From NCBI RefSeq assembly GCF_000296465.1, contig NZ_JH815204.1, positions 550,113-614,112 on the forward strand: 64,000 nucleotides of DNA. The letters run 5' to 3'. Position 1 is the stretch's first letter, and each line of letters begins with the position of its first letter. Below, one piece after another: positions 1-64,000 of the stretch. The position numbers and the translations under genes are program-made. Origin of the DNA: Barnesiella intestinihominis YIT 11860. GTDB lineage: Bacteria > Bacteroidota > Bacteroidia > Bacteroidales > Barnesiellaceae. The notes beneath the pieces were generated by a model that was given only the letters and a program-made list of their open reading frames with translations, was not told the origin of the DNA and made no database searches.

Positions 1-127
1 AAAACGACCCGTCATGCTGCGGAGTACGGCAGGGGGAGAGGGTGAGGTGTATATCTCCCTTTCTCCTCTGCTCCAATGTTATTCAAAACGACCCGCCATG
101 TTGCGGAGTACGGCAGGGGGAGAGGGT
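1..127. repeat. Two direct copies of a 43-bp G-rich repeat
   Basis: Positions 1-43 and 85-127 carry the same 43-base sequence with about two mismatches, both containing the core TGCGGAGTACGGCAGGGGGA. The copies are 84 bases apart start to start. The first begins at the window edge, so the array may extend further left. I see no convincing coding frame or RNA fold here. It looks like an intergenic tandem repeat downstream of pgk. Confidence 0.75.
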
Positions 128-160
128 TAAAAAGCACTTTTAATATTTTAAACTCCTCCA

Positions 161-330
161 TTGCTGTGCCTCGTAGCATTACGGGGTGTGGCGTTAGCAA
201 TAGGGGAGGTGTCACGAAGTGACGGAGGGGTTGAAAACGCCATCGTATCAGTCTTTTTATACCGGATATATCTCTTTTTCCTCTACCGTGTCCCGTAGCA
301 CTACGGAGAACATTGTTAGCCATATAGGGA
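161..330. repeat. Diverged pair of ~42-bp intergenic repeats
   Basis: About 165-204 and 286-330 share the pattern cCGTAGCAnTACGG, a variable stretch, then GTTAGCnATA and GGG, in the same orientation with many mismatches. Between them lies the short palindrome GTCACGAAGTGAC (211-223). With the 43-bp repeats at 1-127 they fill the first 400 bases, which hold no gene I can support. Function unknown; remnants of a repetitive extragenic element is the simplest reading. Confidence 0.45.
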
Positions 331-396
331 AATATACACGAACAATCTCCGTTAATTATCGACTGATATCCAAATAGGTCCATGTTAACTTGTAAT

Positions 397-428
397 AAAA
401 AACGTCCAAATAAAATTTGGACGTTTTT
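397..428 (-). terminator. Intrinsic terminator after pgk
   Basis: Arms ACGTCCAAAT and ATTTGGACGT flank a 3-base AAA loop, with A-runs on the left and T-runs on the right, so it can stop transcription in both directions. It lies just past the pgk stop codon and is the natural end of that minus-strand transcript. Confidence 0.9.
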
Positions 429-448
429 TATAAATATTTATGGGTATG

Positions 449-1711
449 TTAGCCTTGTATGGCAGCTATACCCGGTAAAGTTTTGCCTTCGATGGCTTCG
501 AGTAGAGCTCCACCTCCGGTTGATACATATGAAACTTTATCGGCCAATCCGAATTTATTTACGCAAGCCACAGAGTCGCCCCCGCCTACGAGAGAGAATG
601 CTCCGTTTTTAGTTGCTTCTACAATGGCCTCTGCAACAGCACGGGAACCTGATGTAAAGTTATCGAATTCGAATACTCCTGTCGGACCGTTCCACAGAAT
701 AGTTTTCGATTTCTTGATTACGTCGGCGAACAGAGCTTCGGATTTAGGACCGATGTCCATACCTTCCCAACCATCGGGTATTTTATCGACATCACAGAAG
801 TCGGTATTGGCATCGTTCGAGAAATCGTCGGCGATCTTGGCATCGACTGCTAAAACCAAATTTACATGGTTGGCTTTGGCCTTGTTGATGAGTTCGAGAG
901 CTAAATCGAGTTTGTCGTCTTCACAGATGGAGTTACCGATTTTACCGCCCAATGCTTTGGTAAAAGTATAGGTCATACCACCGGCGATAATCAAGTTATC
1001 TACTTTGGTCAATAGATTTTCGATAATATCGATTTTCGAAGAAACTTTCGAACCACCCATAATAGCAGTGAAAGGACGAACCATCTCTTTCATTACTTTA
1101 TCGACGGCGGCAACTTCTTTACCCATGAGGTATCCGAACATTTTGTTTTCGGGAGAGAAGTATTCTGCCATCAAGGCCGTAGAAGCATGAGCACGATGTG
1201 CCGTACCGAAGGCATCGTTTACATAAACATCTGCCAAGTCGGCGAGTTCTTTCGTAAATTCTTTTTGGCTGGCTTTGATCGCTTTTTTAGCAGCAGCTTT
1301 TTCTTCGTCGCTGGCATCTTCGGCCAATCCTCTGGGCTTTCCTTCCTCTTCGGCATGGAAACGCAAGTTTTCGAGAAGAAGAACTTCTCCGGGTTTTAAT
1401 GCGGCTACGGCTGCTTTTACTTTATCGCCAACACATTCATCTACGAATTTTACTTCGGTTCCGAGCAATTCGCTCAAATGTGCAACGATATGACGCAAAG
1501 AGAATTTGTCTTCTGGACCTTTTTTGGGGCGTCCCAAGTGAGAACCGATGATGAGGCTACCGCCATCGGCCAATATTTTTTTCAGTGTAGGTAATGCTTT
1601 TACCATACGGGTGTCGTCGGTGATATTAAAGTTCTCGTCGAGAGGAACGTTAAAATCTACGCGGACAAATGCTTTCTTACCAGCAAAATTGTAATTGTCA
1701 AGTGTTTGCAT
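449..1711 (-). CDS. pgk: Phosphoglycerate kinase
   Basis: Glycolytic enzyme that transfers the acyl phosphate of 1,3-bisphosphoglycerate to ADP, giving ATP and 3-phosphoglycerate in the cytoplasm. The 420-residue product has the usual length for the family. The N-terminal substrate loop RVDFNVP (residues 17-23), the SHLGRPK motif (57-63) and a C-terminal GGGDS nucleotide-binding loop are intact. The ATG start matches the family N-terminus. The gene is separated from pyrF by 96 bases containing a Bacteroidetes-type -7 box and is followed at once by a strong hairpin, so it is probably monocistronic. Nothing unusual is seen. Confidence 0.98.
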
Positions 1712-1750
1712 ATCGTTTAATATTTAGTATGTAACTCTTTTACTCTTTGG

Positions 1751-1758
1751 CAAATTTA
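1751..1758 (-). promoter_or_regulatory. -7 element for pgk
   Basis: On the minus strand this reads TAAATTTG, matching the Bacteroidetes -7 consensus TAnnTTTG, and would give a leader of about 35 bases before the pgk ATG. No clear TTG -33 box stands 19-21 bases upstream, so only half of the promoter is supported. Confidence 0.5.
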
Positions 1759-1807
1759 GATAAAAATCGATTATCTTTTTACTATTAAATGCTATTTTCT
1801 CTAAAAA

Positions 1808-2638
1808 TCAAAGTAGTCCCTTTGCGTGCAATAGATGTTCCATTTCATATTGTACTTTTAGAGCTTCTTCCCGGGCAGCTTCTGCGAATTTCTCGTCCGT
1901 GGCAGCATAGATGATCTTTCGGGAAGAGTTGACGAGTAAACCGCATTCGCGGTTCATGCCGTATCGAGCCACTTCTTCGAGGCTTCCACCTTGCGCTCCT
2001 ACACCCGGAACTAAAAGGAAATTATGCGGAGCTATACGGCGTACGTCCTCGAATAGTTTTCCTTGTGTCGCTCCGACGACAAACATCAACTGTTCGTCTG
2101 AGGCCCAATTTTGAGCCGTGCGTATTACTTTTTCAAATAGCCGTTCGCCGTAAGAGTCTGCTGTCAATTGGAAGTCATAAGATCCTTTATTCGAAGTAAG
2201 TCCGAGCAGAATGACCCACTTGTCGGGATAGCCGAGAAAGGGTTTCACGCTGTCTTCTCCCATGTAAGGGGCTACGGTCACGGCATCTAAATCGAGGTGG
2301 CAGAAGAAGCTACGAGCATATAGCTCCGATGTGTTTCCTATGTCGCCACGTTTGGCATCGGCGATGATGAATTGGTCGGGGTAATTTTCCCGAATATAAT
2401 TTACAGTCTTTTCAAAGGCGGCCCATCCTTGCATTCCTAAGCTCTCGTAAAAAGCCAGATTGGGCTTATAGGCCACGCAAAGATCGGCCGTAGCATCGAT
2501 AATAGCTTTGTTAAAAGTGAAAATGGGGTCTTCTTCTTGTTTCAAGTGAGACGGTATCTTTTCCATATCGGTATCCAGACCAATGCAAAGGAAAGATTTT
2601 TTCCGTTTGATATTTTCAAATAATTGTTTCTTGTTCAT
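1808..2638 (-). CDS. pyrF: Orotidine 5'-phosphate decarboxylase
   Basis: Last step of de novo UMP synthesis: decarboxylates OMP to UMP. The 276-residue length and N-terminus ([10 protein letters not shown] at 15-24) fit the longer type-2 PyrF subfamily rather than the ~240-residue type-1 enzymes. The catalytic charge network is visible as DAKRGDI (residues 94-100). The TIM barrel continues to the phosphate-binding region VPGVGAQGG near residue 212. The gene starts 12 bases after the prfA stop codon on the same strand, so the two are very likely cotranscribed. No lesion is seen. Confidence 0.97.
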
Positions 2639-2650
2639 GATATATGTGGA

Positions 2651-3763
2651 TTATAGTTCGCTCTCTTTTAATCGTTCTGCATTCTCTGCCACGATTAAAT
2701 GGTCTATACAATCTTGTATGTCTCCATTCATGAAGGCAGGTAAGTTATAGATCGTATAATTAATACGATGGTCGGTGATACGTCCCTGAGGATAATTGTA
2801 GGTGCGGATTTTGGCCGACCGGTCTCCGGTAGATACCATTGTTTTACGCCTGCTGGCGATGTCGTCTATGTATTTCTGGTGTTCTTTGTCGTAGATGAAC
2901 GAGCGTAGACGAGAGAGTGCCCGTTCTTTGTTTTTAGGTTGGTCGCGGGTTTCGGTACATTCGATAAGAATTTCTTCGGAGACACCGGTGTTGGGATTCT
3001 TCCAAATATATCTTAACCGTACACCCGATTCTACTTTATTGACGTTTTGGCCTCCGGCTCCGCTCGACCGGAAAGTATCCCATTTTATTTCTCCTTCGTT
3101 TATTTCGACATCGAATTCTTCGGCTTCGGGCAATACAGCCACTGTTGCCGCAGAGGTGTGCACGCGGCCTTGTGTCTCGGTGGCAGGGACTCTTTGTACT
3201 CGGTGTACTCCTGATTCATATTTGAGTGTGCCGTATACATTATCACCCGATACTGTGAAAATGATTTCTTTGTATCCGCCGGACGCTCCCTCGCTGTAAC
3301 TGCTGACTTCGGCTTTCCAACCTTTGGTTTCGCAATATTTAGCATACATGCGGAATAAGTCTCCCGCGAAAATGGCTGCTTCGTCTCCACCTGTTCCTCC
3401 CCGTATTTCTACGATGGCATTTTTGCTATCTTCGGGGTCGGCAGGAACCAACAGTAATTTTATTTCTTCTTCGAGTTGCGGCAATTGTGACGTGCAAGAA
3501 TCGAGTTCCTCCTTTGCCATATCCCTCATTTCGGGATCGTTTTCGGTTTCGAGTAATCGGCGAGATTCTTCTATTCCGTTAAGTATTTGTTTGTATCGTT
3601 TGGCTGCCTCCGATATTTTTTCGAGGTCACGATATTCTTTGGTGAGTTTTACAAACCTTTTCATATCGCCGATAACGGCAGGGTCGGTAATCAAAGTTCC
3701 TATTTCTTCGAATCGGATAAGCAGTCCTTCCAACTTTTCCAATAGTGTAGTCTGTTCGCTCAT
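2651..3763 (-). CDS. prfA: Peptide chain release factor 1
   Basis: Terminates translation at UAA and UAG. The 370-residue product carries the stop-codon recognition tripeptide PAT (residues 193-195), which marks RF1 rather than RF2 (SPF). The peptidyl-tRNA hydrolysis motif GGQ is at 237-239 inside GAGGQNVNKVES, and the N-terminal helical domain is complete. The start is the first ATG. A minus-strand TATCTTTG box 22 bases upstream suggests a short leader. pyrF follows at 12 bases. RF1 is presumably methylated on the GGQ glutamine by PrmC, which is not in this window. Confidence 0.98.
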   Translation of the reverse strand: MSEQTTLLEKLEGLLIRFEEIGTLITDPAVIGDMKRFVKLTKEYRDLEKISEAAKRYKQILNGIEESRRLLETENDPEMRDMAKEELDSCTSQLPQLEEEIKLLLVPADPEDSKNAIVEIRGGTGGDEAAIFAGDLFRMYAKYCETKGWKAEVSSYSEGASGGYKEIIFTVSGDNVYGTLKYESGVHRVQRVPATETQGRVHTSAATVAVLPEAEEFDVEINEGEIKWDTFRSSGAGGQNVNKVESGVRLRYIWKNPNTGVSEEILIECTETRDQPKNKERALSRLRSFIYDKEHQKYIDDIASRRKTMVSTGDRSAKIRTYNYPQGRITDHRINYTIYNLPAFMNGDIQDCIDHLIVAENAERLKESEL

Positions 3764-3785
3764 TCGGCCTATTTTTGCTTTTGGG

Positions 3786-3793
3786 CAAAGATA
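3786..3793 (-). promoter_or_regulatory. -7 element for prfA-pyrF
   Basis: Reads TATCTTTG on the minus strand, a match to TAnnTTTG, 22 bases before the prfA ATG. A -33 TTG is not evident at the usual spacing. Its position after two upstream hairpins argues that prfA-pyrF is a separate transcription unit from glgP. Confidence 0.55.
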
Positions 3794-3836
3794 AGAAATT
3801 TCGCCCGATTTATTTTAACAGAAGGATTGAAAAAGA

Positions 3837-3885
3837 TGGCTCGGCATAGAACGATAGTTTTTGGAACCAAGTCTATGCCGAGCCA
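3837..3885 (-). terminator. Long perfect hairpin, terminator-like, of unassigned transcript
   Basis: The 14-base arms TGGCTCGGCATAGA (3837-3850) and TCTATGCCGAGCCA (3872-3885) are perfectly complementary. The 21-base loop itself contains the palindrome TTGGAACCAA. On the minus strand the stem is followed by TCTTTTTC, as in an intrinsic terminator. glgP already has its own terminator 86 bases upstream, and prfA has its own -7 box downstream. So this hairpin may end a short minus-strand RNA or be a second glgP terminator. Confidence 0.7.
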
Positions 3886-3970
3886 CCCCACATACAGAGT
3901 AGTAGTTTAGGTATTAAACATACTTATCTATATAATGTTTGATGTTTATCCTTGCTTAACGTGGTTTAAC

Positions 3971-4009
3971 TATAAAAATAGCCGAGAAAGGTACTCGGCT
4001 ATTTTTATA
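3971..4009 (-). terminator. Intrinsic terminator after glgP
   Basis: Perfect 16-base arms TATAAAAATAGCCGAG and CTCGGCTATTTTTATA around a 7-base loop, immediately after the glgP stop codon. The AT flanks give a U-tract in either direction. Confidence 0.92.
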
Positions 4010-4011
4010 GA

Positions 4012-6567
4012 CTAAAACCAACGGACGTAGGCCAAATCTTGACGATGTGGCAGGTCTGGATTTTTGGGATACATTCGGAATGAATAGCGGAAGACCCCTG
4101 AATCGTTAAGTTGGTATTGTATTTTATAAGTTACTTTCGTTCCATCGGTTTGAACCGGTTCCATTTCGAGTGTCTTGTATGGCTCGGTGTTACCTTCTTC
4201 TACATTGGCTATGACTAGTTCTACACCCAAACAGTTGCCCAAGCCTTTATTATCCAAAACGACAGACATTTCGTATTCTTCACCTACGTGCGGATTATAA
4301 AGCAATCCGTCGGGTATGGATACGGAACAGATCTCGATATCGTTCCATTTGGATACAAATTCTTCTTTCCAAGCTGCGATTTCTTTGGCTTTGGCGAATT
4401 GGTCGGCTTTTAGTAATCGGGTACGTTTGCCTTCTTTCAGATAGAACCGGTCGATATAATCGTGCAGCATGCGTTCCATCGTGAACTCCGGTGCAATCTT
4501 CGCGATGGAATTCTTGATGTATTGTATCCATTCCGGGGAATATCCTTTGCTGTTTTTTGCGAAATAGAGGGGTACTATTTGATTTTCGAGCATGGAATAG
4601 ATTGTCGCCGCATCGAGTTGATCTTGTTGGTTTTGGTCTTGGAAAGTTCTTTTATCGGTAAGTGCCCAGCCGGCTCCTTCTTTGTATCCTTCGTACCACC
4701 AGCCGTCTAATACGGAGAAGTTGAGTACTCCGTTCATTTCGGCTTTCTCGCCCGATGTACCGGAGGCTTCCAATGGACGGGTAGGGGTATTTAACCAAAT
4801 ATCGACACCGGAAATAAGCCGTTTGGCGACTTTCATGTCGTAATTTTCGAGGAAAATAATTTTACCGAGGAATTCGGGCATACGGGAAATTTCCACAATT
4901 CTTTTTATCAAACCCTGTCCGGCTCCGTCGGCGGGGTGAGCTTTCCCCGAGAAGATAAATTGTACCGGATAATTGGGGTTGTTGACTATTTTTGAGAGTC
5001 GTTCAAGGTCTGTGAATAACAGGTGTGCTCTTTTATAAGTGGCGAAACGACGAGCAAAACCGATCAGTAAAGCGTTCGGATTGATTTTTTCGAGGACCGA
5101 AACAATACGGGAAGGGTCTCCTTGATTCTTCAACCAAGTTTCACGAAAATCGTCTTTGACGAATTTAACGAATTTATTTTTTAAAGTTTGTCTGATGTTC
5201 CAGATGATTTCGTCGTCCACTTCGTAAATCTTTTCCCACATTTTGGGATCGGATTGATGGGACATGAATTCGGGACCGAAAGTCTTAACATAGAATTCTT
5301 TCCATTCCGAAGCAGCCCACGTGGGCATGTGTACACCGTTGGTGACATATCCGACATGCAATTCGTCGGGGCTATATCCTTTCCAAATGGGCTGGAACAT
5401 TTTCTGTGAAACTTTACCGTGCAACCAGCTTACCCCGTTTACTTCTTGACAAGAATTGCAAGCGAATACACTCATTGAGAATTTTTCGTTTGTATCGGGA
5501 TTTTCTCGTCCCATATTCATCAGGTCTTTCCACTCTATCCCTAATTTGGCCGGAAATTCTCCCATGTATTTCCCGAAAAGAGATTCATCGAAATAGTCAT
5601 GACCTGCGGGAACAGGGGTGTGTACGGTATAAAGAGAAGACGACCGTACTACTTCGAGAGCTTCGTTAAATTTTAAGTGGTCGTTTTGTACGTAGTCTAC
5701 CAATCTCTGTACATTCAGTAATGCCGCATGGCCTTCGTTACAATGGTATAGGTCGGTTTTGATTCCCAATTTATTCAACATTAAGATACCGCCGATTCCT
5801 AGTAAATATTCTTGTTTCATGCGGTTTTCCCAGTCGCCGCCGTAGAGCTGGTAAGTGATAGGACGATCCCATTCGCTATTCGTATCGAGGTCGGTGTCGA
5901 GCAGGTATAATTTGATTCGACCGACATTTACTCTCCAAATGTGGGCATAGACGATTCGTCCCGGGTAGGGAACTTCGAGAACCATCGGTTTGCCGTCTTG
6001 TTCGGTTAATTGCTCGATGGGTAGTTGATTGAAATTCTGGGCTTCATAGTTGGCGATTTGCTGCCCGTCCATCGACAGAGTTTGAGTGAAATATCCGTAT
6101 CGGTATAGGAATCCTACGGCTGTCATATCGATATTACTGTCACTTGCTTCTTTTAAGTAGTCTCCTGCTAAGATACCTAACCCTCCCGAATAGATTTTCA
6201 GAACGTGGCTCAATCCATACTCCATACTGAAATAAGAAATGGAAGGAACGTCTTTTCGTTTTTCTACTTGTAGATATTTCTCGAACTTGTCATACACATC
6301 TTGAATGTTGCGCATGATTTGTTTGTCTTTGGTTATTTCTTCGAGCTTTTCGTAACCAATGCGTTGTAGGAATAAAACGGGGTTTTCATGAACCGATTTC
6401 CATAAATCTTTATCGATCGATTTGAAAAGGTTTATGGCTTCATTATTCCATGACCACCATAGGTTTTTAGCTAATATTTCTAAGCATTTCAAATCTGTCG
6501 GGACTTGTGATTTAACAGTTATATCCCGCCAATTAGGAGTGTTTGTATTGCTTACTTGTACTTTCAT
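4012..6567 (-). CDS. glgP: Alpha-glucan (glycogen) phosphorylase, GT35
   Basis: Releases glucose 1-phosphate from glycogen or maltodextrin ends by phosphorolysis, using pyridoxal phosphate. The 851-residue protein belongs to the shorter bacterial/archaeal alpha-glucan phosphorylase branch. The PLP-lysine region is seen around residue 605 as [17 protein letters not shown], and the N-terminal YFSMEYGL and [12 protein letters not shown] segments are intact. It starts 23 bases after the stop of the GT3 glycogen synthase and ends in a strong terminator. Synthesis and breakdown enzymes therefore share one operon, so their balance is probably set by allostery rather than by separate transcription. 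Confidence 0.95.
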
Positions 6568-6590
6568 AATTGAAATATATTATAAGTTTA

Positions 6591-8243
6591 TTATTTTCGT
6601 AATGCTGCTTTTTTCAGAGCCAAGTGGAATGCTTGTGTATAATATTCTATAAAATGTTTCCATTCGGCTTCGAGTGAAACGTTCGTGGCCGCTTGTCCTA
6701 TTTTTGCTCGTTGAGCTTTCCCGCAGTGGCTGAGGGCGAGGATAGAGTCGGCTAAATCTTCCGATACTTCTACAAAATTCAAATCTCCCCGATGCAAAAC
6801 TTTTACACCCGATTTCTCTAAACCCTGTTCCTTTCGGCTGTTTATCCATTGCCCGAACCCTGATAAATCGGTAGTGATCGTGGGTATTCCGAACGCAATG
6901 CTTTCCAAAGGTGTATATCCCCACGGTTCGTAATATGATGGAAAAGCCGTAGCATCTAATCCTATTAACAAATCGTAGTACGAAAGGTTGGCAATTCCGT
7001 CTTTCCCGGTGAGGTAGGACGGCAGGAAGATAACTTTCAATCGGCTTCCAGCTTCGTTATCTAAATTTAAATAATGTATCTGATTAACCACACTGTCTTG
7101 ATCGTAATTGTGAAGCGTGTGGGTGATGAAGGGAGCGGGAAGGGGCGTTGCCTCATAGGTAGCGGATTGAAGCCTGTTTTGTAAGTCAATTCTCGGACCT
7201 TCCACCCAAGCCGGGACTAAAATAAACGCTACTATTTCTCTTTCTAAATCAGGACTTTTTGAGACTCTTTTAACCGCATCGATAAAGAGGTCTATCCCTT
7301 TGTTTTTATATTCGTAACGTCCCGATGTGGCGATCAAGAAAGCATTTTTTTGCGGTCGCTCCCCTGTCAATGCTTCGACAATATCACATAACCGTTTACG
7401 GGATAGGTTACGTTTGGTTGAGTATGATTCTTCCGCCGGAACAAAATCCCTCTCAAATCCATTCGGGGTGACGATGTCGGGTGTTCGTTCTAGTAATTGA
7501 GAACATTCTTTTGCCGTAATGTCGCTTACTGTTGTGAAACAATCTGCTTCGTGGGCTGCACTTTTTTCTAAGGAGTGTTTCGATACCATGTTCAACTCTT
7601 CGGCCATCTGATCTCCGTTGTAACCGGCTAAATAGTCATATAGAGGTTTCCCATTTCCTGCAATAGAACGACCGATAGATGTCGCATGAGTTGTGAAAAG
7701 CGTCGCGATTTGCGGTAAAGTGTACTTTACGTGAAGTAGTCCCATACCTGTGGTCCATTCATCGAAATGGGCGACGACCTTAAATTTTTCACCCTGTATG
7801 AACTTGTAAAAACTTTCGATAACCACAGCCGACGCATAGGAGAATATACACGATTCGTCATAGTCTCCGTAAGCTGGTAAAGAGTTTACCCCATACCGGT
7901 TCCACATTTCACCATATAAATCGTTTTTATAAGGATATAATGATTTGAAATCGACTAATATGACGATAGGTCTGCCCGGTATATCCCACCGACCTATCTT
8001 TACTTTCATATTTTGGGGTAAAGAGGCTTGTTTATGCCAGTCTTTCAGAAGAGTTTTGGATCTGATAAAATAGGGACACGGTTTATCTCCCCAGATATCC
8101 GGTCCTATGAAAATAATTCTATCTTTATATAGTTTTTGGAGCGTTCTTGCTTTTGTGGAAAGAACGGTATATATGCCGCCCACTTTATTGCAAACCTCCC
8201 AACTTACTTCAAATATATAATCAGGTATAAGTTGCTTTTCCAT
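6591..8243 (-). CDS. Glycogen synthase, GT3 family (eukaryotic-like)
   Basis: Extends alpha-1,4-glucan chains with nucleotide-sugar glucose. The N-terminal donor loop KVGGIYTVLSTKA (residues 20-32), the HFDEWTTG and THATSIGR segments, and the C-terminal YYEPWGYTPLESIAFG (about 436-451) are those of the GT3 (animal/fungal GYS) family, not of the bacterial GT5 GlgA family. GT3 enzymes are known in Bacteroidetes. At 550 residues it is shorter than the eukaryotic enzymes and lacks their phosphorylated tails. A minus-strand TAACTTTG box (8288-8295) lies upstream. First gene of a two-gene operon with glgP. Donor (UDP- or ADP-glucose) cannot be told from sequence. Confidence 0.93.
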   Translation of the reverse strand: MEKQLIPDYIFEVSWEVCNKVGGIYTVLSTKARTLQKLYKDRIIFIGPDIWGDKPCPYFIRSKTLLKDWHKQASLPQNMKVKIGRWDIPGRPIVILVDFKSLYPYKNDLYGEMWNRYGVNSLPAYGDYDESCIFSYASAVVIESFYKFIQGEKFKVVAHFDEWTTGMGLLHVKYTLPQIATLFTTHATSIGRSIAGNGKPLYDYLAGYNGDQMAEELNMVSKHSLEKSAAHEADCFTTVSDITAKECSQLLERTPDIVTPNGFERDFVPAEESYSTKRNLSRKRLCDIVEALTGERPQKNAFLIATSGRYEYKNKGIDLFIDAVKRVSKSPDLEREIVAFILVPAWVEGPRIDLQNRLQSATYEATPLPAPFITHTLHNYDQDSVVNQIHYLNLDNEAGSRLKVIFLPSYLTGKDGIANLSYYDLLIGLDATAFPSYYEPWGYTPLESIAFGIPTITTDLSGFGQWINSRKEQGLEKSGVKVLHRGDLNFVEVSEDLADSILALSHCGKAQRAKIGQAATNVSLEAEWKHFIEYYTQAFHLALKKAALRK

Positions 8244-8287
8244 GATTACTATAATAATATTATACTATTGTTTTGCAATAGAGCGAA

Positions 8288-8295
8288 CAAAGTTA
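8288..8295 (-). promoter_or_regulatory. -7 element for the glycogen operon
   Basis: Reads TAACTTTG on the minus strand, 44 bases before the synthase ATG. The base triplet at -33 spacing is CTG rather than TTG, so support is partial. Confidence 0.45.
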
Positions 8296-8404
8296 CAACA
8301 AATATTTTGTAACTCAGTGATAAAAAATGTTTTTTAGAATCGGGTGATTTGTCATATTTAGTGAATTGAGATTGTATATTTCTTAGGTAAAAAAGGGAAT
8401 CTTT

Positions 8405-8436
8405 TTGGGAAACTTCGAGAAATAGGATTATATTTG
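8405..8436 (+). promoter_or_regulatory. Bacteroidetes-type promoter for the 8463 gene
   Basis: TTG at 8405-8407, 21-base spacer, TATATTTG at 8429-8436. Predicted start of transcription is near 8442, giving a leader of about 20 bases with an A-rich stretch (AAAAAGAAAAAG) just before the ATG. Confidence 0.7.
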
Positions 8437-8462
8437 TCTGACAAACTTAAAAAGAAAAAGTT

Positions 8463-8744
8463 ATGGCTAATAAGAGAACTTTGAAGAAAGAGATTAATTA
8501 CGTTGCCGGAGAATTGTTATCGGAATGTCTGTGTAATAAATATCTTATACCGGGTACTGATGCCGAAAAGGTAGATGCATTGATGGGAAAGATTATCGGT
8601 ATCCAAGATGATTTTTTATGTCGAGTAGGGGCTAATGGAGATAAAGATCCCAAGAAAGTAAAAGTTTATTACCGAAAGCTCCGTGCCGACTTCGATAAAG
8701 CAATAGATGAGATTTTTGAAGATTTGGCGGCTCTAAATGCTTGA
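8463..8744 (+). CDS. Small conserved hypothetical protein
   Basis: A 93-residue, charged, probably cytosolic and mostly helical protein with no signal peptide, membrane segment or motif I can name. It has a good promoter and an A-rich ribosome-binding region. The next gene starts 8 bases after its stop, so it is the lead gene of a pair with the acyltransferase. Two cysteines (in SECLCNK) are the only notable residues. Basic N-terminus and acidic C-terminus. I do not recognise the function. Confidence 0.85.
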   Translation: MANKRTLKKEINYVAGELLSECLCNKYLIPGTDAEKVDALMGKIIGIQDDFLCRVGANGDKDPKKVKVYYRKLRADFDKAIDEIFEDLAALNA

Positions 8745-8752
8745 TAAATAAT

Positions 8753-9301
8753 ATGAAGAGGGCAATCAGCTCTTTTATATTAAGACTTTTCGGGTGGACG
8801 GTGGTGGTTGATGTCCCCGATTATCCGAAGTGTGTTATCTGTGTGGCTCCCCATACCAGTAATTGGGACTTTTTCATAGGGAAATTGGCTTATCTTTCTA
8901 TCGGTCGTTACGCTGGATTCATGATGAAAAAAGAGTGGTTTTTCCCTCCTTTGGGAAGTCTCTTGAAGTCGATGGGCGGGGTTCCTGTAAGTAGGGATAG
9001 GCATACCGATATGGTGTCGCAACTTGTTGAGATTTTCAAATCTCGAAAGCGTTTTTCCATAGCGATAACCCCGGAGGCTACCCGCAAGGCGAATGCCGAT
9101 TGGAAGAAAGGCTTTTATTATATAGCGAGAGATGCCGAGGTTCCTATTGTATTGGCCTATATCGATTATAAGGATAAGGAGGTGGGCATAAAGAAAGTTT
9201 TTATGCCGACGGGAGATGTGGAAAAAGACATGCGCATGATAAAGTCTTATTATAAAAGTTTTCATGCACGACGACCCGAAAATTTTGTTACCGGATTGTA
9301 G
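8753..9301 (+). CDS. Lysophospholipid acyltransferase-family protein (PlsC-like)
   Basis: Likely membrane-associated acyltransferase using acyl-ACP or acyl-CoA. The catalytic H-x4-D motif is HTSNWD (residues 34-39) and the downstream block is TPEATRKANADWKKG (about 104-118), both typical of the LPLAT superfamily. At 182 residues it is a short member without the long C-terminal domain of lipid A acyltransferases. I chose the ATG at 8753 because the in-frame TTG at 8741 would overlap the preceding stop codon. Acceptor unknown: lysophosphatidic acid, ornithine or glycine lipids are possible. Ends at a clear terminator. Confidence 0.85.
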   Translation: MKRAISSFILRLFGWTVVVDVPDYPKCVICVAPHTSNWDFFIGKLAYLSIGRYAGFMMKKEWFFPPLGSLLKSMGGVPVSRDRHTDMVSQLVEIFKSRKRFSIAITPEATRKANADWKKGFYYIARDAEVPIVLAYIDYKDKEVGIKKVFMPTGDVEKDMRMIKSYYKSFHARRPENFVTGL

Positions 9302-9310
9302 TATTCATAT

Positions 9311-9343
9311 AAGGGGCAGAATTCGTTTATTCTGCCCTTTTTT
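9311..9343 (+). terminator. Intrinsic terminator after the acyltransferase
   Basis: Arms AAGGGGCAGAA (9311-9321) and TTCTGCCCTTT (9330-9340) with an 8-base loop, one G-T pair and a trailing T-run. Confidence 0.88.
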
Positions 9344-9355
9344 AGTTTCAGTAGT

Positions 9356-10141
9356 ATGGGTGATGTTTTGAGAGTTTCGTTGATACAGACCGATATTGTT
9401 TGGGAGGATAAAAGAGCTAATTTAGACAAGTATGCCACAATCCTTTCCCATATAACGGGAGACTGCGATTTGGTGGTTTTTCCCGAGATGTTTACGACCG
9501 GTTTTTCCATGCGTGCGGAAGATTTGGCAGAGTGTATCGATGGAGAAACTATTACCGAGGTAAAGAAATGGTCTCGAAATTATAATGTGGCGATAGCCGG
9601 TAGTTTTATTGCTCGGGCTGGTAATGTTTGTTTTAATAGGGGATTTTTTATCGAGCCCGATGGATCGGAACACTATTATGATAAGAGACATTTATTCCGA
9701 ATGGGAGAAGAAGGTCGTCATTTTGTCTCAGGGTCGGAAAAGCTTATAGTAAATTATAGAGGCTGGAATATTTGTTTGCTCGTTTGTTATGATTTGCGTT
9801 TTCCCGTTTGGTGTAGAAATGTAGGTAACGAATATGATTTGCTGTTATTTGTGGCAAATTGGCCTCAATCCCGTTCGTATGCTTGGAGAAATTTGTTAAT
9901 AGCCCGGGCTATCGAAAATGCGGCTTATGTTTGTGGCGTGAACAGAATCGGGCAAGACGAAACATCGATGGTTTATAGAGGAGATACGATGGCAATAGGG
10001 GTTAAAGGCGAAGTTATCGCAGAATCAGAACCGTTTGTGCCCCAAGTAGTAAATGTGGAATTGGATTTATCTAAATTAAAGTCTTTTCGGGAAAAGTTCC
10101 CGGTTTGGAAAGATGCCGATGAATTTGTGTTGAAAAAATAA
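9356..10141 (+). CDS. Nitrilase-superfamily amidase, YafV/Nit2-like omega-amidase
   Basis: Predicted C-N hydrolase of the omega-amidase group, which hydrolyses 2-oxoglutaramate or 2-oxosuccinamate formed by transamination of glutamine or asparagine. The Glu-Lys-Cys triad is visible as E44 in FPEMFTTGF, K near 109 in DKRHLFRMGEE and C near 144 in LLVCYDLRFP. The length of 261 residues matches YafV. Start ATG at 9356 lies 12 bases after the upstream terminator. No promoter with both boxes is evident in the short gap, so expression may need an internal promoter or readthrough. Exact substrate is inferred from family only. Confidence 0.88.
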   Translation: MGDVLRVSLIQTDIVWEDKRANLDKYATILSHITGDCDLVVFPEMFTTGFSMRAEDLAECIDGETITEVKKWSRNYNVAIAGSFIARAGNVCFNRGFFIEPDGSEHYYDKRHLFRMGEEGRHFVSGSEKLIVNYRGWNICLLVCYDLRFPVWCRNVGNEYDLLLFVANWPQSRSYAWRNLLIARAIENAAYVCGVNRIGQDETSMVYRGDTMAIGVKGEVIAESEPFVPQVVNVELDLSKLKSFREKFPVWKDADEFVLKK

Positions 10142-10161
10142 CGAATTATTTTTTCAACACA
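10126..10161 (+). terminator. Terminator overlapping the amidase stop codon
   Basis: Perfect 16-base arms TGTGTTGAAAAAATAA and TTATTTTTTCAACACA around the loop CGAA. The first arm includes the last codons and the stop of the amidase gene. Confidence 0.75.
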
Positions 10162-10196
10162 AAAAAGAAAGGCAGAGACTCTCCCGAGCCACTGCC
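10161..10196 (-). terminator. Intrinsic terminator of the ABC exporter operon
   Basis: On the minus strand GGCAG, GGCTC, loop GGGA, GAGTC, CTGCC form a stem with one internal T-T mismatch and one G-T pair, followed by TTTCTTTTTT. It abuts the plus-strand terminator of the amidase, so the two convergent units have back-to-back terminators. Confidence 0.8.
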
Positions 10197-10236
10197 AGAA
10201 TTATCGTGTGTAATTTATGAAAGCTGAATAGAGATT

Positions 10237-10629
10237 TTACTCCTTTTTATGTCGTTGTTTGCACTTCCAGATAGTACCTTTGTTTTCTGCATTTTCAAAA
10301 AACTTTTTTACGGCTTCTCGTTTGTGTGGAGGTATCAGCCCTCCGAATTTTAAACAAATGTTACCTTCTTGGTCGTAAACGACGGTCGTGTTTTTGTCGA
10401 ACGCTCTGGGAGTAGTCGCAAAAACGGCGTAGTAGTTTTTCCCGTCTTTTTCATAAAGAGTTATTTGGCATTCTCTTTTCTCGAATTCTTTTTTCCGTTT
10501 TTTCAGCCACGATATTTCATCGACCGGATTGTTGTGTTTTGGGGTTCTTTCCACAATATATTTATTACCGGTACAGGAAAATAGTAATAGCCCACAAAAG
10601 ACAAGAATGAGGTATCGAGAGTTTTTCAT
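10237..10629 (-). CDS. Small lipoprotein cotranscribed with an ABC exporter
   Basis: A 130-residue exported lipoprotein: signal segment YLILVFCGLLLFSC with the lipid-modified cysteine at about residue 19 (LLFSC), followed by a charged domain. It begins 8 bases after the stop of the ABC permease gene and ends before a strong terminator, so it is the last gene of that operon. I do not recognise the mature domain. Its place suggests an accessory or substrate-related role for the exporter, which is inference. Confidence 0.8.
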   Translation of the reverse strand: MKNSRYLILVFCGLLLFSCTGNKYIVERTPKHNNPVDEISWLKKRKKEFEKRECQITLYEKDGKNYYAVFATTPRAFDKNTTVVYDQEGNICLKFGGLIPPHKREAVKKFFENAENKGTIWKCKQRHKKE

Positions 10630-10637
10630 AATGTTTT

Positions 10638-11978
10638 TTATGCCTTATAACGTATCCATTTTATCATTTCTTTGTAGCTGGGCTTTTTGCCATACATGAG
10701 TATTCCCACCCGGTATATTCTTCCGGCTATCCACGCCAGTCCGATGGCAGAACCGTAGAGGATAATCATCGATACTATCAACTCCCATGTAGATACCCCA
10801 AAGGGGATTCTTACCATCATGACGATGGGGGAGGTAAACGGTATCATCGAACACCACATGGCTAACGGTCCGTCGGGATTCTCGGCACTGAATATGCCTG
10901 CATATAGGGCGAAGATGATAATAAAGGTAATGGGAACCATAAATTGTTGCGTATCCGACTCATTATCGACTGCCGATCCTATGGCTGCGAATAAGGAAGC
11001 ATACAGAATATAACCTCCGATAAAGAATAATACGAAACATATGAGCAACTGGGTGAGATTGATACTTCCCAGCATGTTTTGGATTTCTTGCATGGCTCCC
11101 ATTTTTCCTGTGAGTTGAGCTGCATCTACACCGTTCATGTTCCCTGCGACGGCGGTCATGTTTTCGATATTGGCCGTATCCATACCACCGCTAAAAGAGA
11201 AAATCGCTCCCGCAGACAAAAATATCCCGATGATAAAAAGAATCCAAATGCCCAGTTGGGTGAGGCCTACCAGTCCGATACTGGTGATTTTGCCGATCAT
11301 CAGCTCGAAAGGTTTTACCGATGAAACCATTACTTCCACAATTCGGTTGGTTTTTTCCTGCATGACACTCGACATGACTTGGCCTCCGTAGAGCATGAGA
11401 AACATATATATGATCAGTGTCATGGCCATACCGATAACCATGACCATTTCTGATGAGGTTTGTGTTTCGGCGCCGTCTTCTTCCAAGCGTATAGTGTCGA
11501 CATGTAGGTTTATGTCGGAATCGTCTATGATTTGTTTGATATTAGGAATATTATATGACAATAATTTCTCGTTTTTCAAAAACTCTTCCATTTGCGACGT
11601 GATCATCGACTCGCAGCTGTTCGTTATTTGCTTTTGAGAGTAGATGGTCATACCTTTGGGATTGTTCAACAGATTATCTTTGATAATAATGTAAGCATAG
11701 GGTTGGGATTCTTCGGCTCGCATTTCCGCCGGGTTGAGTATTCCCTGCGTATAGGTGAACTGGTATTCTTCGGAGTTTTCGTAAATATTCTTGTAAAGAC
11801 CGGTTTGGTCTATAATGGCTATTTGTCTGACTTCATCGCTCGATAGTTGTGCGAGCCAAATAGGTGCGAATATCAAGGCGACCATGACAATCGGTGAGAG
11901 TATCGTCATTAAGATGAACGATTTTTTTTGGACGCGAGTCAGATATTCGCGTTCTATAATAAGAGATATTTTACTCAT
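10638..11978 (-). CDS. ABC-2 type exporter permease (NatB-like)
   Basis: Membrane subunit of an ABC-2 exporter. One N-terminal membrane helix (about residues 20-42) is followed by a large extracytoplasmic domain (to about 170) and a bundle of about five helices, including one near 180-200 and QLLICFVLFFIGGYILYASL near 310, the topology of NatB/YhaP permeases. Length 446. The ATPase gene lies 11 bases upstream and the lipoprotein gene 8 bases downstream. Substrate unknown; sodium, drug or peptide export are known in the family. Confidence 0.9.
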   Translation of the reverse strand: MSKISLIIEREYLTRVQKKSFILMTILSPIVMVALIFAPIWLAQLSSDEVRQIAIIDQTGLYKNIYENSEEYQFTYTQGILNPAEMRAEESQPYAYIIIKDNLLNNPKGMTIYSQKQITNSCESMITSQMEEFLKNEKLLSYNIPNIKQIIDDSDINLHVDTIRLEEDGAETQTSSEMVMVIGMAMTLIIYMFLMLYGGQVMSSVMQEKTNRIVEVMVSSVKPFELMIGKITSIGLVGLTQLGIWILFIIGIFLSAGAIFSFSGGMDTANIENMTAVAGNMNGVDAAQLTGKMGAMQEIQNMLGSINLTQLLICFVLFFIGGYILYASLFAAIGSAVDNESDTQQFMVPITFIIIFALYAGIFSAENPDGPLAMWCSMIPFTSPIVMMVRIPFGVSTWELIVSMIILYGSAIGLAWIAGRIYRVGILMYGKKPSYKEMIKWIRYKA

Positions 11979-11989
11979 AATATTCAGAT

Positions 11990-12922
11990 TTACTTGATGT
12001 TTGTATTTTCTTTAAGAGCCGATTCTCCCACGGTTTCAATAAAAATTTCGTTCATGGTGGGCAGAATCTCTTCAAATCCCGATAACTGGCATTGTAGCGT
12101 GAGCAGGGAGATGAGTTCGTTGTTGCTCATTTGGGCATTTCGTTTACGCAGTGTATATGTAAAATTGGCGTGTCGTTCTTTTGTCTCCAATATTTCATAT
12201 AGATCGTTGCTTTGCAGATTCCCTCGTTGTACTTCGATTTTGAAGAGATGTTTTTTGTGCTGTTCGCGAATATTGTTTATTTCGCCTTGTAAGACGACAT
12301 GCGAACGATTGATGAGGCTGATCTCGTCGCAGAGCTCTTCGACAGATCCCATATTGTGGGTAGAGAATATGATCGTAGCGCCTTTGTCTCTCATTTCGAG
12401 AATTTCTTGTTTCAACAGATTGGCATTGACGGGGTCGAAACCACTGAACGGCTCGTCAAAAATCAGTAGTTTGGGGTTATGCATAACGGTAGTGATAAAT
12501 TGTATTTTCTGTTGCATACCTTTTGAGAGCTCTTCTATTTTTTTCTTTTCCCAACCTTTTATGTCGAATTTGTTCAGCCAATATTTCATGCCTTCTTTGG
12601 CATCGTTTTTCGATAATCCTTTCAATTGAGCCAAGTATAAAATTTGTTCTCCTACCTTCATCTTTTTGTAGAGTCCACGTTCTTCGGGTAGGTAACCGAT
12701 GTGTTCCACATCTGAGGGGTGTAAAGGGCGCCCTTTTATTAAAACTTCGCCTTCGTCGGGTGCTGTAATTTGGTTGATAATACGGATTAACGTTGTTTTC
12801 CCGGCTCCATTGGGGCCTAATAGTCCGTAAATGCCGTTTTCGGGAACATGTACGGTAACATTGTCGAGAGCCCGATGAGAAGCATATTGTTTAACAATGT
12901 GGTTGGCTTCGAGGTAATACAT
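11990..12922 (-). CDS. ABC transporter ATP-binding protein (NatA-like)
   Basis: Cytoplasmic ATPase partner of the downstream ABC-2 permease. Walker A GPNGAGKTT (residues 36-44), signature LSKGMQQ (about 133), Walker B LLIFDEP (about 152) and the switch histidine in FSTHN are all present. The extra C-terminal region after residue 225 is usual for NatA/CcmA-type ATPases. Length 310. First gene of a three-gene operon (ATPase, permease, lipoprotein). Confidence 0.93.
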   Translation of the reverse strand: MYYLEANHIVKQYASHRALDNVTVHVPENGIYGLLGPNGAGKTTLIRIINQITAPDEGEVLIKGRPLHPSDVEHIGYLPEERGLYKKMKVGEQILYLAQLKGLSKNDAKEGMKYWLNKFDIKGWEKKKIEELSKGMQQKIQFITTVMHNPKLLIFDEPFSGFDPVNANLLKQEILEMRDKGATIIFSTHNMGSVEELCDEISLINRSHVVLQGEINNIREQHKKHLFKIEVQRGNLQSNDLYEILETKERHANFTYTLRKRNAQMSNNELISLLTLQCQLSGFEEILPTMNEIFIETVGESALKENTNIK

Positions 12923-13044
12923 AGCTTTAATTTGAATAATAGGTGTGTTATTGACGGAACAAAGGAATATATAAAATTTTAATTATACAATAAAAATGAT
13001 AAAATTTTATTGTTTTTCGATAAATAAATATTGAATTGTATATA

Positions 13045-15288
13045 TTATTTAGGAGAAATAATGCGATCTCCTATTTGTTTGGCCAAAGTGGTTCTCAATT
13101 GATTTAATTCTACATTCTGTTCCATTAGTTCGATTATCTTTTCATTATCTTTATTTTGTGTGGCTTCTTTTATTTTTTCCTGTATTTGTTTGATCGTCTG
13201 TTCGAGAATAGCATTTTTTAATTCATAAATAGCTCGCGGAATGAGTTCCCATAGTCTATCGGATTCGGTCTCTACTTTTTGATACTTGGTGTGTACTTTA
13301 CTCAACTGGTATTTATCGCTGACTAAATCTACGGCTAATAAACTTATTTGAGTGTCGGGGTAGGTCGTAAAATAACGTTCGAGAAAATTGCTTTCGAAAG
13401 TTTGTAACTCTTCTTCCATTTGCTCGGTTATATTTTCTCGTGCTTCGGCCTCCTTTCTTTGTTTGTCGGTAATATCGCCGTTTTCTAAACGAATTTGTTC
13501 GATTATCTTATTTATTTGGTCTTGGACTTTCGGTAATAGCTCTTGTCGCAAAGAAGAGACTTGCTGCGCAACGTGTTCGCGCTGTTGGGAAGCCAGTTCT
13601 ATAATATGTTTATAGAGAGGGTTGCTGAATGCGATATTATCGATCGCGAGTTCTTCGACAATATACTCCCATACTTTTTGCCAAGTACCCGTGGCCGTTT
13701 CGAATAAATCACGGTAACCATATCGTACGACGTAACGGATTAATTCTCGTTCATATTTATCTAAGGGTGATCTATTTTCTCTTTTTGACGATAAAGAGGT
13801 AGGGGTAGGGAGGGGGATATTTTTATCTGTTTCCGGTATTTCTGATGAGACAGGTGTTGCACCCTCTGCGTCGGAGACTTGATTTACAGATATATTATTT
13901 CCAAAAGAGTCCTGGATCACAGCCGGTCTCACCGTCTGCGATTGGGAAGATTGATATCGGTCTCGGGTAGATTGTTGTTCTGCCCGTTGTTGTCGCATTT
14001 TGTTCAATTCGAATAAAAGGACTTGTTCGTCGATTTGTAATAACCGACTGCATTCTTGCACGTAAACCGATCTTACAATGGTATCGGGTATAAGTGAAAT
14101 ACTTTGTACGATATTCGAAATGATACCGGCCCGTTTTATAGGGTCTTCTCCGGCATCTTCCAATAGTAATTGAGTTTTGAATCGGATAAAATCCGTTTCA
14201 TGTGATTTTATATATTGGGTAAATGATTCGGCACTTTGGCTTTTGGAGAAAGAGTCGGGGTCTTCGCCATCGGGAAGTAAGACGACCTTGATGTTAAGTC
14301 CCTCTTGAAGTATCAGGTCTATACCTCGCAGTGACGCTTTTATGCCCGGAGCATCACCATCGTATAGAACTGTGATGTTTTCGGTAAATCGATGTATCAA
14401 TCGTATTTGTCCGGGAGTCAATGCGGTTCCTGAGGAGGCTACGACATTTTCAATGCCGGATTGATGCATGGATAATACGTCGGTATATCCTTCTACCAGA
14501 TAACAACATTTCTCTTTTTCGATAGCTCGTTTAGCTTGGAAAATACCGTATAGTTCATTACTCTTGTGATAAATGTCCGATTCGGGAGAATTGAAATATT
14601 TACTGATTTTTACACCCGATTTGAGAATTCGGCCTCCGAATGCGACGACTTTCCCCGACACACTATATACTGGAAACATCACTCTTCCGGCAAACAGGTC
14701 GTAAATACGGTTGTTTTGACCTTCACGGCAAAGCCCTGTTTTTAATAAATAATCGGTTTTGTAACCTTGTTTCTTAGCTTCTTGTGCAAGTGCATCTCGC
14801 TTTTCAGGAGAGTAGCCCAATCCGAATTTTCGAATAATATCTTCATTAAAGCCTCTTTCTCTGAAATAGGCTAACCCCACAGTGCGTCCCTCTTCGTTTT
14901 CTAATAGCGATTTACTGAAAAAATTTTGAGCGAAAGCGTTGATGATAAACATACTTTCGCGGTCGCTTCTTTTCTGTTTTTCCTCATCGGTCAACTCTTT
15001 CTCATGAATTTCGATATTGTATTTTTTCGCTAAATATTTCAGTGCTTCGTAATACGATAGTTGCTCATGTTCCATAATGAAATGGATCGCACTACCTCCT
15101 TTGCCGCAACTGAAACATTTACAAACACCTTTGGATTGAGATACGCTGAACGAAGGGGTTTTATCATCATGAAACGGACACAACCCCCAATAATTAGCAC
15201 CTCTCTTACGTAGACTTACGAAGTCTGATACTACCTCTACGATATCGGTAGCGGCCATAATTCTATCGATGGTTGCTTGGTCTATCAT
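13045..15288 (-). CDS. dnaG: DNA primase
   Basis: Synthesises RNA primers at the replication fork. N-terminal zinc ribbon C37-x2-H40 ... C58-x2-C61, then the RNA-polymerase core and a TOPRIM domain (VEGYTDVLSMHQSG, about 258; YDGDAPG, about 305). The C-terminal helicase-binding region is long and Gln/Glu-rich. I chose the ATG at 15288 (MIDQATIDRIM): it has AAAAAAGGA directly upstream and matches the family N-terminus. An in-frame ATG 24 codons earlier would add an atypical basic tail. 747 residues. A poorly conserved linker near 430-500 precedes the DnaB-interaction domain. Confidence 0.96.
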   Translation of the reverse strand: MIDQATIDRIMAATDIVEVVSDFVSLRKRGANYWGLCPFHDDKTPSFSVSQSKGVCKCFSCGKGGSAIHFIMEHEQLSYYEALKYLAKKYNIEIHEKELTDEEKQKRSDRESMFIINAFAQNFFSKSLLENEEGRTVGLAYFRERGFNEDIIRKFGLGYSPEKRDALAQEAKKQGYKTDYLLKTGLCREGQNNRIYDLFAGRVMFPVYSVSGKVVAFGGRILKSGVKISKYFNSPESDIYHKSNELYGIFQAKRAIEKEKCCYLVEGYTDVLSMHQSGIENVVASSGTALTPGQIRLIHRFTENITVLYDGDAPGIKASLRGIDLILQEGLNIKVVLLPDGEDPDSFSKSQSAESFTQYIKSHETDFIRFKTQLLLEDAGEDPIKRAGIISNIVQSISLIPDTIVRSVYVQECSRLLQIDEQVLLFELNKMRQQRAEQQSTRDRYQSSQSQTVRPAVIQDSFGNNISVNQVSDAEGATPVSSEIPETDKNIPLPTPTSLSSKRENRSPLDKYERELIRYVVRYGYRDLFETATGTWQKVWEYIVEELAIDNIAFSNPLYKHIIELASQQREHVAQQVSSLRQELLPKVQDQINKIIEQIRLENGDITDKQRKEAEARENITEQMEEELQTFESNFLERYFTTYPDTQISLLAVDLVSDKYQLSKVHTKYQKVETESDRLWELIPRAIYELKNAILEQTIKQIQEKIKEATQNKDNEKIIELMEQNVELNQLRTTLAKQIGDRIISPK

Positions 15289-15469
15289 TCCTTTTTTCTT
15301 TTTCTCCACGAAGATAGTTATTTCTTTGCGATAATAATTGGGGTGATTTATATTTTTCAAACAGGAGTAAATTATAGAAATAAAATGTTTTTTATTGAAT
15401 GAATTTTACTAAAAATATTTGTTCAATAACTAAATAATGTTAGCTGTTGAATCTTTTTGAAGCAAAACC

Positions 15470-15500
15470 TTGCTGTCGTATTAGAAAATTCATACATTTG
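15470..15500 (+). promoter_or_regulatory. Consensus promoter in the dnaG-15839 gap
   Basis: TTG at 15470-15472, 20-base spacer, TACATTTG at 15493-15500, a full match to the Bacteroidetes pattern. It faces right, away from dnaG, and points at a short hairpin-terminated stretch. The 550-base gap between dnaG and the next gene (15289-15838) holds this promoter, the hairpin, a second promoter at 15764-15794 and otherwise AT-rich sequence with no gene I can support. Confidence 0.75.
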
Positions 15501-15506
15501 CAATGT

Positions 15507-15573
15507 GTTTTTCATAGTATTAGATTTAAGGTTAATGAAGATTGGTTGTCGTGAGACAACCTTTCCTTTTTTA
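15507..15573 (+). ncRNA. Candidate small RNA or attenuated leader
   Basis: From the predicted start near 15507 the sequence runs about 37 bases to the perfect hairpin GGTTGTC-GTGA-GACAACC (15544-15561), followed by a T-rich tract (TTTCCTTTTTT). A promoter plus terminator with no open reading frame between them defines a ~65-nt transcript. From memory, similar leader sequences recur in Bacteroidales genomes, but I could not check this. It could also be the attenuated 5' leader of the secreted-protein gene 270 bases downstream, though that gene has its own promoter. Confidence 0.5.
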
Positions 15574-15763
15574 AACCCTTTCGTTTTTCTTTATTCCTTT
15601 GTTGATATTTAATGGGAGTTGTCGGTGTATACGAATAGCTGGTGAGATACGCATGATATTCGTTGTATAAGAAGAACTGGGTTTCAGAAATCCTTATGTC
15701 CCTCGACTTATTTTGTTTTTATTGAATATAAATATATATATATTTTATTTTTTTGTTATAAAG

Positions 15764-15794
15764 TTGTACTAGTTCTTTAATATTATTATATTTG
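15764..15794 (+). promoter_or_regulatory. Promoter for the secreted FN3-like protein
   Basis: TTG at 15764-15766, 20-base spacer, TATATTTG at 15787-15794; leader of about 40 bases to the ATG at 15839, with AAAGAAAA before the start. Confidence 0.7.
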
Positions 15795-15838
15795 TAAAGA
15801 GTTTATTCAATGGAAGTAATAATTTTAAAGAAAACAGT

Positions 15839-17095
15839 ATGAAAAAATTTACTTTTTGTGTGGCCTTTGTGGCTTTATCGGTAAGTGCAGGGCTGGCTCG
15901 GTCGCCATTTGTGTTGAGTGATGCAGTTCCTGCGGAGTGCATGTCGATGGAAAAGGTGGATATGCCTATGATGAACAGAGCTATCTCCAAACCGGCTTCT
16001 GCCTTGAAATTTGATTTTGTAAAAGAGAATCGAAAACATCTGATGAAAAAAGATGCACAAATTGCTGCGTTAGCTGCACCGGAAGCTCTACCTGCAACGA
16101 ATGTATCGGATGTCGGATTTGTAGCGAATTGGAACACGGTTTCCGGGGCGAATTATTATTCGGTACAAACTTACAGGCATTTTACGACTACGCAAGATGT
16201 TGATTATATTTCCTTGTATGAGGATTTTTATTTTGCAGAAGCTGTTCCGGAGGAGTTTACCAATTATCTTGATGGCTATACCTACCGTTGGGACTGGATT
16301 CTTTTTTATGGAAAGATAGGGGATCAGTCTATTATATTCCCTCAAACTTCTTCTAAGGGGCAGACTGAATTACAAACTCCGGAGATGGATTTTAGCGGTG
16401 AGGGTGAAAATGAAACTGTTTATTTCGGTATTACGGCCGAAGGTGCTGTGGGTGATAAAATAGGGATTGGCTATTACTATATAGATGCTGATGGGAATGA
16501 TCAATCTATGTCATTTGGAACAATTTCTTTTGAAGAGACGACATTGGAGGGTATGTATAAGGTAGAAGTGCCGTCAAGCGAGTCTGCCGGATTTTATTTG
16601 TATACTGTTGGGGCAATGCAGAATACAGGCGATGTGAAATTAAAGACTTTTTTGGTATCGCGAGATTTCACTGCGGGTACTGAATTTATGGAGGTGTATG
16701 ATTATCGACAAACTCCCGAGACTTCTGCCACTTTCTTTACCATAGAAAAAGATATCGAGACAGAAGGTGTTGTCGATGAGTTTGCATATGCTGTGATAGC
16801 TCTTGATGTAAATATGCAAACCGGAAATGTTAATGACAACTCAGATCCGTCCGAAATTATTTTCGTTGGTGAATCCAGCGCTGTTGAGGGATTGAAGGCC
16901 AGCAGAGAAAAGATCTTTATACACGACAAGTTGCACGTCGTATTGGATAAACCGGAAACGGTGAGTGTATATAATATGGCTGGTGTATTGGTTGCTTCTT
17001 ATGAGGGGGGCGAAGGCGACAATGAGTTTTCGTTGTCCGCTTCCGGAGTCTATATCGTAAAGGCCGGTAATACGATTGCCAAAGTAATGAAGTAA
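15839..17095 (+). CDS. Secreted FN3-like protein with C-terminal sorting-type tail
   Basis: A 418-residue exported protein. Signal peptide MKKFTFCVAFVALSVSAGLA; a fibronectin-III-like stretch with the pattern VGFVANWNTVSGANYYSV (about residues 98-115); an acidic beta-rich middle; and a final ~70 residues that read as a short sorting-type beta-sandwich (VSVYNMAGVLVASYEGG ... SGVYIVKAGNTIAKVMK). Such tails are characteristic of type IX secretion cargo in Bacteroidetes, though some species have them without a full type IX system. No enzyme motif is visible. Likely an outer-membrane-surface or extracellular adhesion or binding protein. Own promoter; ends at a bidirectional terminator. Confidence 0.82.
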   Translation: MKKFTFCVAFVALSVSAGLARSPFVLSDAVPAECMSMEKVDMPMMNRAISKPASALKFDFVKENRKHLMKKDAQIAALAAPEALPATNVSDVGFVANWNTVSGANYYSVQTYRHFTTTQDVDYISLYEDFYFAEAVPEEFTNYLDGYTYRWDWILFYGKIGDQSIIFPQTSSKGQTELQTPEMDFSGEGENETVYFGITAEGAVGDKIGIGYYYIDADGNDQSMSFGTISFEETTLEGMYKVEVPSSESAGFYLYTVGAMQNTGDVKLKTFLVSRDFTAGTEFMEVYDYRQTPETSATFFTIEKDIETEGVVDEFAYAVIALDVNMQTGNVNDNSDPSEIIFVGESSAVEGLKASREKIFIHDKLHVVLDKPETVSVYNMAGVLVASYEGGEGDNEFSLSASGVYIVKAGNTIAKVMK

Positions 17096-17113
17096 GATTG
17101 AGTTTGATTAAAT

Positions 17114-17154
17114 ATAAAGAAAGGCTTCCTGCGTTACGGGAAGCCTTTCTTTAT
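17114..17154. terminator. Bidirectional terminator between convergent genes
   Basis: Arms AAAGAAAGGCTTCC and GGAAGCCTTTCTTT around a loop of about 9 bases, with AT-rich flanks on both sides. It serves the secreted-protein gene (plus) and lpdA (minus), which converge here. Confidence 0.88.
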
Positions 17155-17166
17155 GGTAGATGGTGT

Positions 17167-18516
17167 TTAGAATTCCCGGGCACACTCTTGCAGAATTTCC
17201 GAAAGGGTGGGGTGTGCATGTATCATTTCTTTTAATTGGGCTACGGTCGTTTCTCTGTTCATGAGGGCAGATACTTCCTGCACTAAATCGGCTGCATGAG
17301 CTCCGAATATATGTGCTCCTATGATTTTTCCGTTTTCATCGGCTATGAGTTTGCACAGACCGTTAGGCTCTCCCATACTGATGGCTTTTCCATTGGCTCG
17401 GAACAAAGTTTTTTTTACCGTGAACGGTACGCCGCGTTGTTTGCATTCCTCTTCGGTGAGTCCCACCATACCGGCTTCTGGACGAGTGAAAACAGCCGCA
17501 GGAATGATGTCGAGCTTTATTCTATTGTCGATACCGAGAATGTGGTCGATTACTTTGCGACCTTGAAAAGATGCGGCGTGGGCAAGCATGCAATGACCGT
17601 TTACATCTCCTATGGCATAGATCCCGGGGATATTGGTTCGGAGCGTATCGTCGGTTTCGATTCCTTTGGGCGAATATCGTATACCGGCATTATCCAGCCC
17701 TATGCTCTCTACTCTTGGGCTTCGACCTACGGCAATCAGGACGATGTCGGCCTCGGTGGAGCATTCTTTACCTTTGTGGGTGTAGTGCACGAGCAGTTGT
17801 GCTCCGCTTCGTTCAATCGATTCGACGGCAGCTTGGTTGTAAAATTCGATACCCCGTTTGGATAGTACTTGTTTCAGACGCTTACTGATGTCGCTGTCGA
17901 AGTTGGGAAGAATTTCTTTGGCGTATTCGAGCATGGTGACCGTGCTGCCGAAACTACGGAAGATAGAGGCGAATTCGAGCCCGATGACTCCGGCTCCAAT
18001 GATACACAGTTTTTGGGGAATATGGTCGATGTCGAGCATTTCGGTCGAAGTGAGTACGCCGGGTAGGTCACAACCTTCGATCGGAGGTCTTTTGGCTGTC
18101 GAGCCGGTAGCGATGAGTATGTGTGCGGCGGTATATTTCTCACCCGATTCCGATATTACCGTATGTGCATCGAACAGTTCGGCACGTTCGGAAATGTAGG
18201 TGATAAGTTTGTGCTTCAATAGAAATTCTATGCCCGATGTCAGTTGGGCGACAACCTCGTTTTTCCGTTCCATGATACGTCGGAAATCGATTGTCGGGGC
18301 AGAAACATGGAATCCCCATGTATCGCAATCGGTTATTGTATCGGCTATTTCGGCGCTACGGCAAAGGCATTTTGTAGGAATACAGCCTTCGTGGAGGCAG
18401 GTTCCCCCTGCTTTCCGCTGTTCGAACAAGGTTACACTCAGCCCCTTTTTCGCTGCGTATACGGCCGTTTCGTAACCTCCGGGGCCGGCTCCGATGATGA
18501 TGACATCGCTGTTCAT
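17167..18516 (-). CDS. lpdA: Dihydrolipoyl dehydrogenase (E3 / L-protein)
   Basis: Reoxidises dihydrolipoyl-GcvH with NAD. FAD-binding GAGPGG at residues 9-14, redox-active disulfide C40-x4-C45 in GGTCLHEGCIPTK, a second nucleotide fold GAGVIGLEFA, and the C-terminal catalytic HAHPTLSE. Length 449 is short (most are 460-475) but all blocks are present. It is the last gene of the glycine-cleavage cluster. A strong intrinsic terminator sits only 13 bases before its start codon, which would reduce its transcription relative to gcvPB unless read through. Confidence 0.96.
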   Translation of the reverse strand: MNSDVIIIGAGPGGYETAVYAAKKGLSVTLFEQRKAGGTCLHEGCIPTKCLCRSAEIADTITDCDTWGFHVSAPTIDFRRIMERKNEVVAQLTSGIEFLLKHKLITYISERAELFDAHTVISESGEKYTAAHILIATGSTAKRPPIEGCDLPGVLTSTEMLDIDHIPQKLCIIGAGVIGLEFASIFRSFGSTVTMLEYAKEILPNFDSDISKRLKQVLSKRGIEFYNQAAVESIERSGAQLLVHYTHKGKECSTEADIVLIAVGRSPRVESIGLDNAGIRYSPKGIETDDTLRTNIPGIYAIGDVNGHCMLAHAASFQGRKVIDHILGIDNRIKLDIIPAAVFTRPEAGMVGLTEEECKQRGVPFTVKKTLFRANGKAISMGEPNGLCKLIADENGKIIGAHIFGAHAADLVQEVSALMNRETTVAQLKEMIHAHPTLSEILQECAREF

Positions 18517-18529
18517 ACTTGAATTTTAT

Positions 18530-18577
18530 AAAAAATCGGAGAGGAGAAAGAGGTTTGTCTCTTTCTTGGTCTCCGAT
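18530..18577 (-). terminator. Intrinsic terminator between gcvPB and lpdA
   Basis: On the minus strand the outer arms ATCGGAGA/TCTCCGAT and inner arms AGAAAGAG/CTCTTTCT are separated by a small bulge and closed by a 6-base loop, followed by TTTTTT. It lies 9 bases past the gcvPB stop and 13 bases before the lpdA ATG, inside an otherwise gap-free operon. Confidence 0.85.
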
Positions 18578-18586
18578 AGTTGAATA

Positions 18587-20050
18587 TTATGATTGTTTTT
18601 GTAAATCTTTGAATCGTAAAATCGGATTTTTCGCCGCTGTGGTTTCGTCGAGCCTTCTCACCGGAGTGGAGTGGGGCGCGCTTTTTACCAAATCGGGGTT
18701 TTCGATCGCTTCGTGGGCGACCGTGCGCATCACCTCTATAAACTCGTCGAGAGTCTCTTTCGATTCCGTTTCGGTCGGTTCGATCATAATCGACTGATGG
18801 AACAACAAGGGGAAATAGATCGTGGGCGCATGGTAACCGTAGTCTAGCAGTCGTTTGGCGATGTCCAATGTAGTCACTCCTGTGGACTTGTCGAGCAATC
18901 CGTCGAATACGAATTCATGTTTACAGATGCCTTCGATGGGCAGATAGTAACAGTCTTTCAGCGATTCTTTTACGTAGTTCGCATTTAATGTCGCTAATTC
19001 TCCCACGTGTTTTATCTGTTCTTTTCCCAGTGACAGGATATAGGCGTATGCTCGCATCATCACTCCGAAGTTCCCGAAGAATCCCGAAATGCGCCCCATA
19101 CTGTCGCTTCCTCCTTCGATGGAGTATTTGTCACCTTTTTTAATGATTCTTGGGCGGGGCAAATAATCGACGAGTGCAGGGGCAACGCCTACGGGACCAC
19201 TGCCGGGGCCGCCTCCTCCGTGAGGGGTGGAAAAGGTTTTATGCAAATTGATGTGCATAATGTCGAAACCCATGTCGCCGGGACGGCAACGCCCCAACAA
19301 GGGATTGAGGTTCGCTCCGTCGTAGTAGAGTAGGCCTCCGCAACCATGTACCAATTCGGCAATTTGGGGTATCTCTTTCTCGAAAATACCCAATGTGTTG
19401 GGGTTGGTCATCATGATACCGGCTATCGTATCGTCGAGCAACGGTTCGAGTTTCGTAACATCTATCGTACCTTCGGGCGTGGAAGGAACTTCGACAATCT
19501 CCAATCCACACACTGCCGCACTGGCGGGATTTGTACCGTGGGCACTGTCGGGGACGATTACTTTGGTGCGCTTTAAGTCTCCTCGCTTGATGTGGTATTG
19601 TCTCATCAACATTAGACCGGTCAATTCACCGTGGGCTCCGGCAAATGGATTTAGTGTAAATTCTGCCAGACCTGAAATCTCGGATAGAACATGAGCCAAT
19701 TCGTAATAAAGACGTAAAGCCCCTTGTATGGAATTTTCGGATTGTAATGGGTGCAATGCCGTGAACGATTCCATAGAAGCCATTTCTTCATTGATTTTGG
19801 GATTGTATTTCATCGTACAAGAACCCAATGGATAGAACCCGGTTTCAACTCCGAAATTTTTATTGGAGACGTTGGTATAATGACGCACGACATCGAGTTC
19901 GCTCACTTCGGGGAGTTCGGCCTCCGTCCCTCTGCGCAAAGATTGCGGGAGGTCGGTTAAGGAATAGTTCCCGAAGTCGGATTGTTGCAGGGAATACCCT
20001 ATGCGTCCCGGTTTTGAAATTTCAAAAATCAGCTTATCGTAGTATTTCAT
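18587..20050 (-). CDS. gcvPB: Glycine dehydrogenase (decarboxylating) subunit 2
   Basis: C-terminal half of the P-protein, carrying the pyridoxal phosphate. With GcvPA it decarboxylates glycine and passes the aminomethyl group to lipoyl-GcvH. The PLP lysine is K271 in NLHKTFSTPHGGGGPG. The segment DSAHGTNPASA and the N-terminal CTMKYNPK are typical. 487 residues, as in two-subunit P-proteins. It starts 3 bases after the gcvPA stop. Bacteroides species usually encode a single fused GcvP of about 950 residues, so the split form is worth noting. Confidence 0.96.
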   Translation of the reverse strand: MKYYDKLIFEISKPGRIGYSLQQSDFGNYSLTDLPQSLRRGTEAELPEVSELDVVRHYTNVSNKNFGVETGFYPLGSCTMKYNPKINEEMASMESFTALHPLQSENSIQGALRLYYELAHVLSEISGLAEFTLNPFAGAHGELTGLMLMRQYHIKRGDLKRTKVIVPDSAHGTNPASAAVCGLEIVEVPSTPEGTIDVTKLEPLLDDTIAGIMMTNPNTLGIFEKEIPQIAELVHGCGGLLYYDGANLNPLLGRCRPGDMGFDIMHINLHKTFSTPHGGGGPGSGPVGVAPALVDYLPRPRIIKKGDKYSIEGGSDSMGRISGFFGNFGVMMRAYAYILSLGKEQIKHVGELATLNANYVKESLKDCYYLPIEGICKHEFVFDGLLDKSTGVTTLDIAKRLLDYGYHAPTIYFPLLFHQSIMIEPTETESKETLDEFIEVMRTVAHEAIENPDLVKSAPHSTPVRRLDETTAAKNPILRFKDLQKQS

Positions 20051-20053
20051 GGC

Positions 20054-21382
20054 TTATCCCTCCTTTTCGATTAATGATACCAGATTGTCTATTTCTTCCC
20101 GGGTGCGTTTTTCGGTCACGCAGAATAGGAGAGCGTCGTCGGTTCCCTCGACAGGAATACCGGCCAAGAAGCCTTTTTCTTCGAGATGTTTCAGGAGTGT
20201 GTCCCGATTCAAGGTCGTTTTTACGGCAAACTCTTTTAAGAACGGCTTGTCGAAACAGAGCGAAAATTTACCCGTTTCCAGTAATTTGTCGCACAGGTAG
20301 TGCGCTCCCGCATAGGATTTCTCATTGACTTCTTTCATTCCTTGTTTTCCCATTAGAGCCATGTATATCGTTACATACAGAGCCATGAGGGATTGGTTGG
20401 AACAAATGTTGCTGTTCGCCTTTTGGCGACGAATATGTTGTTCCCTTGCCTGTAAGGTAAGTACAAACGCCCGTTTACCGTCCACATCGGTTGTGGCTCC
20501 GACGATACGTCCTGGTAATTTCCGTACTAAATCGCGGGTGGCTGCGAGATAACCGACATAAGGGCCTCCGAAATTCAAAGGCATCCCCAATGTCTGTCCA
20601 TCGCCGCAAGCGATGTCGGCTCCCCATTCGCCGGGCGTTTTCAGCACGGCCATAGCCGAGGGGTCGGCATAGACGATAAACAACGCTTTGTGTGCATGAG
20701 CATTGTCGGCGAATCCGGAAAAGTCTTCGATGATTCCATAGCGGTTCGGGGTACTTGCAATAACACCGGCCACATCGTCGGCTTCGAGCAGTTTCTCCAT
20801 GACGGCTTTGTCGGTGACACCTTCTTTTTCGGGAATCATTTCCAGATTTACCCCGTGGAAACGGGCGTAGGTTTCGATAACCTCGATGACTCTGGGATTC
20901 AGTGTTTGGGAAACAATGACTTTATTGCGTTTCTTGGCATGGGCAATCGACATGAGCATGGCTTCGGCTGCGGCCGTAGCTCCGTCGTACATGGAAGCAT
21001 TGCAACATTCCATACCGGTCAGCTCGCATATCATGCTTTGAAACTCGAATATATATTGTAGTGTTCCCTGAGAAATTTCGGGCTGATAGGGAGTATAGGC
21101 CGTGAGGTATTCCGAACGGGAGATAAGTTGGCCGATAACCGCAGGGGCATAATGGTCGTAAGCGCCGCCTCCGGCAAAGGGAATGAGTTTTTTGTTCGTC
21201 TTTCCTAATTCCCGAAAGTAGTTTCTGACTTCATCTTCGGACATCGATTTTTTCAAATCATAATCTTTGTCGAAGCGAATGTTTTCGGGAATCTCGGCAT
21301 AAAGCTCATCGAGAGACGATAACCCTATCTTCCCCAGCATTTCGGAAATATCGGCTTCGGTATGCGGGAAATATTTGTACAT
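20054..21382 (-). CDS. gcvPA: Glycine dehydrogenase (decarboxylating) subunit 1
   Basis: N-terminal, PLP-less half of the split P-protein; forms the heterotetramer with GcvPB. Typical blocks are the N-terminal YFPHTEADISEMLGKIG, the segment LTAYTPYQPEISQGTLQ and MPLNFGGPYVGYLA near residue 262. The length of 442 is normal for subunit 1. The gene lies 18 bases after gcvH and is followed by gcvPB at 3 bases, consistent with coupled translation of the two subunits. Confidence 0.96.
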   Translation of the reverse strand: MYKYFPHTEADISEMLGKIGLSSLDELYAEIPENIRFDKDYDLKKSMSEDEVRNYFRELGKTNKKLIPFAGGGAYDHYAPAVIGQLISRSEYLTAYTPYQPEISQGTLQYIFEFQSMICELTGMECCNASMYDGATAAAEAMLMSIAHAKKRNKVIVSQTLNPRVIEVIETYARFHGVNLEMIPEKEGVTDKAVMEKLLEADDVAGVIASTPNRYGIIEDFSGFADNAHAHKALFIVYADPSAMAVLKTPGEWGADIACGDGQTLGMPLNFGGPYVGYLAATRDLVRKLPGRIVGATTDVDGKRAFVLTLQAREQHIRRQKANSNICSNQSLMALYVTIYMALMGKQGMKEVNEKSYAGAHYLCDKLLETGKFSLCFDKPFLKEFAVKTTLNRDTLLKHLEEKGFLAGIPVEGTDDALLFCVTEKRTREEIDNLVSLIEKEG

Positions 21383-21400
21383 GATGTGTTCCTCCGTCGA

Positions 21401-21778
21401 TTATTCGCAAATGGCTTTGTAGGCTTCGGCATTCATCAGACTGTCCAGTTCGGCCTTATCGTTGATTTTAACTTTGCAAATCCAGTTCCCGAAAGCATCT
21501 TCGTTCAATAATTCGGGCTTGTCTTCCAGTTTGTCGTTAATCTCCACGACGATACCGCTGATGGGCGATAACAGGTCGCTGGCGGCCTTTACGCTTTCGA
21601 CTGCACCGAACTCTTCTCCTTGATTCAGTTCGTCGTCCACTTCGGGAAGATCGACGTAAACGACATTACCTAATTGATGTTGTGCATAATCCGTGATACC
21701 GATATATCCAAATTCGCCTTCTACTTTTAACCATTCGTGTGATTCGGAGTAATAAAGTCCGTCTAATACTGTACTCAT
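21401..21778 (-). CDS. gcvH: Glycine cleavage system H protein
   Basis: Lipoyl carrier that shuttles the aminomethyl group between P, T and L proteins. The lipoylated lysine is K64 in GAVESVKAASDL. 125 residues, the usual size. Lies 28 bases after gcvT and 18 before gcvPA. The lipoate-protein ligase that would modify it is encoded at the head of the same operon. Confidence 0.98.
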   Translation of the reverse strand: MSTVLDGLYYSESHEWLKVEGEFGYIGITDYAQHQLGNVVYVDLPEVDDELNQGEEFGAVESVKAASDLLSPISGIVVEINDKLEDKPELLNEDAFGNWICKVKINDKAELDSLMNAEAYKAICE

Positions 21779-21806
21779 AATTATTTGTTTTTAAGTTGTC
21801 AATAAA

Positions 21807-22901
21807 TCATTTTTTATAATTTTTTTCGTAGAAGCGTTTCTTAACAACCGTTCCTTTGAAAAATTTTTTGCGAATGTGTATCTCCACTTCGGTCCCCAAT
21901 GCGGCGTGCGCACTGTCGATGAGAGCCATACATACACTTTTCCCGGTAGAGATTGAATTGTAACCCGTGGTGACGTGTCCGATGACTTTTCCATCGGCAT
22001 AAACTTCGTAGCCGCTACGCGGAATGGCTTTGTCTGCTAATTCGATACCTACGATTTTTCTTTTTATGCCTTCTGCTTTTTGCAAAATGATGGCCTCTTT
22101 GCCGATGAATTCTTCCTTGTCGAGTTTTACGAACATACCCAACCCGGCTTCGATGGGAGTAATGTCTTTTTCGAGCTCATGTCCATACAGGGGAAGACCT
22201 ACTTCGAACCGCAGCGTGTCGCGGCAACCTAATCCACAGGGAAGAACTTGTTTGGAATCCACCAATATATCCCATACCCGATTGATGAAATCGTGGCTAC
22301 CGTATAGTTCGAAGCCGTCTTCTCCCGTATATCCGGTGCGCGATACGATTATCGTTTCGTTCTCGTATTTCATTTCTTTGCAGGTATAGAAAAGCAGGTC
22401 TTTCACATCGAGGTTCAGAAGTTTTTCTATGCAGGCTTCGGCGTGAGGTCCTTGTACGGCAACTTCTCCGTAGTAGTCCGACAAATTTTCTATTTTCAGA
22501 TCATATCCGGTGCTATGTTCCACAATCCATTGGAAATCTTTTGCAATGTTCGATGCATTTACTACCAAGAAAAATCGCTCTTCTTCCATTTTGTAAACCA
22601 GCAAGTCGTCTACCGTTCCACCTTCGGGATACAGCATCATGCCGTAAAAGATTTTACCGATTTCGGCATTTCGAATATCGTTGGTGAAAATATGATTGAT
22701 GTATCGCTCGCTATCGGGGCCTGTGATGAGAATTTCGCCCATGTGAGAAACGTCGAATATTCCGGCGGCATGGCGTACGGCATTATGCTCTTCGATGATT
22801 GTCGTATATTCGATGGGCATGTCGAATCCGCCGAATGGCATCATTTTGGCTCCCAAGTCGAGATGTTTTTGGTGCAGGCATGTTTTTAATATATCTTCCA
22901 T
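21807..22901 (-). CDS. gcvT: Aminomethyltransferase (T protein)
   Basis: Transfers the methylene group from aminomethyl-GcvH to tetrahydrofolate, releasing ammonia. Family blocks are visible: MPFGGFDMPIEY near the N-terminus, DVSHMGEI around residue 50, and SRTGYTGEDGFELY near 190-203. I chose the ATG at 22901 (MEDILKT); an in-frame TTG two codons earlier is also possible. 364 residues. Second gene of the operon, 29 bases after lplA. Confidence 0.97.
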   Translation of the reverse strand: MEDILKTCLHQKHLDLGAKMMPFGGFDMPIEYTTIIEEHNAVRHAAGIFDVSHMGEILITGPDSERYINHIFTNDIRNAEIGKIFYGMMLYPEGGTVDDLLVYKMEEERFFLVVNASNIAKDFQWIVEHSTGYDLKIENLSDYYGEVAVQGPHAEACIEKLLNLDVKDLLFYTCKEMKYENETIIVSRTGYTGEDGFELYGSHDFINRVWDILVDSKQVLPCGLGCRDTLRFEVGLPLYGHELEKDITPIEAGLGMFVKLDKEEFIGKEAIILQKAEGIKRKIVGIELADKAIPRSGYEVYADGKVIGHVTTGYNSISTGKSVCMALIDSAHAALGTEVEIHIRKKFFKGTVVKKRFYEKNYKK

Positions 22902-22930
22902 AGTCAACAGGTTTTTTGTTATAGAATTTT

Positions 22931-23905
22931 TTAATTGTTATTGAATAATATATCGATGAAATTTTTTCTGCTCAGTTGGCGTATATAATTCTCGATGGGA
23001 TTGTCATCGAGAATGCGGTTGACAGACTGAGGTGTGAAAGGAACGTTTTGAAATTTGTTCAAAAATTCGTCGATTTCTCCGACGAGAAAATAATCTCCTA
23101 CTAAATTCATCGATTTGATGATTCCGTTTTTGATTTCCAATCGTATTTCTATTTCGCCGGCAGGGACGTAACCTTTCCGTATCCATGTGTAGCGGGGATT
23201 GTTTCCCAATATCCATTCGTCCCGGAGGTATTCCGTTTCTATTTTTTCAATGTGAACGATATCTTTTTGAGTCAGACATTCTTCGTGATCACAAAGTGAC
23301 GAGCGTATGAATCTCTTGAATTCTTCGATGTCGATGTCGAGATATTCTTTAAGGTTGGTTACTCTTTTTCTGACGGATTCGATTCCCTTAGTAATGAGTT
23401 TCTCGTTGTTGGGGGTAATGGATAGAACCAAATCTTCGAGGTTGGTATCGAAGAGCATAGTACCGTGGACGATACTTCTGCCCGACGTGCGATAGAAAGC
23501 GTTTCCCGATACTTTTTTACCATCGACGGTAATATCGTTTCTCCCTGAGGCGACAGCTTTTACTCCTAGTTTGTTGAGTGTGTGAGCGATTAATTGCAGG
23601 TAACGGTCGAATGTGAAACTGACATTGAAATCGTCGGTAATATACGAGAACATGATGTTGCTGAAATCGGCATAGACACAACCCCCTCCCGATTTACGAC
23701 GGTAATATTCTATTCTGTGAGAGCGGACATAGTCGAAATTGATTTCGTTTTCCATCAATTGGTTTCTTCCGAAAATGACCGTGGGATTGACCTGCCACAT
23801 GAAAAAGCAATCTTCACCGGGCCGATTATGGGCTATGTATTCCTCCATAGCCAAATAGAAAGACAGACGGCGTACGGCCTTATCCGGTAGGGCGATATAT
23901 TTCAT
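22931..23905 (-). CDS. lplA: Lipoate-protein ligase
   Basis: Activates lipoate with ATP and attaches it to acceptor lysines such as K64 of GcvH. The ligase signature RRKSGGGCVYAD (about residues 68-79) and the lysine-containing DGKKVSGNAFYR (about 126-137) are both present. 324 residues, with the C-terminal accessory domain of LplA-type enzymes. It heads the operon lplA-gcvT-gcvH-gcvPA-gcvPB(-lpdA). A minus-strand TAAATTTG (23936-23943) is a candidate -7 box. Confidence 0.93.
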   Translation of the reverse strand: MKYIALPDKAVRRLSFYLAMEEYIAHNRPGEDCFFMWQVNPTVIFGRNQLMENEINFDYVRSHRIEYYRRKSGGGCVYADFSNIMFSYITDDFNVSFTFDRYLQLIAHTLNKLGVKAVASGRNDITVDGKKVSGNAFYRTSGRSIVHGTMLFDTNLEDLVLSITPNNEKLITKGIESVRKRVTNLKEYLDIDIEEFKRFIRSSLCDHEECLTQKDIVHIEKIETEYLRDEWILGNNPRYTWIRKGYVPAGEIEIRLEIKNGIIKSMNLVGDYFLVGEIDEFLNKFQNVPFTPQSVNRILDDNPIENYIRQLSRKNFIDILFNNN

Positions 23906-24061
23906 AGGTATCAGGTCTGCTGAAATTATACCTTACAAATTTATATATTCTTTTGTAATGGGAAATACATTGACCCGAAATTTTCTTGAATTTTATTTTC
24001 GAGACGAAGAATCCTTTTATCTTTGCATAAAAGCGAAGAGTAATAAATTAGAGGTAAGAAA

Positions 24062-24615
24062 ATGAAAGAGGGATTGAAATATAAAGGCGTAGATTTTTCG
24101 GATATTGAATCGGATAGAGAGTAGTTTTACGGGTGTACATTCGAAGAATGCAGTTTTGCCCGTGCAAAACTGACAAACGTATTATTTTCTCGGTGTGAGT
24201 TTATTCGTTGTGATTTTAGTTTATGTAAAATTTACGGAGTTTCTTTTCAAGATGTGAGATTCGTGGGGTGTAAGATGTTGGGGGGCGATTTTACCGGGTG
24301 TAAGGGATTGCTCTCTTCGTTTGATTTTGAGAAATGTCTGTTGCAGTTTTTTCGTTTATCGGTATGAAGTTGAAGTCATGTAACTTTATCGATTGCAATT
24401 TGGAAGAAGCGGATTTTACCGAATGTAATCTTGCGGAGGCTAATTTCGACCGTGCCGTATTAAATAGAACCGTATTTTTTCATACGAATTTAGAACAAGC
24501 CGATTTCTCTACCGCGATCGGATATGAAATAGATCCTCGTCATAATTCATTGAGAAAAGCCCGATTCTCTCTGGCGGAAGTAATCGGGCTTTTACGACCT
24601 TTCAGTATAGTGTAG
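24062..24615 (+). pseudogene. Pentapeptide-repeat protein gene, broken twice
   Basis: From the ATG at 24062 the reading frame gives Cys/Phe-rich pentapeptide repeats (CTFEECSF, CEFIRCDFSLC, CNLEEADFTECNL). Two lesions interrupt it. Codon 21 is TAG (24122-24124). Around the T-run at 24347-24352 the repeat pattern moves to another frame, as expected from loss of one T from a run of seven. Restoring both gives about 184 residues, a complete quadrilateral beta-helix protein of Qnr-like size ending LAEVIGLLRPFSIV. An internal ATG at 24334 could still give a 93-residue C-terminal fragment. A -7-like TATCTTTG lies at 24018-24025. A 192-bp MITE lies 9 bases beyond the stop. Confidence 0.82.
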
Positions 24616-24624
24616 ATTAATTTA

Positions 24625-24816
24625 GAAACTGTTTTAAATTTATTGAGAAATAATATTATCATTTTAAGCAGGTATGTTCCGGCCATATTGCGCCCCAGTC
24701 TCGCATCTTGAATCCCTTGATTTTTGTCAATAGCCCGCTATTGACTGCATATCTCGGACTCCAATCTGCTTCAACATAGGTCTCGATCTGTCTCGGAATA
24801 AATTTAAAACAGCTTC
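24625..24816. mobile_element. MITE-like element, copy 1 (192 bp)
   Basis: Twenty-base terminal inverted repeats (GAAACTGTTTTAAATTTATT at the left, one mismatch to the complement of the right end) and a 3-base target duplication TTA (24622-24624 and 24817-24819). Internally there is a perfect 8-bp hairpin, GTCAATAG-CCCG-CTATTGAC (24726-24745). A second copy of identical length is at 44595-44786 with about 8 mismatches. The minus strand keeps an open frame ending MRDWGAIWPEH..., possibly the 3' end of a parent transposase. TNA duplications recall IS5-family (IS1031-like) elements; the parent is not in the window. Confidence 0.85.
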
Positions 24817-24825
24817 TTAGTAATT

Positions 24826-25890
24826 TTAGATATTCACTTGATTTACCGTGTGTCCTTCCAAATATTGCCGGATATTGTCGGTTGCAATCTTCATCAATCT
24901 TTCCCGAGCTTCGAAAGTGGCCCATGCGATGTGAGGAGTGATGAAACAATTACGGGCGTGTATAAGCGGATTGTCTTTTCGAGGAGGTTCTTGCGATAGG
25001 ACATCTACCCCGGCCGCTTTAATTCGACCTTCGTTCAAAGCGTCGGCCAAATCCTGCTCGTTAACGAGAGGCCCCCGTCCTGTATTGATGACAATGGCCG
25101 ATGGCTTCATAAGCCCGATGGTTCGGGCGTTTATCAGATTACGAGTCGTGTCGGTCAAAGGGCAATGCAGGGTGATTACATCGCTTTCGGCTAGTAAGGT
25201 CTCCAATGTTACGGGAGTGACATAGTCGGGCAGTTGGTCTTTCTTTTTCGATGTTTGGGCTAAAACATTCATTCCGAAAGCATGAGCGATTCTTGCGACT
25301 GTGCTGCCTATATTACCGAACCCGATGATACCGATATTTTTTCCTGCAATTTCGAATATGGGACTTTTTTGAAAAGTGAAATCTTTACAGTCCGCCCATT
25401 CTCCCGATTTCACACATTGTGAATGGGCGGCAACGTCGCTGGCTATGTTGAGCAGATGTGCAAATACCATTTGTGCGACCGACTCGCTGCTGTAAGCCGG
25501 TATATTGGTAACTGCGATACCTCTATTCTTTGCCGCTTCTACATCGACGATATTATACCCGGTGGCTAATACACCGATGTAGCGTAAATGAGGTAGTTGC
25601 TCCAATGTGGTTGCGCTCAATGGAGTCTTGTTTGTGAGAACGATGTCGGCCAAAGCAGCCCGCGATACGATTTCGTCAACAGAGGTACGGTCATAAACGG
25701 TGAATTCACCCATTCTTTCGATACCCTCCCACGACAAATCTCCGGGATTCAAACCGTATCCGTCGAGCACGACAATGCGATGAGACTTGCGTTTCTCTTC
25801 GATGACGTTTTCTGTTGCGTTTTTCAGCTCTTCCCACGATAGCTCGTCAGCTTTTACTTTGTATCCGTCGGTCACTTTCCACTCTCTCAT
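24826..25890 (-). CDS. D-2-hydroxyacid dehydrogenase with duplicated N-terminus
   Basis: NAD-dependent dehydrogenase of the hydroxypyruvate/glycerate/lactate type. The Rossmann motif GIIGFGNIGSTVAR (about residues 188-201) and the catalytic Arg, Glu and His in NTGRGPLVNE, GVDVLSQEPP and TPHIAW are present. The first 35 residues are unusual: DGY-x6-LSWE at 8-20 is repeated with identical spacing at 43-55, where the usual family N-terminus begins (HRIVVLDGYGLNPGDLSWE). So the protein appears to carry a partial tandem duplication. It starts 8 bases after lon. The stop lies 10 bases before the MITE end. Confidence 0.9.
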   Translation of the reverse strand: MREWKVTDGYKVKADELSWEELKNATENVIEEKRKSHRIVVLDGYGLNPGDLSWEGIERMGEFTVYDRTSVDEIVSRAALADIVLTNKTPLSATTLEQLPHLRYIGVLATGYNIVDVEAAKNRGIAVTNIPAYSSESVAQMVFAHLLNIASDVAAHSQCVKSGEWADCKDFTFQKSPIFEIAGKNIGIIGFGNIGSTVARIAHAFGMNVLAQTSKKKDQLPDYVTPVTLETLLAESDVITLHCPLTDTTRNLINARTIGLMKPSAIVINTGRGPLVNEQDLADALNEGRIKAAGVDVLSQEPPRKDNPLIHARNCFITPHIAWATFEARERLMKIATDNIRQYLEGHTVNQVNI

Positions 25891-25898
25891 AATCTCTT

Positions 25899-28367
25899 TT
25901 ATTTAATGTCAATGGCATTTTTTACTTTTTCATCGGTCAATGCTATTTTCAGGACATCGGTAATGTTTTTTACATAGTGGAATGTGAGTCCTTTCAAATA
26001 GGACTCTTTGATTTCCTCTATGTCTTTTCGGTTTTCTTCGGAGAGTATGATCTCTCGTATTCCTGCACGTTTGGCCGCGAGGATTTTTTCTTTGATACCG
26101 CCTACGGGAAGGACTTTTCCCCGTAACGTGATTTCACCCGTCATAGCTAAATGGTCTTTCACTTTTCGTTGGGTAAAAGTCGAGGCCAGCGAAGTTACCA
26201 TCGTAATACCGGCCGAGGGACCGTCTTTGGGTATAGCGCCCTCCGGCACATGGATATGTACGGCCCATTTATCGAAGATGTCTTCATCGATACCCAATAG
26301 CGAAGCATGCGATTTGATATATTGCAAGGCAATTACCGCCGATTCTTTCATTACATCGCCCAAGTTCCCGGTCAAGGTGAGCTTTTCTCCTTTCGACTTG
26401 CTCAGGCTTGACTCGACAAACAGAATCTCGCCTCCGACTGCTGTCCATGCCAGTCCCGTTACGACACCGGCATAGTCGTTGTTTTCATATTTGTCCCGGT
26501 TGTATTCCTGAGCGCCCAAATATTCGTGTAGATCGTCGATAGAAAGGGTGGGGTTATATTCTTTACCGGAGGCTTTCAGTCGAGCGACTTTTCGCATGAT
26601 GCGGGCTATTTTTTTATCGAGTTCCCGAACGCCCGATTCGCGGGTATATTGGTCGACTATTGCAGCCATTACTTTTTTGGGAATAACGACATCACCTTCC
26701 TTTAATCCGTGATTTTCGAGTTGTTTCGGTACTAGATGCCGACGTCCTATCTCTACTTTCTCTTCGATAATATATCCACTGATGTCGATTAGTTCCATGC
26801 GGTCGAGCAGAGGTTGGGATATGGTATTTAAATTGTTGGCAGTAGCGATGAACAAAATTTTCGACAAATCGTAATCGATGTCGATGTAGTTGTCGTGAAA
26901 CGCATTATTCTGTTCTGGATCCAATACTTCAAGTAAGGCCGAAGCCGGATCGCCTTTGAAATCGTTTCCTATTTTGTCTATCTCGTCCAATACGAAAACG
27001 GGGTTCGAGCTTTTTGCTTTGATGAGCCCTTGTATGATGCGTCCCGGCATTGCTCCTATGTAGGTACGGCGATGTCCTCTTATTTCGGCTTCGTCATGTA
27101 GGCCGCCTAATGAGATACGGATATATTTTCTGTTCAACGCTTCTGCGACAGATTTTCCCAACGAAGTTTTTCCTACGCCCGGAGGACCATACAGACAGAT
27201 GATAGGTGATTTCATGTCACCTCTTAATTTCAGCACAGCCAAATGTTCGATGATACGTTCTTTGACTTTATCCAATCCGTAGTGATCTTTGTCTAATTGT
27301 TTCTGGACATGATTGAGGTTGAAATTATCTTGGGTATATTCGTTCCACGGAAGCTCTAACAACGTGTCCAAATAGGTATATTGTACAGAGAAGTCGGGCG
27401 ATTGAGGGTGTAGTCTTTCGAGTTTTCTCATTTCTTTTTCGAAAATCTCGGCAGTTTTACTGTCCCATTTCTTTTTTTCGGCTCGTTCACGCAATTCCTG
27501 AATATCTTGGTCTTGCATGTTCCCACCCAATTCTTCCTGTATGGTGCGTATCTGTTGTTGCAGGAAGTGCTCTCTTTGTTGCTGATTCAAGTCTTCGCGC
27601 GTTTTGGACTGTATGTCGGCCTTGATTTGTAAGAGTTGAGCCTCTTGTGTCAGCATTTCATAGAGTTTGAACAAACGTTCTTTGATATTGCTGATGGTGA
27701 GCAATTCTTGCTTTTGGGTTGCAGATAACGGAATATTCGCACCTAAGAAATTGACCAAATAATGCGCACTATCTATATTCCGAATGGCAAATACCAATTC
27801 TTTGGCTTGTTCTCCGATATTTTTCAACAGTTCGAAAGTCAAGTCTTTCAAGGCAGAAACCAAAGCCTCGAATTCCTTGTCGTTGGCATCGGGTAAAATT
27901 TCATTTTCCAGCGATACATTGGCTCTCATATAAGGGAACGTTTCGGTAATTTCGTCGATTCTAAACCGTTTCATTTTCCCTTGCAATATGACAGTCGTAC
28001 TCTCGTCGGGCATTTCCAGAATCTTGATGATTTCACCGATAACTCCTACTTCGTATAAATCGTCTTTTCCCGGATCCTCTACGGCGGCATCTCGCTGACA
28101 AACCACACCGATAGGGGTGTGACTGTTTTGGGCATCTTTGATCAACTGTAAGGATTTGGTTCTTCCTACGTTGACAGGGATAGCCACTCCCGGGAATAAT
28201 ACCATATTGCGTAATGCAAGAATGGGCAATCCTTTTGTATTTAAAGTCTTACATTCCGAATCGTTTTGTCCTGATATTTCTGTAAACAGAGGCATAATCG
28301 ATGGTGTATTTTCGTCGTTTTCGCAGATCATATAATTGTTCTTAGGTGTATGATTAAATATTGACAT
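25899..28367 (-). CDS. lon: ATP-dependent protease Lon
   Basis: Cytoplasmic AAA+ serine protease that degrades misfolded and regulatory proteins. N-terminal substrate domain ([19 protein letters not shown]), Walker [10 protein letters not shown] near residue 393, Walker [11 protein letters not shown], and the Ser-Lys dyad with the serine in [10 protein letters not shown] near residue 718 and the lysine in VGGIKEK. 822 residues. The extra N-terminal ~40 residues before LPILALRN are common in Bacteroidetes Lon. A minus-strand TAACTTTG at 28447-28454 is a possible -7 box, leaving a leader of ~75 bases. Followed 8 bases later by the dehydrogenase gene. Confidence 0.97.
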
Positions 28368-28524
28368 TTTGACAGGTTTAGGTTTGTCGTTTTTTCATTA
28401 AACCTATTTTTACCTATCGTTTTACTCTATTGTACAAGTCGCGTGCCAAAGTTAAGCAAATAGCATGGCATTGTCGAAATTATTATGTTTTTTTGTTTAT
28501 TTTGCAGGGCAAATGATTGATGGT

Positions 28525-29238
28525 ATGGCAAATTCTTTTTTTAAGTTTAAACAGTTTACGATACATCAGGAGCGTTCGGCAATGAGAGTCGGTACTGACG
28601 GCGTATTATTGGGCGCTTGGAGCAGAGTGGAAAAATCGAATCGCATTTTGGATATCGGTACAGGAACAGGATTGATAGCGATTATGGCGGCTCAACGTTC
28701 ATTGGCTCGAATCGATGCCGTAGAATTGGACTTCGGTGCGGCCAGTGAGGCGGCGTTCAATGTCTCTCTTTCTCCGTGGAAGGATAGGATAACGGTATAT
28801 TGTATGGATTTTTGTAGGTTTTACGATAAAACTACAAAGCCGGTGTATCATCATATTTTATCTAATCCTCCTTATTTCATAGATTCTTTGCTCCCTCCCG
28901 ATGGCAAGAGAGAACGGGCTCGACATACGGGAACTCTTGATTATGAAGTTTTGTTCGAGGGTGCGTTCTATTTATTGTTGCCCGATGGGAAGTTATCTTT
29001 GGTATCTCCGGCCGATTTACAAGAACATCTTATTTTTATTGCTTCGTTGTATGGATTCTATCCGGTGCGGTTTACTTATGTTTCGGGTATTTCGGGTAAA
29101 GCTCCTAAACGATTGTTGTCGGAGTGGAGTAGAGCTCGTAGACCATTGGAAGAAAATGCTTTTTCCATAGAGAAAAGAGGGGAGGGATACACTCTTGAAT
29201 ATATAATGCTTACTCGTGATTTTTATTTGAAGATGTAG
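28525..29238 (+). CDS. trmN6: tRNA1(Val) (adenine-37-N6)-methyltransferase
   Basis: SAM-dependent methyltransferase of the TrmN6/YfiC group. Motif I LDIGTGTGLIAIMAAQR and the N6-adenine motif NPPY (from residue 114) are clear. I chose the ATG at 28525 (MANSFFKFKQFTIHQ), which matches the family N-terminus MxNxFxFKxFxIxQ; the longer in-frame extension from 28465 is hydrophobic and unlikely. 237 residues. Divergent from lon. Confidence 0.9.
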   Translation: MANSFFKFKQFTIHQERSAMRVGTDGVLLGAWSRVEKSNRILDIGTGTGLIAIMAAQRSLARIDAVELDFGAASEAAFNVSLSPWKDRITVYCMDFCRFYDKTTKPVYHHILSNPPYFIDSLLPPDGKRERARHTGTLDYEVLFEGAFYLLLPDGKLSLVSPADLQEHLIFIASLYGFYPVRFTYVSGISGKAPKRLLSEWSRARRPLEENAFSIEKRGEGYTLEYIMLTRDFYLKM

Positions 29239-29305
29239 TCACTGAAACAATTACGGTGTCCCATGTGTTGTATAGCAAAGATTGTATCATTTAAAATAAA
29301 TAATT

Positions 29306-29860
29306 ATGGATATTGCAACAATGCATTTTTGGGGAAAGACCAAATATTGGTGGGCTTTGATTATTACGGGTATATTGATGATCCCTTGCGGATTGTGGCT
29401 ATGGTTTCAACCGGCATTGGGATACGAGGTGTTATCTCTGTTGTTAGGGTGGCTTTTGATTCTTTTTGGAATTGTTCAGCTCATTGTATCGGGCAATGTT
29501 AAACAAAAAGTTCGAGGATGGGGTTGGTGGCTTGCCGGTGGAATTATCGATATACTTATCGGGTTTATATTAGTCGGGAATTTATCTTTCAGCGAGGCTG
29601 TGCTCCCTTTCTTTTTTGCCTTTATTTTTGTGTATAAAGGGATTGCGAATTTGTTTTCTGCATTGAATATGGTTTCTACCCATAGATATTGGTGGTTGTA
29701 TTTGGTTAACGGGTTGTTATTGTTGATACTTGGATTGTTATTCTTCGCTTCACCTTTTACGGCTGCGTTTTCTATTATTTTTTTGTGTGCGGCTGCCTTT
29801 ATTTATTGGGGTTTTTCTCTTATTTTCTTCGGTTATTCTTTGAGACCCGTGGAACAATAG
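29306..29860 (+). CDS. HdeD-family (DUF308) membrane protein
   Basis: Inner-membrane protein of 184 residues with about six hydrophobic helices in three pairs, the DUF308/HdeD pattern (WWALIITGILMIPCGLWLW, WWLAGGIIDILIGFILVG, WWLYLVNGLLLLILGLLFF). HdeD in enterobacteria is linked to acid resistance; the role in Bacteroidetes is not established. Stands alone between trmN6 and a terminator. Confidence 0.88.
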   Translation: MDIATMHFWGKTKYWWALIITGILMIPCGLWLWFQPALGYEVLSLLLGWLLILFGIVQLIVSGNVKQKVRGWGWWLAGGIIDILIGFILVGNLSFSEAVLPFFFAFIFVYKGIANLFSALNMVSTHRYWWLYLVNGLLLLILGLLFFASPFTAAFSIIFLCAAAFIYWGFSLIFFGYSLRPVEQ

Positions 29861-29887
29861 GGGAAAAGGAATTATTCGGTAGGTTTC

Positions 29888-29917
29888 AAAGCGCTCTCCA
29901 TAAGGGGGCGCTTTTTG
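29888..29917 (+). terminator. Intrinsic terminator after the HdeD-like gene
   Basis: Arms AAAGCGC (29888-29894) and GCGCTTT (29908-29914), 13-base loop, T-run TTTTTG. Confidence 0.75.
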
Positions 29918-30114
29918 TTTAAGGGAGTTAAAACCTTTTGTGAAGGCTCTTTATAAAGTGGAAAAGAGTATATTTGTAAAAATTATAGGAGTGGGATGCA
30001 GCATTTAGTCTGTTTTTAGACTCTTTTTAATAAAGGTCATTAAACTATTCTTGCAAAAGAGAGTCTAATAGATATAATTTCAATAGAGTAATTTAAGATT
30101 AAGGAGAGATGATT

Positions 30115-31452
30115 ATGAAAACAAAAAAATTTGCCCTGTTGATTATATTGTCGATGTTGGTGACGGGTTTTGCCGGGGCAGGCTCGTATATAGTCGAAGA
30201 TGATATTTATTATAATCCGAACGATAAAAATCCTGTTGTAGAAAAGAAAGAAAAAGAGGCCCAGAAAGAACTTCAAGAGAAGGCTGCGGTTAAAAAAACA
30301 TTGATGGCAACGTCGGATAATCACTTTCGAGATGTCGATGAATATAATCGTCGTGGAGAATCTTCCGATATGACGCTTGAAGATATTGCGGCCAATCAGA
30401 AAGAAGATTATGTAGAATACAATGTGGTCGATGAAAATGGTGACGACGGATATTATTTGAATGGTTTTAACGGCTCCGATTCGGATTATGAATACGCTTT
30501 GCGCATTCGCCGTTTCCACAATCCAAAGTTTGTCGTTTCGGTAAGCGACCCATTCTATTCCGATATTTATTTTTTGGATAATAACGATTGGAATGTTTAT
30601 ATCTCGGATAATTATGCGTGGGTAACCCCGACATGGACAAATCCGTGGTATTGGAATTATACATGGGCGCCATATTCTTATACCAGCTGGTCTTGGCGTT
30701 GGAGTTTGGGTCCGTGGGGATTCTCGTTCGGATATGATCCTTTTTACAGTTGGGGCGGTTGTTGGGGCTGGAATTCATGGTATCGTCCTCCTTTCTACCA
30801 CCATCACCATCATCATTATTATGATCGTCCTTACTATGGTTGGAACAGACCGTATCGTCCTCAGTACACTCCCAACGGCCGCACTCCTAACCGCTATGGC
30901 GGTAGTGCGATATCTTCCGGGAACTCTGCTGCATCGAGCAGGCGGCGTGCGACTGTCGGCACAGGGACTTCGGGAAATACGACCGGTCGTCGTACGGTTG
31001 GAAATGTAACTTCTACATCGGGCGGACGCGGTTCGCAATCGGTAAACGGAGTACGTACAAATCGAGGCACTGTAATAAGCAATAGTTCCAATTCGAATGG
31101 CAACCGGGGGTATAGTTTCGGGGAGGCAAATTCTTCCAGAAGGGGGAATTCCTCATTTTCAGGAACGGTTTCTAACCCGTCGAGTAGTCAAAGTAGAAGA
31201 CAGACGACCATCAATAATAATACAAACTCTTCGAGAAGAAATTATAATAGTATAGGAAATGGTGGACGAGGTAGTTCCTCGTATAATCGCAGTACACCTT
31301 CTTCCAATCGAAATTCGGGTTACTCGAATAGTTCTTCGTCGAGTCGTCGTTCCTCCGGTAGTTATTCTGCTCCGTCTCATTCTTCTTCGTCGAGAGGAAG
31401 TGGAACGTCTTCCCGGGGAAGTAGCAGTAGCGGACGTGGTGGACGCAGATAA
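30115..31452 (+). CDS. Secreted Trp/Tyr/His-rich protein with Gly/Ser/Arg-rich tail
   Basis: A 445-residue exported protein (signal FALLIILSMLVTGFAGA) of unrecognised family. Three zones are visible. First, a charged N-terminal region with heptad-like KKEKEAQKELQEKA. Second, about 160-250, a block dominated by Trp and Tyr that ends in six consecutive histidines (residues 229-234, 30799-30816). Third, about 265-445, a low-complexity tail of Ser, Gly, Arg and Asn. The ATG at 30115 has AAGGAGA 7 bases upstream; the ATG at 30109 is too close to it. A TATATTTG box lies at 29969-29976. The next gene, an outer-membrane barrel, starts 19 bases later, so the pair is probably cotranscribed. Metal or carbohydrate binding by the aromatic/His block is speculation. 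Confidence 0.8.
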   Translation: MKTKKFALLIILSMLVTGFAGAGSYIVEDDIYYNPNDKNPVVEKKEKEAQKELQEKAAVKKTLMATSDNHFRDVDEYNRRGESSDMTLEDIAANQKEDYVEYNVVDENGDDGYYLNGFNGSDSDYEYALRIRRFHNPKFVVSVSDPFYSDIYFLDNNDWNVYISDNYAWVTPTWTNPWYWNYTWAPYSYTSWSWRWSLGPWGFSFGYDPFYSWGGCWGWNSWYRPPFYHHHHHHYYDRPYYGWNRPYRPQYTPNGRTPNRYGGSAISSGNSAASSRRRATVGTGTSGNTTGRRTVGNVTSTSGGRGSQSVNGVRTNRGTVISNSSNSNGNRGYSFGEANSSRRGNSSFSGTVSNPSSSQSRRQTTINNNTNSSRRNYNSIGNGGRGSSSYNRSTPSSNRNSGYSNSSSSSRRSSGSYSAPSHSSSSRGSGTSSRGSSSSGRGGRR

Positions 31453-31471
31453 ATAGGGTTGAATTTTCAAA

Positions 31472-33109
31472 ATGAGACATATGAAGAATGTGAGATATGG
31501 TTTGGCATTGGCTGCTCTATGTAGCAGCTCAATGCTTTTCAGTCAGGGAGTTGTTGATGCTTTGAAATATTCTCAACAAGACATACGGGGAACGGCTCGT
31601 TATATGGGTATGGCGGGCGCTTTTGGCGCATTAGGAGGGGATATTACGACATTGAGCCAGAATCCGGCAGGTATAGGAGTTTATCGTAATTCCGATATAG
31701 CTGCAACGATAGACCTTTCCAATCAAGTAAGTTCGGTGAATACGGCTGGAAATAGAATGTCCGATAGCAAGTTTAATGTTTCATGTAATAATTTTGGCTT
31801 TGTATGGACTGTCCGTTTTAATCAGGAAGCCTTGAAAAATTTGAATTTCGGTTTTGCCTATAATAAGCAAAAATCGTTTGACCGCTCCTATAAAGCCGGC
31901 TATTCGGGGATAACCGGAGCCAGTTCGCTTTCGGGGTATATTGCCCATTTATCCGAAGGTTATTATGTTGCGGATTTAGCTTATCCAGACAATAGTGGGA
32001 GTAGCTATGACCCGTATAACAATAATCCGTGGTTGAATGTATTGGGATATCAGTCCTATTTGATAAATCCAAAAAGTACGACAGGAGATTCATGGAATAG
32101 TATAGTAGGAAACGGTACGAATACAGCGGGAGATCTTTATGTTCGGGAGAAAGGTTCGATCGATGAATACAACTTTAATGTCGGAGGAAATATCTATAAC
32201 GTATTTTATTGGGGGTTAGGAATTGCCGTTACCGACTTTTCTTATGATATTCAAAGCGGGTATGGTGAAAACTTTACGGGAGGATATATCTCATCGGGTA
32301 GCCCGAATGTGGACGGCTGGTACTTAATGAGAAATGCATTACATACGAACGGATCGGGGATAAAAGTCAATTTGGGTGTCATTATGAGAGTCACCGATAA
32401 TTTCCGTTTGGGCTTTGCTTTCCATACTCCTAATTATTATAAAATGACCGATTCGTATGTGGCATCGGTGAAATATGATTTTAATGAATCGGGGACACGT
32501 TATGACGATTTAGCCGAAACACCGAGTGGAAGTTATGATTATGAATTTCAATCTCCGTGGCGTATGATAGCCAGTGCTGCTTATGTTTTTGGACAAAGTG
32601 GAATTTTAAGTTTTGATTACGAGTATACATCTAGTAATAATATGTCGTTCGACGATCCCTATTCGGTCGATGCTTTTTATAAAACTAATCAGGAAATTAC
32701 GGAGATGGTTTCTCCTATGCATACATTTAAAATCGGAGGCGAATTTCGTATTACACCCCAAATTAGTGCCCGTTTAGGATATGCTTATCAGACTTCCCCT
32801 GTGAAATCGGAATACAGGTCGGGACGCGAAATTCCTACGGCCGGAACGCTTACGATGTTTACCTTAGATAGAGAGACCAATTATTTTACGGTAGGGTTGG
32901 GATACCGCTTTTCGAATGTTTATGTAGATATGGCTTATATGCATCGCTACCGTCGTAGCGAACTTTTCCCGTTCTCTCCGTTGCCGGCTGCTGTGGATAA
33001 TCCTTATAATCCAGATCAGACAGAGCCGTCGTTGGCCATTTCGCCTCAGATATCTTCGTTGACGGACCATAATAATTCTTTTGTTTTGACTTTGGGTGTA
33101 AAGTTCTAA
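31472..33109 (+). CDS. FadL/OmpP1-like outer-membrane beta-barrel
   Basis: A 545-residue outer-membrane protein. Signal peptide (YGLALAALCSSSMLFSQ), then the FadL-type N-terminal hatch region GTARYMGMAGAFGALGGD and SQNPAGIGVYR, followed by alternating amphipathic strands and a final strand ending in LGVKF with the C-terminal aromatic residue expected for BAM insertion. FadL-family barrels import hydrophobic compounds. In Bacteroidales this subgroup has no assigned substrate. Start could be ATG 31472 or 31481. Downstream of, and probably cotranscribed with, the Trp/Tyr/His-rich protein. Confidence 0.87.
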   Translation: MRHMKNVRYGLALAALCSSSMLFSQGVVDALKYSQQDIRGTARYMGMAGAFGALGGDITTLSQNPAGIGVYRNSDIAATIDLSNQVSSVNTAGNRMSDSKFNVSCNNFGFVWTVRFNQEALKNLNFGFAYNKQKSFDRSYKAGYSGITGASSLSGYIAHLSEGYYVADLAYPDNSGSSYDPYNNNPWLNVLGYQSYLINPKSTTGDSWNSIVGNGTNTAGDLYVREKGSIDEYNFNVGGNIYNVFYWGLGIAVTDFSYDIQSGYGENFTGGYISSGSPNVDGWYLMRNALHTNGSGIKVNLGVIMRVTDNFRLGFAFHTPNYYKMTDSYVASVKYDFNESGTRYDDLAETPSGSYDYEFQSPWRMIASAAYVFGQSGILSFDYEYTSSNNMSFDDPYSVDAFYKTNQEITEMVSPMHTFKIGGEFRITPQISARLGYAYQTSPVKSEYRSGREIPTAGTLTMFTLDRETNYFTVGLGYRFSNVYVDMAYMHRYRRSELFPFSPLPAAVDNPYNPDQTEPSLAISPQISSLTDHNNSFVLTLGVKF

Positions 33110-33131
33110 GACAGAACGGAAATATATTTTG

Positions 33132-33170
33132 AAAGAGCGACTTAAAATCTAAGTTGCTCTTTTGTTTTTT
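33132..33170 (+). terminator. Intrinsic terminator after the barrel gene
   Basis: AAAGAGCGACTTA and TAAGTTGCTCTTT pair with one G-T, followed by TGTTTTTT. Its T-tail contains the -33 box of the next promoter. Confidence 0.85.
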
Positions 33171-33194
33171 ATTGAAAAGAAATGTATATCTTTG
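33162..33194 (+). promoter_or_regulatory. Promoter of helicase-AsmA unit, very close to the ATG
   Basis: TTG at 33162-33164, 22-base spacer, TATCTTTG at 33187-33194. Transcription would start near 33199-33201, while the first ATG is at 33202. Either the mRNA is nearly leaderless or translation starts at the in-frame ATG at 33223. Confidence 0.6.
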
Positions 33195-33201
33195 AAAAGA
33201 T

Positions 33202-35241
33202 ATGGAAAAATTCCATGACAAGATGGAAGAAAATTTTGTGATAGATACAGGGAATAAAGAATTTCAAGACGCTTTGAGCTTGATTCAATATACATCTCAG
33301 TCAGTTTTTTTGACAGGGAAAGCGGGTACGGGCAAATCTACTTTTTTGAAATATGTGTGCGAGCATACCAAAAAGAAATATGTAGTTCTGGCCCCGACAG
33401 GAGTGTCGGCGATTAATGTGGGTGGTAGTACGATTCATTCTTTTTTTAAGATGCCGTTTCGGCCCATGTTGCCCGACGATCCCGATTTGAGTTTGGCGGG
33501 AGGAAGAATATATGAATTATTAAAATACAATAAGAAGCAGCGACAGTTGCTGCGTGAAGTGGAATTGATTATTATCGATGAAATATCGATGGTACGGGCC
33601 GATATGATTGATTTTATCGATCGTGTGTTACGGGTTTATTCGGGTAATATGAGGTTTCCTTTCGGTGGCAAGCAGTTATTGTTAGTAGGCGATGTATATC
33701 AATTGGAGCCGGTTGTGACTTCCGATATGCGAGATATTCTTAGTCGGTTTTATTCTAATTTCTATTTTTTTTCGGCACGGGTTTTTAGAGAAATGTCGTT
33801 GGTCCCTATCGAGTTGCAAAAAGTGTACCGACAGCAAGATGAGCGTTTCGTAGAAGTATTGGATAAAATAAGAAACAATACTGCGACGAGAGAAGAACTC
33901 GATTTGTTGAATAGCCGTTATCTCCCGCAATATGAACCTGAGAAAGATAATTTCTCGATTACATTGGCGACTCGTAGGGATCAGGTGGACTATATCAATG
34001 AAAACCGACTATCTGGATTGCCGGGGAAAGAATATACATTTACGGGGACGATAAAAGGTGATTTCCCTGAGGGGAGTTTGCCTACTTCGTTGGAACTGGT
34101 CGTAAAGACCGGAGCCCAAGTGATTTTTATAAAGAATGACCCGGAACGCAGGTGGGTGAACGGGACGATAGGAATGATTTCGGATATAACGCCCGATGAG
34201 AAAATCGAGGTGGTGCTTGAATCGGGTGAGATGTATGAGTTGGAGCGTTGTGTTTGGGAGAATATCAAATATACCTACAATGAAAAAGAAAAGACTATCG
34301 AGGAAAGTGTATTGGGCACTTTTTTACAATTTCCCATTCGTTTGGCTTGGGCTATTACCGTGCATAAGAGTCAGGGATTGACGTTTAATCGCGTGATTGT
34401 CGATTTTACGGGAGGGGCTTTTGCCGGGGGACAGACGTATGTGGCTTTGAGTCGATGCCGCTCTTTGGAAGGTATTGTGTTGAAACGGCAGATCACGCAT
34501 CGGGATATATTCGTAAATCCCGATATCGCACGGTTCAGCAAAGGTTTCAACGATTCTGTTTTGATAGAACAGTCATTGAAGCTCGCACAAGCCGATCGTC
34601 TGTATGTCGAGGCTGTGAATGCTTTCGACGAAGGCGATTTTGACAAGATGTTACAAAGTTTTTTCAAGGCTATCCATACGAGATATGATATTGAGAAACC
34701 CGTAATTCAGAGGTATATTCGTAAAAAATTGAACGTTATCAATCAGTTGCGTGTTAAAAATCGGGAGCTTCAACAGGCGTTGTCCGATAAGAATACCGTA
34801 TTGCGTAAATATGCACATGAATATTACCTATTAGGGAACGAGTGTATAACTAAGGCAAAGGATGTGCGGGCGGCTTTGGCTAATTTTGACAAAGCATTGT
34901 CTCTCGATCCTACGTTGATCGATGCATGGGTAAGGAAAGGAATTACGCTCGAAGATCAAGGCGATGAACATGGAGCTATGGCGTGTTACAATGAAGCTGT
35001 AAGGTTGAGCCCGTTGAGTTTTAAAGCTCTATATAATCGGGGTAAATTACGCTATAAACAAGGCGATTATGAAACGGCATTATCCGATTTTGCAAAAGCC
35101 GTTAAACAAAAACCGTTACATGCTACGGCGCACGATCGACTTGGAGATACTTTTATCAAGCTGGAAATGCCCGATATGGCCGCTCGTCATTGGGCTATTG
35201 CAGAAGAGTTGAGGGAGAAAAAACAACAGAACAACAAATAA
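33202..35241 (+). CDS. PIF1-like superfamily 1 helicase with C-terminal TPR repeats
   Basis: DNA helicase of the PIF1/RecD2-related group: Walker A GKAGTGKST (residues 39-47), Walker B IIIDEISMV (about 126-134), GDVYQLEPV, and the C-terminal TVHKSQGLTFNRVIVD block (about 390). After about residue 480 the protein leaves the helicase fold. From about 545 it carries at least three tetratricopeptide repeats (ALANFDKALSLDP, AMACYNEAVRLSP, ALSDFAKAVKQKP). 679 residues. The TPR tail suggests a protein-interaction role. Followed at 10 bases by an AsmA-like gene. First ATG is used here; residue 8 (33223) is the alternative start favoured if the promoter at 33162-33194 is the only one. Confidence 0.88.
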   Translation: MEKFHDKMEENFVIDTGNKEFQDALSLIQYTSQSVFLTGKAGTGKSTFLKYVCEHTKKKYVVLAPTGVSAINVGGSTIHSFFKMPFRPMLPDDPDLSLAGGRIYELLKYNKKQRQLLREVELIIIDEISMVRADMIDFIDRVLRVYSGNMRFPFGGKQLLLVGDVYQLEPVVTSDMRDILSRFYSNFYFFSARVFREMSLVPIELQKVYRQQDERFVEVLDKIRNNTATREELDLLNSRYLPQYEPEKDNFSITLATRRDQVDYINENRLSGLPGKEYTFTGTIKGDFPEGSLPTSLELVVKTGAQVIFIKNDPERRWVNGTIGMISDITPDEKIEVVLESGEMYELERCVWENIKYTYNEKEKTIEESVLGTFLQFPIRLAWAITVHKSQGLTFNRVIVDFTGGAFAGGQTYVALSRCRSLEGIVLKRQITHRDIFVNPDIARFSKGFNDSVLIEQSLKLAQADRLYVEAVNAFDEGDFDKMLQSFFKAIHTRYDIEKPVIQRYIRKKLNVINQLRVKNRELQQALSDKNTVLRKYAHEYYLLGNECITKAKDVRAALANFDKALSLDPTLIDAWVRKGITLEDQGDEHGAMACYNEAVRLSPLSFKALYNRGKLRYKQGDYETALSDFAKAVKQKPLHATAHDRLGDTFIKLEMPDMAARHWAIAEELREKKQQNNK

Positions 35242-35250
35242 ATAATAACT

Positions 35251-37905
35251 ATGATGAACAAAGGTCTGAAAAAAGGATTGAAGATTACCGGAGTAACCGT
35301 GGCGGTTATCTTGGTATTCATGCTTGTCTTGCCATTTATGTTTAAAGACAAAGTGATAACTATTGTGAAAAAAGAGGCCAATGAGATGTTGAATGCCAAG
35401 CTCGATTTTGAATCGCTCGATATCAGTCTCTTTTCGCATTTCCCGAGTGCGTCTATCGAATTGAATGGTTTGACACTTTCGGGTATAGATGATTTTGAAA
35501 ACGACACGTTGGTTTCTGCTGAATCCATCGATGTGGCTGTAAATGTAATGAGCCTGTTTAGTGACAAAGGTTTCGATGTGAATTACGTCGTTTTGGACAA
35601 GCCGTCGATAAAAGCGGTGAAGTTGGCCGATGGACGGGTGAATTGGGATATTATGAAACCGGATACGGCCGATGTGGAAGAAGAAAAAACGGTCGAAGTA
35701 GAGGGCGAATCTTCTTTCCGTCTGAAATTGAAAAATTTTAAGATAGCCGATGCTACGATCGTTTATGTGGACGATTCCACGCATATGCAATTCTATACCG
35801 ATAAACTGAATTTGAAGCTATCGGGCGATATGAGTGCCGATATGACCGATATAGACAGTAAATTGTCCTGTAAAGATATTTACTTCGCGATGGGGGGTAT
35901 TTCTTATTTGAAACAGGCTGAGGCCGGAGCGAAGTTAACGGTATCGGCCGACTTGAAGAATAATAAATTTATTTTGAAAGAAAACACGTTGAGCTTGAAT
36001 GCCATTGTCCTGAATCTCGATGGTTGGGTAGCGCTCCTCGACGATGGGGCTATGGATATGGACTTAAAGATAAACACTTCTGAGATAAACTTTAAAGAGA
36101 TACTTTCTTTGATACCGGCTATATATCAGAATAATTTCGATAAATTGCGCACGACAGGCAATATGTCGCTTACGGCTTTTGCAAAAGGGCGAATGGCCGG
36201 TGAGAATATGCCCCAGTTCGGGCTAACGCTCGGTGTGAAAGATGCTACACTTAACTATGAAGGAATGCCGGCTTCGGTCGATGGAATCAATATAGGTGCT
36301 TCGGTGAGCAATCCGGGCGGAAGTCTGGATAAAACAATTATCGATTTATCGGAATTTCGTCTCTCTATGGCAGGCAATCCTTTCAAGGCCGCGCTGTATG
36401 CCTCTACACCTATATCGGATTTGAATTTCAAGGCTACTGCCGACGGTACGGTTCATTTGGGGAAAATCAAGGATATTTATCCTTTGGGCGATTCTATAAC
36501 CCTGAGTGGTATCGTTACCGCCGATTTGCAATTTGCAGGCCGTATGTCCGATATTGAAAAAGAAAATTATCAGAATATAAGAGGAGAGGGAACACTGACT
36601 GTCGCCGACATGGATTTAACGATGAAAGGTTTGCCTGCCGTCGCAGTGAAAAAGGCGCAGGCTTCGGTTTCGGCCAAAGCCATGTCGTTGTCTCAGCTCG
36701 ATGTTAAGGTCGGAAAGAGCGATATTCAAGCCCATGGTTCTTTATCCAATTATCTGGCGTACGTTTTGAAAAATGAGACTATAAAAGGCTCTTTGACGGT
36801 GACTTCGTCGCTGCTTGACCTGAACGAATTGATGAGTGACTCGGAAACTTCGGGGGAAGAGACCGTCGAAGCCGATACAACGACTCTTTCTGTGATAGAA
36901 GTTCCTAAGAATATCGATATGACTTTAAGTGCCGACTTCAAGAAAATCCTTTTCCAAAAGATGGAACTCGATAATGTGACGGGTAAACTTATCGTTGCTG
37001 ACGGTGCTGTACGAATGACTCCGTTGAGCTTGAACGCATTCGGTGGAGCAATGGTGGCGAATGGTATTTATAGTACGGCCGAGAGCGTTGTTCGTCCTAT
37101 GGTTAATTTTGACCTCGATATACAAAAAGCCTCTTTTGAAAAAACGTTCGAGCAATTGGACATGATTCAGAAGATTGTCCCCATTTTTGCTAAAACCGGT
37201 GGAACATATTCCGTTAAGGTCGACCTGAAATCTGCTCTGGATAGTCAGATGTCGCCCGATTTAAGTTCTTTGACAGCCGATGGTGTCATTCAATCCAACG
37301 ATATTCAATTACAAAATATCGAAGTATTCAGCCAGTTGGCAACGCTGTTGAAAAATGATAAATTGAAGAATATCGAAGCGAAAGATTTGAAAATCTCTTT
37401 TACCATTAAGGACGGTAAAGTAAAGACTTCGCCTTTTGATATGAAGCTGGGTAATATTACAATGAATCTTTCTGGTGTTACAGGCCTTGATCAGACGATT
37501 GATTATCGAGCTAAAATCAATATTCCGGGGGCCGGGGCTTTAAGTAATGTTTCGGCGACGATAGGAGGAACGTTCTCCAAGCCATCTATTAAGTTGAATA
37601 CCGATGAGGTTGTTAAGAATGCCGTGACGAATGTGATTGCTTCGGAAGTTTTGGGAGTGGATGCCGAAGATATAGAAGCTCAAAAAGCCGCTATTCGTAA
37701 GCAGGCCGAAGAGGCGGGAAATAAATTGATCGCTACGGCGAAATCGGAGAGCGAGAAGCTCATTTCCAAAGCATCGAATCCTTTGGCGAAAGTCGCAGCT
37801 CAGGCAGCCGGTAAGAAATTGGTGGAAGAAGCAGAGAAACAAGCTCAGAAGTTAAAGAACGAGGCCGAGAAATTGATAGAGAAACAATATGGTGGGTCGG
37901 AATAA
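35251..37905 (+). CDS. AsmA-like envelope protein
   Basis: An 884-residue inner-membrane-anchored protein. One N-terminal membrane helix (GVTVAVILVFMLVLPFMF), then a long repetitive beta-rich region typical of the AsmA family (LDFESLDISLFSHFPSASIE near residue 51). The last ~80 residues are an Ala/Lys/Glu-rich amphipathic helix (KQAEEAGNKLIATAKSESEK and following), unlike the beta region. AsmA relatives are linked to phospholipid transfer and outer-membrane assembly. ATG at 35251 or 35254. Cotranscribed with the helicase gene. Confidence 0.87.
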   Translation: MMNKGLKKGLKITGVTVAVILVFMLVLPFMFKDKVITIVKKEANEMLNAKLDFESLDISLFSHFPSASIELNGLTLSGIDDFENDTLVSAESIDVAVNVMSLFSDKGFDVNYVVLDKPSIKAVKLADGRVNWDIMKPDTADVEEEKTVEVEGESSFRLKLKNFKIADATIVYVDDSTHMQFYTDKLNLKLSGDMSADMTDIDSKLSCKDIYFAMGGISYLKQAEAGAKLTVSADLKNNKFILKENTLSLNAIVLNLDGWVALLDDGAMDMDLKINTSEINFKEILSLIPAIYQNNFDKLRTTGNMSLTAFAKGRMAGENMPQFGLTLGVKDATLNYEGMPASVDGINIGASVSNPGGSLDKTIIDLSEFRLSMAGNPFKAALYASTPISDLNFKATADGTVHLGKIKDIYPLGDSITLSGIVTADLQFAGRMSDIEKENYQNIRGEGTLTVADMDLTMKGLPAVAVKKAQASVSAKAMSLSQLDVKVGKSDIQAHGSLSNYLAYVLKNETIKGSLTVTSSLLDLNELMSDSETSGEETVEADTTTLSVIEVPKNIDMTLSADFKKILFQKMELDNVTGKLIVADGAVRMTPLSLNAFGGAMVANGIYSTAESVVRPMVNFDLDIQKASFEKTFEQLDMIQKIVPIFAKTGGTYSVKVDLKSALDSQMSPDLSSLTADGVIQSNDIQLQNIEVFSQLATLLKNDKLKNIEAKDLKISFTIKDGKVKTSPFDMKLGNITMNLSGVTGLDQTIDYRAKINIPGAGALSNVSATIGGTFSKPSIKLNTDEVVKNAVTNVIASEVLGVDAEDIEAQKAAIRKQAEEAGNKLIATAKSESEKLISKASNPLAKVAAQAAGKKLVEEAEKQAQKLKNEAEKLIEKQYGGSE

Positions 37906-37924
37906 GAAAATTCCGATTGAAAGA

Positions 37925-37962
37925 AAAAGGGAGACGAGATTCGATTTCGTCTCCCCTTTTTG
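37925..37962 (+). terminator. Intrinsic terminator after the AsmA-like gene
   Basis: Core arms GAGACGA and TCGTCTC within AAAAAGG...CCTTTTT, about 9-base loop, T-run. Confidence 0.88.
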
Positions 37963-38095
37963 TGGAAAGAAGAGGAGAAGCCTTTTGTAAACTCGAAATA
38001 TTGTTCCAAAGTGCGGGAACATTATCCGATAACTCCCATCAGATATGCTCTTACAAGTTTATTGATTATCTTGGTCGCCGATAAAAGAAAAGAAG

Positions 38096-39661
38096 GTGAA
38101 AATAGGTATAAATTTTTGTTGCGTATTGGCGATTCTTAGTGCTGATGCGCTATCATTGAACGCAAATGTGACTGTGCCCGATTCGGTAGCGGAGCCGGGT
38201 GTTGAACAAATGGATACTTTGGTGGTAGAGAGCAATGGAGAACCTGAAATCAATTCTTTGTTCCAGTTAGGTAGCAATGTCCCGACGCATTTAAATGTGG
38301 CTGCACCGGCAAAAAAACGTCCGTGGTTGGCTGGTGCAGAGGTAGTGGCGGAAGATCTTTTGTTTCATGTGCTTACCCGATATCTTATTAAAGAGGACTA
38401 TGCTCAAATTTCATGGTCATCGATAAAAAACAATTTTAAGACCGGCTTGTTGTGGGATAACGACAAGTTCGAGACTAATCTTTTTTCACACCCATATCAA
38501 GGTAATCTTTATTACAGCAGTGCCCGTTCCAACGGATTGAATTTTTGGGAATCTGCACCTTATGCTCTCTTGGGAAGTTCTATTTGGGAATGGTTTATGG
38601 AGACACAACCGGCCTCGATCAACGATATAATGTCTACAACCTTTGGCGGAATGGCCTTAGGGGAAACAACCTATCGTCTGTCTTCGTTGGTCTTGAACGG
38701 ACAGGCTAGGGGGTGGGAGAGGGCATCCCATGAGTTAGTCGCCGCGTTTTTAAATCCGGTACGGGCAGTCAATCGTTTGATGACAGGGGAAGCGTGGCGT
38801 ATAGGTCCTCGGTATGTGGATAAAGAAGCGACTATCCCGTTTCATTTTCGATTTGAGGCCGGGTATCGTATGCTCGATAACATTAGGGAAGGCAAGAACA
38901 GAAGTATACATGTCGGGTGTATGGATTTCTCGTTGATTTATAACGACCCGTTCGAAATTGAAGGGAATGTTCCGTTCGAACATTTTACAGCTCGAATGTT
39001 GTTCAATATGTTCGCCCATCAACCCATTATCGGGGACGTAAATATTTGCGCTTCTATATGGGGCCGGGAACATGATTATAAAAATGGGAATGAATTGTTT
39101 GCCGGTATATTCCAGAATTATAGCTATTACAATAGCGGAAGAATGGATAATGAGTCGAACGAAGTGCCGTTTCGCATTTCCGAGACTGTATCCTATGGCC
39201 CCGGTGTTTTATATCGCATGAAACTGCATGAAAATAACACTTTGGCCTTGAACGGATTTGTGTCGGGAGTGGCTCTTGGCGGTGCTTTGTGCGATTATTA
39301 TCAATTTCACGACCGTGATTACAATATGGGAAGCGGATATAGTATCCGCCTCAACGGCTTGTTTACTTTGCAGCGTCGGTTCGGCATTTATTTGGGATTT
39401 GAGAATTACCATATTTTCACGTGGAAGGGGTATGAGCATAAGGACTATGAAAATATGAATCCTCATTATCTCGATGCACAAGGCGCTGTCGGAGACGCTC
39501 GTTTGCAGATGATGAATCTACGTGGTTCGTTTGCTATTAGTCCAAAGGTGGGTATCTCTGCCGAAACAGCTTGGTGTCGGCGAAAATCACATTATAAATA
39601 TTTCCCCGATGTTCTGTCCGACACATTTGAATTTCGGCTTATGTTTTCATATCATATTTGA
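38096..39661 (+). CDS. DUF3943 domain outer-membrane-type protein
   Basis: A 521-residue exported protein. It starts with GTG (38096), preceded by AGAAAAGAAG; the in-frame peptide CCVLAILSADALSLNA reads as a signal sequence. The conserved DUF3943 block is seen as SHPYQGNLYYSSARSNGLNF (about 136-155) and ESAPYALLGSSIWEWFMET. The remainder is beta-strand-like and ends in FRLMFSYHI. Probably an outer-membrane barrel of unknown function. No neighbour is close enough for an operon. Confidence 0.82.
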   Translation: MKIGINFCCVLAILSADALSLNANVTVPDSVAEPGVEQMDTLVVESNGEPEINSLFQLGSNVPTHLNVAAPAKKRPWLAGAEVVAEDLLFHVLTRYLIKEDYAQISWSSIKNNFKTGLLWDNDKFETNLFSHPYQGNLYYSSARSNGLNFWESAPYALLGSSIWEWFMETQPASINDIMSTTFGGMALGETTYRLSSLVLNGQARGWERASHELVAAFLNPVRAVNRLMTGEAWRIGPRYVDKEATIPFHFRFEAGYRMLDNIREGKNRSIHVGCMDFSLIYNDPFEIEGNVPFEHFTARMLFNMFAHQPIIGDVNICASIWGREHDYKNGNELFAGIFQNYSYYNSGRMDNESNEVPFRISETVSYGPGVLYRMKLHENNTLALNGFVSGVALGGALCDYYQFHDRDYNMGSGYSIRLNGLFTLQRRFGIYLGFENYHIFTWKGYEHKDYENMNPHYLDAQGAVGDARLQMMNLRGSFAISPKVGISAETAWCRRKSHYKYFPDVLSDTFEFRLMFSYHI

Positions 39662-39843
39662 GATATTTACTAAATTTATACATAGTAAAATATGAATATG
39701 AAAACACATATTTTTCTTGTTTTTATGCGTTATGCCGAGTTTTTATATCCCATATTGCAAAAACACATGGGGCAATAAATCGTCTGTTTATTAGATTTAT
39801 TCCGATCGTCGCTGTGTATTGGGGAAAACGATAGGTGTATATT

Positions 39844-39874
39844 TTGTACTATTCTGTATAATATTATATATTTG
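39844..39874 (+). promoter_or_regulatory. Promoter for the UbiA-HAD pair
   Basis: TTG at 39844-39846, 20-base spacer, TATATTTG at 39867-39874: a full match. Leader of about 17 bases to the ATG at 39897, which also decides that start over the upstream in-frame ATG at 39819. Confidence 0.75.
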
Positions 39875-39896
39875 TTGTGTAAAATATACCAATAGT

Positions 39897-40778
39897 ATGG
39901 TGAAAGATATAATTTCACTCGTTCGGCCTCAACAGTGGCTTAAAAATGTATTTATTTTTCTTCCGATATTTTTTAGCCGGAAGTTGGGTGACGGGGCTTG
40001 TTTGAGCTCCGCATTGATTGCTTTTGTTATTTACTGTTTGGTCGCTGGGTCTATATATTGTTTGAATGATATTTGCGATAGAGAATCCGATCGCTTGCAT
40101 CCGACTAAGTGCCGGCGACCTATCGCTTCGGGTATAGTATCGGTGGGAGCCGGATATGGTATAATGGCTCTGTTGTTGGTCTTGGCAATCGCTTTGACAT
40201 TTGTTTATGATTCAACCGTACGGCACGTGTTGCTGATAAATGTCGGTATTTATTTTATTTTGAATATAGCCTATTGTTTTTGGTTGAAACATATTGCGTT
40301 GGTCGATGTTTTTGTGATATCGATAGGCTTTGTGTTAAGGGTTCTTGCGGGTGGAGTCGTTACGGGGATATGGATTTCGCCGTGGATTATCTTGATGACG
40401 TTTCTGTTGGCTCTGTTTTTGTCGTTTGCCAAAAGGCGGGACGACGTACTCATTTATGAGCGGACCGGAGATAAGATGAGGCTTAATATAGCCCGTTATA
40501 ATTTGGAGTTTATCAATATGGCGATAACTCTTGTCGGGGTTATCGTGGTCGTTTGTTACATTATGTATACTGTATCACCGGAGGTGATCGAAAGAATGGG
40601 GACCTCCAATCTCTATCTGACTACGATATGGGTTTTGGCTGGAATCTTACGTTATTTGCAGTTGACAGTGGTAGATAAGAATAGCGGCAGTCCTACAAAG
40701 ATATTGATACACGACCGGTTTATCCATGTTTGTATCGTGGGCTGGGTTCTGTCTTTCGGGGTTCTGATTTATTTTTGA
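39897..40778 (+). CDS. UbiA-family prenyltransferase, DPPR-synthase-like
   Basis: Polytopic membrane enzyme of the UbiA superfamily. The first aspartate-rich motif NDICDRESDRLHP starts at residue 57, followed by CRRPIASG. A second acidic motif is less clear (DVFVISIGFVLRVLAGG). The N-terminus LVRPQQWLKNVFIF resembles the actinobacterial decaprenyl-phosphate 5-phosphoribosyltransferase group rather than quinone-ring prenyltransferases. 293 residues with about eight or nine helices. The adjacent gene, 5 bases downstream, is a HAD phosphatase, matching the kinase-free pathway order phosphoribosyl transfer then dephosphorylation. Substrate assignment is inference. Confidence 0.85.
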   Translation: MVKDIISLVRPQQWLKNVFIFLPIFFSRKLGDGACLSSALIAFVIYCLVAGSIYCLNDICDRESDRLHPTKCRRPIASGIVSVGAGYGIMALLLVLAIALTFVYDSTVRHVLLINVGIYFILNIAYCFWLKHIALVDVFVISIGFVLRVLAGGVVTGIWISPWIILMTFLLALFLSFAKRRDDVLIYERTGDKMRLNIARYNLEFINMAITLVGVIVVVCYIMYTVSPEVIERMGTSNLYLTTIWVLAGILRYLQLTVVDKNSGSPTKILIHDRFIHVCIVGWVLSFGVLIYF

Positions 40779-40783
40779 GGAAT

Positions 40784-41374
40784 ATGAGAATTGCTGTTTT
40801 CGATTTTGATGGAACGGTTACTACCAAAGATACACTTTTGGAATTTATCAAATTTGTGAGAGGACCTGTTTCGTTCTATGCGGGTTTTCTTAGGTATGCT
40901 CCGCAACTTTTGGCGTATAAATTAGGGCTTTATCCGAATTGGAAGGTGAAGCAACAAATATTTTCTCATTTTTTCAAAGGAATGAGGTTGGAGGATTTCA
41001 ATCGGTTGTGCGAGGAATTTTTTCAAAAGGAAGGAAAGGCTCTTGTTCGGCAAAGTGCAAGGATTGCTATATGGGAACAATTGCAGAAATGCAATAGGGT
41101 TTTTATTGTAAGTGCAAGTATTTATAATTGGATCAAACCTTTTGCTTCCGATTTAGGTATCCGGGACATATTATCTACCGAGATCGAAGTGGACGGTGAA
41201 GGTTGTCTGACCGGTTTCTTTTCGAATAAAAATTGTTATGGACAGGAGAAGGTTGTGAGGCTGCTGGAACAGATTCCCGATTTAGAAAATAATTACTTGA
41301 TCGTATATGGCGACAGTAAAGGGGATTCGCAGCTATTGAAATATGCCAACGAATCCCATTACCGTGCCCTGTGA
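40784..41374 (+). CDS. HAD-IB family phosphatase
   Basis: A 196-residue HAD hydrolase with the nucleophile and acid/base in VFDFDGT (D7, D9), the SAS motif VSASIYNW near 110, and the C-terminal YGDSKGD loop. The subfamily is the SerB/PSPase-like IB class. I start it at the ATG at 40784, 5 bases after the UbiA stop. With UbiA it may dephosphorylate a polyprenyl-phospho-ribose 5-phosphate; a phosphoserine phosphatase-like role is the alternative. Confidence 0.86.
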   Translation: MRIAVFDFDGTVTTKDTLLEFIKFVRGPVSFYAGFLRYAPQLLAYKLGLYPNWKVKQQIFSHFFKGMRLEDFNRLCEEFFQKEGKALVRQSARIAIWEQLQKCNRVFIVSASIYNWIKPFASDLGIRDILSTEIEVDGEGCLTGFFSNKNCYGQEKVVRLLEQIPDLENNYLIVYGDSKGDSQLLKYANESHYRAL

Positions 41375-41401
41375 TCGATTCCTCTTTGGGGGATAGCGGT
41401 C

Positions 41402-42520
41402 TTATACTGTAATCAATTCGTATTGCATAACTCCTAATCCGATCTTTTGTGCATGTTCGAGTCCGGCTTGCCAATTGGTATCGGGGTGCATCAGATGGAA
41501 TTTATCGGCGCCTTCGAGATGTTCGTGCGGGTGTTTCTCAGTCAGACAACTGCCATTGATTGCCGGTGCTGCGATGACCATATCGGCGCAAGCCTTGTCC
41601 AAAGCGACCGGGTCGAATGATGCGAGTATTCCCAAATCGGGGATAATGGCGGCATCGTTGTGATTCCAACAGTCGCATTCAGGTGAAACATTCATAATGA
41701 AACTGATGTGGAAATGAGGCTTGTCCTTCAATATGGCTTGGGTATATTCGGCTATTTTATAGTTCAAACGTTCAGATGTATCGCATTCTCCCATTACGGC
41801 TGCATCGTGTTGGCATAAAGCGACACATTGCCCGCAACCGACACATTTGGTATAATCTATTTCGGCTTTATGGTTTTGGTTCAAGTGTATGGCATCGTGG
41901 GCGCAATGCTTGACACAGATGTTACAGCCTTTACAGTTCTCTGTTTCGATTTTGGGTTGAGAATTACAGTGCAATTCTAGTTTACCGCCTACGCTCGCTC
42001 CTCCCATTCCTAAGTTTTTTAAAGCACCGCCGAATCCGGCTTGCTCATGACCTTTGAAGTGAGTCATTGAGATAACTATATCGGCATCGGCTAATGCCGA
42101 TCCAATTTTCGGAGCCTTGCAGTACTCCCCATTTAAAGGTATTTCACGGTATTCCGTTCCTTTCAAACCGTCGGCGATAATGACTTGGCATTGTGCTGAA
42201 ATGGGGTTATATCCATTTTCCATGGCGCTTTGTAAATGGTCTACCGCGTTGGCACGTCGTCCGGAGTAGAGCGTGTTGCAGTCGGTAAGGAAGGGTTTTG
42301 CTCCCCAAGAGCGGAGTAGGGTTGCCAGTCGAGCTGCATAGTTCGGACGGAGATATGCTAAATTTCCCGGTTCTCCGAAGTGTATTTTTATAGCTACGAA
42401 TTGGTCTTTGAAATCGATACTTTCGATTCCGGCTCGTTTGATTAAACGCTCCATCTTGTCGAGTAGATTGCTCGAAGGAGTCGTGTGCAGATTGGTAAAG
42501 AATACTTTGGATTTATCCAT
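41402..42520 (-). CDS. DUF362 protein with two 4Fe-4S clusters
   Basis: A 372-residue cytosolic iron-sulfur protein. DUF362 core (IKIHFGEPGNLAYLRP near residue 45, SMTHFKGHEQAGFGGALKN near 150) with an inserted 2[4Fe-4S] ferredoxin module CKGCNICVKHC and CVGCGQCVALC (about 195-245). Function of the family is unknown; the ferredoxin module implies electron transfer. Convergent with the HAD gene and divergent from the hydrolase operon. A minus-strand TATTTTTG (42620-42627) is a candidate -7 box. Confidence 0.88.
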   Translation of the reverse strand: MDKSKVFFTNLHTTPSSNLLDKMERLIKRAGIESIDFKDQFVAIKIHFGEPGNLAYLRPNYAARLATLLRSWGAKPFLTDCNTLYSGRRANAVDHLQSAMENGYNPISAQCQVIIADGLKGTEYREIPLNGEYCKAPKIGSALADADIVISMTHFKGHEQAGFGGALKNLGMGGASVGGKLELHCNSQPKIETENCKGCNICVKHCAHDAIHLNQNHKAEIDYTKCVGCGQCVALCQHDAAVMGECDTSERLNYKIAEYTQAILKDKPHFHISFIMNVSPECDCWNHNDAAIIPDLGILASFDPVALDKACADMVIAAPAINGSCLTEKHPHEHLEGADKFHLMHPDTNWQAGLEHAQKIGLGVMQYELITV

Positions 42521-42634
42521 AGAAATTTGTTTTAAGTTAGTGGTAGAAAATGTAAAATCTATCGTTAAAACGGCGATGTTCGATTTTCCCGGTAGACTGT
42601 TCGTTTCTTACATTTGTTGCAAAAATAAGGAAAA

Positions 42635-42739
42635 ATCATGATTGTATTATTATCTTTTATTTTATTTGATATGAATAAAATTAATTATATAATAAATAAA
42701 ATTGAAGATTGTTTGTCGTTTTATCATGATTGTATTATT
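42635..42739. repeat. 17-bp direct repeat in a divergent promoter region
   Basis: ATCATGATTGTATTATT occurs at 42635-42651 and again, identically, at 42723-42739, 88 bases apart. Each copy contains the palindrome ATCATGAT. The right copy overlaps the -7 box of the hydrolase promoter; the left copy lies just upstream of the candidate -7 box of the DUF362 gene. Could be paired operators or a duplicated promoter segment. Confidence 0.7.
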
Positions 42740-42743
42740 TTTG
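42713..42743 (+). promoter_or_regulatory. Promoter for the hydrolase-DUF2089-YIP1 operon
   Basis: TTG at 42713-42715, 20-base spacer, TATTTTTG at 42736-42743. Leader of 10 bases to the ATG at 42759 or 22 to that at 42771. Confidence 0.72.
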
Positions 42744-42758
42744 TGTCATAAGAAGTAA

Positions 42759-43724
42759 ATGAAAATATATATGAAACAATTAAGATTAATCATTTTATTC
42801 TCTATTTTGTCTTTGTCGGTAACTGTGAGGGCTATGGAGGAACAATCGGTGTCATTGGATACACCTACGGGAAAAATTAACGGTAAAATAGGATTACCGG
42901 ATGCTAAAAAGCCACCGATAGTTTTGCTGATAGCCGGTTCGGGGCCTACCGATATGGACGGAAATACGAATTCCGGCGGATTTTCTATGAAGAATAATTC
43001 ATTGAAATTGTTGGCGGAGGGGTTGGCGCAGCGAGGTATTGCGACTCTCCGTTTCGATAAAAGGGGAATTGCTTCGAGTTCTGCGGCTACTAAAAAAGAG
43101 AGAGACCTTAGGTTCGAAGATTATGTGACAGATGTTCAGGGCTGGATAGATCGGCTGAGCGAGGATAGTCGTTTTTCCGATGTATTTGTTTTGGGGCATA
43201 GTGAGGGTTCTTTGATTGGTATGTTGGCGAGTGTCGATAATCCGAAGGTAAAAGGTTTTATTTCGTTGGCAGGAGCCGGTCGGCCGGCTTATGATATAAT
43301 AGAAGAGCAACTGTCGGGGCAACCGGCAGAGGTCCGGCATCTGGTAAAATCGATCAACGATTCGCTGAAAGCTGGAAAGGAAGTATCCAATATTCCTATG
43401 GGATTGATGACTTTATTCCGTCCATCTGTTCAACCTTATCTTATATCGTGGTATCGGTATAATCCACAAGAGGTGATTGCGAAATTGAGGCAGCCGGTAT
43501 TGATTTTACAAGGCGATAAAGATGTACAGGTGTCGGAGGAGGATGCCAAACTGTTGAAACAATCTTTACCGAAGGCACAATTCCAGATTTTGAAAGATAT
43601 GAATCATGTGTTGAAAACGTGTGAGTCGGTCGATATGCAAGTTCAGCAGGCTACTTATGCTAATCCCGATTTACCCGTTCAAGAGGATTTATTGATAACG
43701 ATTGAAAAATTTGTGAAACGATGA
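42759..43724 (+). CDS. Exported alpha/beta hydrolase
   Basis: A serine hydrolase with a signal peptide (LIILFSILSLSVTVRA). Nucleophile S148 in LGHSEGSLIG, acid in LQGDKDVQVSEED, histidine in MNHVLKT; the oxyanion-loop GSGPTDMDGN lies near residue 58. 321 residues. The true start may be the ATG at 42771 (MKQLRLII). DUF2089 overlaps its stop by 4 bases, so translation is probably coupled. Substrate unknown; esterase or peptidase are possible. Confidence 0.9.
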   Translation: MKIYMKQLRLIILFSILSLSVTVRAMEEQSVSLDTPTGKINGKIGLPDAKKPPIVLLIAGSGPTDMDGNTNSGGFSMKNNSLKLLAEGLAQRGIATLRFDKRGIASSSAATKKERDLRFEDYVTDVQGWIDRLSEDSRFSDVFVLGHSEGSLIGMLASVDNPKVKGFISLAGAGRPAYDIIEEQLSGQPAEVRHLVKSINDSLKAGKEVSNIPMGLMTLFRPSVQPYLISWYRYNPQEVIAKLRQPVLILQGDKDVQVSEEDAKLLKQSLPKAQFQILKDMNHVLKTCESVDMQVQQATYANPDLPVQEDLLITIEKFVKR

Positions 43725-44017
43725 CGACAAGTGTGACTAGAAAAAAATTGCCCTTGCGGTGTCCTGCATGCGATGCTCCGCTTAGAGTATCAAAAATGAT
43801 TTGCGGTCGTTGTGCGACAGAGGTGTCGGGAGAATTTGAACTACCGGTTTTGACCAGCTTGAATGAAGAAGAGCTACGATTTATGCTTGAATTTGTAAAA
43901 GCGAGCGGCAGTTTGAAGGATATGGCGAAAAAGATGGGGGTAAGTTATCCTACTGTGCGCAATTATTTAGATGATTTAATAGAGAAACTCAATAACATGG
44001 AAGAAAATGAAAGATAG
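43721..44017 (+). CDS. DUF2089 zinc-ribbon/HTH protein
   Basis: A 98-residue protein: N-terminal zinc ribbon CPACDAPL ... CGRC (residues 14-31), then a helix-turn-helix reading GSLKDMAKKMGVSYPTVRNYLDDL (given here in pieces: GSLKDMAKKMGV, then SYPTVRNYLDDL). This is the DUF2089 arrangement, so it is likely a small DNA-binding regulator. It overlaps the hydrolase gene by 4 bases and the YIP1 gene by 11, so the three are one unit. It may autoregulate the operon or sense the envelope through YIP1 (inference). Confidence 0.88.
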   Translation: MTTSVTRKKLPLRCPACDAPLRVSKMICGRCATEVSGEFELPVLTSLNEEELRFMLEFVKASGSLKDMAKKMGVSYPTVRNYLDDLIEKLNNMEENER

Positions 44018-44594
44018 TTGGAAATTTATATCGAATCCTTTTTATAAAGTAGCCGGTTATAAAGCTGCCGGGTGGGGGATATTGGGCATAGTTATAACGA
44101 CTGTGATCGCTTATGGGGCAGATGTGCATTTTCATGGATTGCTTCATTATGGTGGAGCTCCTCATAGCGAGTGGTGGTGTTTTGTCGTGGAGCATTTGGT
44201 GATTTGGTTGATACCTTCGTTATTGGTTTATATATTGAGCCTGTTTTGCAGTCGTTCCCATGTTCGTCCGATAGACGTTCTAGGAACAGTTGCTTTTTCC
44301 CAGCTGCCTTTTGTTTTGTTGGCTTTGTGCATGACTTTCCCACCGGTACGGCATTTCATGTCCATACAGTCGTTACAGGCCATAGAGGATGCGCTATCCG
44401 ATAAAATGTTTCTTTTTTCGGCTATTTGGATAGGGGCTTTGAGTCTTTTGATTGCGATCTGGGTTTTGTATTGGATATTTCGAGCTATTTCGGTTTCTTG
44501 TAATTTAAGGGGGCGTAATTTGTGGATTGTGTTTATTGTAGGAACTTTCGGCGGAGATATTCTTTGTCGTTATTTAATAGGGCTGTGTTATTAA
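44007..44594 (+). CDS. YIP1/DUF1282-like integral membrane protein
   Basis: A 195-residue inner-membrane protein with about five hydrophobic helices and the N-terminal FISNPFYKVAGYKAAGWG typical of bacterial YIP1-family proteins. Overlaps DUF2089 by 11 bases. Its TAA stop (44592-44594) is also the left target duplication of the second MITE copy, so the element landed exactly at the end of the gene without altering the protein. Confidence 0.85.
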   Translation: MKDSWKFISNPFYKVAGYKAAGWGILGIVITTVIAYGADVHFHGLLHYGGAPHSEWWCFVVEHLVIWLIPSLLVYILSLFCSRSHVRPIDVLGTVAFSQLPFVLLALCMTFPPVRHFMSIQSLQAIEDALSDKMFLFSAIWIGALSLLIAIWVLYWIFRAISVSCNLRGRNLWIVFIVGTFGGDILCRYLIGLCY

Positions 44595-44786
44595 AAAGCT
44601 GTTTTAAATTTATTGAGAAATAATATTATCATTGCAAGCAGGTATGTTCCGGCCATATTGCGCCCCTGTCTCGCATCTTGAATCCCTTGATTTTTGTCAA
44701 TAGCCCACTATTGACTGCATATCTCGGACTCCAATCTGCTTCAACATAGGGCTCAATCTGTCTCGGAATAAATTTAAAACAGCTTC
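44595..44786. mobile_element. MITE-like element, copy 2 (192 bp)
   Basis: Same length as copy 1 at 24625-24816, with about 8 differences in 192 bases. Terminal inverted repeats GCTGTTTTAAATTTATT and complement; target duplication TAA (44592-44594 and 44787-44789). The internal hairpin GTCAATAG-CCCA-CTATTGAC (44696-44715) keeps its stem; the one change from copy 1 there is in the loop. It lies between the YIP1 stop codon and a convergent terminator. Confidence 0.85.
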
Positions 44787-44793
44787 TAATAAT

Positions 44794-44830
44794 TTGAAAG
44801 GGGGCAATGATTTTATTTGCCCCCTTTCAA
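44794..44830. terminator. Hairpin between convergent units
   Basis: Perfect 14-base arms TTGAAAGGGGGCAA and TTGCCCCCTTTCAA with a 9-base loop. The T-tract is weak on both sides, but position between the YIP1 operon (plus) and the DUF4252/ECF operon (minus) suits a bidirectional terminator. Confidence 0.75.
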
Positions 44831-44850
44831 TATCGGTTTGCGGATAAGGT

Positions 44851-45330
44851 TTATAACCCTGCGTCTTTTGTCAACTCTTGAAGATGGGTTATTGAAATAT
44901 CTCCTAATAGACGTATAACAGTAAATTCTCCACAGTCGCCGTCATCGACCAGCATGATTAATTCTTTGATCTTTTTGTCTGTTTTGGGTTGCACGTAAAA
45001 AGCTACGGTCTCGCCGTCGTCTTTTACTTTCATCAGTTCTTCGTATGGAGCTTTTTGAAATACGATACTTTCTTTTCGCATTTGAGGAATCAGAGCTTCA
45101 TTGTCCTCGCAAGTTAAGATTTGAATTCGGTCTAACTCGTTGATAACAGCTTTTAGATTTAATCCTTCTGCGTCGATTTGTCCTTCGGGCATCATATTCA
45201 GCAATGCCTTCGATATGTTGACGTATGTCACTCCTTTTTGATTAGCGAATTTTTCTATGAAGTTGTTTTCGGCAGTAGCTGAAAGAATACCGAATACAGC
45301 TAATAATAGAATATAAATTGTCCGTTTCAT
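44851..45330 (-). CDS. DUF4252 exported protein, third paralogue of the operon
   Basis: A 159-residue exported protein (signal YILLLAVFGILSATA) with the DUF4252 pattern: FIEKFANQKGVTYVNISKAL near the N-terminus and a C-terminal KIKELIMLVDDGDCGEFTVI block. Starts 2 bases after the anti-sigma-like gene and ends before a hairpin, so it closes the five-gene ECF operon. More divergent than the two paralogues at the front of the operon. Function of DUF4252 is not known. Confidence 0.85.
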   Translation of the reverse strand: MKRTIYILLLAVFGILSATAENNFIEKFANQKGVTYVNISKALLNMMPEGQIDAEGLNLKAVINELDRIQILTCEDNEALIPQMRKESIVFQKAPYEELMKVKDDGETVAFYVQPKTDKKIKELIMLVDDGDCGEFTVIRLLGDISITHLQELTKDAGL

Positions 45331-45332
45331 AA

Positions 45333-45827
45333 TTATTTGTATTTTAGATGTTTATTGACTATTCGATTGGTCTCGATAATTTCTTTTTGGGCTTGTTGCC
45401 ATTGGTTCGTCCCCTTATTTAATTTCTGGGAAACGAGAATTAAAGCTCGTTGAGCCTCGGCACAGGCATATATTTCTTGATTGCTGAGTCGTTTGGAAGA
45501 TGGTTGCCGGTACACGTATAATCCGGTGGAAATCGCTAATATAATACCGGCAGCAATACCGCTTATCCATTTCCAATTTCGGGAAAAAAGAATCTGCCTC
45601 TTTTTATCGGGCAACCGATCTATGTATGACGATAATTTTTCTTCCAGATGATCGGGAATATGTACCGAACGATCGGGTATAAGAGATAAAATGATGCGCT
45701 TCTCTTGAATAAAATCCTCTGGAACTTCGTGGGTTGCGAGATAGTCTCTCAATCCTTGTTCTTCGGTATCCGATAGCTCTCCTTTGAAGAACATGTCTAT
45801 TTGTTGTCGTAATTCTTGTTCATTCAT
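45333..45827 (-). CDS. Putative anti-sigma factor, single membrane span
   Basis: A 164-residue protein. The N-terminal ~85 residues are cytosolic and helical, with LRQQIDMFFKGELSDTEEQG reminiscent of Bacteroidetes anti-sigma N-termini. One membrane helix (WISGIAAGIILAISTGLYVY, about 87-106) is followed by a short periplasmic tail of about 58 residues. It overlaps the sigma-factor gene by 4 bases (ATGA), the usual sign of a sigma/anti-sigma pair. No FecR domain, so not a TonB-coupled regulator. Confidence 0.8.
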   Translation of the reverse strand: MNEQELRQQIDMFFKGELSDTEEQGLRDYLATHEVPEDFIQEKRIILSLIPDRSVHIPDHLEEKLSSYIDRLPDKKRQILFSRNWKWISGIAAGIILAISTGLYVYRQPSSKRLSNQEIYACAEAQRALILVSQKLNKGTNQWQQAQKEIIETNRIVNKHLKYK

Positions 45828-46321
45828 AATCTTTGTATGAATAGTTCTTTAATCGTTTTTCTGGCCCGGGAGAGAAGTACCCGTATATTGGCGTTACTCA
45901 AACCGGTTTCGGTTTCTATCTCGTCAGTGCTTTTGTCTTCGAAATGCCTTAAAAGTAGAATTTTACGTTGTTGTTCGGGAAGTTTATTTATGATGTTCAA
46001 CAGAACCTTCATGTCTTCTTTTATTTCATAGGCCGTATCGGGTTGTGGCGTAGGCTCTGTCTTTTGAACTAATACAGAATCGTTGTCCGTCTCGATTTGT
46101 GGCGCTCTTAGTGTGTCGAGGCATAAATGTTTTATCGTTGTGATGGCATAAGCCTCGTTGTTTTCTATGTTTTCAAGACTTTCCCGTTTCTCCCATAGTT
46201 TCAGATAGGTGTTTTGTACCATATCTTCTGCATCGTATTCATTTCCAAGATATCGAAAAGCAATGTAATACATTTTCTTATGACAGGGTAGAAATCTCGC
46301 TTTGAACTCTTGATGAGTCAT
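45824..46321 (-). CDS. ECF sigma factor (sigma-70 family)
   Basis: A 165-residue extracytoplasmic-function sigma factor: region 2 with GNEYDAEDMVQNTYLKLWEK (about 26-45) and region 4 LPEQQRKILLLRHFEDKSTDEIETETGLS (in pieces: LPEQQRKILLLRHFEDKS, then TDEIETETGLSNANIRVLLS). No regulatory C-terminal extension. Third gene of the operon, 2 bases after the second DUF4252 gene, and overlapping the putative anti-sigma by 4 bases. Confidence 0.95.
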   Translation of the reverse strand: MTHQEFKARFLPCHKKMYYIAFRYLGNEYDAEDMVQNTYLKLWEKRESLENIENNEAYAITTIKHLCLDTLRAPQIETDNDSVLVQKTEPTPQPDTAYEIKEDMKVLLNIINKLPEQQRKILLLRHFEDKSTDEIETETGLSNANIRVLLSRARKTIKELFIQRL

Positions 46322-46323
46322 AT

Positions 46324-46758
46324 CTAGTTCGTTTTAGATTTTTCGAGCATGTCGGATTTTAAGTTCCCTTTGCAACGTACAACGTTAATTTCGTCTGAAT
46401 ACAGGGATATGACTACTATTTCTTTTATCTTCTTCGGAGTAGACTTGATAAGGATTTTTACAAATTCATCGTCTTCACTGGTAGTGAGAATCGTTTCATA
46501 GGGTTTAAAGTCTACTTCTTCAATTTCTTTTTTTAGGGCTAGATAGGTTGCGTTGTCTATATCGGCTTCTACTACTTCAATGGCCTTAACACCGTCAACT
46601 ACGCCTTTTACCTGAGGATTTTTGAAATCTTCCGTATAGTATTCGGCATTTGGCAGCTCCTTCGTTTTTTTGAAAAGATTATCAATTTTGTTATTGGCGA
46701 ATGAAATTTGCAGAGTCGACAATAGTACTATAATAAGAAGAAAAATTCTTGATTTCAT
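46324..46758 (-). CDS. DUF4252 exported protein, second paralogue
   Basis: A 144-residue exported protein (signal IFLLIIVLLSTLQISFA). Same DUF4252 plan as its neighbour: NNKIDNLFKKTKELPNAEYY, acidic middle, and KIKEIVVISLYSDEINVVRCKG near the C-terminus. Lies 20 bases after the first paralogue and 2 bases before the sigma gene. Confidence 0.87.
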   Translation of the reverse strand: MKSRIFLLIIVLLSTLQISFANNKIDNLFKKTKELPNAEYYTEDFKNPQVKGVVDGVKAIEVVEADIDNATYLALKKEIEEVDFKPYETILTTSEDDEFVKILIKSTPKKIKEIVVISLYSDEINVVRCKGNLKSDMLEKSKTN

Positions 46759-46778
46759 AGTGATGTATTTATTGTTTA

Positions 46779-47234
46779 TTATGCGTTGTCTTCTATGATA
46801 TTCTGCATTTGATTAGGATCGATTTTCCCTTTGATTCGGATTAAACTGATTTCATTTTCTTCGAGGGAGATAATGACGATTTCCCGAATTTTTTCTTTTT
46901 CTATTTTCATCAGGATTCGGACAATCTCGTTTTCTTCGTTCGAGCTGGTTACTGTTTCATAGCCGTCGGAATCGCATTGTGTTATTATTTTCTCGAATCT
47001 CGTATAATCTTTGGACGAGATATTTTCAGCATCGATAATACTCATCGATTTTATTCCTTTCAGTTCTGACGAAAACGGTTTGAGTAATCCCAAAACGAAT
47101 GAATTGAGGTTTACTTTCTCTGCATTGGGCATTCGGGAAGCCGTATTGAATAAGTTGTCGATACAATTGCTGGCGGAGATAGAAGAGAAACTGCAAAATG
47201 CTGCAAGCGCTAAAATCAAAATTTTTGTTTTCAT
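46779..47234 (-). CDS. DUF4252 exported protein, first gene of the ECF operon
   Basis: A 151-residue exported protein (signal ILILALAAFCSFSSISA; the Cys in SNC just after is not a good lipobox). The C-terminal block KIREIVIISLEENEISLIRIKG parallels its neighbour, so the two are tandem paralogues. It leads the operon. A candidate ECF-type promoter is 27 bases upstream. Confidence 0.87.
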   Translation of the reverse strand: MKTKILILALAAFCSFSSISASNCIDNLFNTASRMPNAEKVNLNSFVLGLLKPFSSELKGIKSMSIIDAENISSKDYTRFEKIITQCDSDGYETVTSSNEENEIVRILMKIEKEKIREIVIISLEENEISLIRIKGKIDPNQMQNIIEDNA

Positions 47235-47260
47235 ATCTGTTGTTTTTTAGTTGTTACTTT

Positions 47261-47280
47261 AATTTAGACCGGTGCACCTT
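47261..47280 (-). promoter_or_regulatory. Candidate ECF-sigma promoter of the DUF4252 operon
   Basis: On the minus strand AAGGTGCACC then GGTCTAAATT stands where -35 and -10 boxes would be, 27 bases before the first ATG, and no TAnnTTTG box is close by. GGTGCACC is an 8-base palindrome. This suggests the operon is read by its own sigma factor; not tested. Confidence 0.4.
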
Positions 47281-47336
47281 TTAGGGCCTTTCATATAGGA
47301 GACGGATAAATAATAAATATGTTACAAAGAAAAATA

Positions 47337-47382
47337 AAAAAAGCGAGGGAAAAATGATTTTCTTTTTTCACCTCGCTTTTTT
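47337..47382 (-). terminator. Intrinsic terminator after the Kor/Vor operon
   Basis: Arms AAAAAAGCGAGG and CCTCGCTTTTTT separated by a 22-base loop that contains a smaller GAAAA/TTTTC stem, with T-tracts on both sides. Confidence 0.85.
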
Positions 47383-47403
47383 AGTATTATAAAATTAGCC
47401 GTT

Positions 47404-47946
47404 TCAGACTTTGCGAATAATCTCCATTCCTTTGAGTATAGCTTGCTCATTCATGGGAATGAGATGATGATGTCGTTCGGGCAGCGACTTTTTCAGTCCT
47501 TTCAGTACATTTTCCATGCTTACCATTGGTCTTAGTTTTAGTAAGCCTCCCAATACGATCATGTTGAATGCTTTGGTATTGTTCATTTCTATGGCAGCTT
47601 CCATAGCGTTGATGCAATATACATTGATATCCGTTCTCGTAGGCGGGTGGTGTATTCCGTATCCGTCATAGATGAGTATACCGCCGGGCTTTACTTTGCC
47701 TTCGAATTTTTCAAGAGAAGGTTGGTTCAGAATAACAGCCACATCGAATGCATTCAATACCGGAGAACTTATACGTTCATCGCTGAGTATGACTGTTACG
47801 TTTGCCGTTCCTCCGCGTTGTTCCGGTCCGTATGAGGGCATCCACGTAACCTCTTTATCTTCCATCAGTCCAGAGTAGGCTAATATTTTCCCCATAGAGA
47901 GTACACCTTGTCCTCCGAATCCTGCTATGATAATTTCTTCTTTCAT
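47404..47946 (-). CDS. korC: 2-oxoacid:ferredoxin oxidoreductase gamma subunit
   Basis: Gamma subunit of a four-subunit 2-oxoacid:ferredoxin oxidoreductase. The N-terminus IIIAGFGGQGVLSMGKILAY and the segment WMPSYGPEQRGGTANVTV are typical of the family. 180 residues. Last gene of the operon ferredoxin-alpha-beta-gamma. Whether the complex acts on 2-oxoglutarate (Kor) or branched 2-oxoacids (Vor) is not decided by sequence here. Confidence 0.93.
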   Translation of the reverse strand: MKEEIIIAGFGGQGVLSMGKILAYSGLMEDKEVTWMPSYGPEQRGGTANVTVILSDERISSPVLNAFDVAVILNQPSLEKFEGKVKPGGILIYDGYGIHHPPTRTDINVYCINAMEAAIEMNNTKAFNMIVLGGLLKLRPMVSMENVLKGLKKSLPERHHHLIPMNEQAILKGMEIIRKV

Positions 47947-47961
47947 ATCCGTAGTTTTTAA

Positions 47962-48729
47962 TTATACGTTTTTGAGGTCTCCCATCGGGTATTTGGCAAA
48001 CATGTTTTCCTCCATCCATTTGTTAGCCTTTGCCGGCGACATTTTCCAGCCCGAATTACAAGTCGATACGACTTCTACCAAAGATGTGCCTTTTCCGGCC
48101 ATTGCGTTTTCGAAAGCCAACCGGATTGCTTTTTTCGCTTTGCGGATAGAGGCGGGAGTGTGTACACTTTGACGAGTCACGTAACAAGTTCCGTCCACCC
48201 GTTCTACCAATTCAGCAATTCGTAAAGGATAACCGTTCAGTGCGACATTCCGTCCGTAGGGACAGGTAGAGGTCACCATTCCTTCTAGTGTAGTAGGAGC
48301 CATTTGTCCGCCGGTCATTCCGTATATACCGTTGTTGATAAATATGATGGCTATATTCTCGCCGCGATTGCAGGCGTGAATGGTTTCGGCCGTTCCAATG
48401 GCGGCCAAGTCGCCGTCACCCTGATAGGTGAATACCATTTTCTTGGGGTTGAGCCGTTTTACGGCCGATGCGATGGCCGGCGCACGTCCGTGGGCAGCCT
48501 CGATCCAATCGATGTCGAGATAATTATAGGCAAAAACAGCACAGCCTACGGGAGCGATACCGATCGTTTCTTCTTCAATACCCATTTCGTCTATAACTTC
48601 GGCAATAAGTTTATGTACTACTCCGTGACTGCAACCCGGACAGTAGTGCATGGGATTATCGTTCATCAGCCGAGGTTTAGTGTAAACCAAGTTTTCGGGC
48701 TTTATAATTTCGTTGATATCCATGTGCAT
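47962..48729 (-). CDS. korB: 2-oxoacid:ferredoxin oxidoreductase beta subunit
   Basis: Binds thiamine diphosphate: GDGDLAAIG near residue 100 and NNGIYGMTGGQMAPTT near 132 form the TPP/Mg site, with the N-terminal HYCPGCSHG coordinating the fold. 255 residues; an alternative ATG two codons in (48723) is equally possible. Lies 32 bases after the alpha gene. Confidence 0.94.
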   Translation of the reverse strand: MHMDINEIIKPENLVYTKPRLMNDNPMHYCPGCSHGVVHKLIAEVIDEMGIEEETIGIAPVGCAVFAYNYLDIDWIEAAHGRAPAIASAVKRLNPKKMVFTYQGDGDLAAIGTAETIHACNRGENIAIIFINNGIYGMTGGQMAPTTLEGMVTSTCPYGRNVALNGYPLRIAELVERVDGTCYVTRQSVHTPASIRKAKKAIRLAFENAMAGKGTSLVEVVSTCNSGWKMSPAKANKWMEENMFAKYPMGDLKNV

Positions 48730-48761
48730 AAAAATTATGAACCAGATAAAGGTTCGGGTAT

Positions 48762-49841
48762 TTACATTAGTTTTTCTTTGAGAGCGTTAAGAACTTCGTC
48801 GGGGGTAGGTACGATTCCGCCCAAGCGTCCGAAATGTTCTACTCGCACTTTTCCGTTGACAGCCAATCGAACGTCTTCTACCATTTGTCCGGCATTCAAC
48901 TCGGCCGATAGGATTCCTTTCACATGATTTGCATGGCGAGCGATAGCTTCCGTCGGGAACGGCCATAGCGTGATGGGTCTCAACAATCCTATTTTGATAC
49001 CTTCTTCTGCTGCCAGCTCGATTGTCTTTTGGCATATACGCGACATGGAGCCGAATGCGACAATCAGATAGTCGGCGTTTTCGCAATTGATTTCCTCGAA
49101 GCGGACTTCATTTTCACTGATACGTTTGTAGGTGGATTGGAAGCGAATGTTATTCTGCTCCATAATTGCCGGATCGAGTTCGAGAGAGGTGATGACATTT
49201 CTCTTCCGATTTTTGGTTTTTCCTAATGTCGCCCACGGATTTTGTTCCCTTATTTCTTCTTCTGTACGGCGTTTGCGGAAAGGCGGAAGTACCACTTTTT
49301 CCATCATTTGCCCGATAATTCCATCGGCTAGAATAATAGCCGGGTTGCGGTATTTGAAAGCGAGATCGAATCCCAATGCCACGAAGTCGGCCATCTCTTG
49401 AACCGAAGCGGGAGCTAATGCGATTAAATGATAATCGCCGTGACCGCCTCCCTTCACGGCTTGGAAATAATCGGCTTGACTTGGTTGTATGGTTCCGAGA
49501 CCCGGACCTCCTCTCATCACATTGACGATTAAACAGGGTAGTTCTGCACCGGCCAAATAGGAAATTCCTTCCTGTTTCAAGCTGACACCGGGACTGGAAG
49601 ACGATGTCATCACGGCTTTACCGCAACTAGCTCCACCATACACCATATTGATAGCTGCAACTTCGCTTTCGGCTTGTAGTACTACCATTCCGGTCGTTTC
49701 CCACGGTTTTTCTTCCATGAGTGTTTCCATGACTTCCGACTGGGGCGTAATAGGGTATCCGAAGTAACCGTCGGCTCCGTAGCGTATGGCGGCATGTGCT
49801 ATGGCTTCGTTACCCTTCATTAGTTTTATATCTTCTTTCAT
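48762..49841 (-). CDS. korA: 2-oxoacid:ferredoxin oxidoreductase alpha subunit
   Basis: Pyrimidine-binding and transketolase-C-like subunit. Blocks YFGYPITPQSEVME (about 26-39), VLQAESEVAAINMVYGG and the C-terminal LLRPITLWPFP are typical. 359 residues, the short alpha form found with separate beta, gamma and ferredoxin subunits (the set often annotated VorB). Lies 27 bases after the ferredoxin gene. Confidence 0.94.
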   Translation of the reverse strand: MKEDIKLMKGNEAIAHAAIRYGADGYFGYPITPQSEVMETLMEEKPWETTGMVVLQAESEVAAINMVYGGASCGKAVMTSSSSPGVSLKQEGISYLAGAELPCLIVNVMRGGPGLGTIQPSQADYFQAVKGGGHGDYHLIALAPASVQEMADFVALGFDLAFKYRNPAIILADGIIGQMMEKVVLPPFRKRRTEEEIREQNPWATLGKTKNRKRNVITSLELDPAIMEQNNIRFQSTYKRISENEVRFEEINCENADYLIVAFGSMSRICQKTIELAAEEGIKIGLLRPITLWPFPTEAIARHANHVKGILSAELNAGQMVEDVRLAVNGKVRVEHFGRLGGIVPTPDEVLNALKEKLM

Positions 49842-49868
49842 AATTAACGGATTTAGAGATTAAACCGG

Positions 49869-50096
49869 TTATAATTTTACTTTATAAACAGTGATACACC
49901 CGTCGGGGCATACAAGACCACAACTTGCACACCCGATACAAGCGTCGGGATTCTGCATAAAAGCATAATGATAACCTTTGTCATTAACTTCGGTCGGCTG
50001 TAATGCCAAAACTTGGCACGGACACGCTACTACACATAGCTCACAACCTTTGCAACGCTCTTTGTTAACGACAACAGCACCTTTAATATTAGCCAT
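49869..50096 (-). CDS. korD: 2[4Fe-4S] ferredoxin subunit of the Kor/Vor complex
   Basis: A 75-residue ferredoxin with CKGCELCVVACPC and CIGCASCGLVCPD cluster motifs; passes electrons from the TPP site to free ferredoxin. First gene of the operon. A minus-strand TATATTTG (50118-50125) gives a ~20-base leader, but a -33 TTG is not seen. Confidence 0.94.
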   Translation of the reverse strand: MANIKGAVVVNKERCKGCELCVVACPCQVLALQPTEVNDKGYHYAFMQNPDACIGCASCGLVCPDGCITVYKVKL

Positions 50097-50149
50097 ATGA
50101 TTTTGTTTTTAGTTCCACAAATATAAAAAATATATTTTTAAATTGATAG

Positions 50150-50182
50150 TAAAATAGGTAGTTTTTTTGTTAAACTACCTAT
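50150..50182 (-). terminator. Intrinsic terminator of the Rnf operon
   Basis: Arms ATAGGTAGTTT (50154-50164) and AAACTACCTAT (50172-50182), 7-base loop, and TTTTAC on the minus-strand exit. It lies 132 bases past the rnfA stop and before the Kor/Vor promoter. The AT-rich stretch from 50183 to 50314 holds nothing else I can support. Confidence 0.8.
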
Positions 50183-50314
50183 CGGTGTAAATGATTGACT
50201 TTTAAATTAATAGTCTAATTAAAAAATATATCGAATATGGATAAAATGTAATATTTTTGTCTTATTATGTTTTATAACATAATTTATAATGGTGTATTAC
50301 TTATAAATTGATAG

Positions 50315-50896
50315 TTATCCTATTTTGATACCCGAAAAACCCATAAAGGCCATAGCCAGTAATCCGGCGGCGATGAGTGCGATTGGTGTGCCTTGCATGG
50401 CTTTGGGAATATGGGATAAACTCATTTGTTCACGCATCCCGGCAAAGATTACCAAAGCCAATGTGAATCCGATTGCTGTCGATATGGCATAAACGGTAGC
50501 TTCGAGAAGCGATAGATTTTTTTGAATAACGATCAATGCGACACCCAATATCGTGCAGTTTGTAGTGATTAATGGCAGGAAAACGCCTAAGGCCTGATAG
50601 AGGGAAGGTGCTATTTTTTTGATGATAATTTCGAGTAGCTGGACCAATGCGGCAATAACCAGTATGAAAACAATGGTTTGCATATAGTCCAGTTTCATCG
50701 GCATCAATAAATAGGTTTGTAATAAATAGGTAACTATCGTCGCTATGGTCATGACGAAAGTTACCGCCGCACCCATACCCAGTGCCGAGTCGATACGTTT
50801 GGAGACCCCGAGAAAGGGGCAGATTCCCAAGAATTGGGATAGAACTATATTGTTTACAAATATGGCGGTAACGAATATAGAGATATAGGTGAGCAT
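50315..50896 (-). CDS. rnfA: Rnf complex subunit RnfA
   Basis: Integral membrane subunit of the ferredoxin:NAD oxidoreductase. 193 residues, six membrane helices, with the half-helix cysteine motifs SQFLGICPFLG and TTNCTILGVAL that hold the intramembrane iron-sulfur centre with RnfE. Two bases after rnfE; last gene of the operon. Confidence 0.96.
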   Translation of the reverse strand: MLTYISIFVTAIFVNNIVLSQFLGICPFLGVSKRIDSALGMGAAVTFVMTIATIVTYLLQTYLLMPMKLDYMQTIVFILVIAALVQLLEIIIKKIAPSLYQALGVFLPLITTNCTILGVALIVIQKNLSLLEATVYAISTAIGFTLALVIFAGMREQMSLSHIPKAMQGTPIALIAAGLLAMAFMGFSGIKIG

Positions 50897-50898
50897 AA

Positions 50899-51483
50899 TC
50901 AGCGGGTTTTAAGTGTATGGATAATAGCGATTAAAAAGCCTAATGCGATAAATGCACCGGGGGCGAGGATAAAGATGAGAGACCCATATTCTTCGGGATA
51001 AACCGAGATACCGAATACGTGTCCTGTTCCTAAAAATTCACGGATACAACCCAGTAAGGTAAGGGCAAATGTAAAACCGAGTCCAATACCGAGCCCGTCG
51101 AAAAAGGAGTCCACCGGATTGTGCTTGGCGGCAAAGGCCTCGGCTCGTCCCAATAAAATGCAATTAACGACAATCAAGGGTATAAAAAGTCCGAGTGTTT
51201 CATATAAATCGGGTAAATAGGCTTGCATACACAGTTGTAGAATGGTTACGAACGTGGCTATAATAACGATGAAAGCGGGTATTCGCACTTTATCGGGGAT
51301 AAAGTTTTTGACCATCGAGATTGCGACGTTGGAGCAAATTAGCACAAACAGGGTAGAAAGTCCCATACCCAAACCTCCTATGGCCGAGGTGGTCGTTCCT
51401 AAGGTGGGGCACATGCCCAATAGAAGGACGAAAGTCGGATTTTCTTTTATAATTCCGTTTAAAAGTATTTTCGTTTTACTCAT
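50899..51483 (-). CDS. rnfE: Rnf complex subunit RnfE
   Basis: Membrane subunit homologous to RnfA in inverted topology. The cysteine motifs are LLGMCPTLG and VVNCILLGRAEAFA. 194 residues. Overlaps rnfG by 8 bases. Confidence 0.95.
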   Translation of the reverse strand: MSKTKILLNGIIKENPTFVLLLGMCPTLGTTTSAIGGLGMGLSTLFVLICSNVAISMVKNFIPDKVRIPAFIVIIATFVTILQLCMQAYLPDLYETLGLFIPLIVVNCILLGRAEAFAAKHNPVDSFFDGLGIGLGFTFALTLLGCIREFLGTGHVFGISVYPEEYGSLIFILAPGAFIALGFLIAIIHTLKTR

Positions 51484-52084
51484 GATTGCCTCCTTTCATA
51501 GATTCGGCATAAGCCGTATAGGCGGTTTGTATGGCCGCCAAAAAAGCTCTCGATGTAATTGTCGCGGCTGTGATGGCATCTATGTCGCCTGAATCTTGTT
51601 TAACTTGTAATTTGTTGCGAACCGGCGATTTCCCGATGATATTCTGATTATTTTTCTCGGTTCTGAACCATTCGTCCATTTTTGCGCCCAATCCGGGCGT
51701 TTCCTGATGTTTCAGGACTCGATAGTCCCGAATCGTTCCATCGGCTTCGAAACCCACGATAATACGTATTTCGCCACCGTACCCTGTGGAGTTGCTGCAT
51801 TCGACAGCGGCTCCGACGAGAATACCCTCTTTTTTTGCTGGATAGACGATCGCCGTAGTCTCACCGTATTCATTACGGACAGTGTAGGAGCATTGTTCGT
51901 CTATTGGGGAGTTGTCGTATTTCGGAATGACTTGTTGGATTGCTTTTTCTCTTCCTGCCTTAGTCGCACGTGCTATGGGTTCTTGGGTAAGTCGATGGGT
52001 ATATCCCAATAGTCCGCCGGCCACGGCGGTTATCAAGGTCAGAGACCAAAGCATGTTCCAAAATGTAGAATCTTTTTTCTTCAT
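51476..52084 (-). CDS. rnfG: Rnf complex subunit RnfG (covalent FMN)
   Basis: Membrane-anchored flavoprotein, 202 residues. One N-terminal helix (SLTITLV-like MLWSLTLITAVAGGLLGY) and the FMN-threonine motif near residue 176, DAITAATITS; the usual S-G-A-T is T-A-A-T here. FMN would be attached by an ApbE-type transferase not in this window. Overlaps rnfE by 8 bases and rnfD by 4. Confidence 0.93.
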   Translation of the reverse strand: MKKKDSTFWNMLWSLTLITAVAGGLLGYTHRLTQEPIARATKAGREKAIQQVIPKYDNSPIDEQCSYTVRNEYGETTAIVYPAKKEGILVGAAVECSNSTGYGGEIRIIVGFEADGTIRDYRVLKHQETPGLGAKMDEWFRTEKNNQNIIGKSPVRNKLQVKQDSGDIDAITAATITSRAFLAAIQTAYTAYAESMKGGNHE

Positions 52085-53082
52085 GATCGATGGTTGCCGA
52101 AACGTTTGGGTTTGATATAATTATTGATAAGCGGTGTAAAAGCATTCATGATAAGGATTGCGAAAGAAACTCCTTCGGGGTAACCTCCCCATTGGCGTAT
52201 AACGACGGTCAAGATACCTATACCGATTCCGTAGATAATCATTCCTTTGGAGGTCATGGGCGAGGTCACGTAGTCGGTCGCCATATATATAGCCCCTAAC
52301 AAAAGTCCGCCGGACAATAGCTGAATGAGGGCAAAGTCGAATGCATATTGCCACATGGGTATATTTTGCATATTGCCTGTTTCTTGCCCGCATGCCAAGA
52401 CGAAACTGAATAAGAAGACTGTCAAGAGGATAGAGACGGGTATATGCCAACTGATGATTTTCCGGTAAAGCAGATAGGCAAAACCGATTAGTAGGGCGAT
52501 AGCGCCTACTTCACCTAAACTACCTCCTTGATTTCCAATCCATAGATTAGCGATATCTATTTGTTCGATCCACTGGCTTCCCTCTTCTTTTAATTTAGAA
52601 AGTAGTGTTGCTCCGGTCTCGGTATCGGTATAGTTCCACCGTGATACGATTGGCCGAGGCCATTGGGTCATCTGGGTAGGGAAGGATATGAGAAGAAATA
52701 CCCGTCCCGCCAAAGCCGGATTGAAAAGATTGTTCCCTAAGCCTCCGAAAGACATTTTGGCAATCCCTATCGCAACGATAGAACCGATGACAACGATCCA
52801 TATCGGCAGATTGGAGGGCAGGTTGAAGGCCAGCAGCAATCCGGTGAGTATGGCCGAACCGTTACCGATAGAAGGCTTTTCTTTCAGTAAATATTTCTGG
52901 ATTAGATATTCGACAATGACGCAAGAGAGTATAGACGAGAGAGTAACGATTAAAGCCCCGATTCCGAAAAAATAAAGGGAAACGGCGAATGCAGGCAGCA
53001 ATGCGATGATGACATTGTACATGCATTTCGAGACGGTTAAATTATCGTGTATGTGAGGGGCTGGCGATACGGTTAATTCCAT
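52081..53082 (-). CDS. rnfD: Rnf complex subunit RnfD (covalent FMN)
   Basis: Membrane subunit of the NqrB/RnfD family with about ten helices. The FMN site is the threonine in DTETGATLLS (about residue 173). I start it at the ATG at 53082 (MELTVSPAPHIHDNLT), which matches the family; the longer frame overlaps rnfC. 333 residues. It starts 11 bases after rnfC and overlaps rnfG by 4. Confidence 0.94.
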   Translation of the reverse strand: MELTVSPAPHIHDNLTVSKCMYNVIIALLPAFAVSLYFFGIGALIVTLSSILSCVIVEYLIQKYLLKEKPSIGNGSAILTGLLLAFNLPSNLPIWIVVIGSIVAIGIAKMSFGGLGNNLFNPALAGRVFLLISFPTQMTQWPRPIVSRWNYTDTETGATLLSKLKEEGSQWIEQIDIANLWIGNQGGSLGEVGAIALLIGFAYLLYRKIISWHIPVSILLTVFLFSFVLACGQETGNMQNIPMWQYAFDFALIQLLSGGLLLGAIYMATDYVTSPMTSKGMIIYGIGIGILTVVIRQWGGYPEGVSFAILIMNAFTPLINNYIKPKRFGNHRS

Positions 53083-53093
53083 TGCGAGATAAA

Positions 53094-54428
53094 TTAAGAT
53101 TGTTTTCTGGATCGTATGATTTGGTTTACTGCATTTTTCCCTATTCGTATATAATCGAGTATAGGACGGTTTGACGGACAACTATAAGCACAACAGCCAC
53201 ATTCCAGACATGCGGTGATGAGTTCTTTTTCCGCTCTCTCGAACAAATGATTTTCTGACAATTTGGCCAAGAGATAAGGTTCGAGTCCCATAGGACATGC
53301 AGAAACGCATTTGCCGCATCTGATACAGGAAGAGGTTTCGCTCCGGTGCGCATGGGCTTCGTTTAATATCAAGATACCCGAACAGCCTTTGGGAATAGGG
53401 GCATCTAGATTGGAAACCGCTTTTCCCATCATGGGGCCTCCGAGAATGACCTTTGCGCTGTCGGAGGGAAGACCGCCGGCAATCTCTATCAGCTCACGGA
53501 TAGGCATACCCAATCTTATCCGGTAATTCCCCGGTTGTTTAACACCGTCTCCTGTAACGGTGACGATACGCTCTACGAGCGGTTTATTTTTCTGAACGGC
53601 TTCATACACGGCAAAAGCGGTTCCGACATTTTGGACGATAGCTCCGGTCGAAACCGGTAATGCCCCATTTGCTACTTGCTTATGAAGAATGGCATCGATG
53701 AGCTGCTTTTCACCGCCTTGCGGGTATCGGGTACGGAGGGGCACTATTTCTATGCCCGGATATTTTTCGGCATGCTTTTTTAGTAGGGCAATAGCGTCTC
53801 TTTTGTTATTTTCTACTCCTATATAAGCCTGTTTTACATGGATAGCTTTCATTAGAATGTGACAGCCTATTATAATTTGTTCGGGCGATTCGAGCATGAG
53901 AGCATGGTCGTCCGTCAGGTAGGGTTCGCATTCCGTCGCATTGACGATGAGGACCGTAGGCTTGAATTCTTTGGGAGGTGTCAGTTTTACATGGGTGGGA
54001 AAAGTCGCACCGCCTAAACCGACAATACCGTTTTGTGCTATTTTTTGTATAATTTCATTTGAAGATAAAGTAATCTCTTTTTCCAAAGAGGGAGTCCGGT
54101 CTATATATTCCTCCCAATCATCTCCTTCCGTATCGATGATAATTGCCTGAGAATATATTCCGAATGCGTTAGCTATTTTGTCTATTTTCGAGACGGTTCC
54201 CGATACCGGGGAGTGTATGTTGGACGATAAGAATCCGTTGGCCTCGGCGATGAGAGTCCCCACTTTTACGGTATCGCCTTTCTTGACAATGCAATTGGCC
54301 GGCGCTCCGATGTGCTGGTTGAGCATCAGAGAGACTTGCCGGGGAACCGGAATGGCGGTTACTGGGCATTGCGATGTCAGTTTATTCTCTTTGGGGTGTA
54401 TGCCTCCTATGCGGAATGTTTTTAACAT
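53094..54428 (-). CDS. rnfC: Rnf complex subunit RnfC
   Basis: NADH-binding subunit with FMN, resembling Complex I NuoF. Two 4Fe-4S motifs CIRCGKCVSACPMG and CLECGCCAYSCPS lie near the C-terminus (about 365-415); GGATFPTHVK and GGPMMGKA are typical. Start ATG 54428 (MLKTFRIGGIHPKENK) fits the family and overlaps the rnfB stop by 7 bases. 444 residues. Confidence 0.95.
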   Translation of the reverse strand: MLKTFRIGGIHPKENKLTSQCPVTAIPVPRQVSLMLNQHIGAPANCIVKKGDTVKVGTLIAEANGFLSSNIHSPVSGTVSKIDKIANAFGIYSQAIIIDTEGDDWEEYIDRTPSLEKEITLSSNEIIQKIAQNGIVGLGGATFPTHVKLTPPKEFKPTVLIVNATECEPYLTDDHALMLESPEQIIIGCHILMKAIHVKQAYIGVENNKRDAIALLKKHAEKYPGIEIVPLRTRYPQGGEKQLIDAILHKQVANGALPVSTGAIVQNVGTAFAVYEAVQKNKPLVERIVTVTGDGVKQPGNYRIRLGMPIRELIEIAGGLPSDSAKVILGGPMMGKAVSNLDAPIPKGCSGILILNEAHAHRSETSSCIRCGKCVSACPMGLEPYLLAKLSENHLFERAEKELITACLECGCCAYSCPSNRPILDYIRIGKNAVNQIIRSRKQS

Positions 54429-55267
54429 ATTGCAGTTTCCTTTCTGGGGGTTGATGTTTCCCTGATATTGTTTCTTATTTCGGCATGTATCGCATGGGTA
54501 GGGCATCCGTCGACACACGCTTGGCATGATAGACAGAGGTTATCGTCGATATACGCTAAATTGTCTGATAGAGAAATAGCTTTTTCGGGGCAGGTCTTGA
54601 CACATTTCCCACAACCTATGCAGGCGACGGAACAAACTTTGCGGGCGATGATGCCTTTGTCTTTGTTATTGCAAGCCACATATATCATGGATTCTTGTTT
54701 CTTCCGTAGCTCGATTAAATGTCTGGGGCAGGCTTTTACACAAGAACCACAGGCAACGCAAATGTTGGAATCGATACGGGGAAGTCGGGTGACGGGATCC
54801 ATCGTGATACCTCCGAATTCGCAAGCTGCCGCACAATCTCCTTCGCCAAGACACCCATAATTACAATTACTCTCGCCGGTATAAAGCGAGGAAACGACCG
54901 CGCAGCTGTGTGCGCCTTCGTAATGGCTGGTTTGCGGGCGGTTCTCGCAAGAGCCATTGCAACGGATAACGGCGATACGAGGAGCTTTTTCCACAGCATT
55001 CAGGCCAAGAATGGGAGCAATCTTTTGCATAACCTCATTACCCCCGACGGGACATAACAGACTGTCTAACGATGTGGCCTTCGTGCATTGTTCGGCGAAA
55101 TTCCGACATCCGGCATATCCGCAACCGCCGCAATTCGCTCCCGGAAGAATAGATTCTATTTCGTCGATTCGAGAATCTTCTTCTACATGGAATTTACGGG
55201 AAATGATGTAAAGTAATGTTGCGCTGATGAGTCCGATAATACTTAGTATGATGATTGCCGTTACCAT
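54422..55267 (-). CDS. rnfB: Rnf complex subunit RnfB (ferredoxin-type)
   Basis: Entry point for electrons from ferredoxin. N-terminal membrane helix, the CGGCGYAGC motif with further Cys (about 46-72), then several 4Fe-4S motifs (CVACGSCVKACP, CIGCGKCVKTCP, CLSCQACVDGCP). 281 residues. Three bases after rseC, 7-base overlap with rnfC. Confidence 0.96.
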   Translation of the reverse strand: MVTAIIILSIIGLISATLLYIISRKFHVEEDSRIDEIESILPGANCGGCGYAGCRNFAEQCTKATSLDSLLCPVGGNEVMQKIAPILGLNAVEKAPRIAVIRCNGSCENRPQTSHYEGAHSCAVVSSLYTGESNCNYGCLGEGDCAAACEFGGITMDPVTRLPRIDSNICVACGSCVKACPRHLIELRKKQESMIYVACNNKDKGIIARKVCSVACIGCGKCVKTCPEKAISLSDNLAYIDDNLCLSCQACVDGCPTHAIHAEIRNNIRETSTPRKETAIC

Positions 55268-55270
55268 AAG

Positions 55271-55696
55271 TTATGAGACATGTATTGGTTTCAAGAAAAA
55301 TCTAAATCGTTTTTTCAGTCGATCGCGATAGAAATATAGTATCGTGTAATATATCGCTAATACAACAAGGGCACATAACCCCGAATATAGTTCGTTTATT
55401 CCTATTCGTTCATTGATGACGAGCGACAGCATAATGAGAATTACCGGGAGGGCTGCCGTAAACCATATAGCTCTGTATCCTGCCGAGGTAGAAAGAGCTA
55501 CCGAAACTTTATCTCCTATCTGTATGGGAAAATCGCATTTTTCAACCTCGATGATTTTTTCTTTTTGGTCGGTTGTCGTGCACAATGAAGCCGCATGACA
55601 ACCTGCGCAAGCCGAGTGTTGTATGATGCGCACGAATATATGCGATTTGGAAATACCTGTTATAATACCTTCGTGCTCTATATCAGGTCGTTTCAT
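55271..55696 (-). CDS. rseC: RseC-family protein (SoxR-reducing system)
   Basis: A 141-residue membrane protein: an N-terminal beta domain with cysteines in SACAGCHAASLC (about 28-39), then two hydrophobic helices. RseC/RsxC-associated proteins commonly sit next to Rnf genes, as here, immediately before rnfB. Probably an Rnf assembly or maintenance factor rather than SoxR-specific, since no SoxR is nearby. Confidence 0.9.
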   Translation of the reverse strand: MKRPDIEHEGIITGISKSHIFVRIIQHSACAGCHAASLCTTTDQKEKIIEVEKCDFPIQIGDKVSVALSTSAGYRAIWFTAALPVILIMLSLVINERIGINELYSGLCALVVLAIYYTILYFYRDRLKKRFRFFLKPIHVS

Positions 55697-55736
55697 ACGA
55701 GAAAAACTTTTTTAATCCTTTGTTTATTTTTATCTG

Positions 55737-56543
55737 TCAGAAATAAGAATTGTACAATTTTTTATATTTGTCTTCTTTTTGAATTTCAGAAATCCATTTG
55801 TTCAAGCTGTCGAGTAATATCGAGTCGTCTTTTCTGAGGGCCCATGATTGGAACTGAGTAAAACTTATATCGGTATTACAGTCTATTTGGGGATAATCTT
55901 TGCTCATTTGCTGGGCTATTGCTTTGTCGCATACGGCTAAGTCGATTTCCCCAGTAGCGACCATCATGATGAGCTGTTCGGCCCCGTATGTCTTTTCTTC
56001 TTGTATATATATGGTATCGCCTATTTCACGAGACAAGTTGTGAATGCGTAATCTTGTAGGAGCATCACTAACGATGTATAGAGTTTTTCCGGCCAAATCT
56101 AGTTGGTTTCTTATCAGTTTTTTTTGCGCTTTTGGATCTTTTCTTTGAACCAATACTTGTTTGTTCAGTTGAATGGGTATGGTAAAAGCCAATTCTTCCT
56201 TGATTTCGGACGTTACGGGCAATTGACGGGCAATGATGTCGTACTGGCCTTTTTTCAATCCATCGATACTTTTGCTTAGGTTAACTTCTGGGGTTATCTC
56301 AATGGAAAGCCCGCTTCGATTACCTACCATACGGGCCAATTCGTAGTCGAATCCCGATAGGCTGTCGCCTTGTAAATAGTAAGACAATGGGGTATAATCC
56401 GTAACGATCCTCAAAACACCATCGGCTTTGATTTCCTCGAAAGTTCTCGGTCGGTAAGTGTTTCGGGGACGCAACCATATCATTGTTCCGACAACTATTA
56501 TCAATAGCGCGGCATATATAAATATGTGTCGTTTGAGCTTCAT
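55737..56543 (-). CDS. Membrane-tethered solute-binding (SBP_bac_3) protein
   Basis: A 268-residue protein with one N-terminal hydrophobic helix (IFIYAALLIIVVGTMIWL) and no lipobox, followed by an amino-acid-type periplasmic binding domain (GVLRIVTDYTPLSYYLQGD, DSLSGFDYELARMVG, LKKGQYDIIARQLP). This resembles the N-terminal half of the MltF transglycosylase without the catalytic domain. No ABC permease or ATPase is near. It starts 4 bases after the porin gene and lies 40 bases before rseC, so it may belong to the porin-Rnf transcript. Ligand unknown. Confidence 0.82.
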   Translation of the reverse strand: MKLKRHIFIYAALLIIVVGTMIWLRPRNTYRPRTFEEIKADGVLRIVTDYTPLSYYLQGDSLSGFDYELARMVGNRSGLSIEITPEVNLSKSIDGLKKGQYDIIARQLPVTSEIKEELAFTIPIQLNKQVLVQRKDPKAQKKLIRNQLDLAGKTLYIVSDAPTRLRIHNLSREIGDTIYIQEEKTYGAEQLIMMVATGEIDLAVCDKAIAQQMSKDYPQIDCNTDISFTQFQSWALRKDDSILLDSLNKWISEIQKEDKYKKLYNSYF

Positions 56544-56547
56544 ATCG

Positions 56548-58506
56548 TTAATTGGAAAAATCTATGGATAACCCCATTTGAAACATACTTGGATTTAACG
56601 GATAATGTGGTAATGAGAAGTAGTTATTTCCCCCGAATATCCCTTGATTCACGTGCGACATCATGACAAAGAAACGAGTTTGTTTCAATTTCATATTTAT
56701 ATATGCGTTCATGAAAGGATAATTTCCCACTTCGATTTCATCTTGGGTATGAAAAGTTAAGGTCGCCGGTTGGAAAGCCTCGCTTTTATATTTTGTATAG
56801 TAACGGCAATCTACACCTAATTGAACATGCAATACTTTGGCGATTCTGAATAAAAGGTACATATTGCTATATACGCTCAATTCGGGTAAGGGGATTATCG
56901 ATGGTTTGCTCGATTTTTGGTAAACTATTTCGTTTTCCCAATTAAAAACTCCAAATTTAAAATCCTGATTGAGTTTTGCGTGGAATACTTGTATCATGGA
57001 GCTCTCTTGCCGGGGCAAGCTATTATTGTCGAAATAGATATAATTTTGTATATTTTCGACACCGACGTTCAATTTGGTTCTCCACCGTTTTATGTTGAAT
57101 TCACCTCCGACTCTCATTCGACGTGTTTTCCCGAAATCATTGTCCCAAATGAAGTGATTGGAAGTGTATTTCTTATAGAAATAAGAAGGTTCGGTGTTTT
57201 TGAAAAATCCATAAGCCCTTAGTTGAACGGTGTCGTTCCAAAGCCTGAATCGGCTGCGAATATCGGCAGTGACGTCGATATCACCTATGATTGCTCCGGC
57301 AAGTCCGAATTTTCCGTTTACATGATAAGTCAGTAATTCTCCCTTTTGTTTTGAAATTTCTCCACCGACCCATAGAAGACTTTCTCCGTGGCTGCGAGGA
57401 TTGGATATATCGGGACGTGGAGTCAATCCCTCTATTGTAGTTCCAGCCGAAAGGGTGTCCTGAGGCAGGGAAAAATGGCGATATTCGTAAGTGGCGTAAG
57501 CCGCCAATCCCATCTTTGCATACTTATTGAATCCTTCGAGTAATGATATTCCGAAAGTATTTCGTATAGACTGGTATCGGGTTTCTTCATTCGTCCCTCC
57601 AAGACCTAAATAGGTGTTCGCGAAGTAGGTAGTGTCTTCGGTTGCCGATTGATTGACAAACCTATGCTTATTTTCGTTATACTCGATGGTGTGTATAATG
57701 CTGGTGACGGGAATGAATGTACGTATCACGGTTGTGTCTTGCTCTTCTTCTTGATAGAACCCGAATTTATATCGTTGGGTGGCATAGTATTCTTTACCGC
57801 GAATACGGTTGTACGCATCCGTCAGATTGGTTGGAATCGTTTGGGTGTTTACGCTCGATTGTCCTCCTTGTACCTCTTCGGGACGAAGTATGTATGTATC
57901 GTCCGAGATACCTCCGTTTTCTTGGTTTACGAAATTATATGTATTAAGAAAAAATTGAATATCGTATCGGTCTCCCAAATAGCTTCCGAAGATACTGTAT
58001 GCAAGGTCTTTCGTCGCTTGATGCTGGTAGTGGCCTCTCGATAGGATATAATTGATGCTACCTCCGAATTCCAGTTTCTGATTAAAATTTCCAGAGAAAA
58101 CAGCTTTTAAATCATCTTGGGCAGTTTGTTTCGAGCCTCCTGTCAGATAAGATAGTTGGGTATAAGGTATGTGTGAATTATAGAATTTCCATGAAGAGGC
58201 TGTTTGTATCCAATGGCCGAATGGATCTTTAAATATAAATTCAGAGGGTAAAGGCCTGTCGAAAAATATTTTGGAAAAAGCAGCAGCGCCGAGATTCCCG
58301 GTCGTCCCATAAGCCGTTGAATAGCTGGAAGGAATATCCGTGCTGTAAAAATTGTGCATGAGAGTATCCATAGGAACATCATATCTCGACCCTAACGGCT
58401 GGGTAATACTCCATGCATAAGGAGCAGGAATATCCTGTTTTTTCTTAGCCTCTGAAAAAAGTGAACAGAAAAGTACGGATAATATGATAATACAGGCCTT
58501 TCTCAT
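56548..58506 (-). CDS. Putative outer-membrane porin (Porin_10 type)
   Basis: A 652-residue outer-membrane beta-barrel. Signal peptide MRKACIIILSVLFCSLFSEA from the ATG at 58506 (the longer frame adds ten unlikely residues). The body has many amphipathic strands, aromatic girdles and a C-terminal Phe-containing strand (MGLSIDFSN). It matches the Bacteroidetes Porin_10 pattern, including the N-terminal LGSRYDVPMDTLMHNFY. Followed 4 bases later by the solute-binding protein. Its predicted -7 box is just 7 bases upstream of the ATG. Confidence 0.83.
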   Translation of the reverse strand: MRKACIIILSVLFCSLFSEAKKKQDIPAPYAWSITQPLGSRYDVPMDTLMHNFYSTDIPSSYSTAYGTTGNLGAAAFSKIFFDRPLPSEFIFKDPFGHWIQTASSWKFYNSHIPYTQLSYLTGGSKQTAQDDLKAVFSGNFNQKLEFGGSINYILSRGHYQHQATKDLAYSIFGSYLGDRYDIQFFLNTYNFVNQENGGISDDTYILRPEEVQGGQSSVNTQTIPTNLTDAYNRIRGKEYYATQRYKFGFYQEEEQDTTVIRTFIPVTSIIHTIEYNENKHRFVNQSATEDTTYFANTYLGLGGTNEETRYQSIRNTFGISLLEGFNKYAKMGLAAYATYEYRHFSLPQDTLSAGTTIEGLTPRPDISNPRSHGESLLWVGGEISKQKGELLTYHVNGKFGLAGAIIGDIDVTADIRSRFRLWNDTVQLRAYGFFKNTEPSYFYKKYTSNHFIWDNDFGKTRRMRVGGEFNIKRWRTKLNVGVENIQNYIYFDNNSLPRQESSMIQVFHAKLNQDFKFGVFNWENEIVYQKSSKPSIIPLPELSVYSNMYLLFRIAKVLHVQLGVDCRYYTKYKSEAFQPATLTFHTQDEIEVGNYPFMNAYINMKLKQTRFFVMMSHVNQGIFGGNNYFSLPHYPLNPSMFQMGLSIDFSN

Positions 58507-58513
58507 CGGTTTG

Positions 58514-58521
58514 CAAAGATA
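58514..58521 (-). promoter_or_regulatory. -7 element abutting the porin start codon
   Basis: TATCTTTG on the minus strand, 7 bases before the ATG, the same spacing as for the helicase gene at 33202. A TTG at 58540-58542 stands 18 bases further upstream (short). Implies a near-leaderless transcript or a different start. The -33 region is within the terminator of the preceding gene. Confidence 0.5.
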
Positions 58522-58523
58522 TG

Positions 58524-58570
58524 AAAAAGCCGGCAATTACAAACGATGTGTTTTTGTATATTTTGCCGGC
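58524..58570 (-). terminator. Intrinsic terminator after acyl-CoA synthetase
   Basis: GCCGGCAA and TTGCCGGC (58529-58536, 58563-58570) with an inner TACAAA/TTTGTA pairing; TTTTTC follows on the minus strand. Overlaps the promoter of the porin operon. Confidence 0.82.
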
Positions 58571-58604
58571 GTTTAATTCTTTTTCTTTTTTAATCCAATG
58601 GCCT

Positions 58605-60263
58605 TTAATGGCTTTGGTAAAGATATCGTTTTATACTTCGTTTAGGTGTTTTTTCGAACTCTTCATAATAGATTTTAAGACGGCTGATTTGGCTATAAGC
58701 CGGAAGTTCTTTGTTGAGGGTCGATATGTTTTCTTCCATCAGAGTTTCTAATGCATGGCCGGATATATTCGAATGTTGTGCGTTTTCTATATCGGGGTAA
58801 ACGAGAGCGACCAATTTGCCGTCTTGTTCGATGATGAGCGATTCGCATACATAGGGCATATTATTCAGTCGATCTTCGATTTCTTCCGGATAAATGTTTT
58901 GCCCGGACGGACCCAATATCATGTTTTTATTTCTCCCTCTCAAATATATGAACCCATCGGCATCTATCGTACATAAGTCTCCGGTTTTCATCCAGCCGTC
59001 CTCGGTGAATATCGCCTGAGTAGCTTCTTCGTTTTTGAAGTATCCCAGCATGATATTCGTACCTTTCACTTGCAGTTCACCTACGATATTTTCTGAATCC
59101 GAAGAGTTTACTCTTCCTTCCATACGGTCCACTATCCGCCCACAAGAGCCGATTCGAGTCTCGTTCCACGGGGCATAAGAGATGAGCGGACCGCACTCGG
59201 TCATGCCATATCCTACGGTAAAGGGAAAATTGATACGACGCAGGAATTGTTCTACATCTCTATTTAAAGCCGCACCTCCGATAATCATTTGAGAGAGGTT
59301 TCCTCCGAACGTTTCGTAAAGTTTATCGTTGATTTTTGCCAATAACTGAGTGTCTAAGAATGGAACTTTTAAAAGAAGTTTCATCAAAGGTTTCTCTAAT
59401 AAAGGAAACACTTTGGTTCTGATAATTTTTTCGATGATGAGAGGAACGGCTATAATTAGTTTGGGCTTTACCGTAGCAAAAGCATCCATGATGATCTTAG
59501 GAGAGGGAATCCGAGTCAGGAAATGCAAGTGACAGCCTTTTAAAAATGGGTGTATCATTTCTATAACCATGCCGTACATGTGTGCCATCGGCAACATACA
59601 AACAATACCGTCACCTGCGGACAAGAACGGTAAATGGTCTAAACAAAATTTGACATTGGACCATAAACTGCGGTAGGGGAGCATTACTCCTTTTGAAAAA
59701 CCGGTGGAGCCCGAGGTGTAATTGATAACGGCGAGTTCCTCGGGAGAATCTTCGTAATAGCTTACGGCATCAGGGGTAAATCGGGCAGGATATTTTTTCC
59801 CGAAGTATTCGTTTAATCGGTTCCGCATATCCGTCAGCTTTTCACTTTTTGATCTTAATAAGGAAAAGTCATTTAATAGGAAGATTCCTTTCAGGTTTTT
59901 CATTAGCGTTTCGTTCAAGTCTTCCCAGACAATATCTCCGACAAATAGCAGTTTTGCTTCCGAGTGATTGACAATGTGGTGTATATTGTCTGCTTTGAAT
60001 TCATGTAAGATGGGGACGGGTACGGCCCCATAGGTGATTGCCGCAAAAAAGGCTACTGCCCAATGAGCTGAGTTTTTACCGCAGATAGCTATTTTGTCTC
60101 CTTTTTTTATTTCGGCACTTTCTAATAAGAGATGTATTTTGGCTATTTTGCGGGCAATGTCTTTATAATGATAAGATACACCGTCGAAATCACTTAATGC
60201 GATTCTTTCCCAATTTTCTTTAATGGCTTGTTCGATGTATTTATTGAAACTCTCGTTGTTCAT
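58605..60263 (-). CDS. AMP-dependent acyl-CoA synthetase / acyl-activating enzyme
   Basis: A 552-residue ANL-superfamily enzyme that adenylates a carboxylate and usually forms a CoA thioester. Motifs: YTSGSTGFSKGVMLP (P-loop, about 192), GYGMTECGP (about 346), TGDLCTIDADGFIYLRGRNK (about 425) and NIYPEEIEDRL near the catalytic-loop region. The C-terminal domain is short (ends IKRYLYQSH). Bacteroidetes homologues are annotated long-chain fatty-acid-CoA ligase. No partner gene. A -7-like TAACTTTG lies at 60292-60299. Confidence 0.9.
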   Translation of the reverse strand: MNNESFNKYIEQAIKENWERIALSDFDGVSYHYKDIARKIAKIHLLLESAEIKKGDKIAICGKNSAHWAVAFFAAITYGAVPVPILHEFKADNIHHIVNHSEAKLLFVGDIVWEDLNETLMKNLKGIFLLNDFSLLRSKSEKLTDMRNRLNEYFGKKYPARFTPDAVSYYEDSPEELAVINYTSGSTGFSKGVMLPYRSLWSNVKFCLDHLPFLSAGDGIVCMLPMAHMYGMVIEMIHPFLKGCHLHFLTRIPSPKIIMDAFATVKPKLIIAVPLIIEKIIRTKVFPLLEKPLMKLLLKVPFLDTQLLAKINDKLYETFGGNLSQMIIGGAALNRDVEQFLRRINFPFTVGYGMTECGPLISYAPWNETRIGSCGRIVDRMEGRVNSSDSENIVGELQVKGTNIMLGYFKNEEATQAIFTEDGWMKTGDLCTIDADGFIYLRGRNKNMILGPSGQNIYPEEIEDRLNNMPYVCESLIIEQDGKLVALVYPDIENAQHSNISGHALETLMEENISTLNKELPAYSQISRLKIYYEEFEKTPKRSIKRYLYQSH

Positions 60264-60291
60264 AAAATCAAGTTTTTATGTCATGATTTTA

Positions 60292-60299
60292 CAAAGTTA
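60292..60299 (-). promoter_or_regulatory. -7 element for the acyl-CoA synthetase
   Basis: TAACTTTG on the minus strand with a TTA at the -33 spacing; leader of about 25 bases. Confidence 0.45.
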
Positions 60300-60361
60300 C
60301 GAGATTTCCTGAATAATCCTAATGTTTCTGTGTCTATTTTGGGAAAAGAGGAATAGGGTTC

Positions 60362-62137
60362 CTAAACTTTTCGTAATGAAAAAAGAATGTTCAACCCTCC
60401 TGATAAACCGTTTTTTACCCATATCTCTCCTTTATGGAAGAGAACGGCGTTTTTAACAATGGCAAGTCCCAATCCGGTTCCTCCGAGTTTGCGGGACCGA
60501 CCTTTATCAACCCGGTAAAATCTTTCGAATAATCTGTTCAAATGTTCTTCGGGGACACCGATTCCGTTGTCGGAGAAAGAGAAATAATAATATTTGCTAT
60601 CTTCGAGATAACAGTCTATCGTGATTTTTGTTCCTATACCGGCATAGGCTATGGCATTGTCTGTAAGATTTCTGAAAATGGAGTACAATAAGGAATAATT
60701 TCCATTTATGGACATTCGTTCGTGGAGGTTTTTCGTCTCGACGGTCATTTCCCGTTCTGTCAAGGCCGCTTGTGATTCGTTAATAACTTCATTGATGATT
60801 TTTTGTAAATCGGTATTATCCGTGTCATAGAGGTCCTTAGATTCGTCCAGCCTATTGAGCATTGAAATATCTCTTAGTAAATCGGTCAATCGTTTGGATT
60901 GTGCGTAGCAACGCTCCATAAACATTTTTTTCCGGCTATCGTCCATTTCGGTGGAAAGAATGGTCTCCATATATCCGCGGATACTGCTGACCGGGGTTTT
61001 AAGTTCGTGAGCGATGTTTTGAGTAAGTTGGCGTTTTAACCGGCTTTCTTGTTCTTGTTGGGTAATATCGTTAATGGCTATTTCAAATGTATGGTCTTGA
61101 AATATGATACATTCTATGAGGAAAGTTCGGCTTCCTTTGTCTATAACCATAGACTCCGAAATAAATTCCTCCTGTTCGTTTTGTTCATAGAGCTTTTGAG
61201 AAATGAAATTGTTGATTTTTTTCAGATTGGCCTCTTTAAATAAATAGTCGGAGGGAGATAGGGTATTGTCTGTGATAAAATTGAGATACTGAATAAAAAG
61301 ATTATTGGCCATAATAATCCTTTTATCTTTGGAAAAAAAGGCCAATCCTTCTTTGGAGAACTGTAAATGCTTGAATAGTTTCTCTTGCTCTATGGATAGT
61401 TTCTCTTTGGTTTTTAATAAATTATCATAAATGTGAGTAAGACTTTGGGTAATATTGCCAATGTCGTCTACCCCTGATTTTATAGTAATGTGTATAGGCT
61501 TTCCCTGTTCTGCCTGTTGAGATAGCTGGCTGAGAGCGGCAATGGATTTCCCCAAGCTGTGGCAAAAATAATAAAGCAACAGTATGGCGAAAATCGATAT
61601 CGCTAACATGAAATATATGAATTCGTTATTGGGACTGAGTATGGAAAATTTCTCCCGTTCGAAAGGAAGTGAGGAACGTATGATCCAATCGTCATATCGT
61701 TTAGCTGAATAGAAGAAATTTTTTTTGAACGATTGAGAATATCGAATGGCATATCCATTCCCATTTTTTAGAGATGATCTTATTTCGGGGCGGTCCAAAT
61801 GGTTGTTTGCGATGGAGTTTGGTTCTTTTTCTTGTTGGCTTTCGAGCAACACTTTTCCAGAGTGTGCCGATATAATAGTTACTCTTAGAGGTTTTCGAGT
61901 AATACTCTGTATGATGGAGTCGATTGAAATTTGGTCTATCTCTTTGTTTTTAATTTGGGAATATATGAGTTCGTTATAATCTTGTAAAAGGGCATTTAGA
62001 GATTGCTGTCGGTTTTCTTTTTCTAGATTATATTCGAATAGTAAAATAATAGCGATAAAAACGATGAAAAGAGAGCCGATAGAAAAAAATAATTTTCTAT
62101 CGAACGTCATAGATTTTCGAACCTTCTCGGTAGACAT
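60362..62137 (-). CDS. Sensor histidine kinase, PhoR-like
   Basis: A 591-residue membrane sensor kinase. Helix 1 at about 16-34, periplasmic sensor to about 170, helix 2 at about 172-193 (EFIYFMLAISIFAILLLYYF), HAMP, a PAS-like segment (about 260-360), then dimerisation with the phospho-histidine in NIAHELKTPVSSIRG and ATPase boxes NLTDNAIAYA, DNGIGVP and GGTGLGLAIVK. PAS plus this architecture suggests a PhoR-like kinase. It starts 3 bases after its response regulator. Confidence 0.93.
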   Translation of the reverse strand: MSTEKVRKSMTFDRKLFFSIGSLFIVFIAIILLFEYNLEKENRQQSLNALLQDYNELIYSQIKNKEIDQISIDSIIQSITRKPLRVTIISAHSGKVLLESQQEKEPNSIANNHLDRPEIRSSLKNGNGYAIRYSQSFKKNFFYSAKRYDDWIIRSSLPFEREKFSILSPNNEFIYFMLAISIFAILLLYYFCHSLGKSIAALSQLSQQAEQGKPIHITIKSGVDDIGNITQSLTHIYDNLLKTKEKLSIEQEKLFKHLQFSKEGLAFFSKDKRIIMANNLFIQYLNFITDNTLSPSDYLFKEANLKKINNFISQKLYEQNEQEEFISESMVIDKGSRTFLIECIIFQDHTFEIAINDITQQEQESRLKRQLTQNIAHELKTPVSSIRGYMETILSTEMDDSRKKMFMERCYAQSKRLTDLLRDISMLNRLDESKDLYDTDNTDLQKIINEVINESQAALTEREMTVETKNLHERMSINGNYSLLYSIFRNLTDNAIAYAGIGTKITIDCYLEDSKYYYFSFSDNGIGVPEEHLNRLFERFYRVDKGRSRKLGGTGLGLAIVKNAVLFHKGEIWVKNGLSGGLNILFSLRKV

Positions 62138-62140
62138 AAA

Positions 62141-62821
62141 TTAAGCTGTTTCAAAACAATATCCGTATCCGAGACGAGTTACGATGCGCTTACCGTATTC
62201 TCCTATTTTTTTGCGTAGGCGGGTAATATTGACATCGATAGTTCTGTCTAAAACATATACCTCGTCTGTCCATATTTTCGATAATATTTCTTCACGAGAG
62301 AAAACTTGTCCCGGGTGGGAAAGCAGGAGGGATAATATTTCAAATTCTTTTTTAGTCAATGGGAGTTCTGTATTGTCTATGAACGCTCGTTTTTTTACAG
62401 GGTCTATGTACAATTTTTCAAATTGTAAAATAGCCGGGTCTTCTTTGTCTACAATCCGTCTTAGTACGGCTTTGACCCTTGCGATCACTTCTCGGATAGA
62501 AAACGGTTTCGATATATAATCGTCCGCACCGATATTAAATCCCATGAGTTTGTCGTCTTCGGTATCTTTGGCCGTTAAAAAAATGATGGGAATATGTTTC
62601 AGCTTCTCGTTTTTTCTTAACAGAGAGGCCATTTTGAATCCGTTCATTTCGCCCATCATGACATCGAGCAACAATAAGTTATAATTGGTCAGGTTCATTT
62701 GTAGCGCTTCTTCTGCCGAATTTGCCGTATCTACGTCATATCCTTCGACCTCCAAATTGAATTTCAAAATTTCGCATAAATCTTCTTCGTCATCGACGAC
62801 TAAAATTTTGTAATTGGCCAT
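62141..62821 (-). CDS. Response regulator, PhoB/OmpR-like
   Basis: A 226-residue two-domain regulator. Receiver: acidic pair DDEED at 10-14, phospho-aspartate in LLLLDVMMGE (D54 region), lysine in YISKPFS. DNA-binding: winged helix with LTKKEFEILSLLL and VDVNITRLRKKIG-like DVNITRLRKKIGEYGKRI. Pairs with the kinase 3 bases downstream. Confidence 0.94.
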   Translation of the reverse strand: MANYKILVVDDEEDLCEILKFNLEVEGYDVDTANSAEEALQMNLTNYNLLLLDVMMGEMNGFKMASLLRKNEKLKHIPIIFLTAKDTEDDKLMGFNIGADDYISKPFSIREVIARVKAVLRRIVDKEDPAILQFEKLYIDPVKKRAFIDNTELPLTKKEFEILSLLLSHPGQVFSREEILSKIWTDEVYVLDRTIDVNITRLRKKIGEYGKRIVTRLGYGYCFETA

Positions 62822-62898
62822 AGTTTCAATTTTTATGATAGTGCAAAATTGAGAAACAGATATTTCAACAATGTGACAAACATTTTACTTTTTAATCT

Positions 62899-64000
62899 TC
62901 ATTCTGCTGTGTTTTCTTGAAAATTGAAAAGTAGAATATAATCTTTCACGTCGTTTCCCTTACGGTCGCTTCGTAGGGTTTGTTCAAAAGTATATTGTTC
63001 TCCGTACTTTTCTTTTATATAATTGAAATCCCGTTCGCCAACGAGTAAATAACCATTTTTAGGCATTTCTTTTTCGAAGTCAATGACTCGGTTTTGTGCA
63101 TAAAAATTAATAATGAAAAATCGCATCATAGAGGACGATACATAAGAATATATCTCTCCATTTGGGACAGTCGATACTACTTTGTCTGCAAACGGTTTCA
63201 TCGATTTTGCATTAAGTATAGCCGGCAAAGTAGAAGCGTCCAACATCAGTTGAATGCCGAAAAACAGGGCTACGACCGAGTAAAGATAACGGTTATTATA
63301 GGTTAGGTATCGTTTGCTCTTATAGATGTCATAAATTAAGAATACTATAAATATGGCAGTAATGATGAATATGATATCCCACGATTCGGAAAGGGCTGTT
63401 ACATAGTGACTGATGTCACTCGTAGAAGACATGACGTATTTGTCTATAATTCCGCTTTTGACGATAGTTAGAACCACCAATAAAAATCCCCCGATAAAAG
63501 CTATGAAAATTGAAAATATTCTCCATATTCGCGGTCTTTGTTTGAGTAGAAAGAGCATGTATTCTGCCAAAAAATAGGCTATGAATGGGTAAATGGGAAG
63601 AATATATACCGATCTTTTACTTTTGGGGATACAATAAAAAACGAATATGATGACAATGGATAAGAGACTGAACAGTCTCATTTTATCCATGTGTGTGATA
63701 TAGTCTTTGAATCGTTCCCAATATAGTTTGACCGTACTCTGTGGTCTCTTGTATTTTAAGGTAAATAATGACATGATAACTAAAAGCGACCATGGTAACC
63801 AACCCGCTAAGGTAATATAAACATAATAGATGATGGGTTGCTCGTGTGAACCGTATGACATTTTTCCCAAGAAGCGATCGACGTTTTCTTCCATAACGAG
63901 CCGTAGAAATGCTTCTCCTCCCTGTTGATAGGCCGCATAATACCAGAGTAAAGGCAAGATACAGGATAGTAGTGCTATGGGGATAATTTTATAGAAGGCT
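62899..64000 (-). CDS. GT39/ArnT-like membrane glycosyltransferase, C-terminal part (partial)
   Basis: The frame is open to the right window edge (AFYKIIPIALLSCILPLLWYY precedes any start in the window when read in two pieces), so the N-terminus is missing. The ~366 visible residues hold about seven or eight hydrophobic helices, the PMT/ArnT-type segment KSKRSVYILPIYPFIAYF, and a soluble C-terminal tail. Likely a lipid-linked-sugar glycosyltransferase of the GT39/ArnT group; acceptor unknown. The catalytic first loop lies outside the window. Confidence 0.85.
   Translation of the reverse strand, partial: AFYKIIPIALLSCILPLLWYYAAYQQGGEAFLRLVMEENVDRFLGKMSYGSHEQPIIYYVYITLAGWLPWSLLVIMSLFTLKYKRPQSTVKLYWERFKDYITHMDKMRLFSLLSIVIIFVFYCIPKSKRSVYILPIYPFIAYFLAEYMLFLLKQRPRIWRIFSIFIAFIGGFLLVVLTIVKSGIIDKYVMSSTSDISHYVTALSESWDIIFIITAIFIVFLIYDIYKSKRYLTYNNRYLYSVVALFFGIQLMLDASTLPAILNAKSMKPFADKVVSTVPNGEIYSYVSSSMMRFFIINFYAQNRVIDFEKEMPKNGYLLVGERDFNYIKEKYGEQYTFEQTLRSDRKGNDVKDYILLFNFQENTAE

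Follow-up and report, generated by a model that had tools for sequence, protein, structure and literature searches.

Proteins of the DUF4252 family are named just in passing in the open-access papers that we searched and have no known function, and three of them are encoded around an ECF sigma factor and a putative membrane anti-sigma factor in a 64,000-nucleotide stretch of Barnesiella intestinihominis YIT 11860 (the window). This raises the question of whether such proteins are simply what the sigma factor makes, or whether at least one of them also takes part in sensing the signal that sets it free.

The operon comprises five genes on the minus strand, 47234-44851, in the order DUF4252 protein A (47234-46779), DUF4252 protein B (46758-46324), ECF sigma factor (46321-45824), anti-sigma factor (45827-45333), and DUF4252 protein C (45330-44851). 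These coordinates bear out the tight packing described in the original prediction, which had been made from the sequence alone and gave gaps of 20, 2, -4, and 2 bases. It had also set the locus apart from classical surface signaling, and indeed there is no FecR match in Pfam or NCBIfam and no receptor gene in or adjoining the operon; membership in the FecI-FecR-TonB systems is ruled out on architecture, since the FecR-type anti-sigma factor and the adjacent TonB receptor are both absent. The convergent neighbors on the plus strand (43721-44594), behind a hydrolase-like gene, encode a DUF2089 zinc-ribbon/HTH protein and a 195-residue membrane protein that matches neither Pfam nor NCBIfam models. 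An Rfam search of the operon region likewise gave no match.

The 165-residue sigma factor has both regions expected of its kind (Sigma70_r2 and r4_2), and the NCBIfam model NF058625 (sigma_PG0214, 'GFO_1088 family ECF-type sigma factor') matches it over 163 positions at 178.2 bits, above the curated cut-off of 130. Its identification as an ECF sigma factor is thereby confirmed, and by passing the cut-off it can be assigned on sequence to the GFO_1088/PG0214 family, the lineage of Porphyromonas gingivalis SigCH (PGN_0319, which we take to be PG0214). All three exported paralogues exceed the Pfam gathering cut-off for DUF4252 (PF14060, 23.9 bits), as anticipated, and a whole-genome search found no further DUF4252 genes. 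Protein A (151 residues, 67.2 bits), the product of the first gene, has a signal peptide without a canonical lipobox and is equivocal between two local DUF4252 types (59 vs 53 bits); its closest paralogue in the window is protein B (144 residues, 42.9 bits), with 48 of 141 positions identical in a pairwise comparison. Protein C (159 residues, 95.5 bits), soluble and exported, is of the GFO_1090 type in that NF058626 (GFO_1090 family) is its best NCBIfam family, but its 89.9 bits lie below the curated cut-off of 150.

Where the operon begins and ends had been predicted from a perfect hairpin on one side and a candidate promoter on the other, and only the first of these stood. The hairpin 3' of the last gene (44794-44830, minus strand) has a perfect 14-bp stem (-23.8 kcal/mol, z -5.1) and is a possible terminator, with no U-run behind it. 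The proposed promoter box at 47261-47280, in contrast, is not conserved in the genus. The gap in its motif, given as AAGGTGCAC-N3-GTCTAAA, is in fact N2, and a genome-wide search for AAGGTGCAC..GTCTAAA with up to three mismatches returned 11 matches against 18 for the reversed control, so that we rejected it as a promoter box. A search for the housekeeping promoter TAnnTTTG between the operon and the upstream gene gave no match. The conserved promoter instead lies at 47326-47301 and reads TGTAACA-N15-CGTC, with its -35 element TGTAAC at 47321-47326 and, 16 bases behind it, its -10 element CGTC at 47301-47304 (both minus strand). TGTAACA and CGTC are invariant in nine genomes of the genus, and the -35 element is conserved across the phylum. 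The promoter directly follows a hairpin with a T-run (47337-47382, minus strand; 18-nt arms, 89% complementary) that ends the upstream oxidoreductase operon and has counterparts in the genus.

In the phylum as a whole, 64 of 101 non-identical operons with linked DUF4252 genes have exact GTAAC-N16/17-CGTC ahead of their first gene, against about 0.1 in 81 for shuffled sequence, a count that overstates the number of events because related genomes are not independent. Many of the remaining operons have, in this position, a variant that differs by one or two bases, and the spacing between the two elements is 16 in most operons and 17 in more distant groups. The motif travels with the start of the operon, standing before the sigma gene in operons that open with it (sigma, anti-sigma, DUF4252, DUF4252) and before the leading DUF4252 gene in those where two of these precede the sigma gene. 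It also occurs at DUF4252 loci with no sigma gene nearby: the exact form lies 46-68 bases before the ATG in 5 of 14 such loci, and a form with one mismatch in a sixth. Because the promoter stands before several DUF4252 genes that have no sigma gene anywhere near, as well as before the first gene in both layouts, the sigma factor very probably controls its own operon and DUF4252 genes, as had been supposed, and we have high confidence in the reading, drawn from these positions, that it is autoregulated with DUF4252 as its dedicated output. This conserved promoter sequence was not previously known to belong to DUF4252 proteins.

Four of the loci lacking the motif (L125, L131, L139, and L146) encode proteins with lipobox-like signal peptides, have no sigma linkage, and look like a separate DUF4252 lineage. 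Within one family of the phylum, L131, L139, L146, and L150 form a DUF4252 lineage with neither sigma linkage nor motif, with lipoboxes in the first three.

We surveyed how generally the two kinds of gene occur together, counting a DUF4252 place as linked if it lies within 4 kb, on the same strand, of a sigma gene exceeding the NF058625 cut-off. Among 60 genomes of relatives, 44 of 51 DUF4252 places are linked, and three of the seven others (one in one genome, two in another) sit at or beside contig ends. Across 247 genomes of the phylum the figure is 86 of 141, and 25 of 35 further phylum loci around unlinked places have a lower-scoring ECF sigma gene directly upstream. As a test for scattered DUF4252 genes lacking linkage to sigma genes, the survey did not refute the original prediction. 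The commonest order in the phylum is sigma, anti-sigma, DUF4252, DUF4252, and the order seen in the window, with one or two DUF4252 genes before the sigma gene and one behind the anti-sigma gene, is found in its genus and in some other Bacteroidales genomes; among the matches listed it also occurs on named Prevotellaceae and Parabacteroides contigs. The arrangement is far beyond chance, recurring in the genus and, with related orders, throughout the phylum.

Several variations on this arrangement were seen. In other species of the genus, a paralogous pair of sigma and anti-sigma genes occupies a second locus (L166-L171), which lacks the motif and is missing from the window's own genome; in several copies of it, a DUF4252-like exported protein, diverged and sub-threshold, precedes a protein of ~300 residues that may be an outer-membrane barrel. 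At four distant DUF4252-sigma loci the next genes look, by eye, LemA-like and TPM-domain. Some long open frames had suggested fusions of the anti-sigma factor with DUF4252; none were found, the frames being DUF4252 with a C-terminal extension (DUF2807 in the three checked). At three loci in one family of the phylum, a DUF2807 'head GIN' adhesin-like domain is fused to the C terminus of DUF4252, and at three others the slot behind the anti-sigma gene seems to be filled by proteins resembling, again by eye, DUF2807 repeats.

The 164-residue product of the fourth gene is identified as the anti-sigma factor from its gene position and from an AlphaFold2 model (pLDDT 86), with a weak match to the 'anti-sigma factor' model NF052375 (20.8 bits against a cut-off of 100) and no Pfam family. 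The model comprises a four-helix cytoplasmic domain (residues 3-71; helices 3-15, 20-32, and 37-49, a linker, and helix 61-71), a single membrane helix (82-106), as in the predicted single-span topology, and a lone, bare periplasmic helix of 48 residues (116-163); the packing of these domains is uncertain, as the pTM is 0.45. Class I anti-sigma domains (ASDI) are defined by an N-terminal three-helix bundle, a linker, and a fourth helix (PMC7406223), and the modeled helices follow this layout. Similarity to known anti-sigma factors is weak (RsiW, Z 2.7; the MucA cytoplasmic domain, Z 2.3; Foldseek best RsiW, E 2.2), and a sequence search of solved structures gave chance-level matches only. We nevertheless consider it quite probable, on the strength of the model, that the protein is class-I-like, in a phylum where only 6% of ECF sigma factors have a recognized class I anti-sigma factor (PMC7406223). 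Members of its family are 136-264 residues long and none of the 81 has the zinc-binding HxxxCxxC motif, and the model contains no sensor domain.

DUF4252 protein C is modeled (pLDDT 89) as an alpha/beta sandwich. Its weak structural matches include DcrB, Mog1, PsbP, and EagT6/SciW and have Z scores up to 6.4, in a range, below 8, that may mean merely a common arrangement; with no Foldseek hit at E < 0.001, they hint at a Mog1/PsbP/DcrB-like alpha/beta fold. No relatives of RseB/MucB or LolA were listed in the fold search, and protein C matched no solved structure by sequence. In a simple lipobox scan, the first DUF4252 protein behind the anti-sigma factor has no lipobox in any of 76 cases and is soluble in all 76, and a second one, where it follows, is a lipoprotein in 18 of 29.

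Taken together, we favor, with a probability of roughly one half, an autoregulated ECF sigma module serving the cell envelope, with protein C as sensor and feedback brake. At rest, the cytoplasmic four-helix domain of the membrane anti-sigma factor would keep hold of the sigma factor. Upon a change in the envelope the anti-sigma factor would be lost, probably by proteolysis, and the freed sigma factor would then transcribe its own operon from TGTAACA-N15-CGTC, yielding more sigma factor, more brake, and more DUF4252 protein. Protein C would most likely bind and shield the bare periplasmic helix, in the way that RseB and MucB bind the periplasmic helices of RseA and MucA as their main element (PMC7400510), and so act as both sensor and brake; proteins A and B would be effectors, as the lipoprotein DUF4252s of other genomes may be. 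That protein C, as a proposed periplasmic co-regulator, acts on the anti-sigma factor directly is a tentative proposal by analogy, made because of where its gene lies, because it is soluble, and because the anti-sigma factor lacks a sensor domain. The fixed place and solubility of the first DUF4252 protein and the bareness of the helix are consistent with a role in sensing. Weighing against the favored reading are the missing RseB/MucB match of the DUF4252 model, the lack of a strong Foldseek match for the brake, the sub-cut-off GFO_1090 score of protein C, and the lipobox-bearing DUF4252 lineages that have neither linkage nor motif. With still greater reserve, one could extend this to the whole phylum, with DUF4252 proteins as periplasmic co-sensors, one soluble paralogue guarding the anti-sigma helix in the manner of RseB though with an unrelated fold, and the others, expressed from the same promoter, constituting the stress response.

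Nearly as likely as the docking of protein C is that the sigma and anti-sigma factors are autoregulated and all DUF4252 proteins are effectors, for example in periplasmic or outer-membrane maintenance, with the anti-sigma factor sensing alone or by way of a protease that acts on the periplasmic helix. Dispersed DUF4252 genes carry the promoter as plain targets would, the number of copies varies from 1 to 4 among relatives and across the phylum, and the existence of DUF4252 lipoproteins and of forms with an adhesin-like DUF2807 domain fits an envelope effector. Yet one soluble DUF4252 protein keeps its place behind the anti-sigma factor throughout the phylum while other copies move, which is more than an output requires, and an anti-sigma factor without a sensor domain of its own is not what this reading would lead one to expect.

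It is improbable that the sigma factor is a heme/iron or redox regulator like SigCH, with its main targets elsewhere in the genome and the DUF4252 genes as passengers. It does share an NCBIfam family with PG0214, and direct regulation of cdhR and hmuYR is reported for SigCH (PGN_0319), which means that the regulon need not be DUF4252 alone (PMC5607195). Published responses of homologues are to H2O2 with loss of PG_0686, to biofilm growth, and slightly to iron shortage, the last being a slight rise of PG0985-0987 (PMC10434189). However, when we searched the window genome for TTGTAACN15-17CGTC, five of the six matches (against one for the reversed control) proved intragenic or not positioned ahead of a gene on the same strand, leaving that of the operon as the only one in promoter position. 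In six of eight sister genomes the perfect match is the one at the operon, which in the other two carries one mismatch, and single-mismatch matches in the genus are not far above control. Since the window genome has no other exact match placed as a promoter and the sister genomes are alike, the sigma factor seems to serve mainly its own operon in this genus, and the linkage with DUF4252, kept across the phylum, also speaks against passengers. Membership in the EcfO-Reo and Das/Dma systems of Bacteroides, likewise sigma/anti-sigma pairs of this phylum that drive small exported proteins of unknown function (PMC13114119), is refuted on architecture, as their anti-sigma factors span both membranes with a membrane helix, a long disordered tether, and an outer-membrane beta-barrel (PMC13088901) whereas that of the window, at 164 residues in a family of 136-264, has one membrane helix and ends in a single modeled helix with no tether or barrel, and as their outputs are NigD rather than DUF4252 proteins.

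Parts of the cluster are already catalogued, as NCBI models exist for three of them (the GFO_1088 sigma factor, GFO_1090, and the GFO_1091 lipoprotein), and our literature search found no paper describing the sigma/anti-sigma/DUF4252 set as a system. Our verdict is that the operon is a conserved, largely undescribed variant of the kind that combines a sigma factor, a membrane anti-sigma factor, and a periplasmic partner. The conserved tie of DUF4252 to a single sigma family, a single anti-sigma architecture, and a single promoter assigns it a place in physiology, and the promoter can serve as a reporter.

Among the closest counterparts in published data is one in Prevotella bivia, where PREBIDRAFT_RS05890-05910 follow the same order by locus tag (DUF4252, DUF4252, sigma factor, hypothetical protein, DUF4252) and all five genes change together in RNA-seq, although they are merely listed there among the changed genes with no mechanism proposed (PMC11410844). 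In P. gingivalis, the PG_0214-0218 (SigCH, PGN_0319) and PG_0985-0987 clusters, which are co-induced (PMC10101095), similarly bring together an NF058625 sigma factor above the cut-off, a putative anti-sigma factor, and a DUF4252 gene; they differ from the window in having no DUF4252 genes before the sigma gene in the listed order, and DUF4252 is given no role there. In its order of sigma factor, membrane anti-sigma factor, and soluble exported protein, the operon resembles rpoE-rseA-rseB-rseC of E. coli and algU-mucA-mucB of Pseudomonas, both of which are autoregulated and use the periplasmic helix of the anti-sigma factor as the docking element (PMC7400510). However, RseB and MucB consist of a LolA-like half-barrel with a small C-terminal domain, and no relation to DUF4252 was detected in sequence or fold searches, the best Z score of 6.4 being to other proteins; DUF4252 proteins are also smaller, occur as tandem paralogues, and are served by a different promoter. 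An RseB-like loop, if true, would show how envelope stress is sensed in a phylum poor in recognized class I anti-sigma factors, across its gut, oral, and environmental species, and if DUF4252 proteins are indeed co-sensors, evolution in the Bacteroidota would have produced a separate counterpart of the sigma-E/RseA/RseB pathway.
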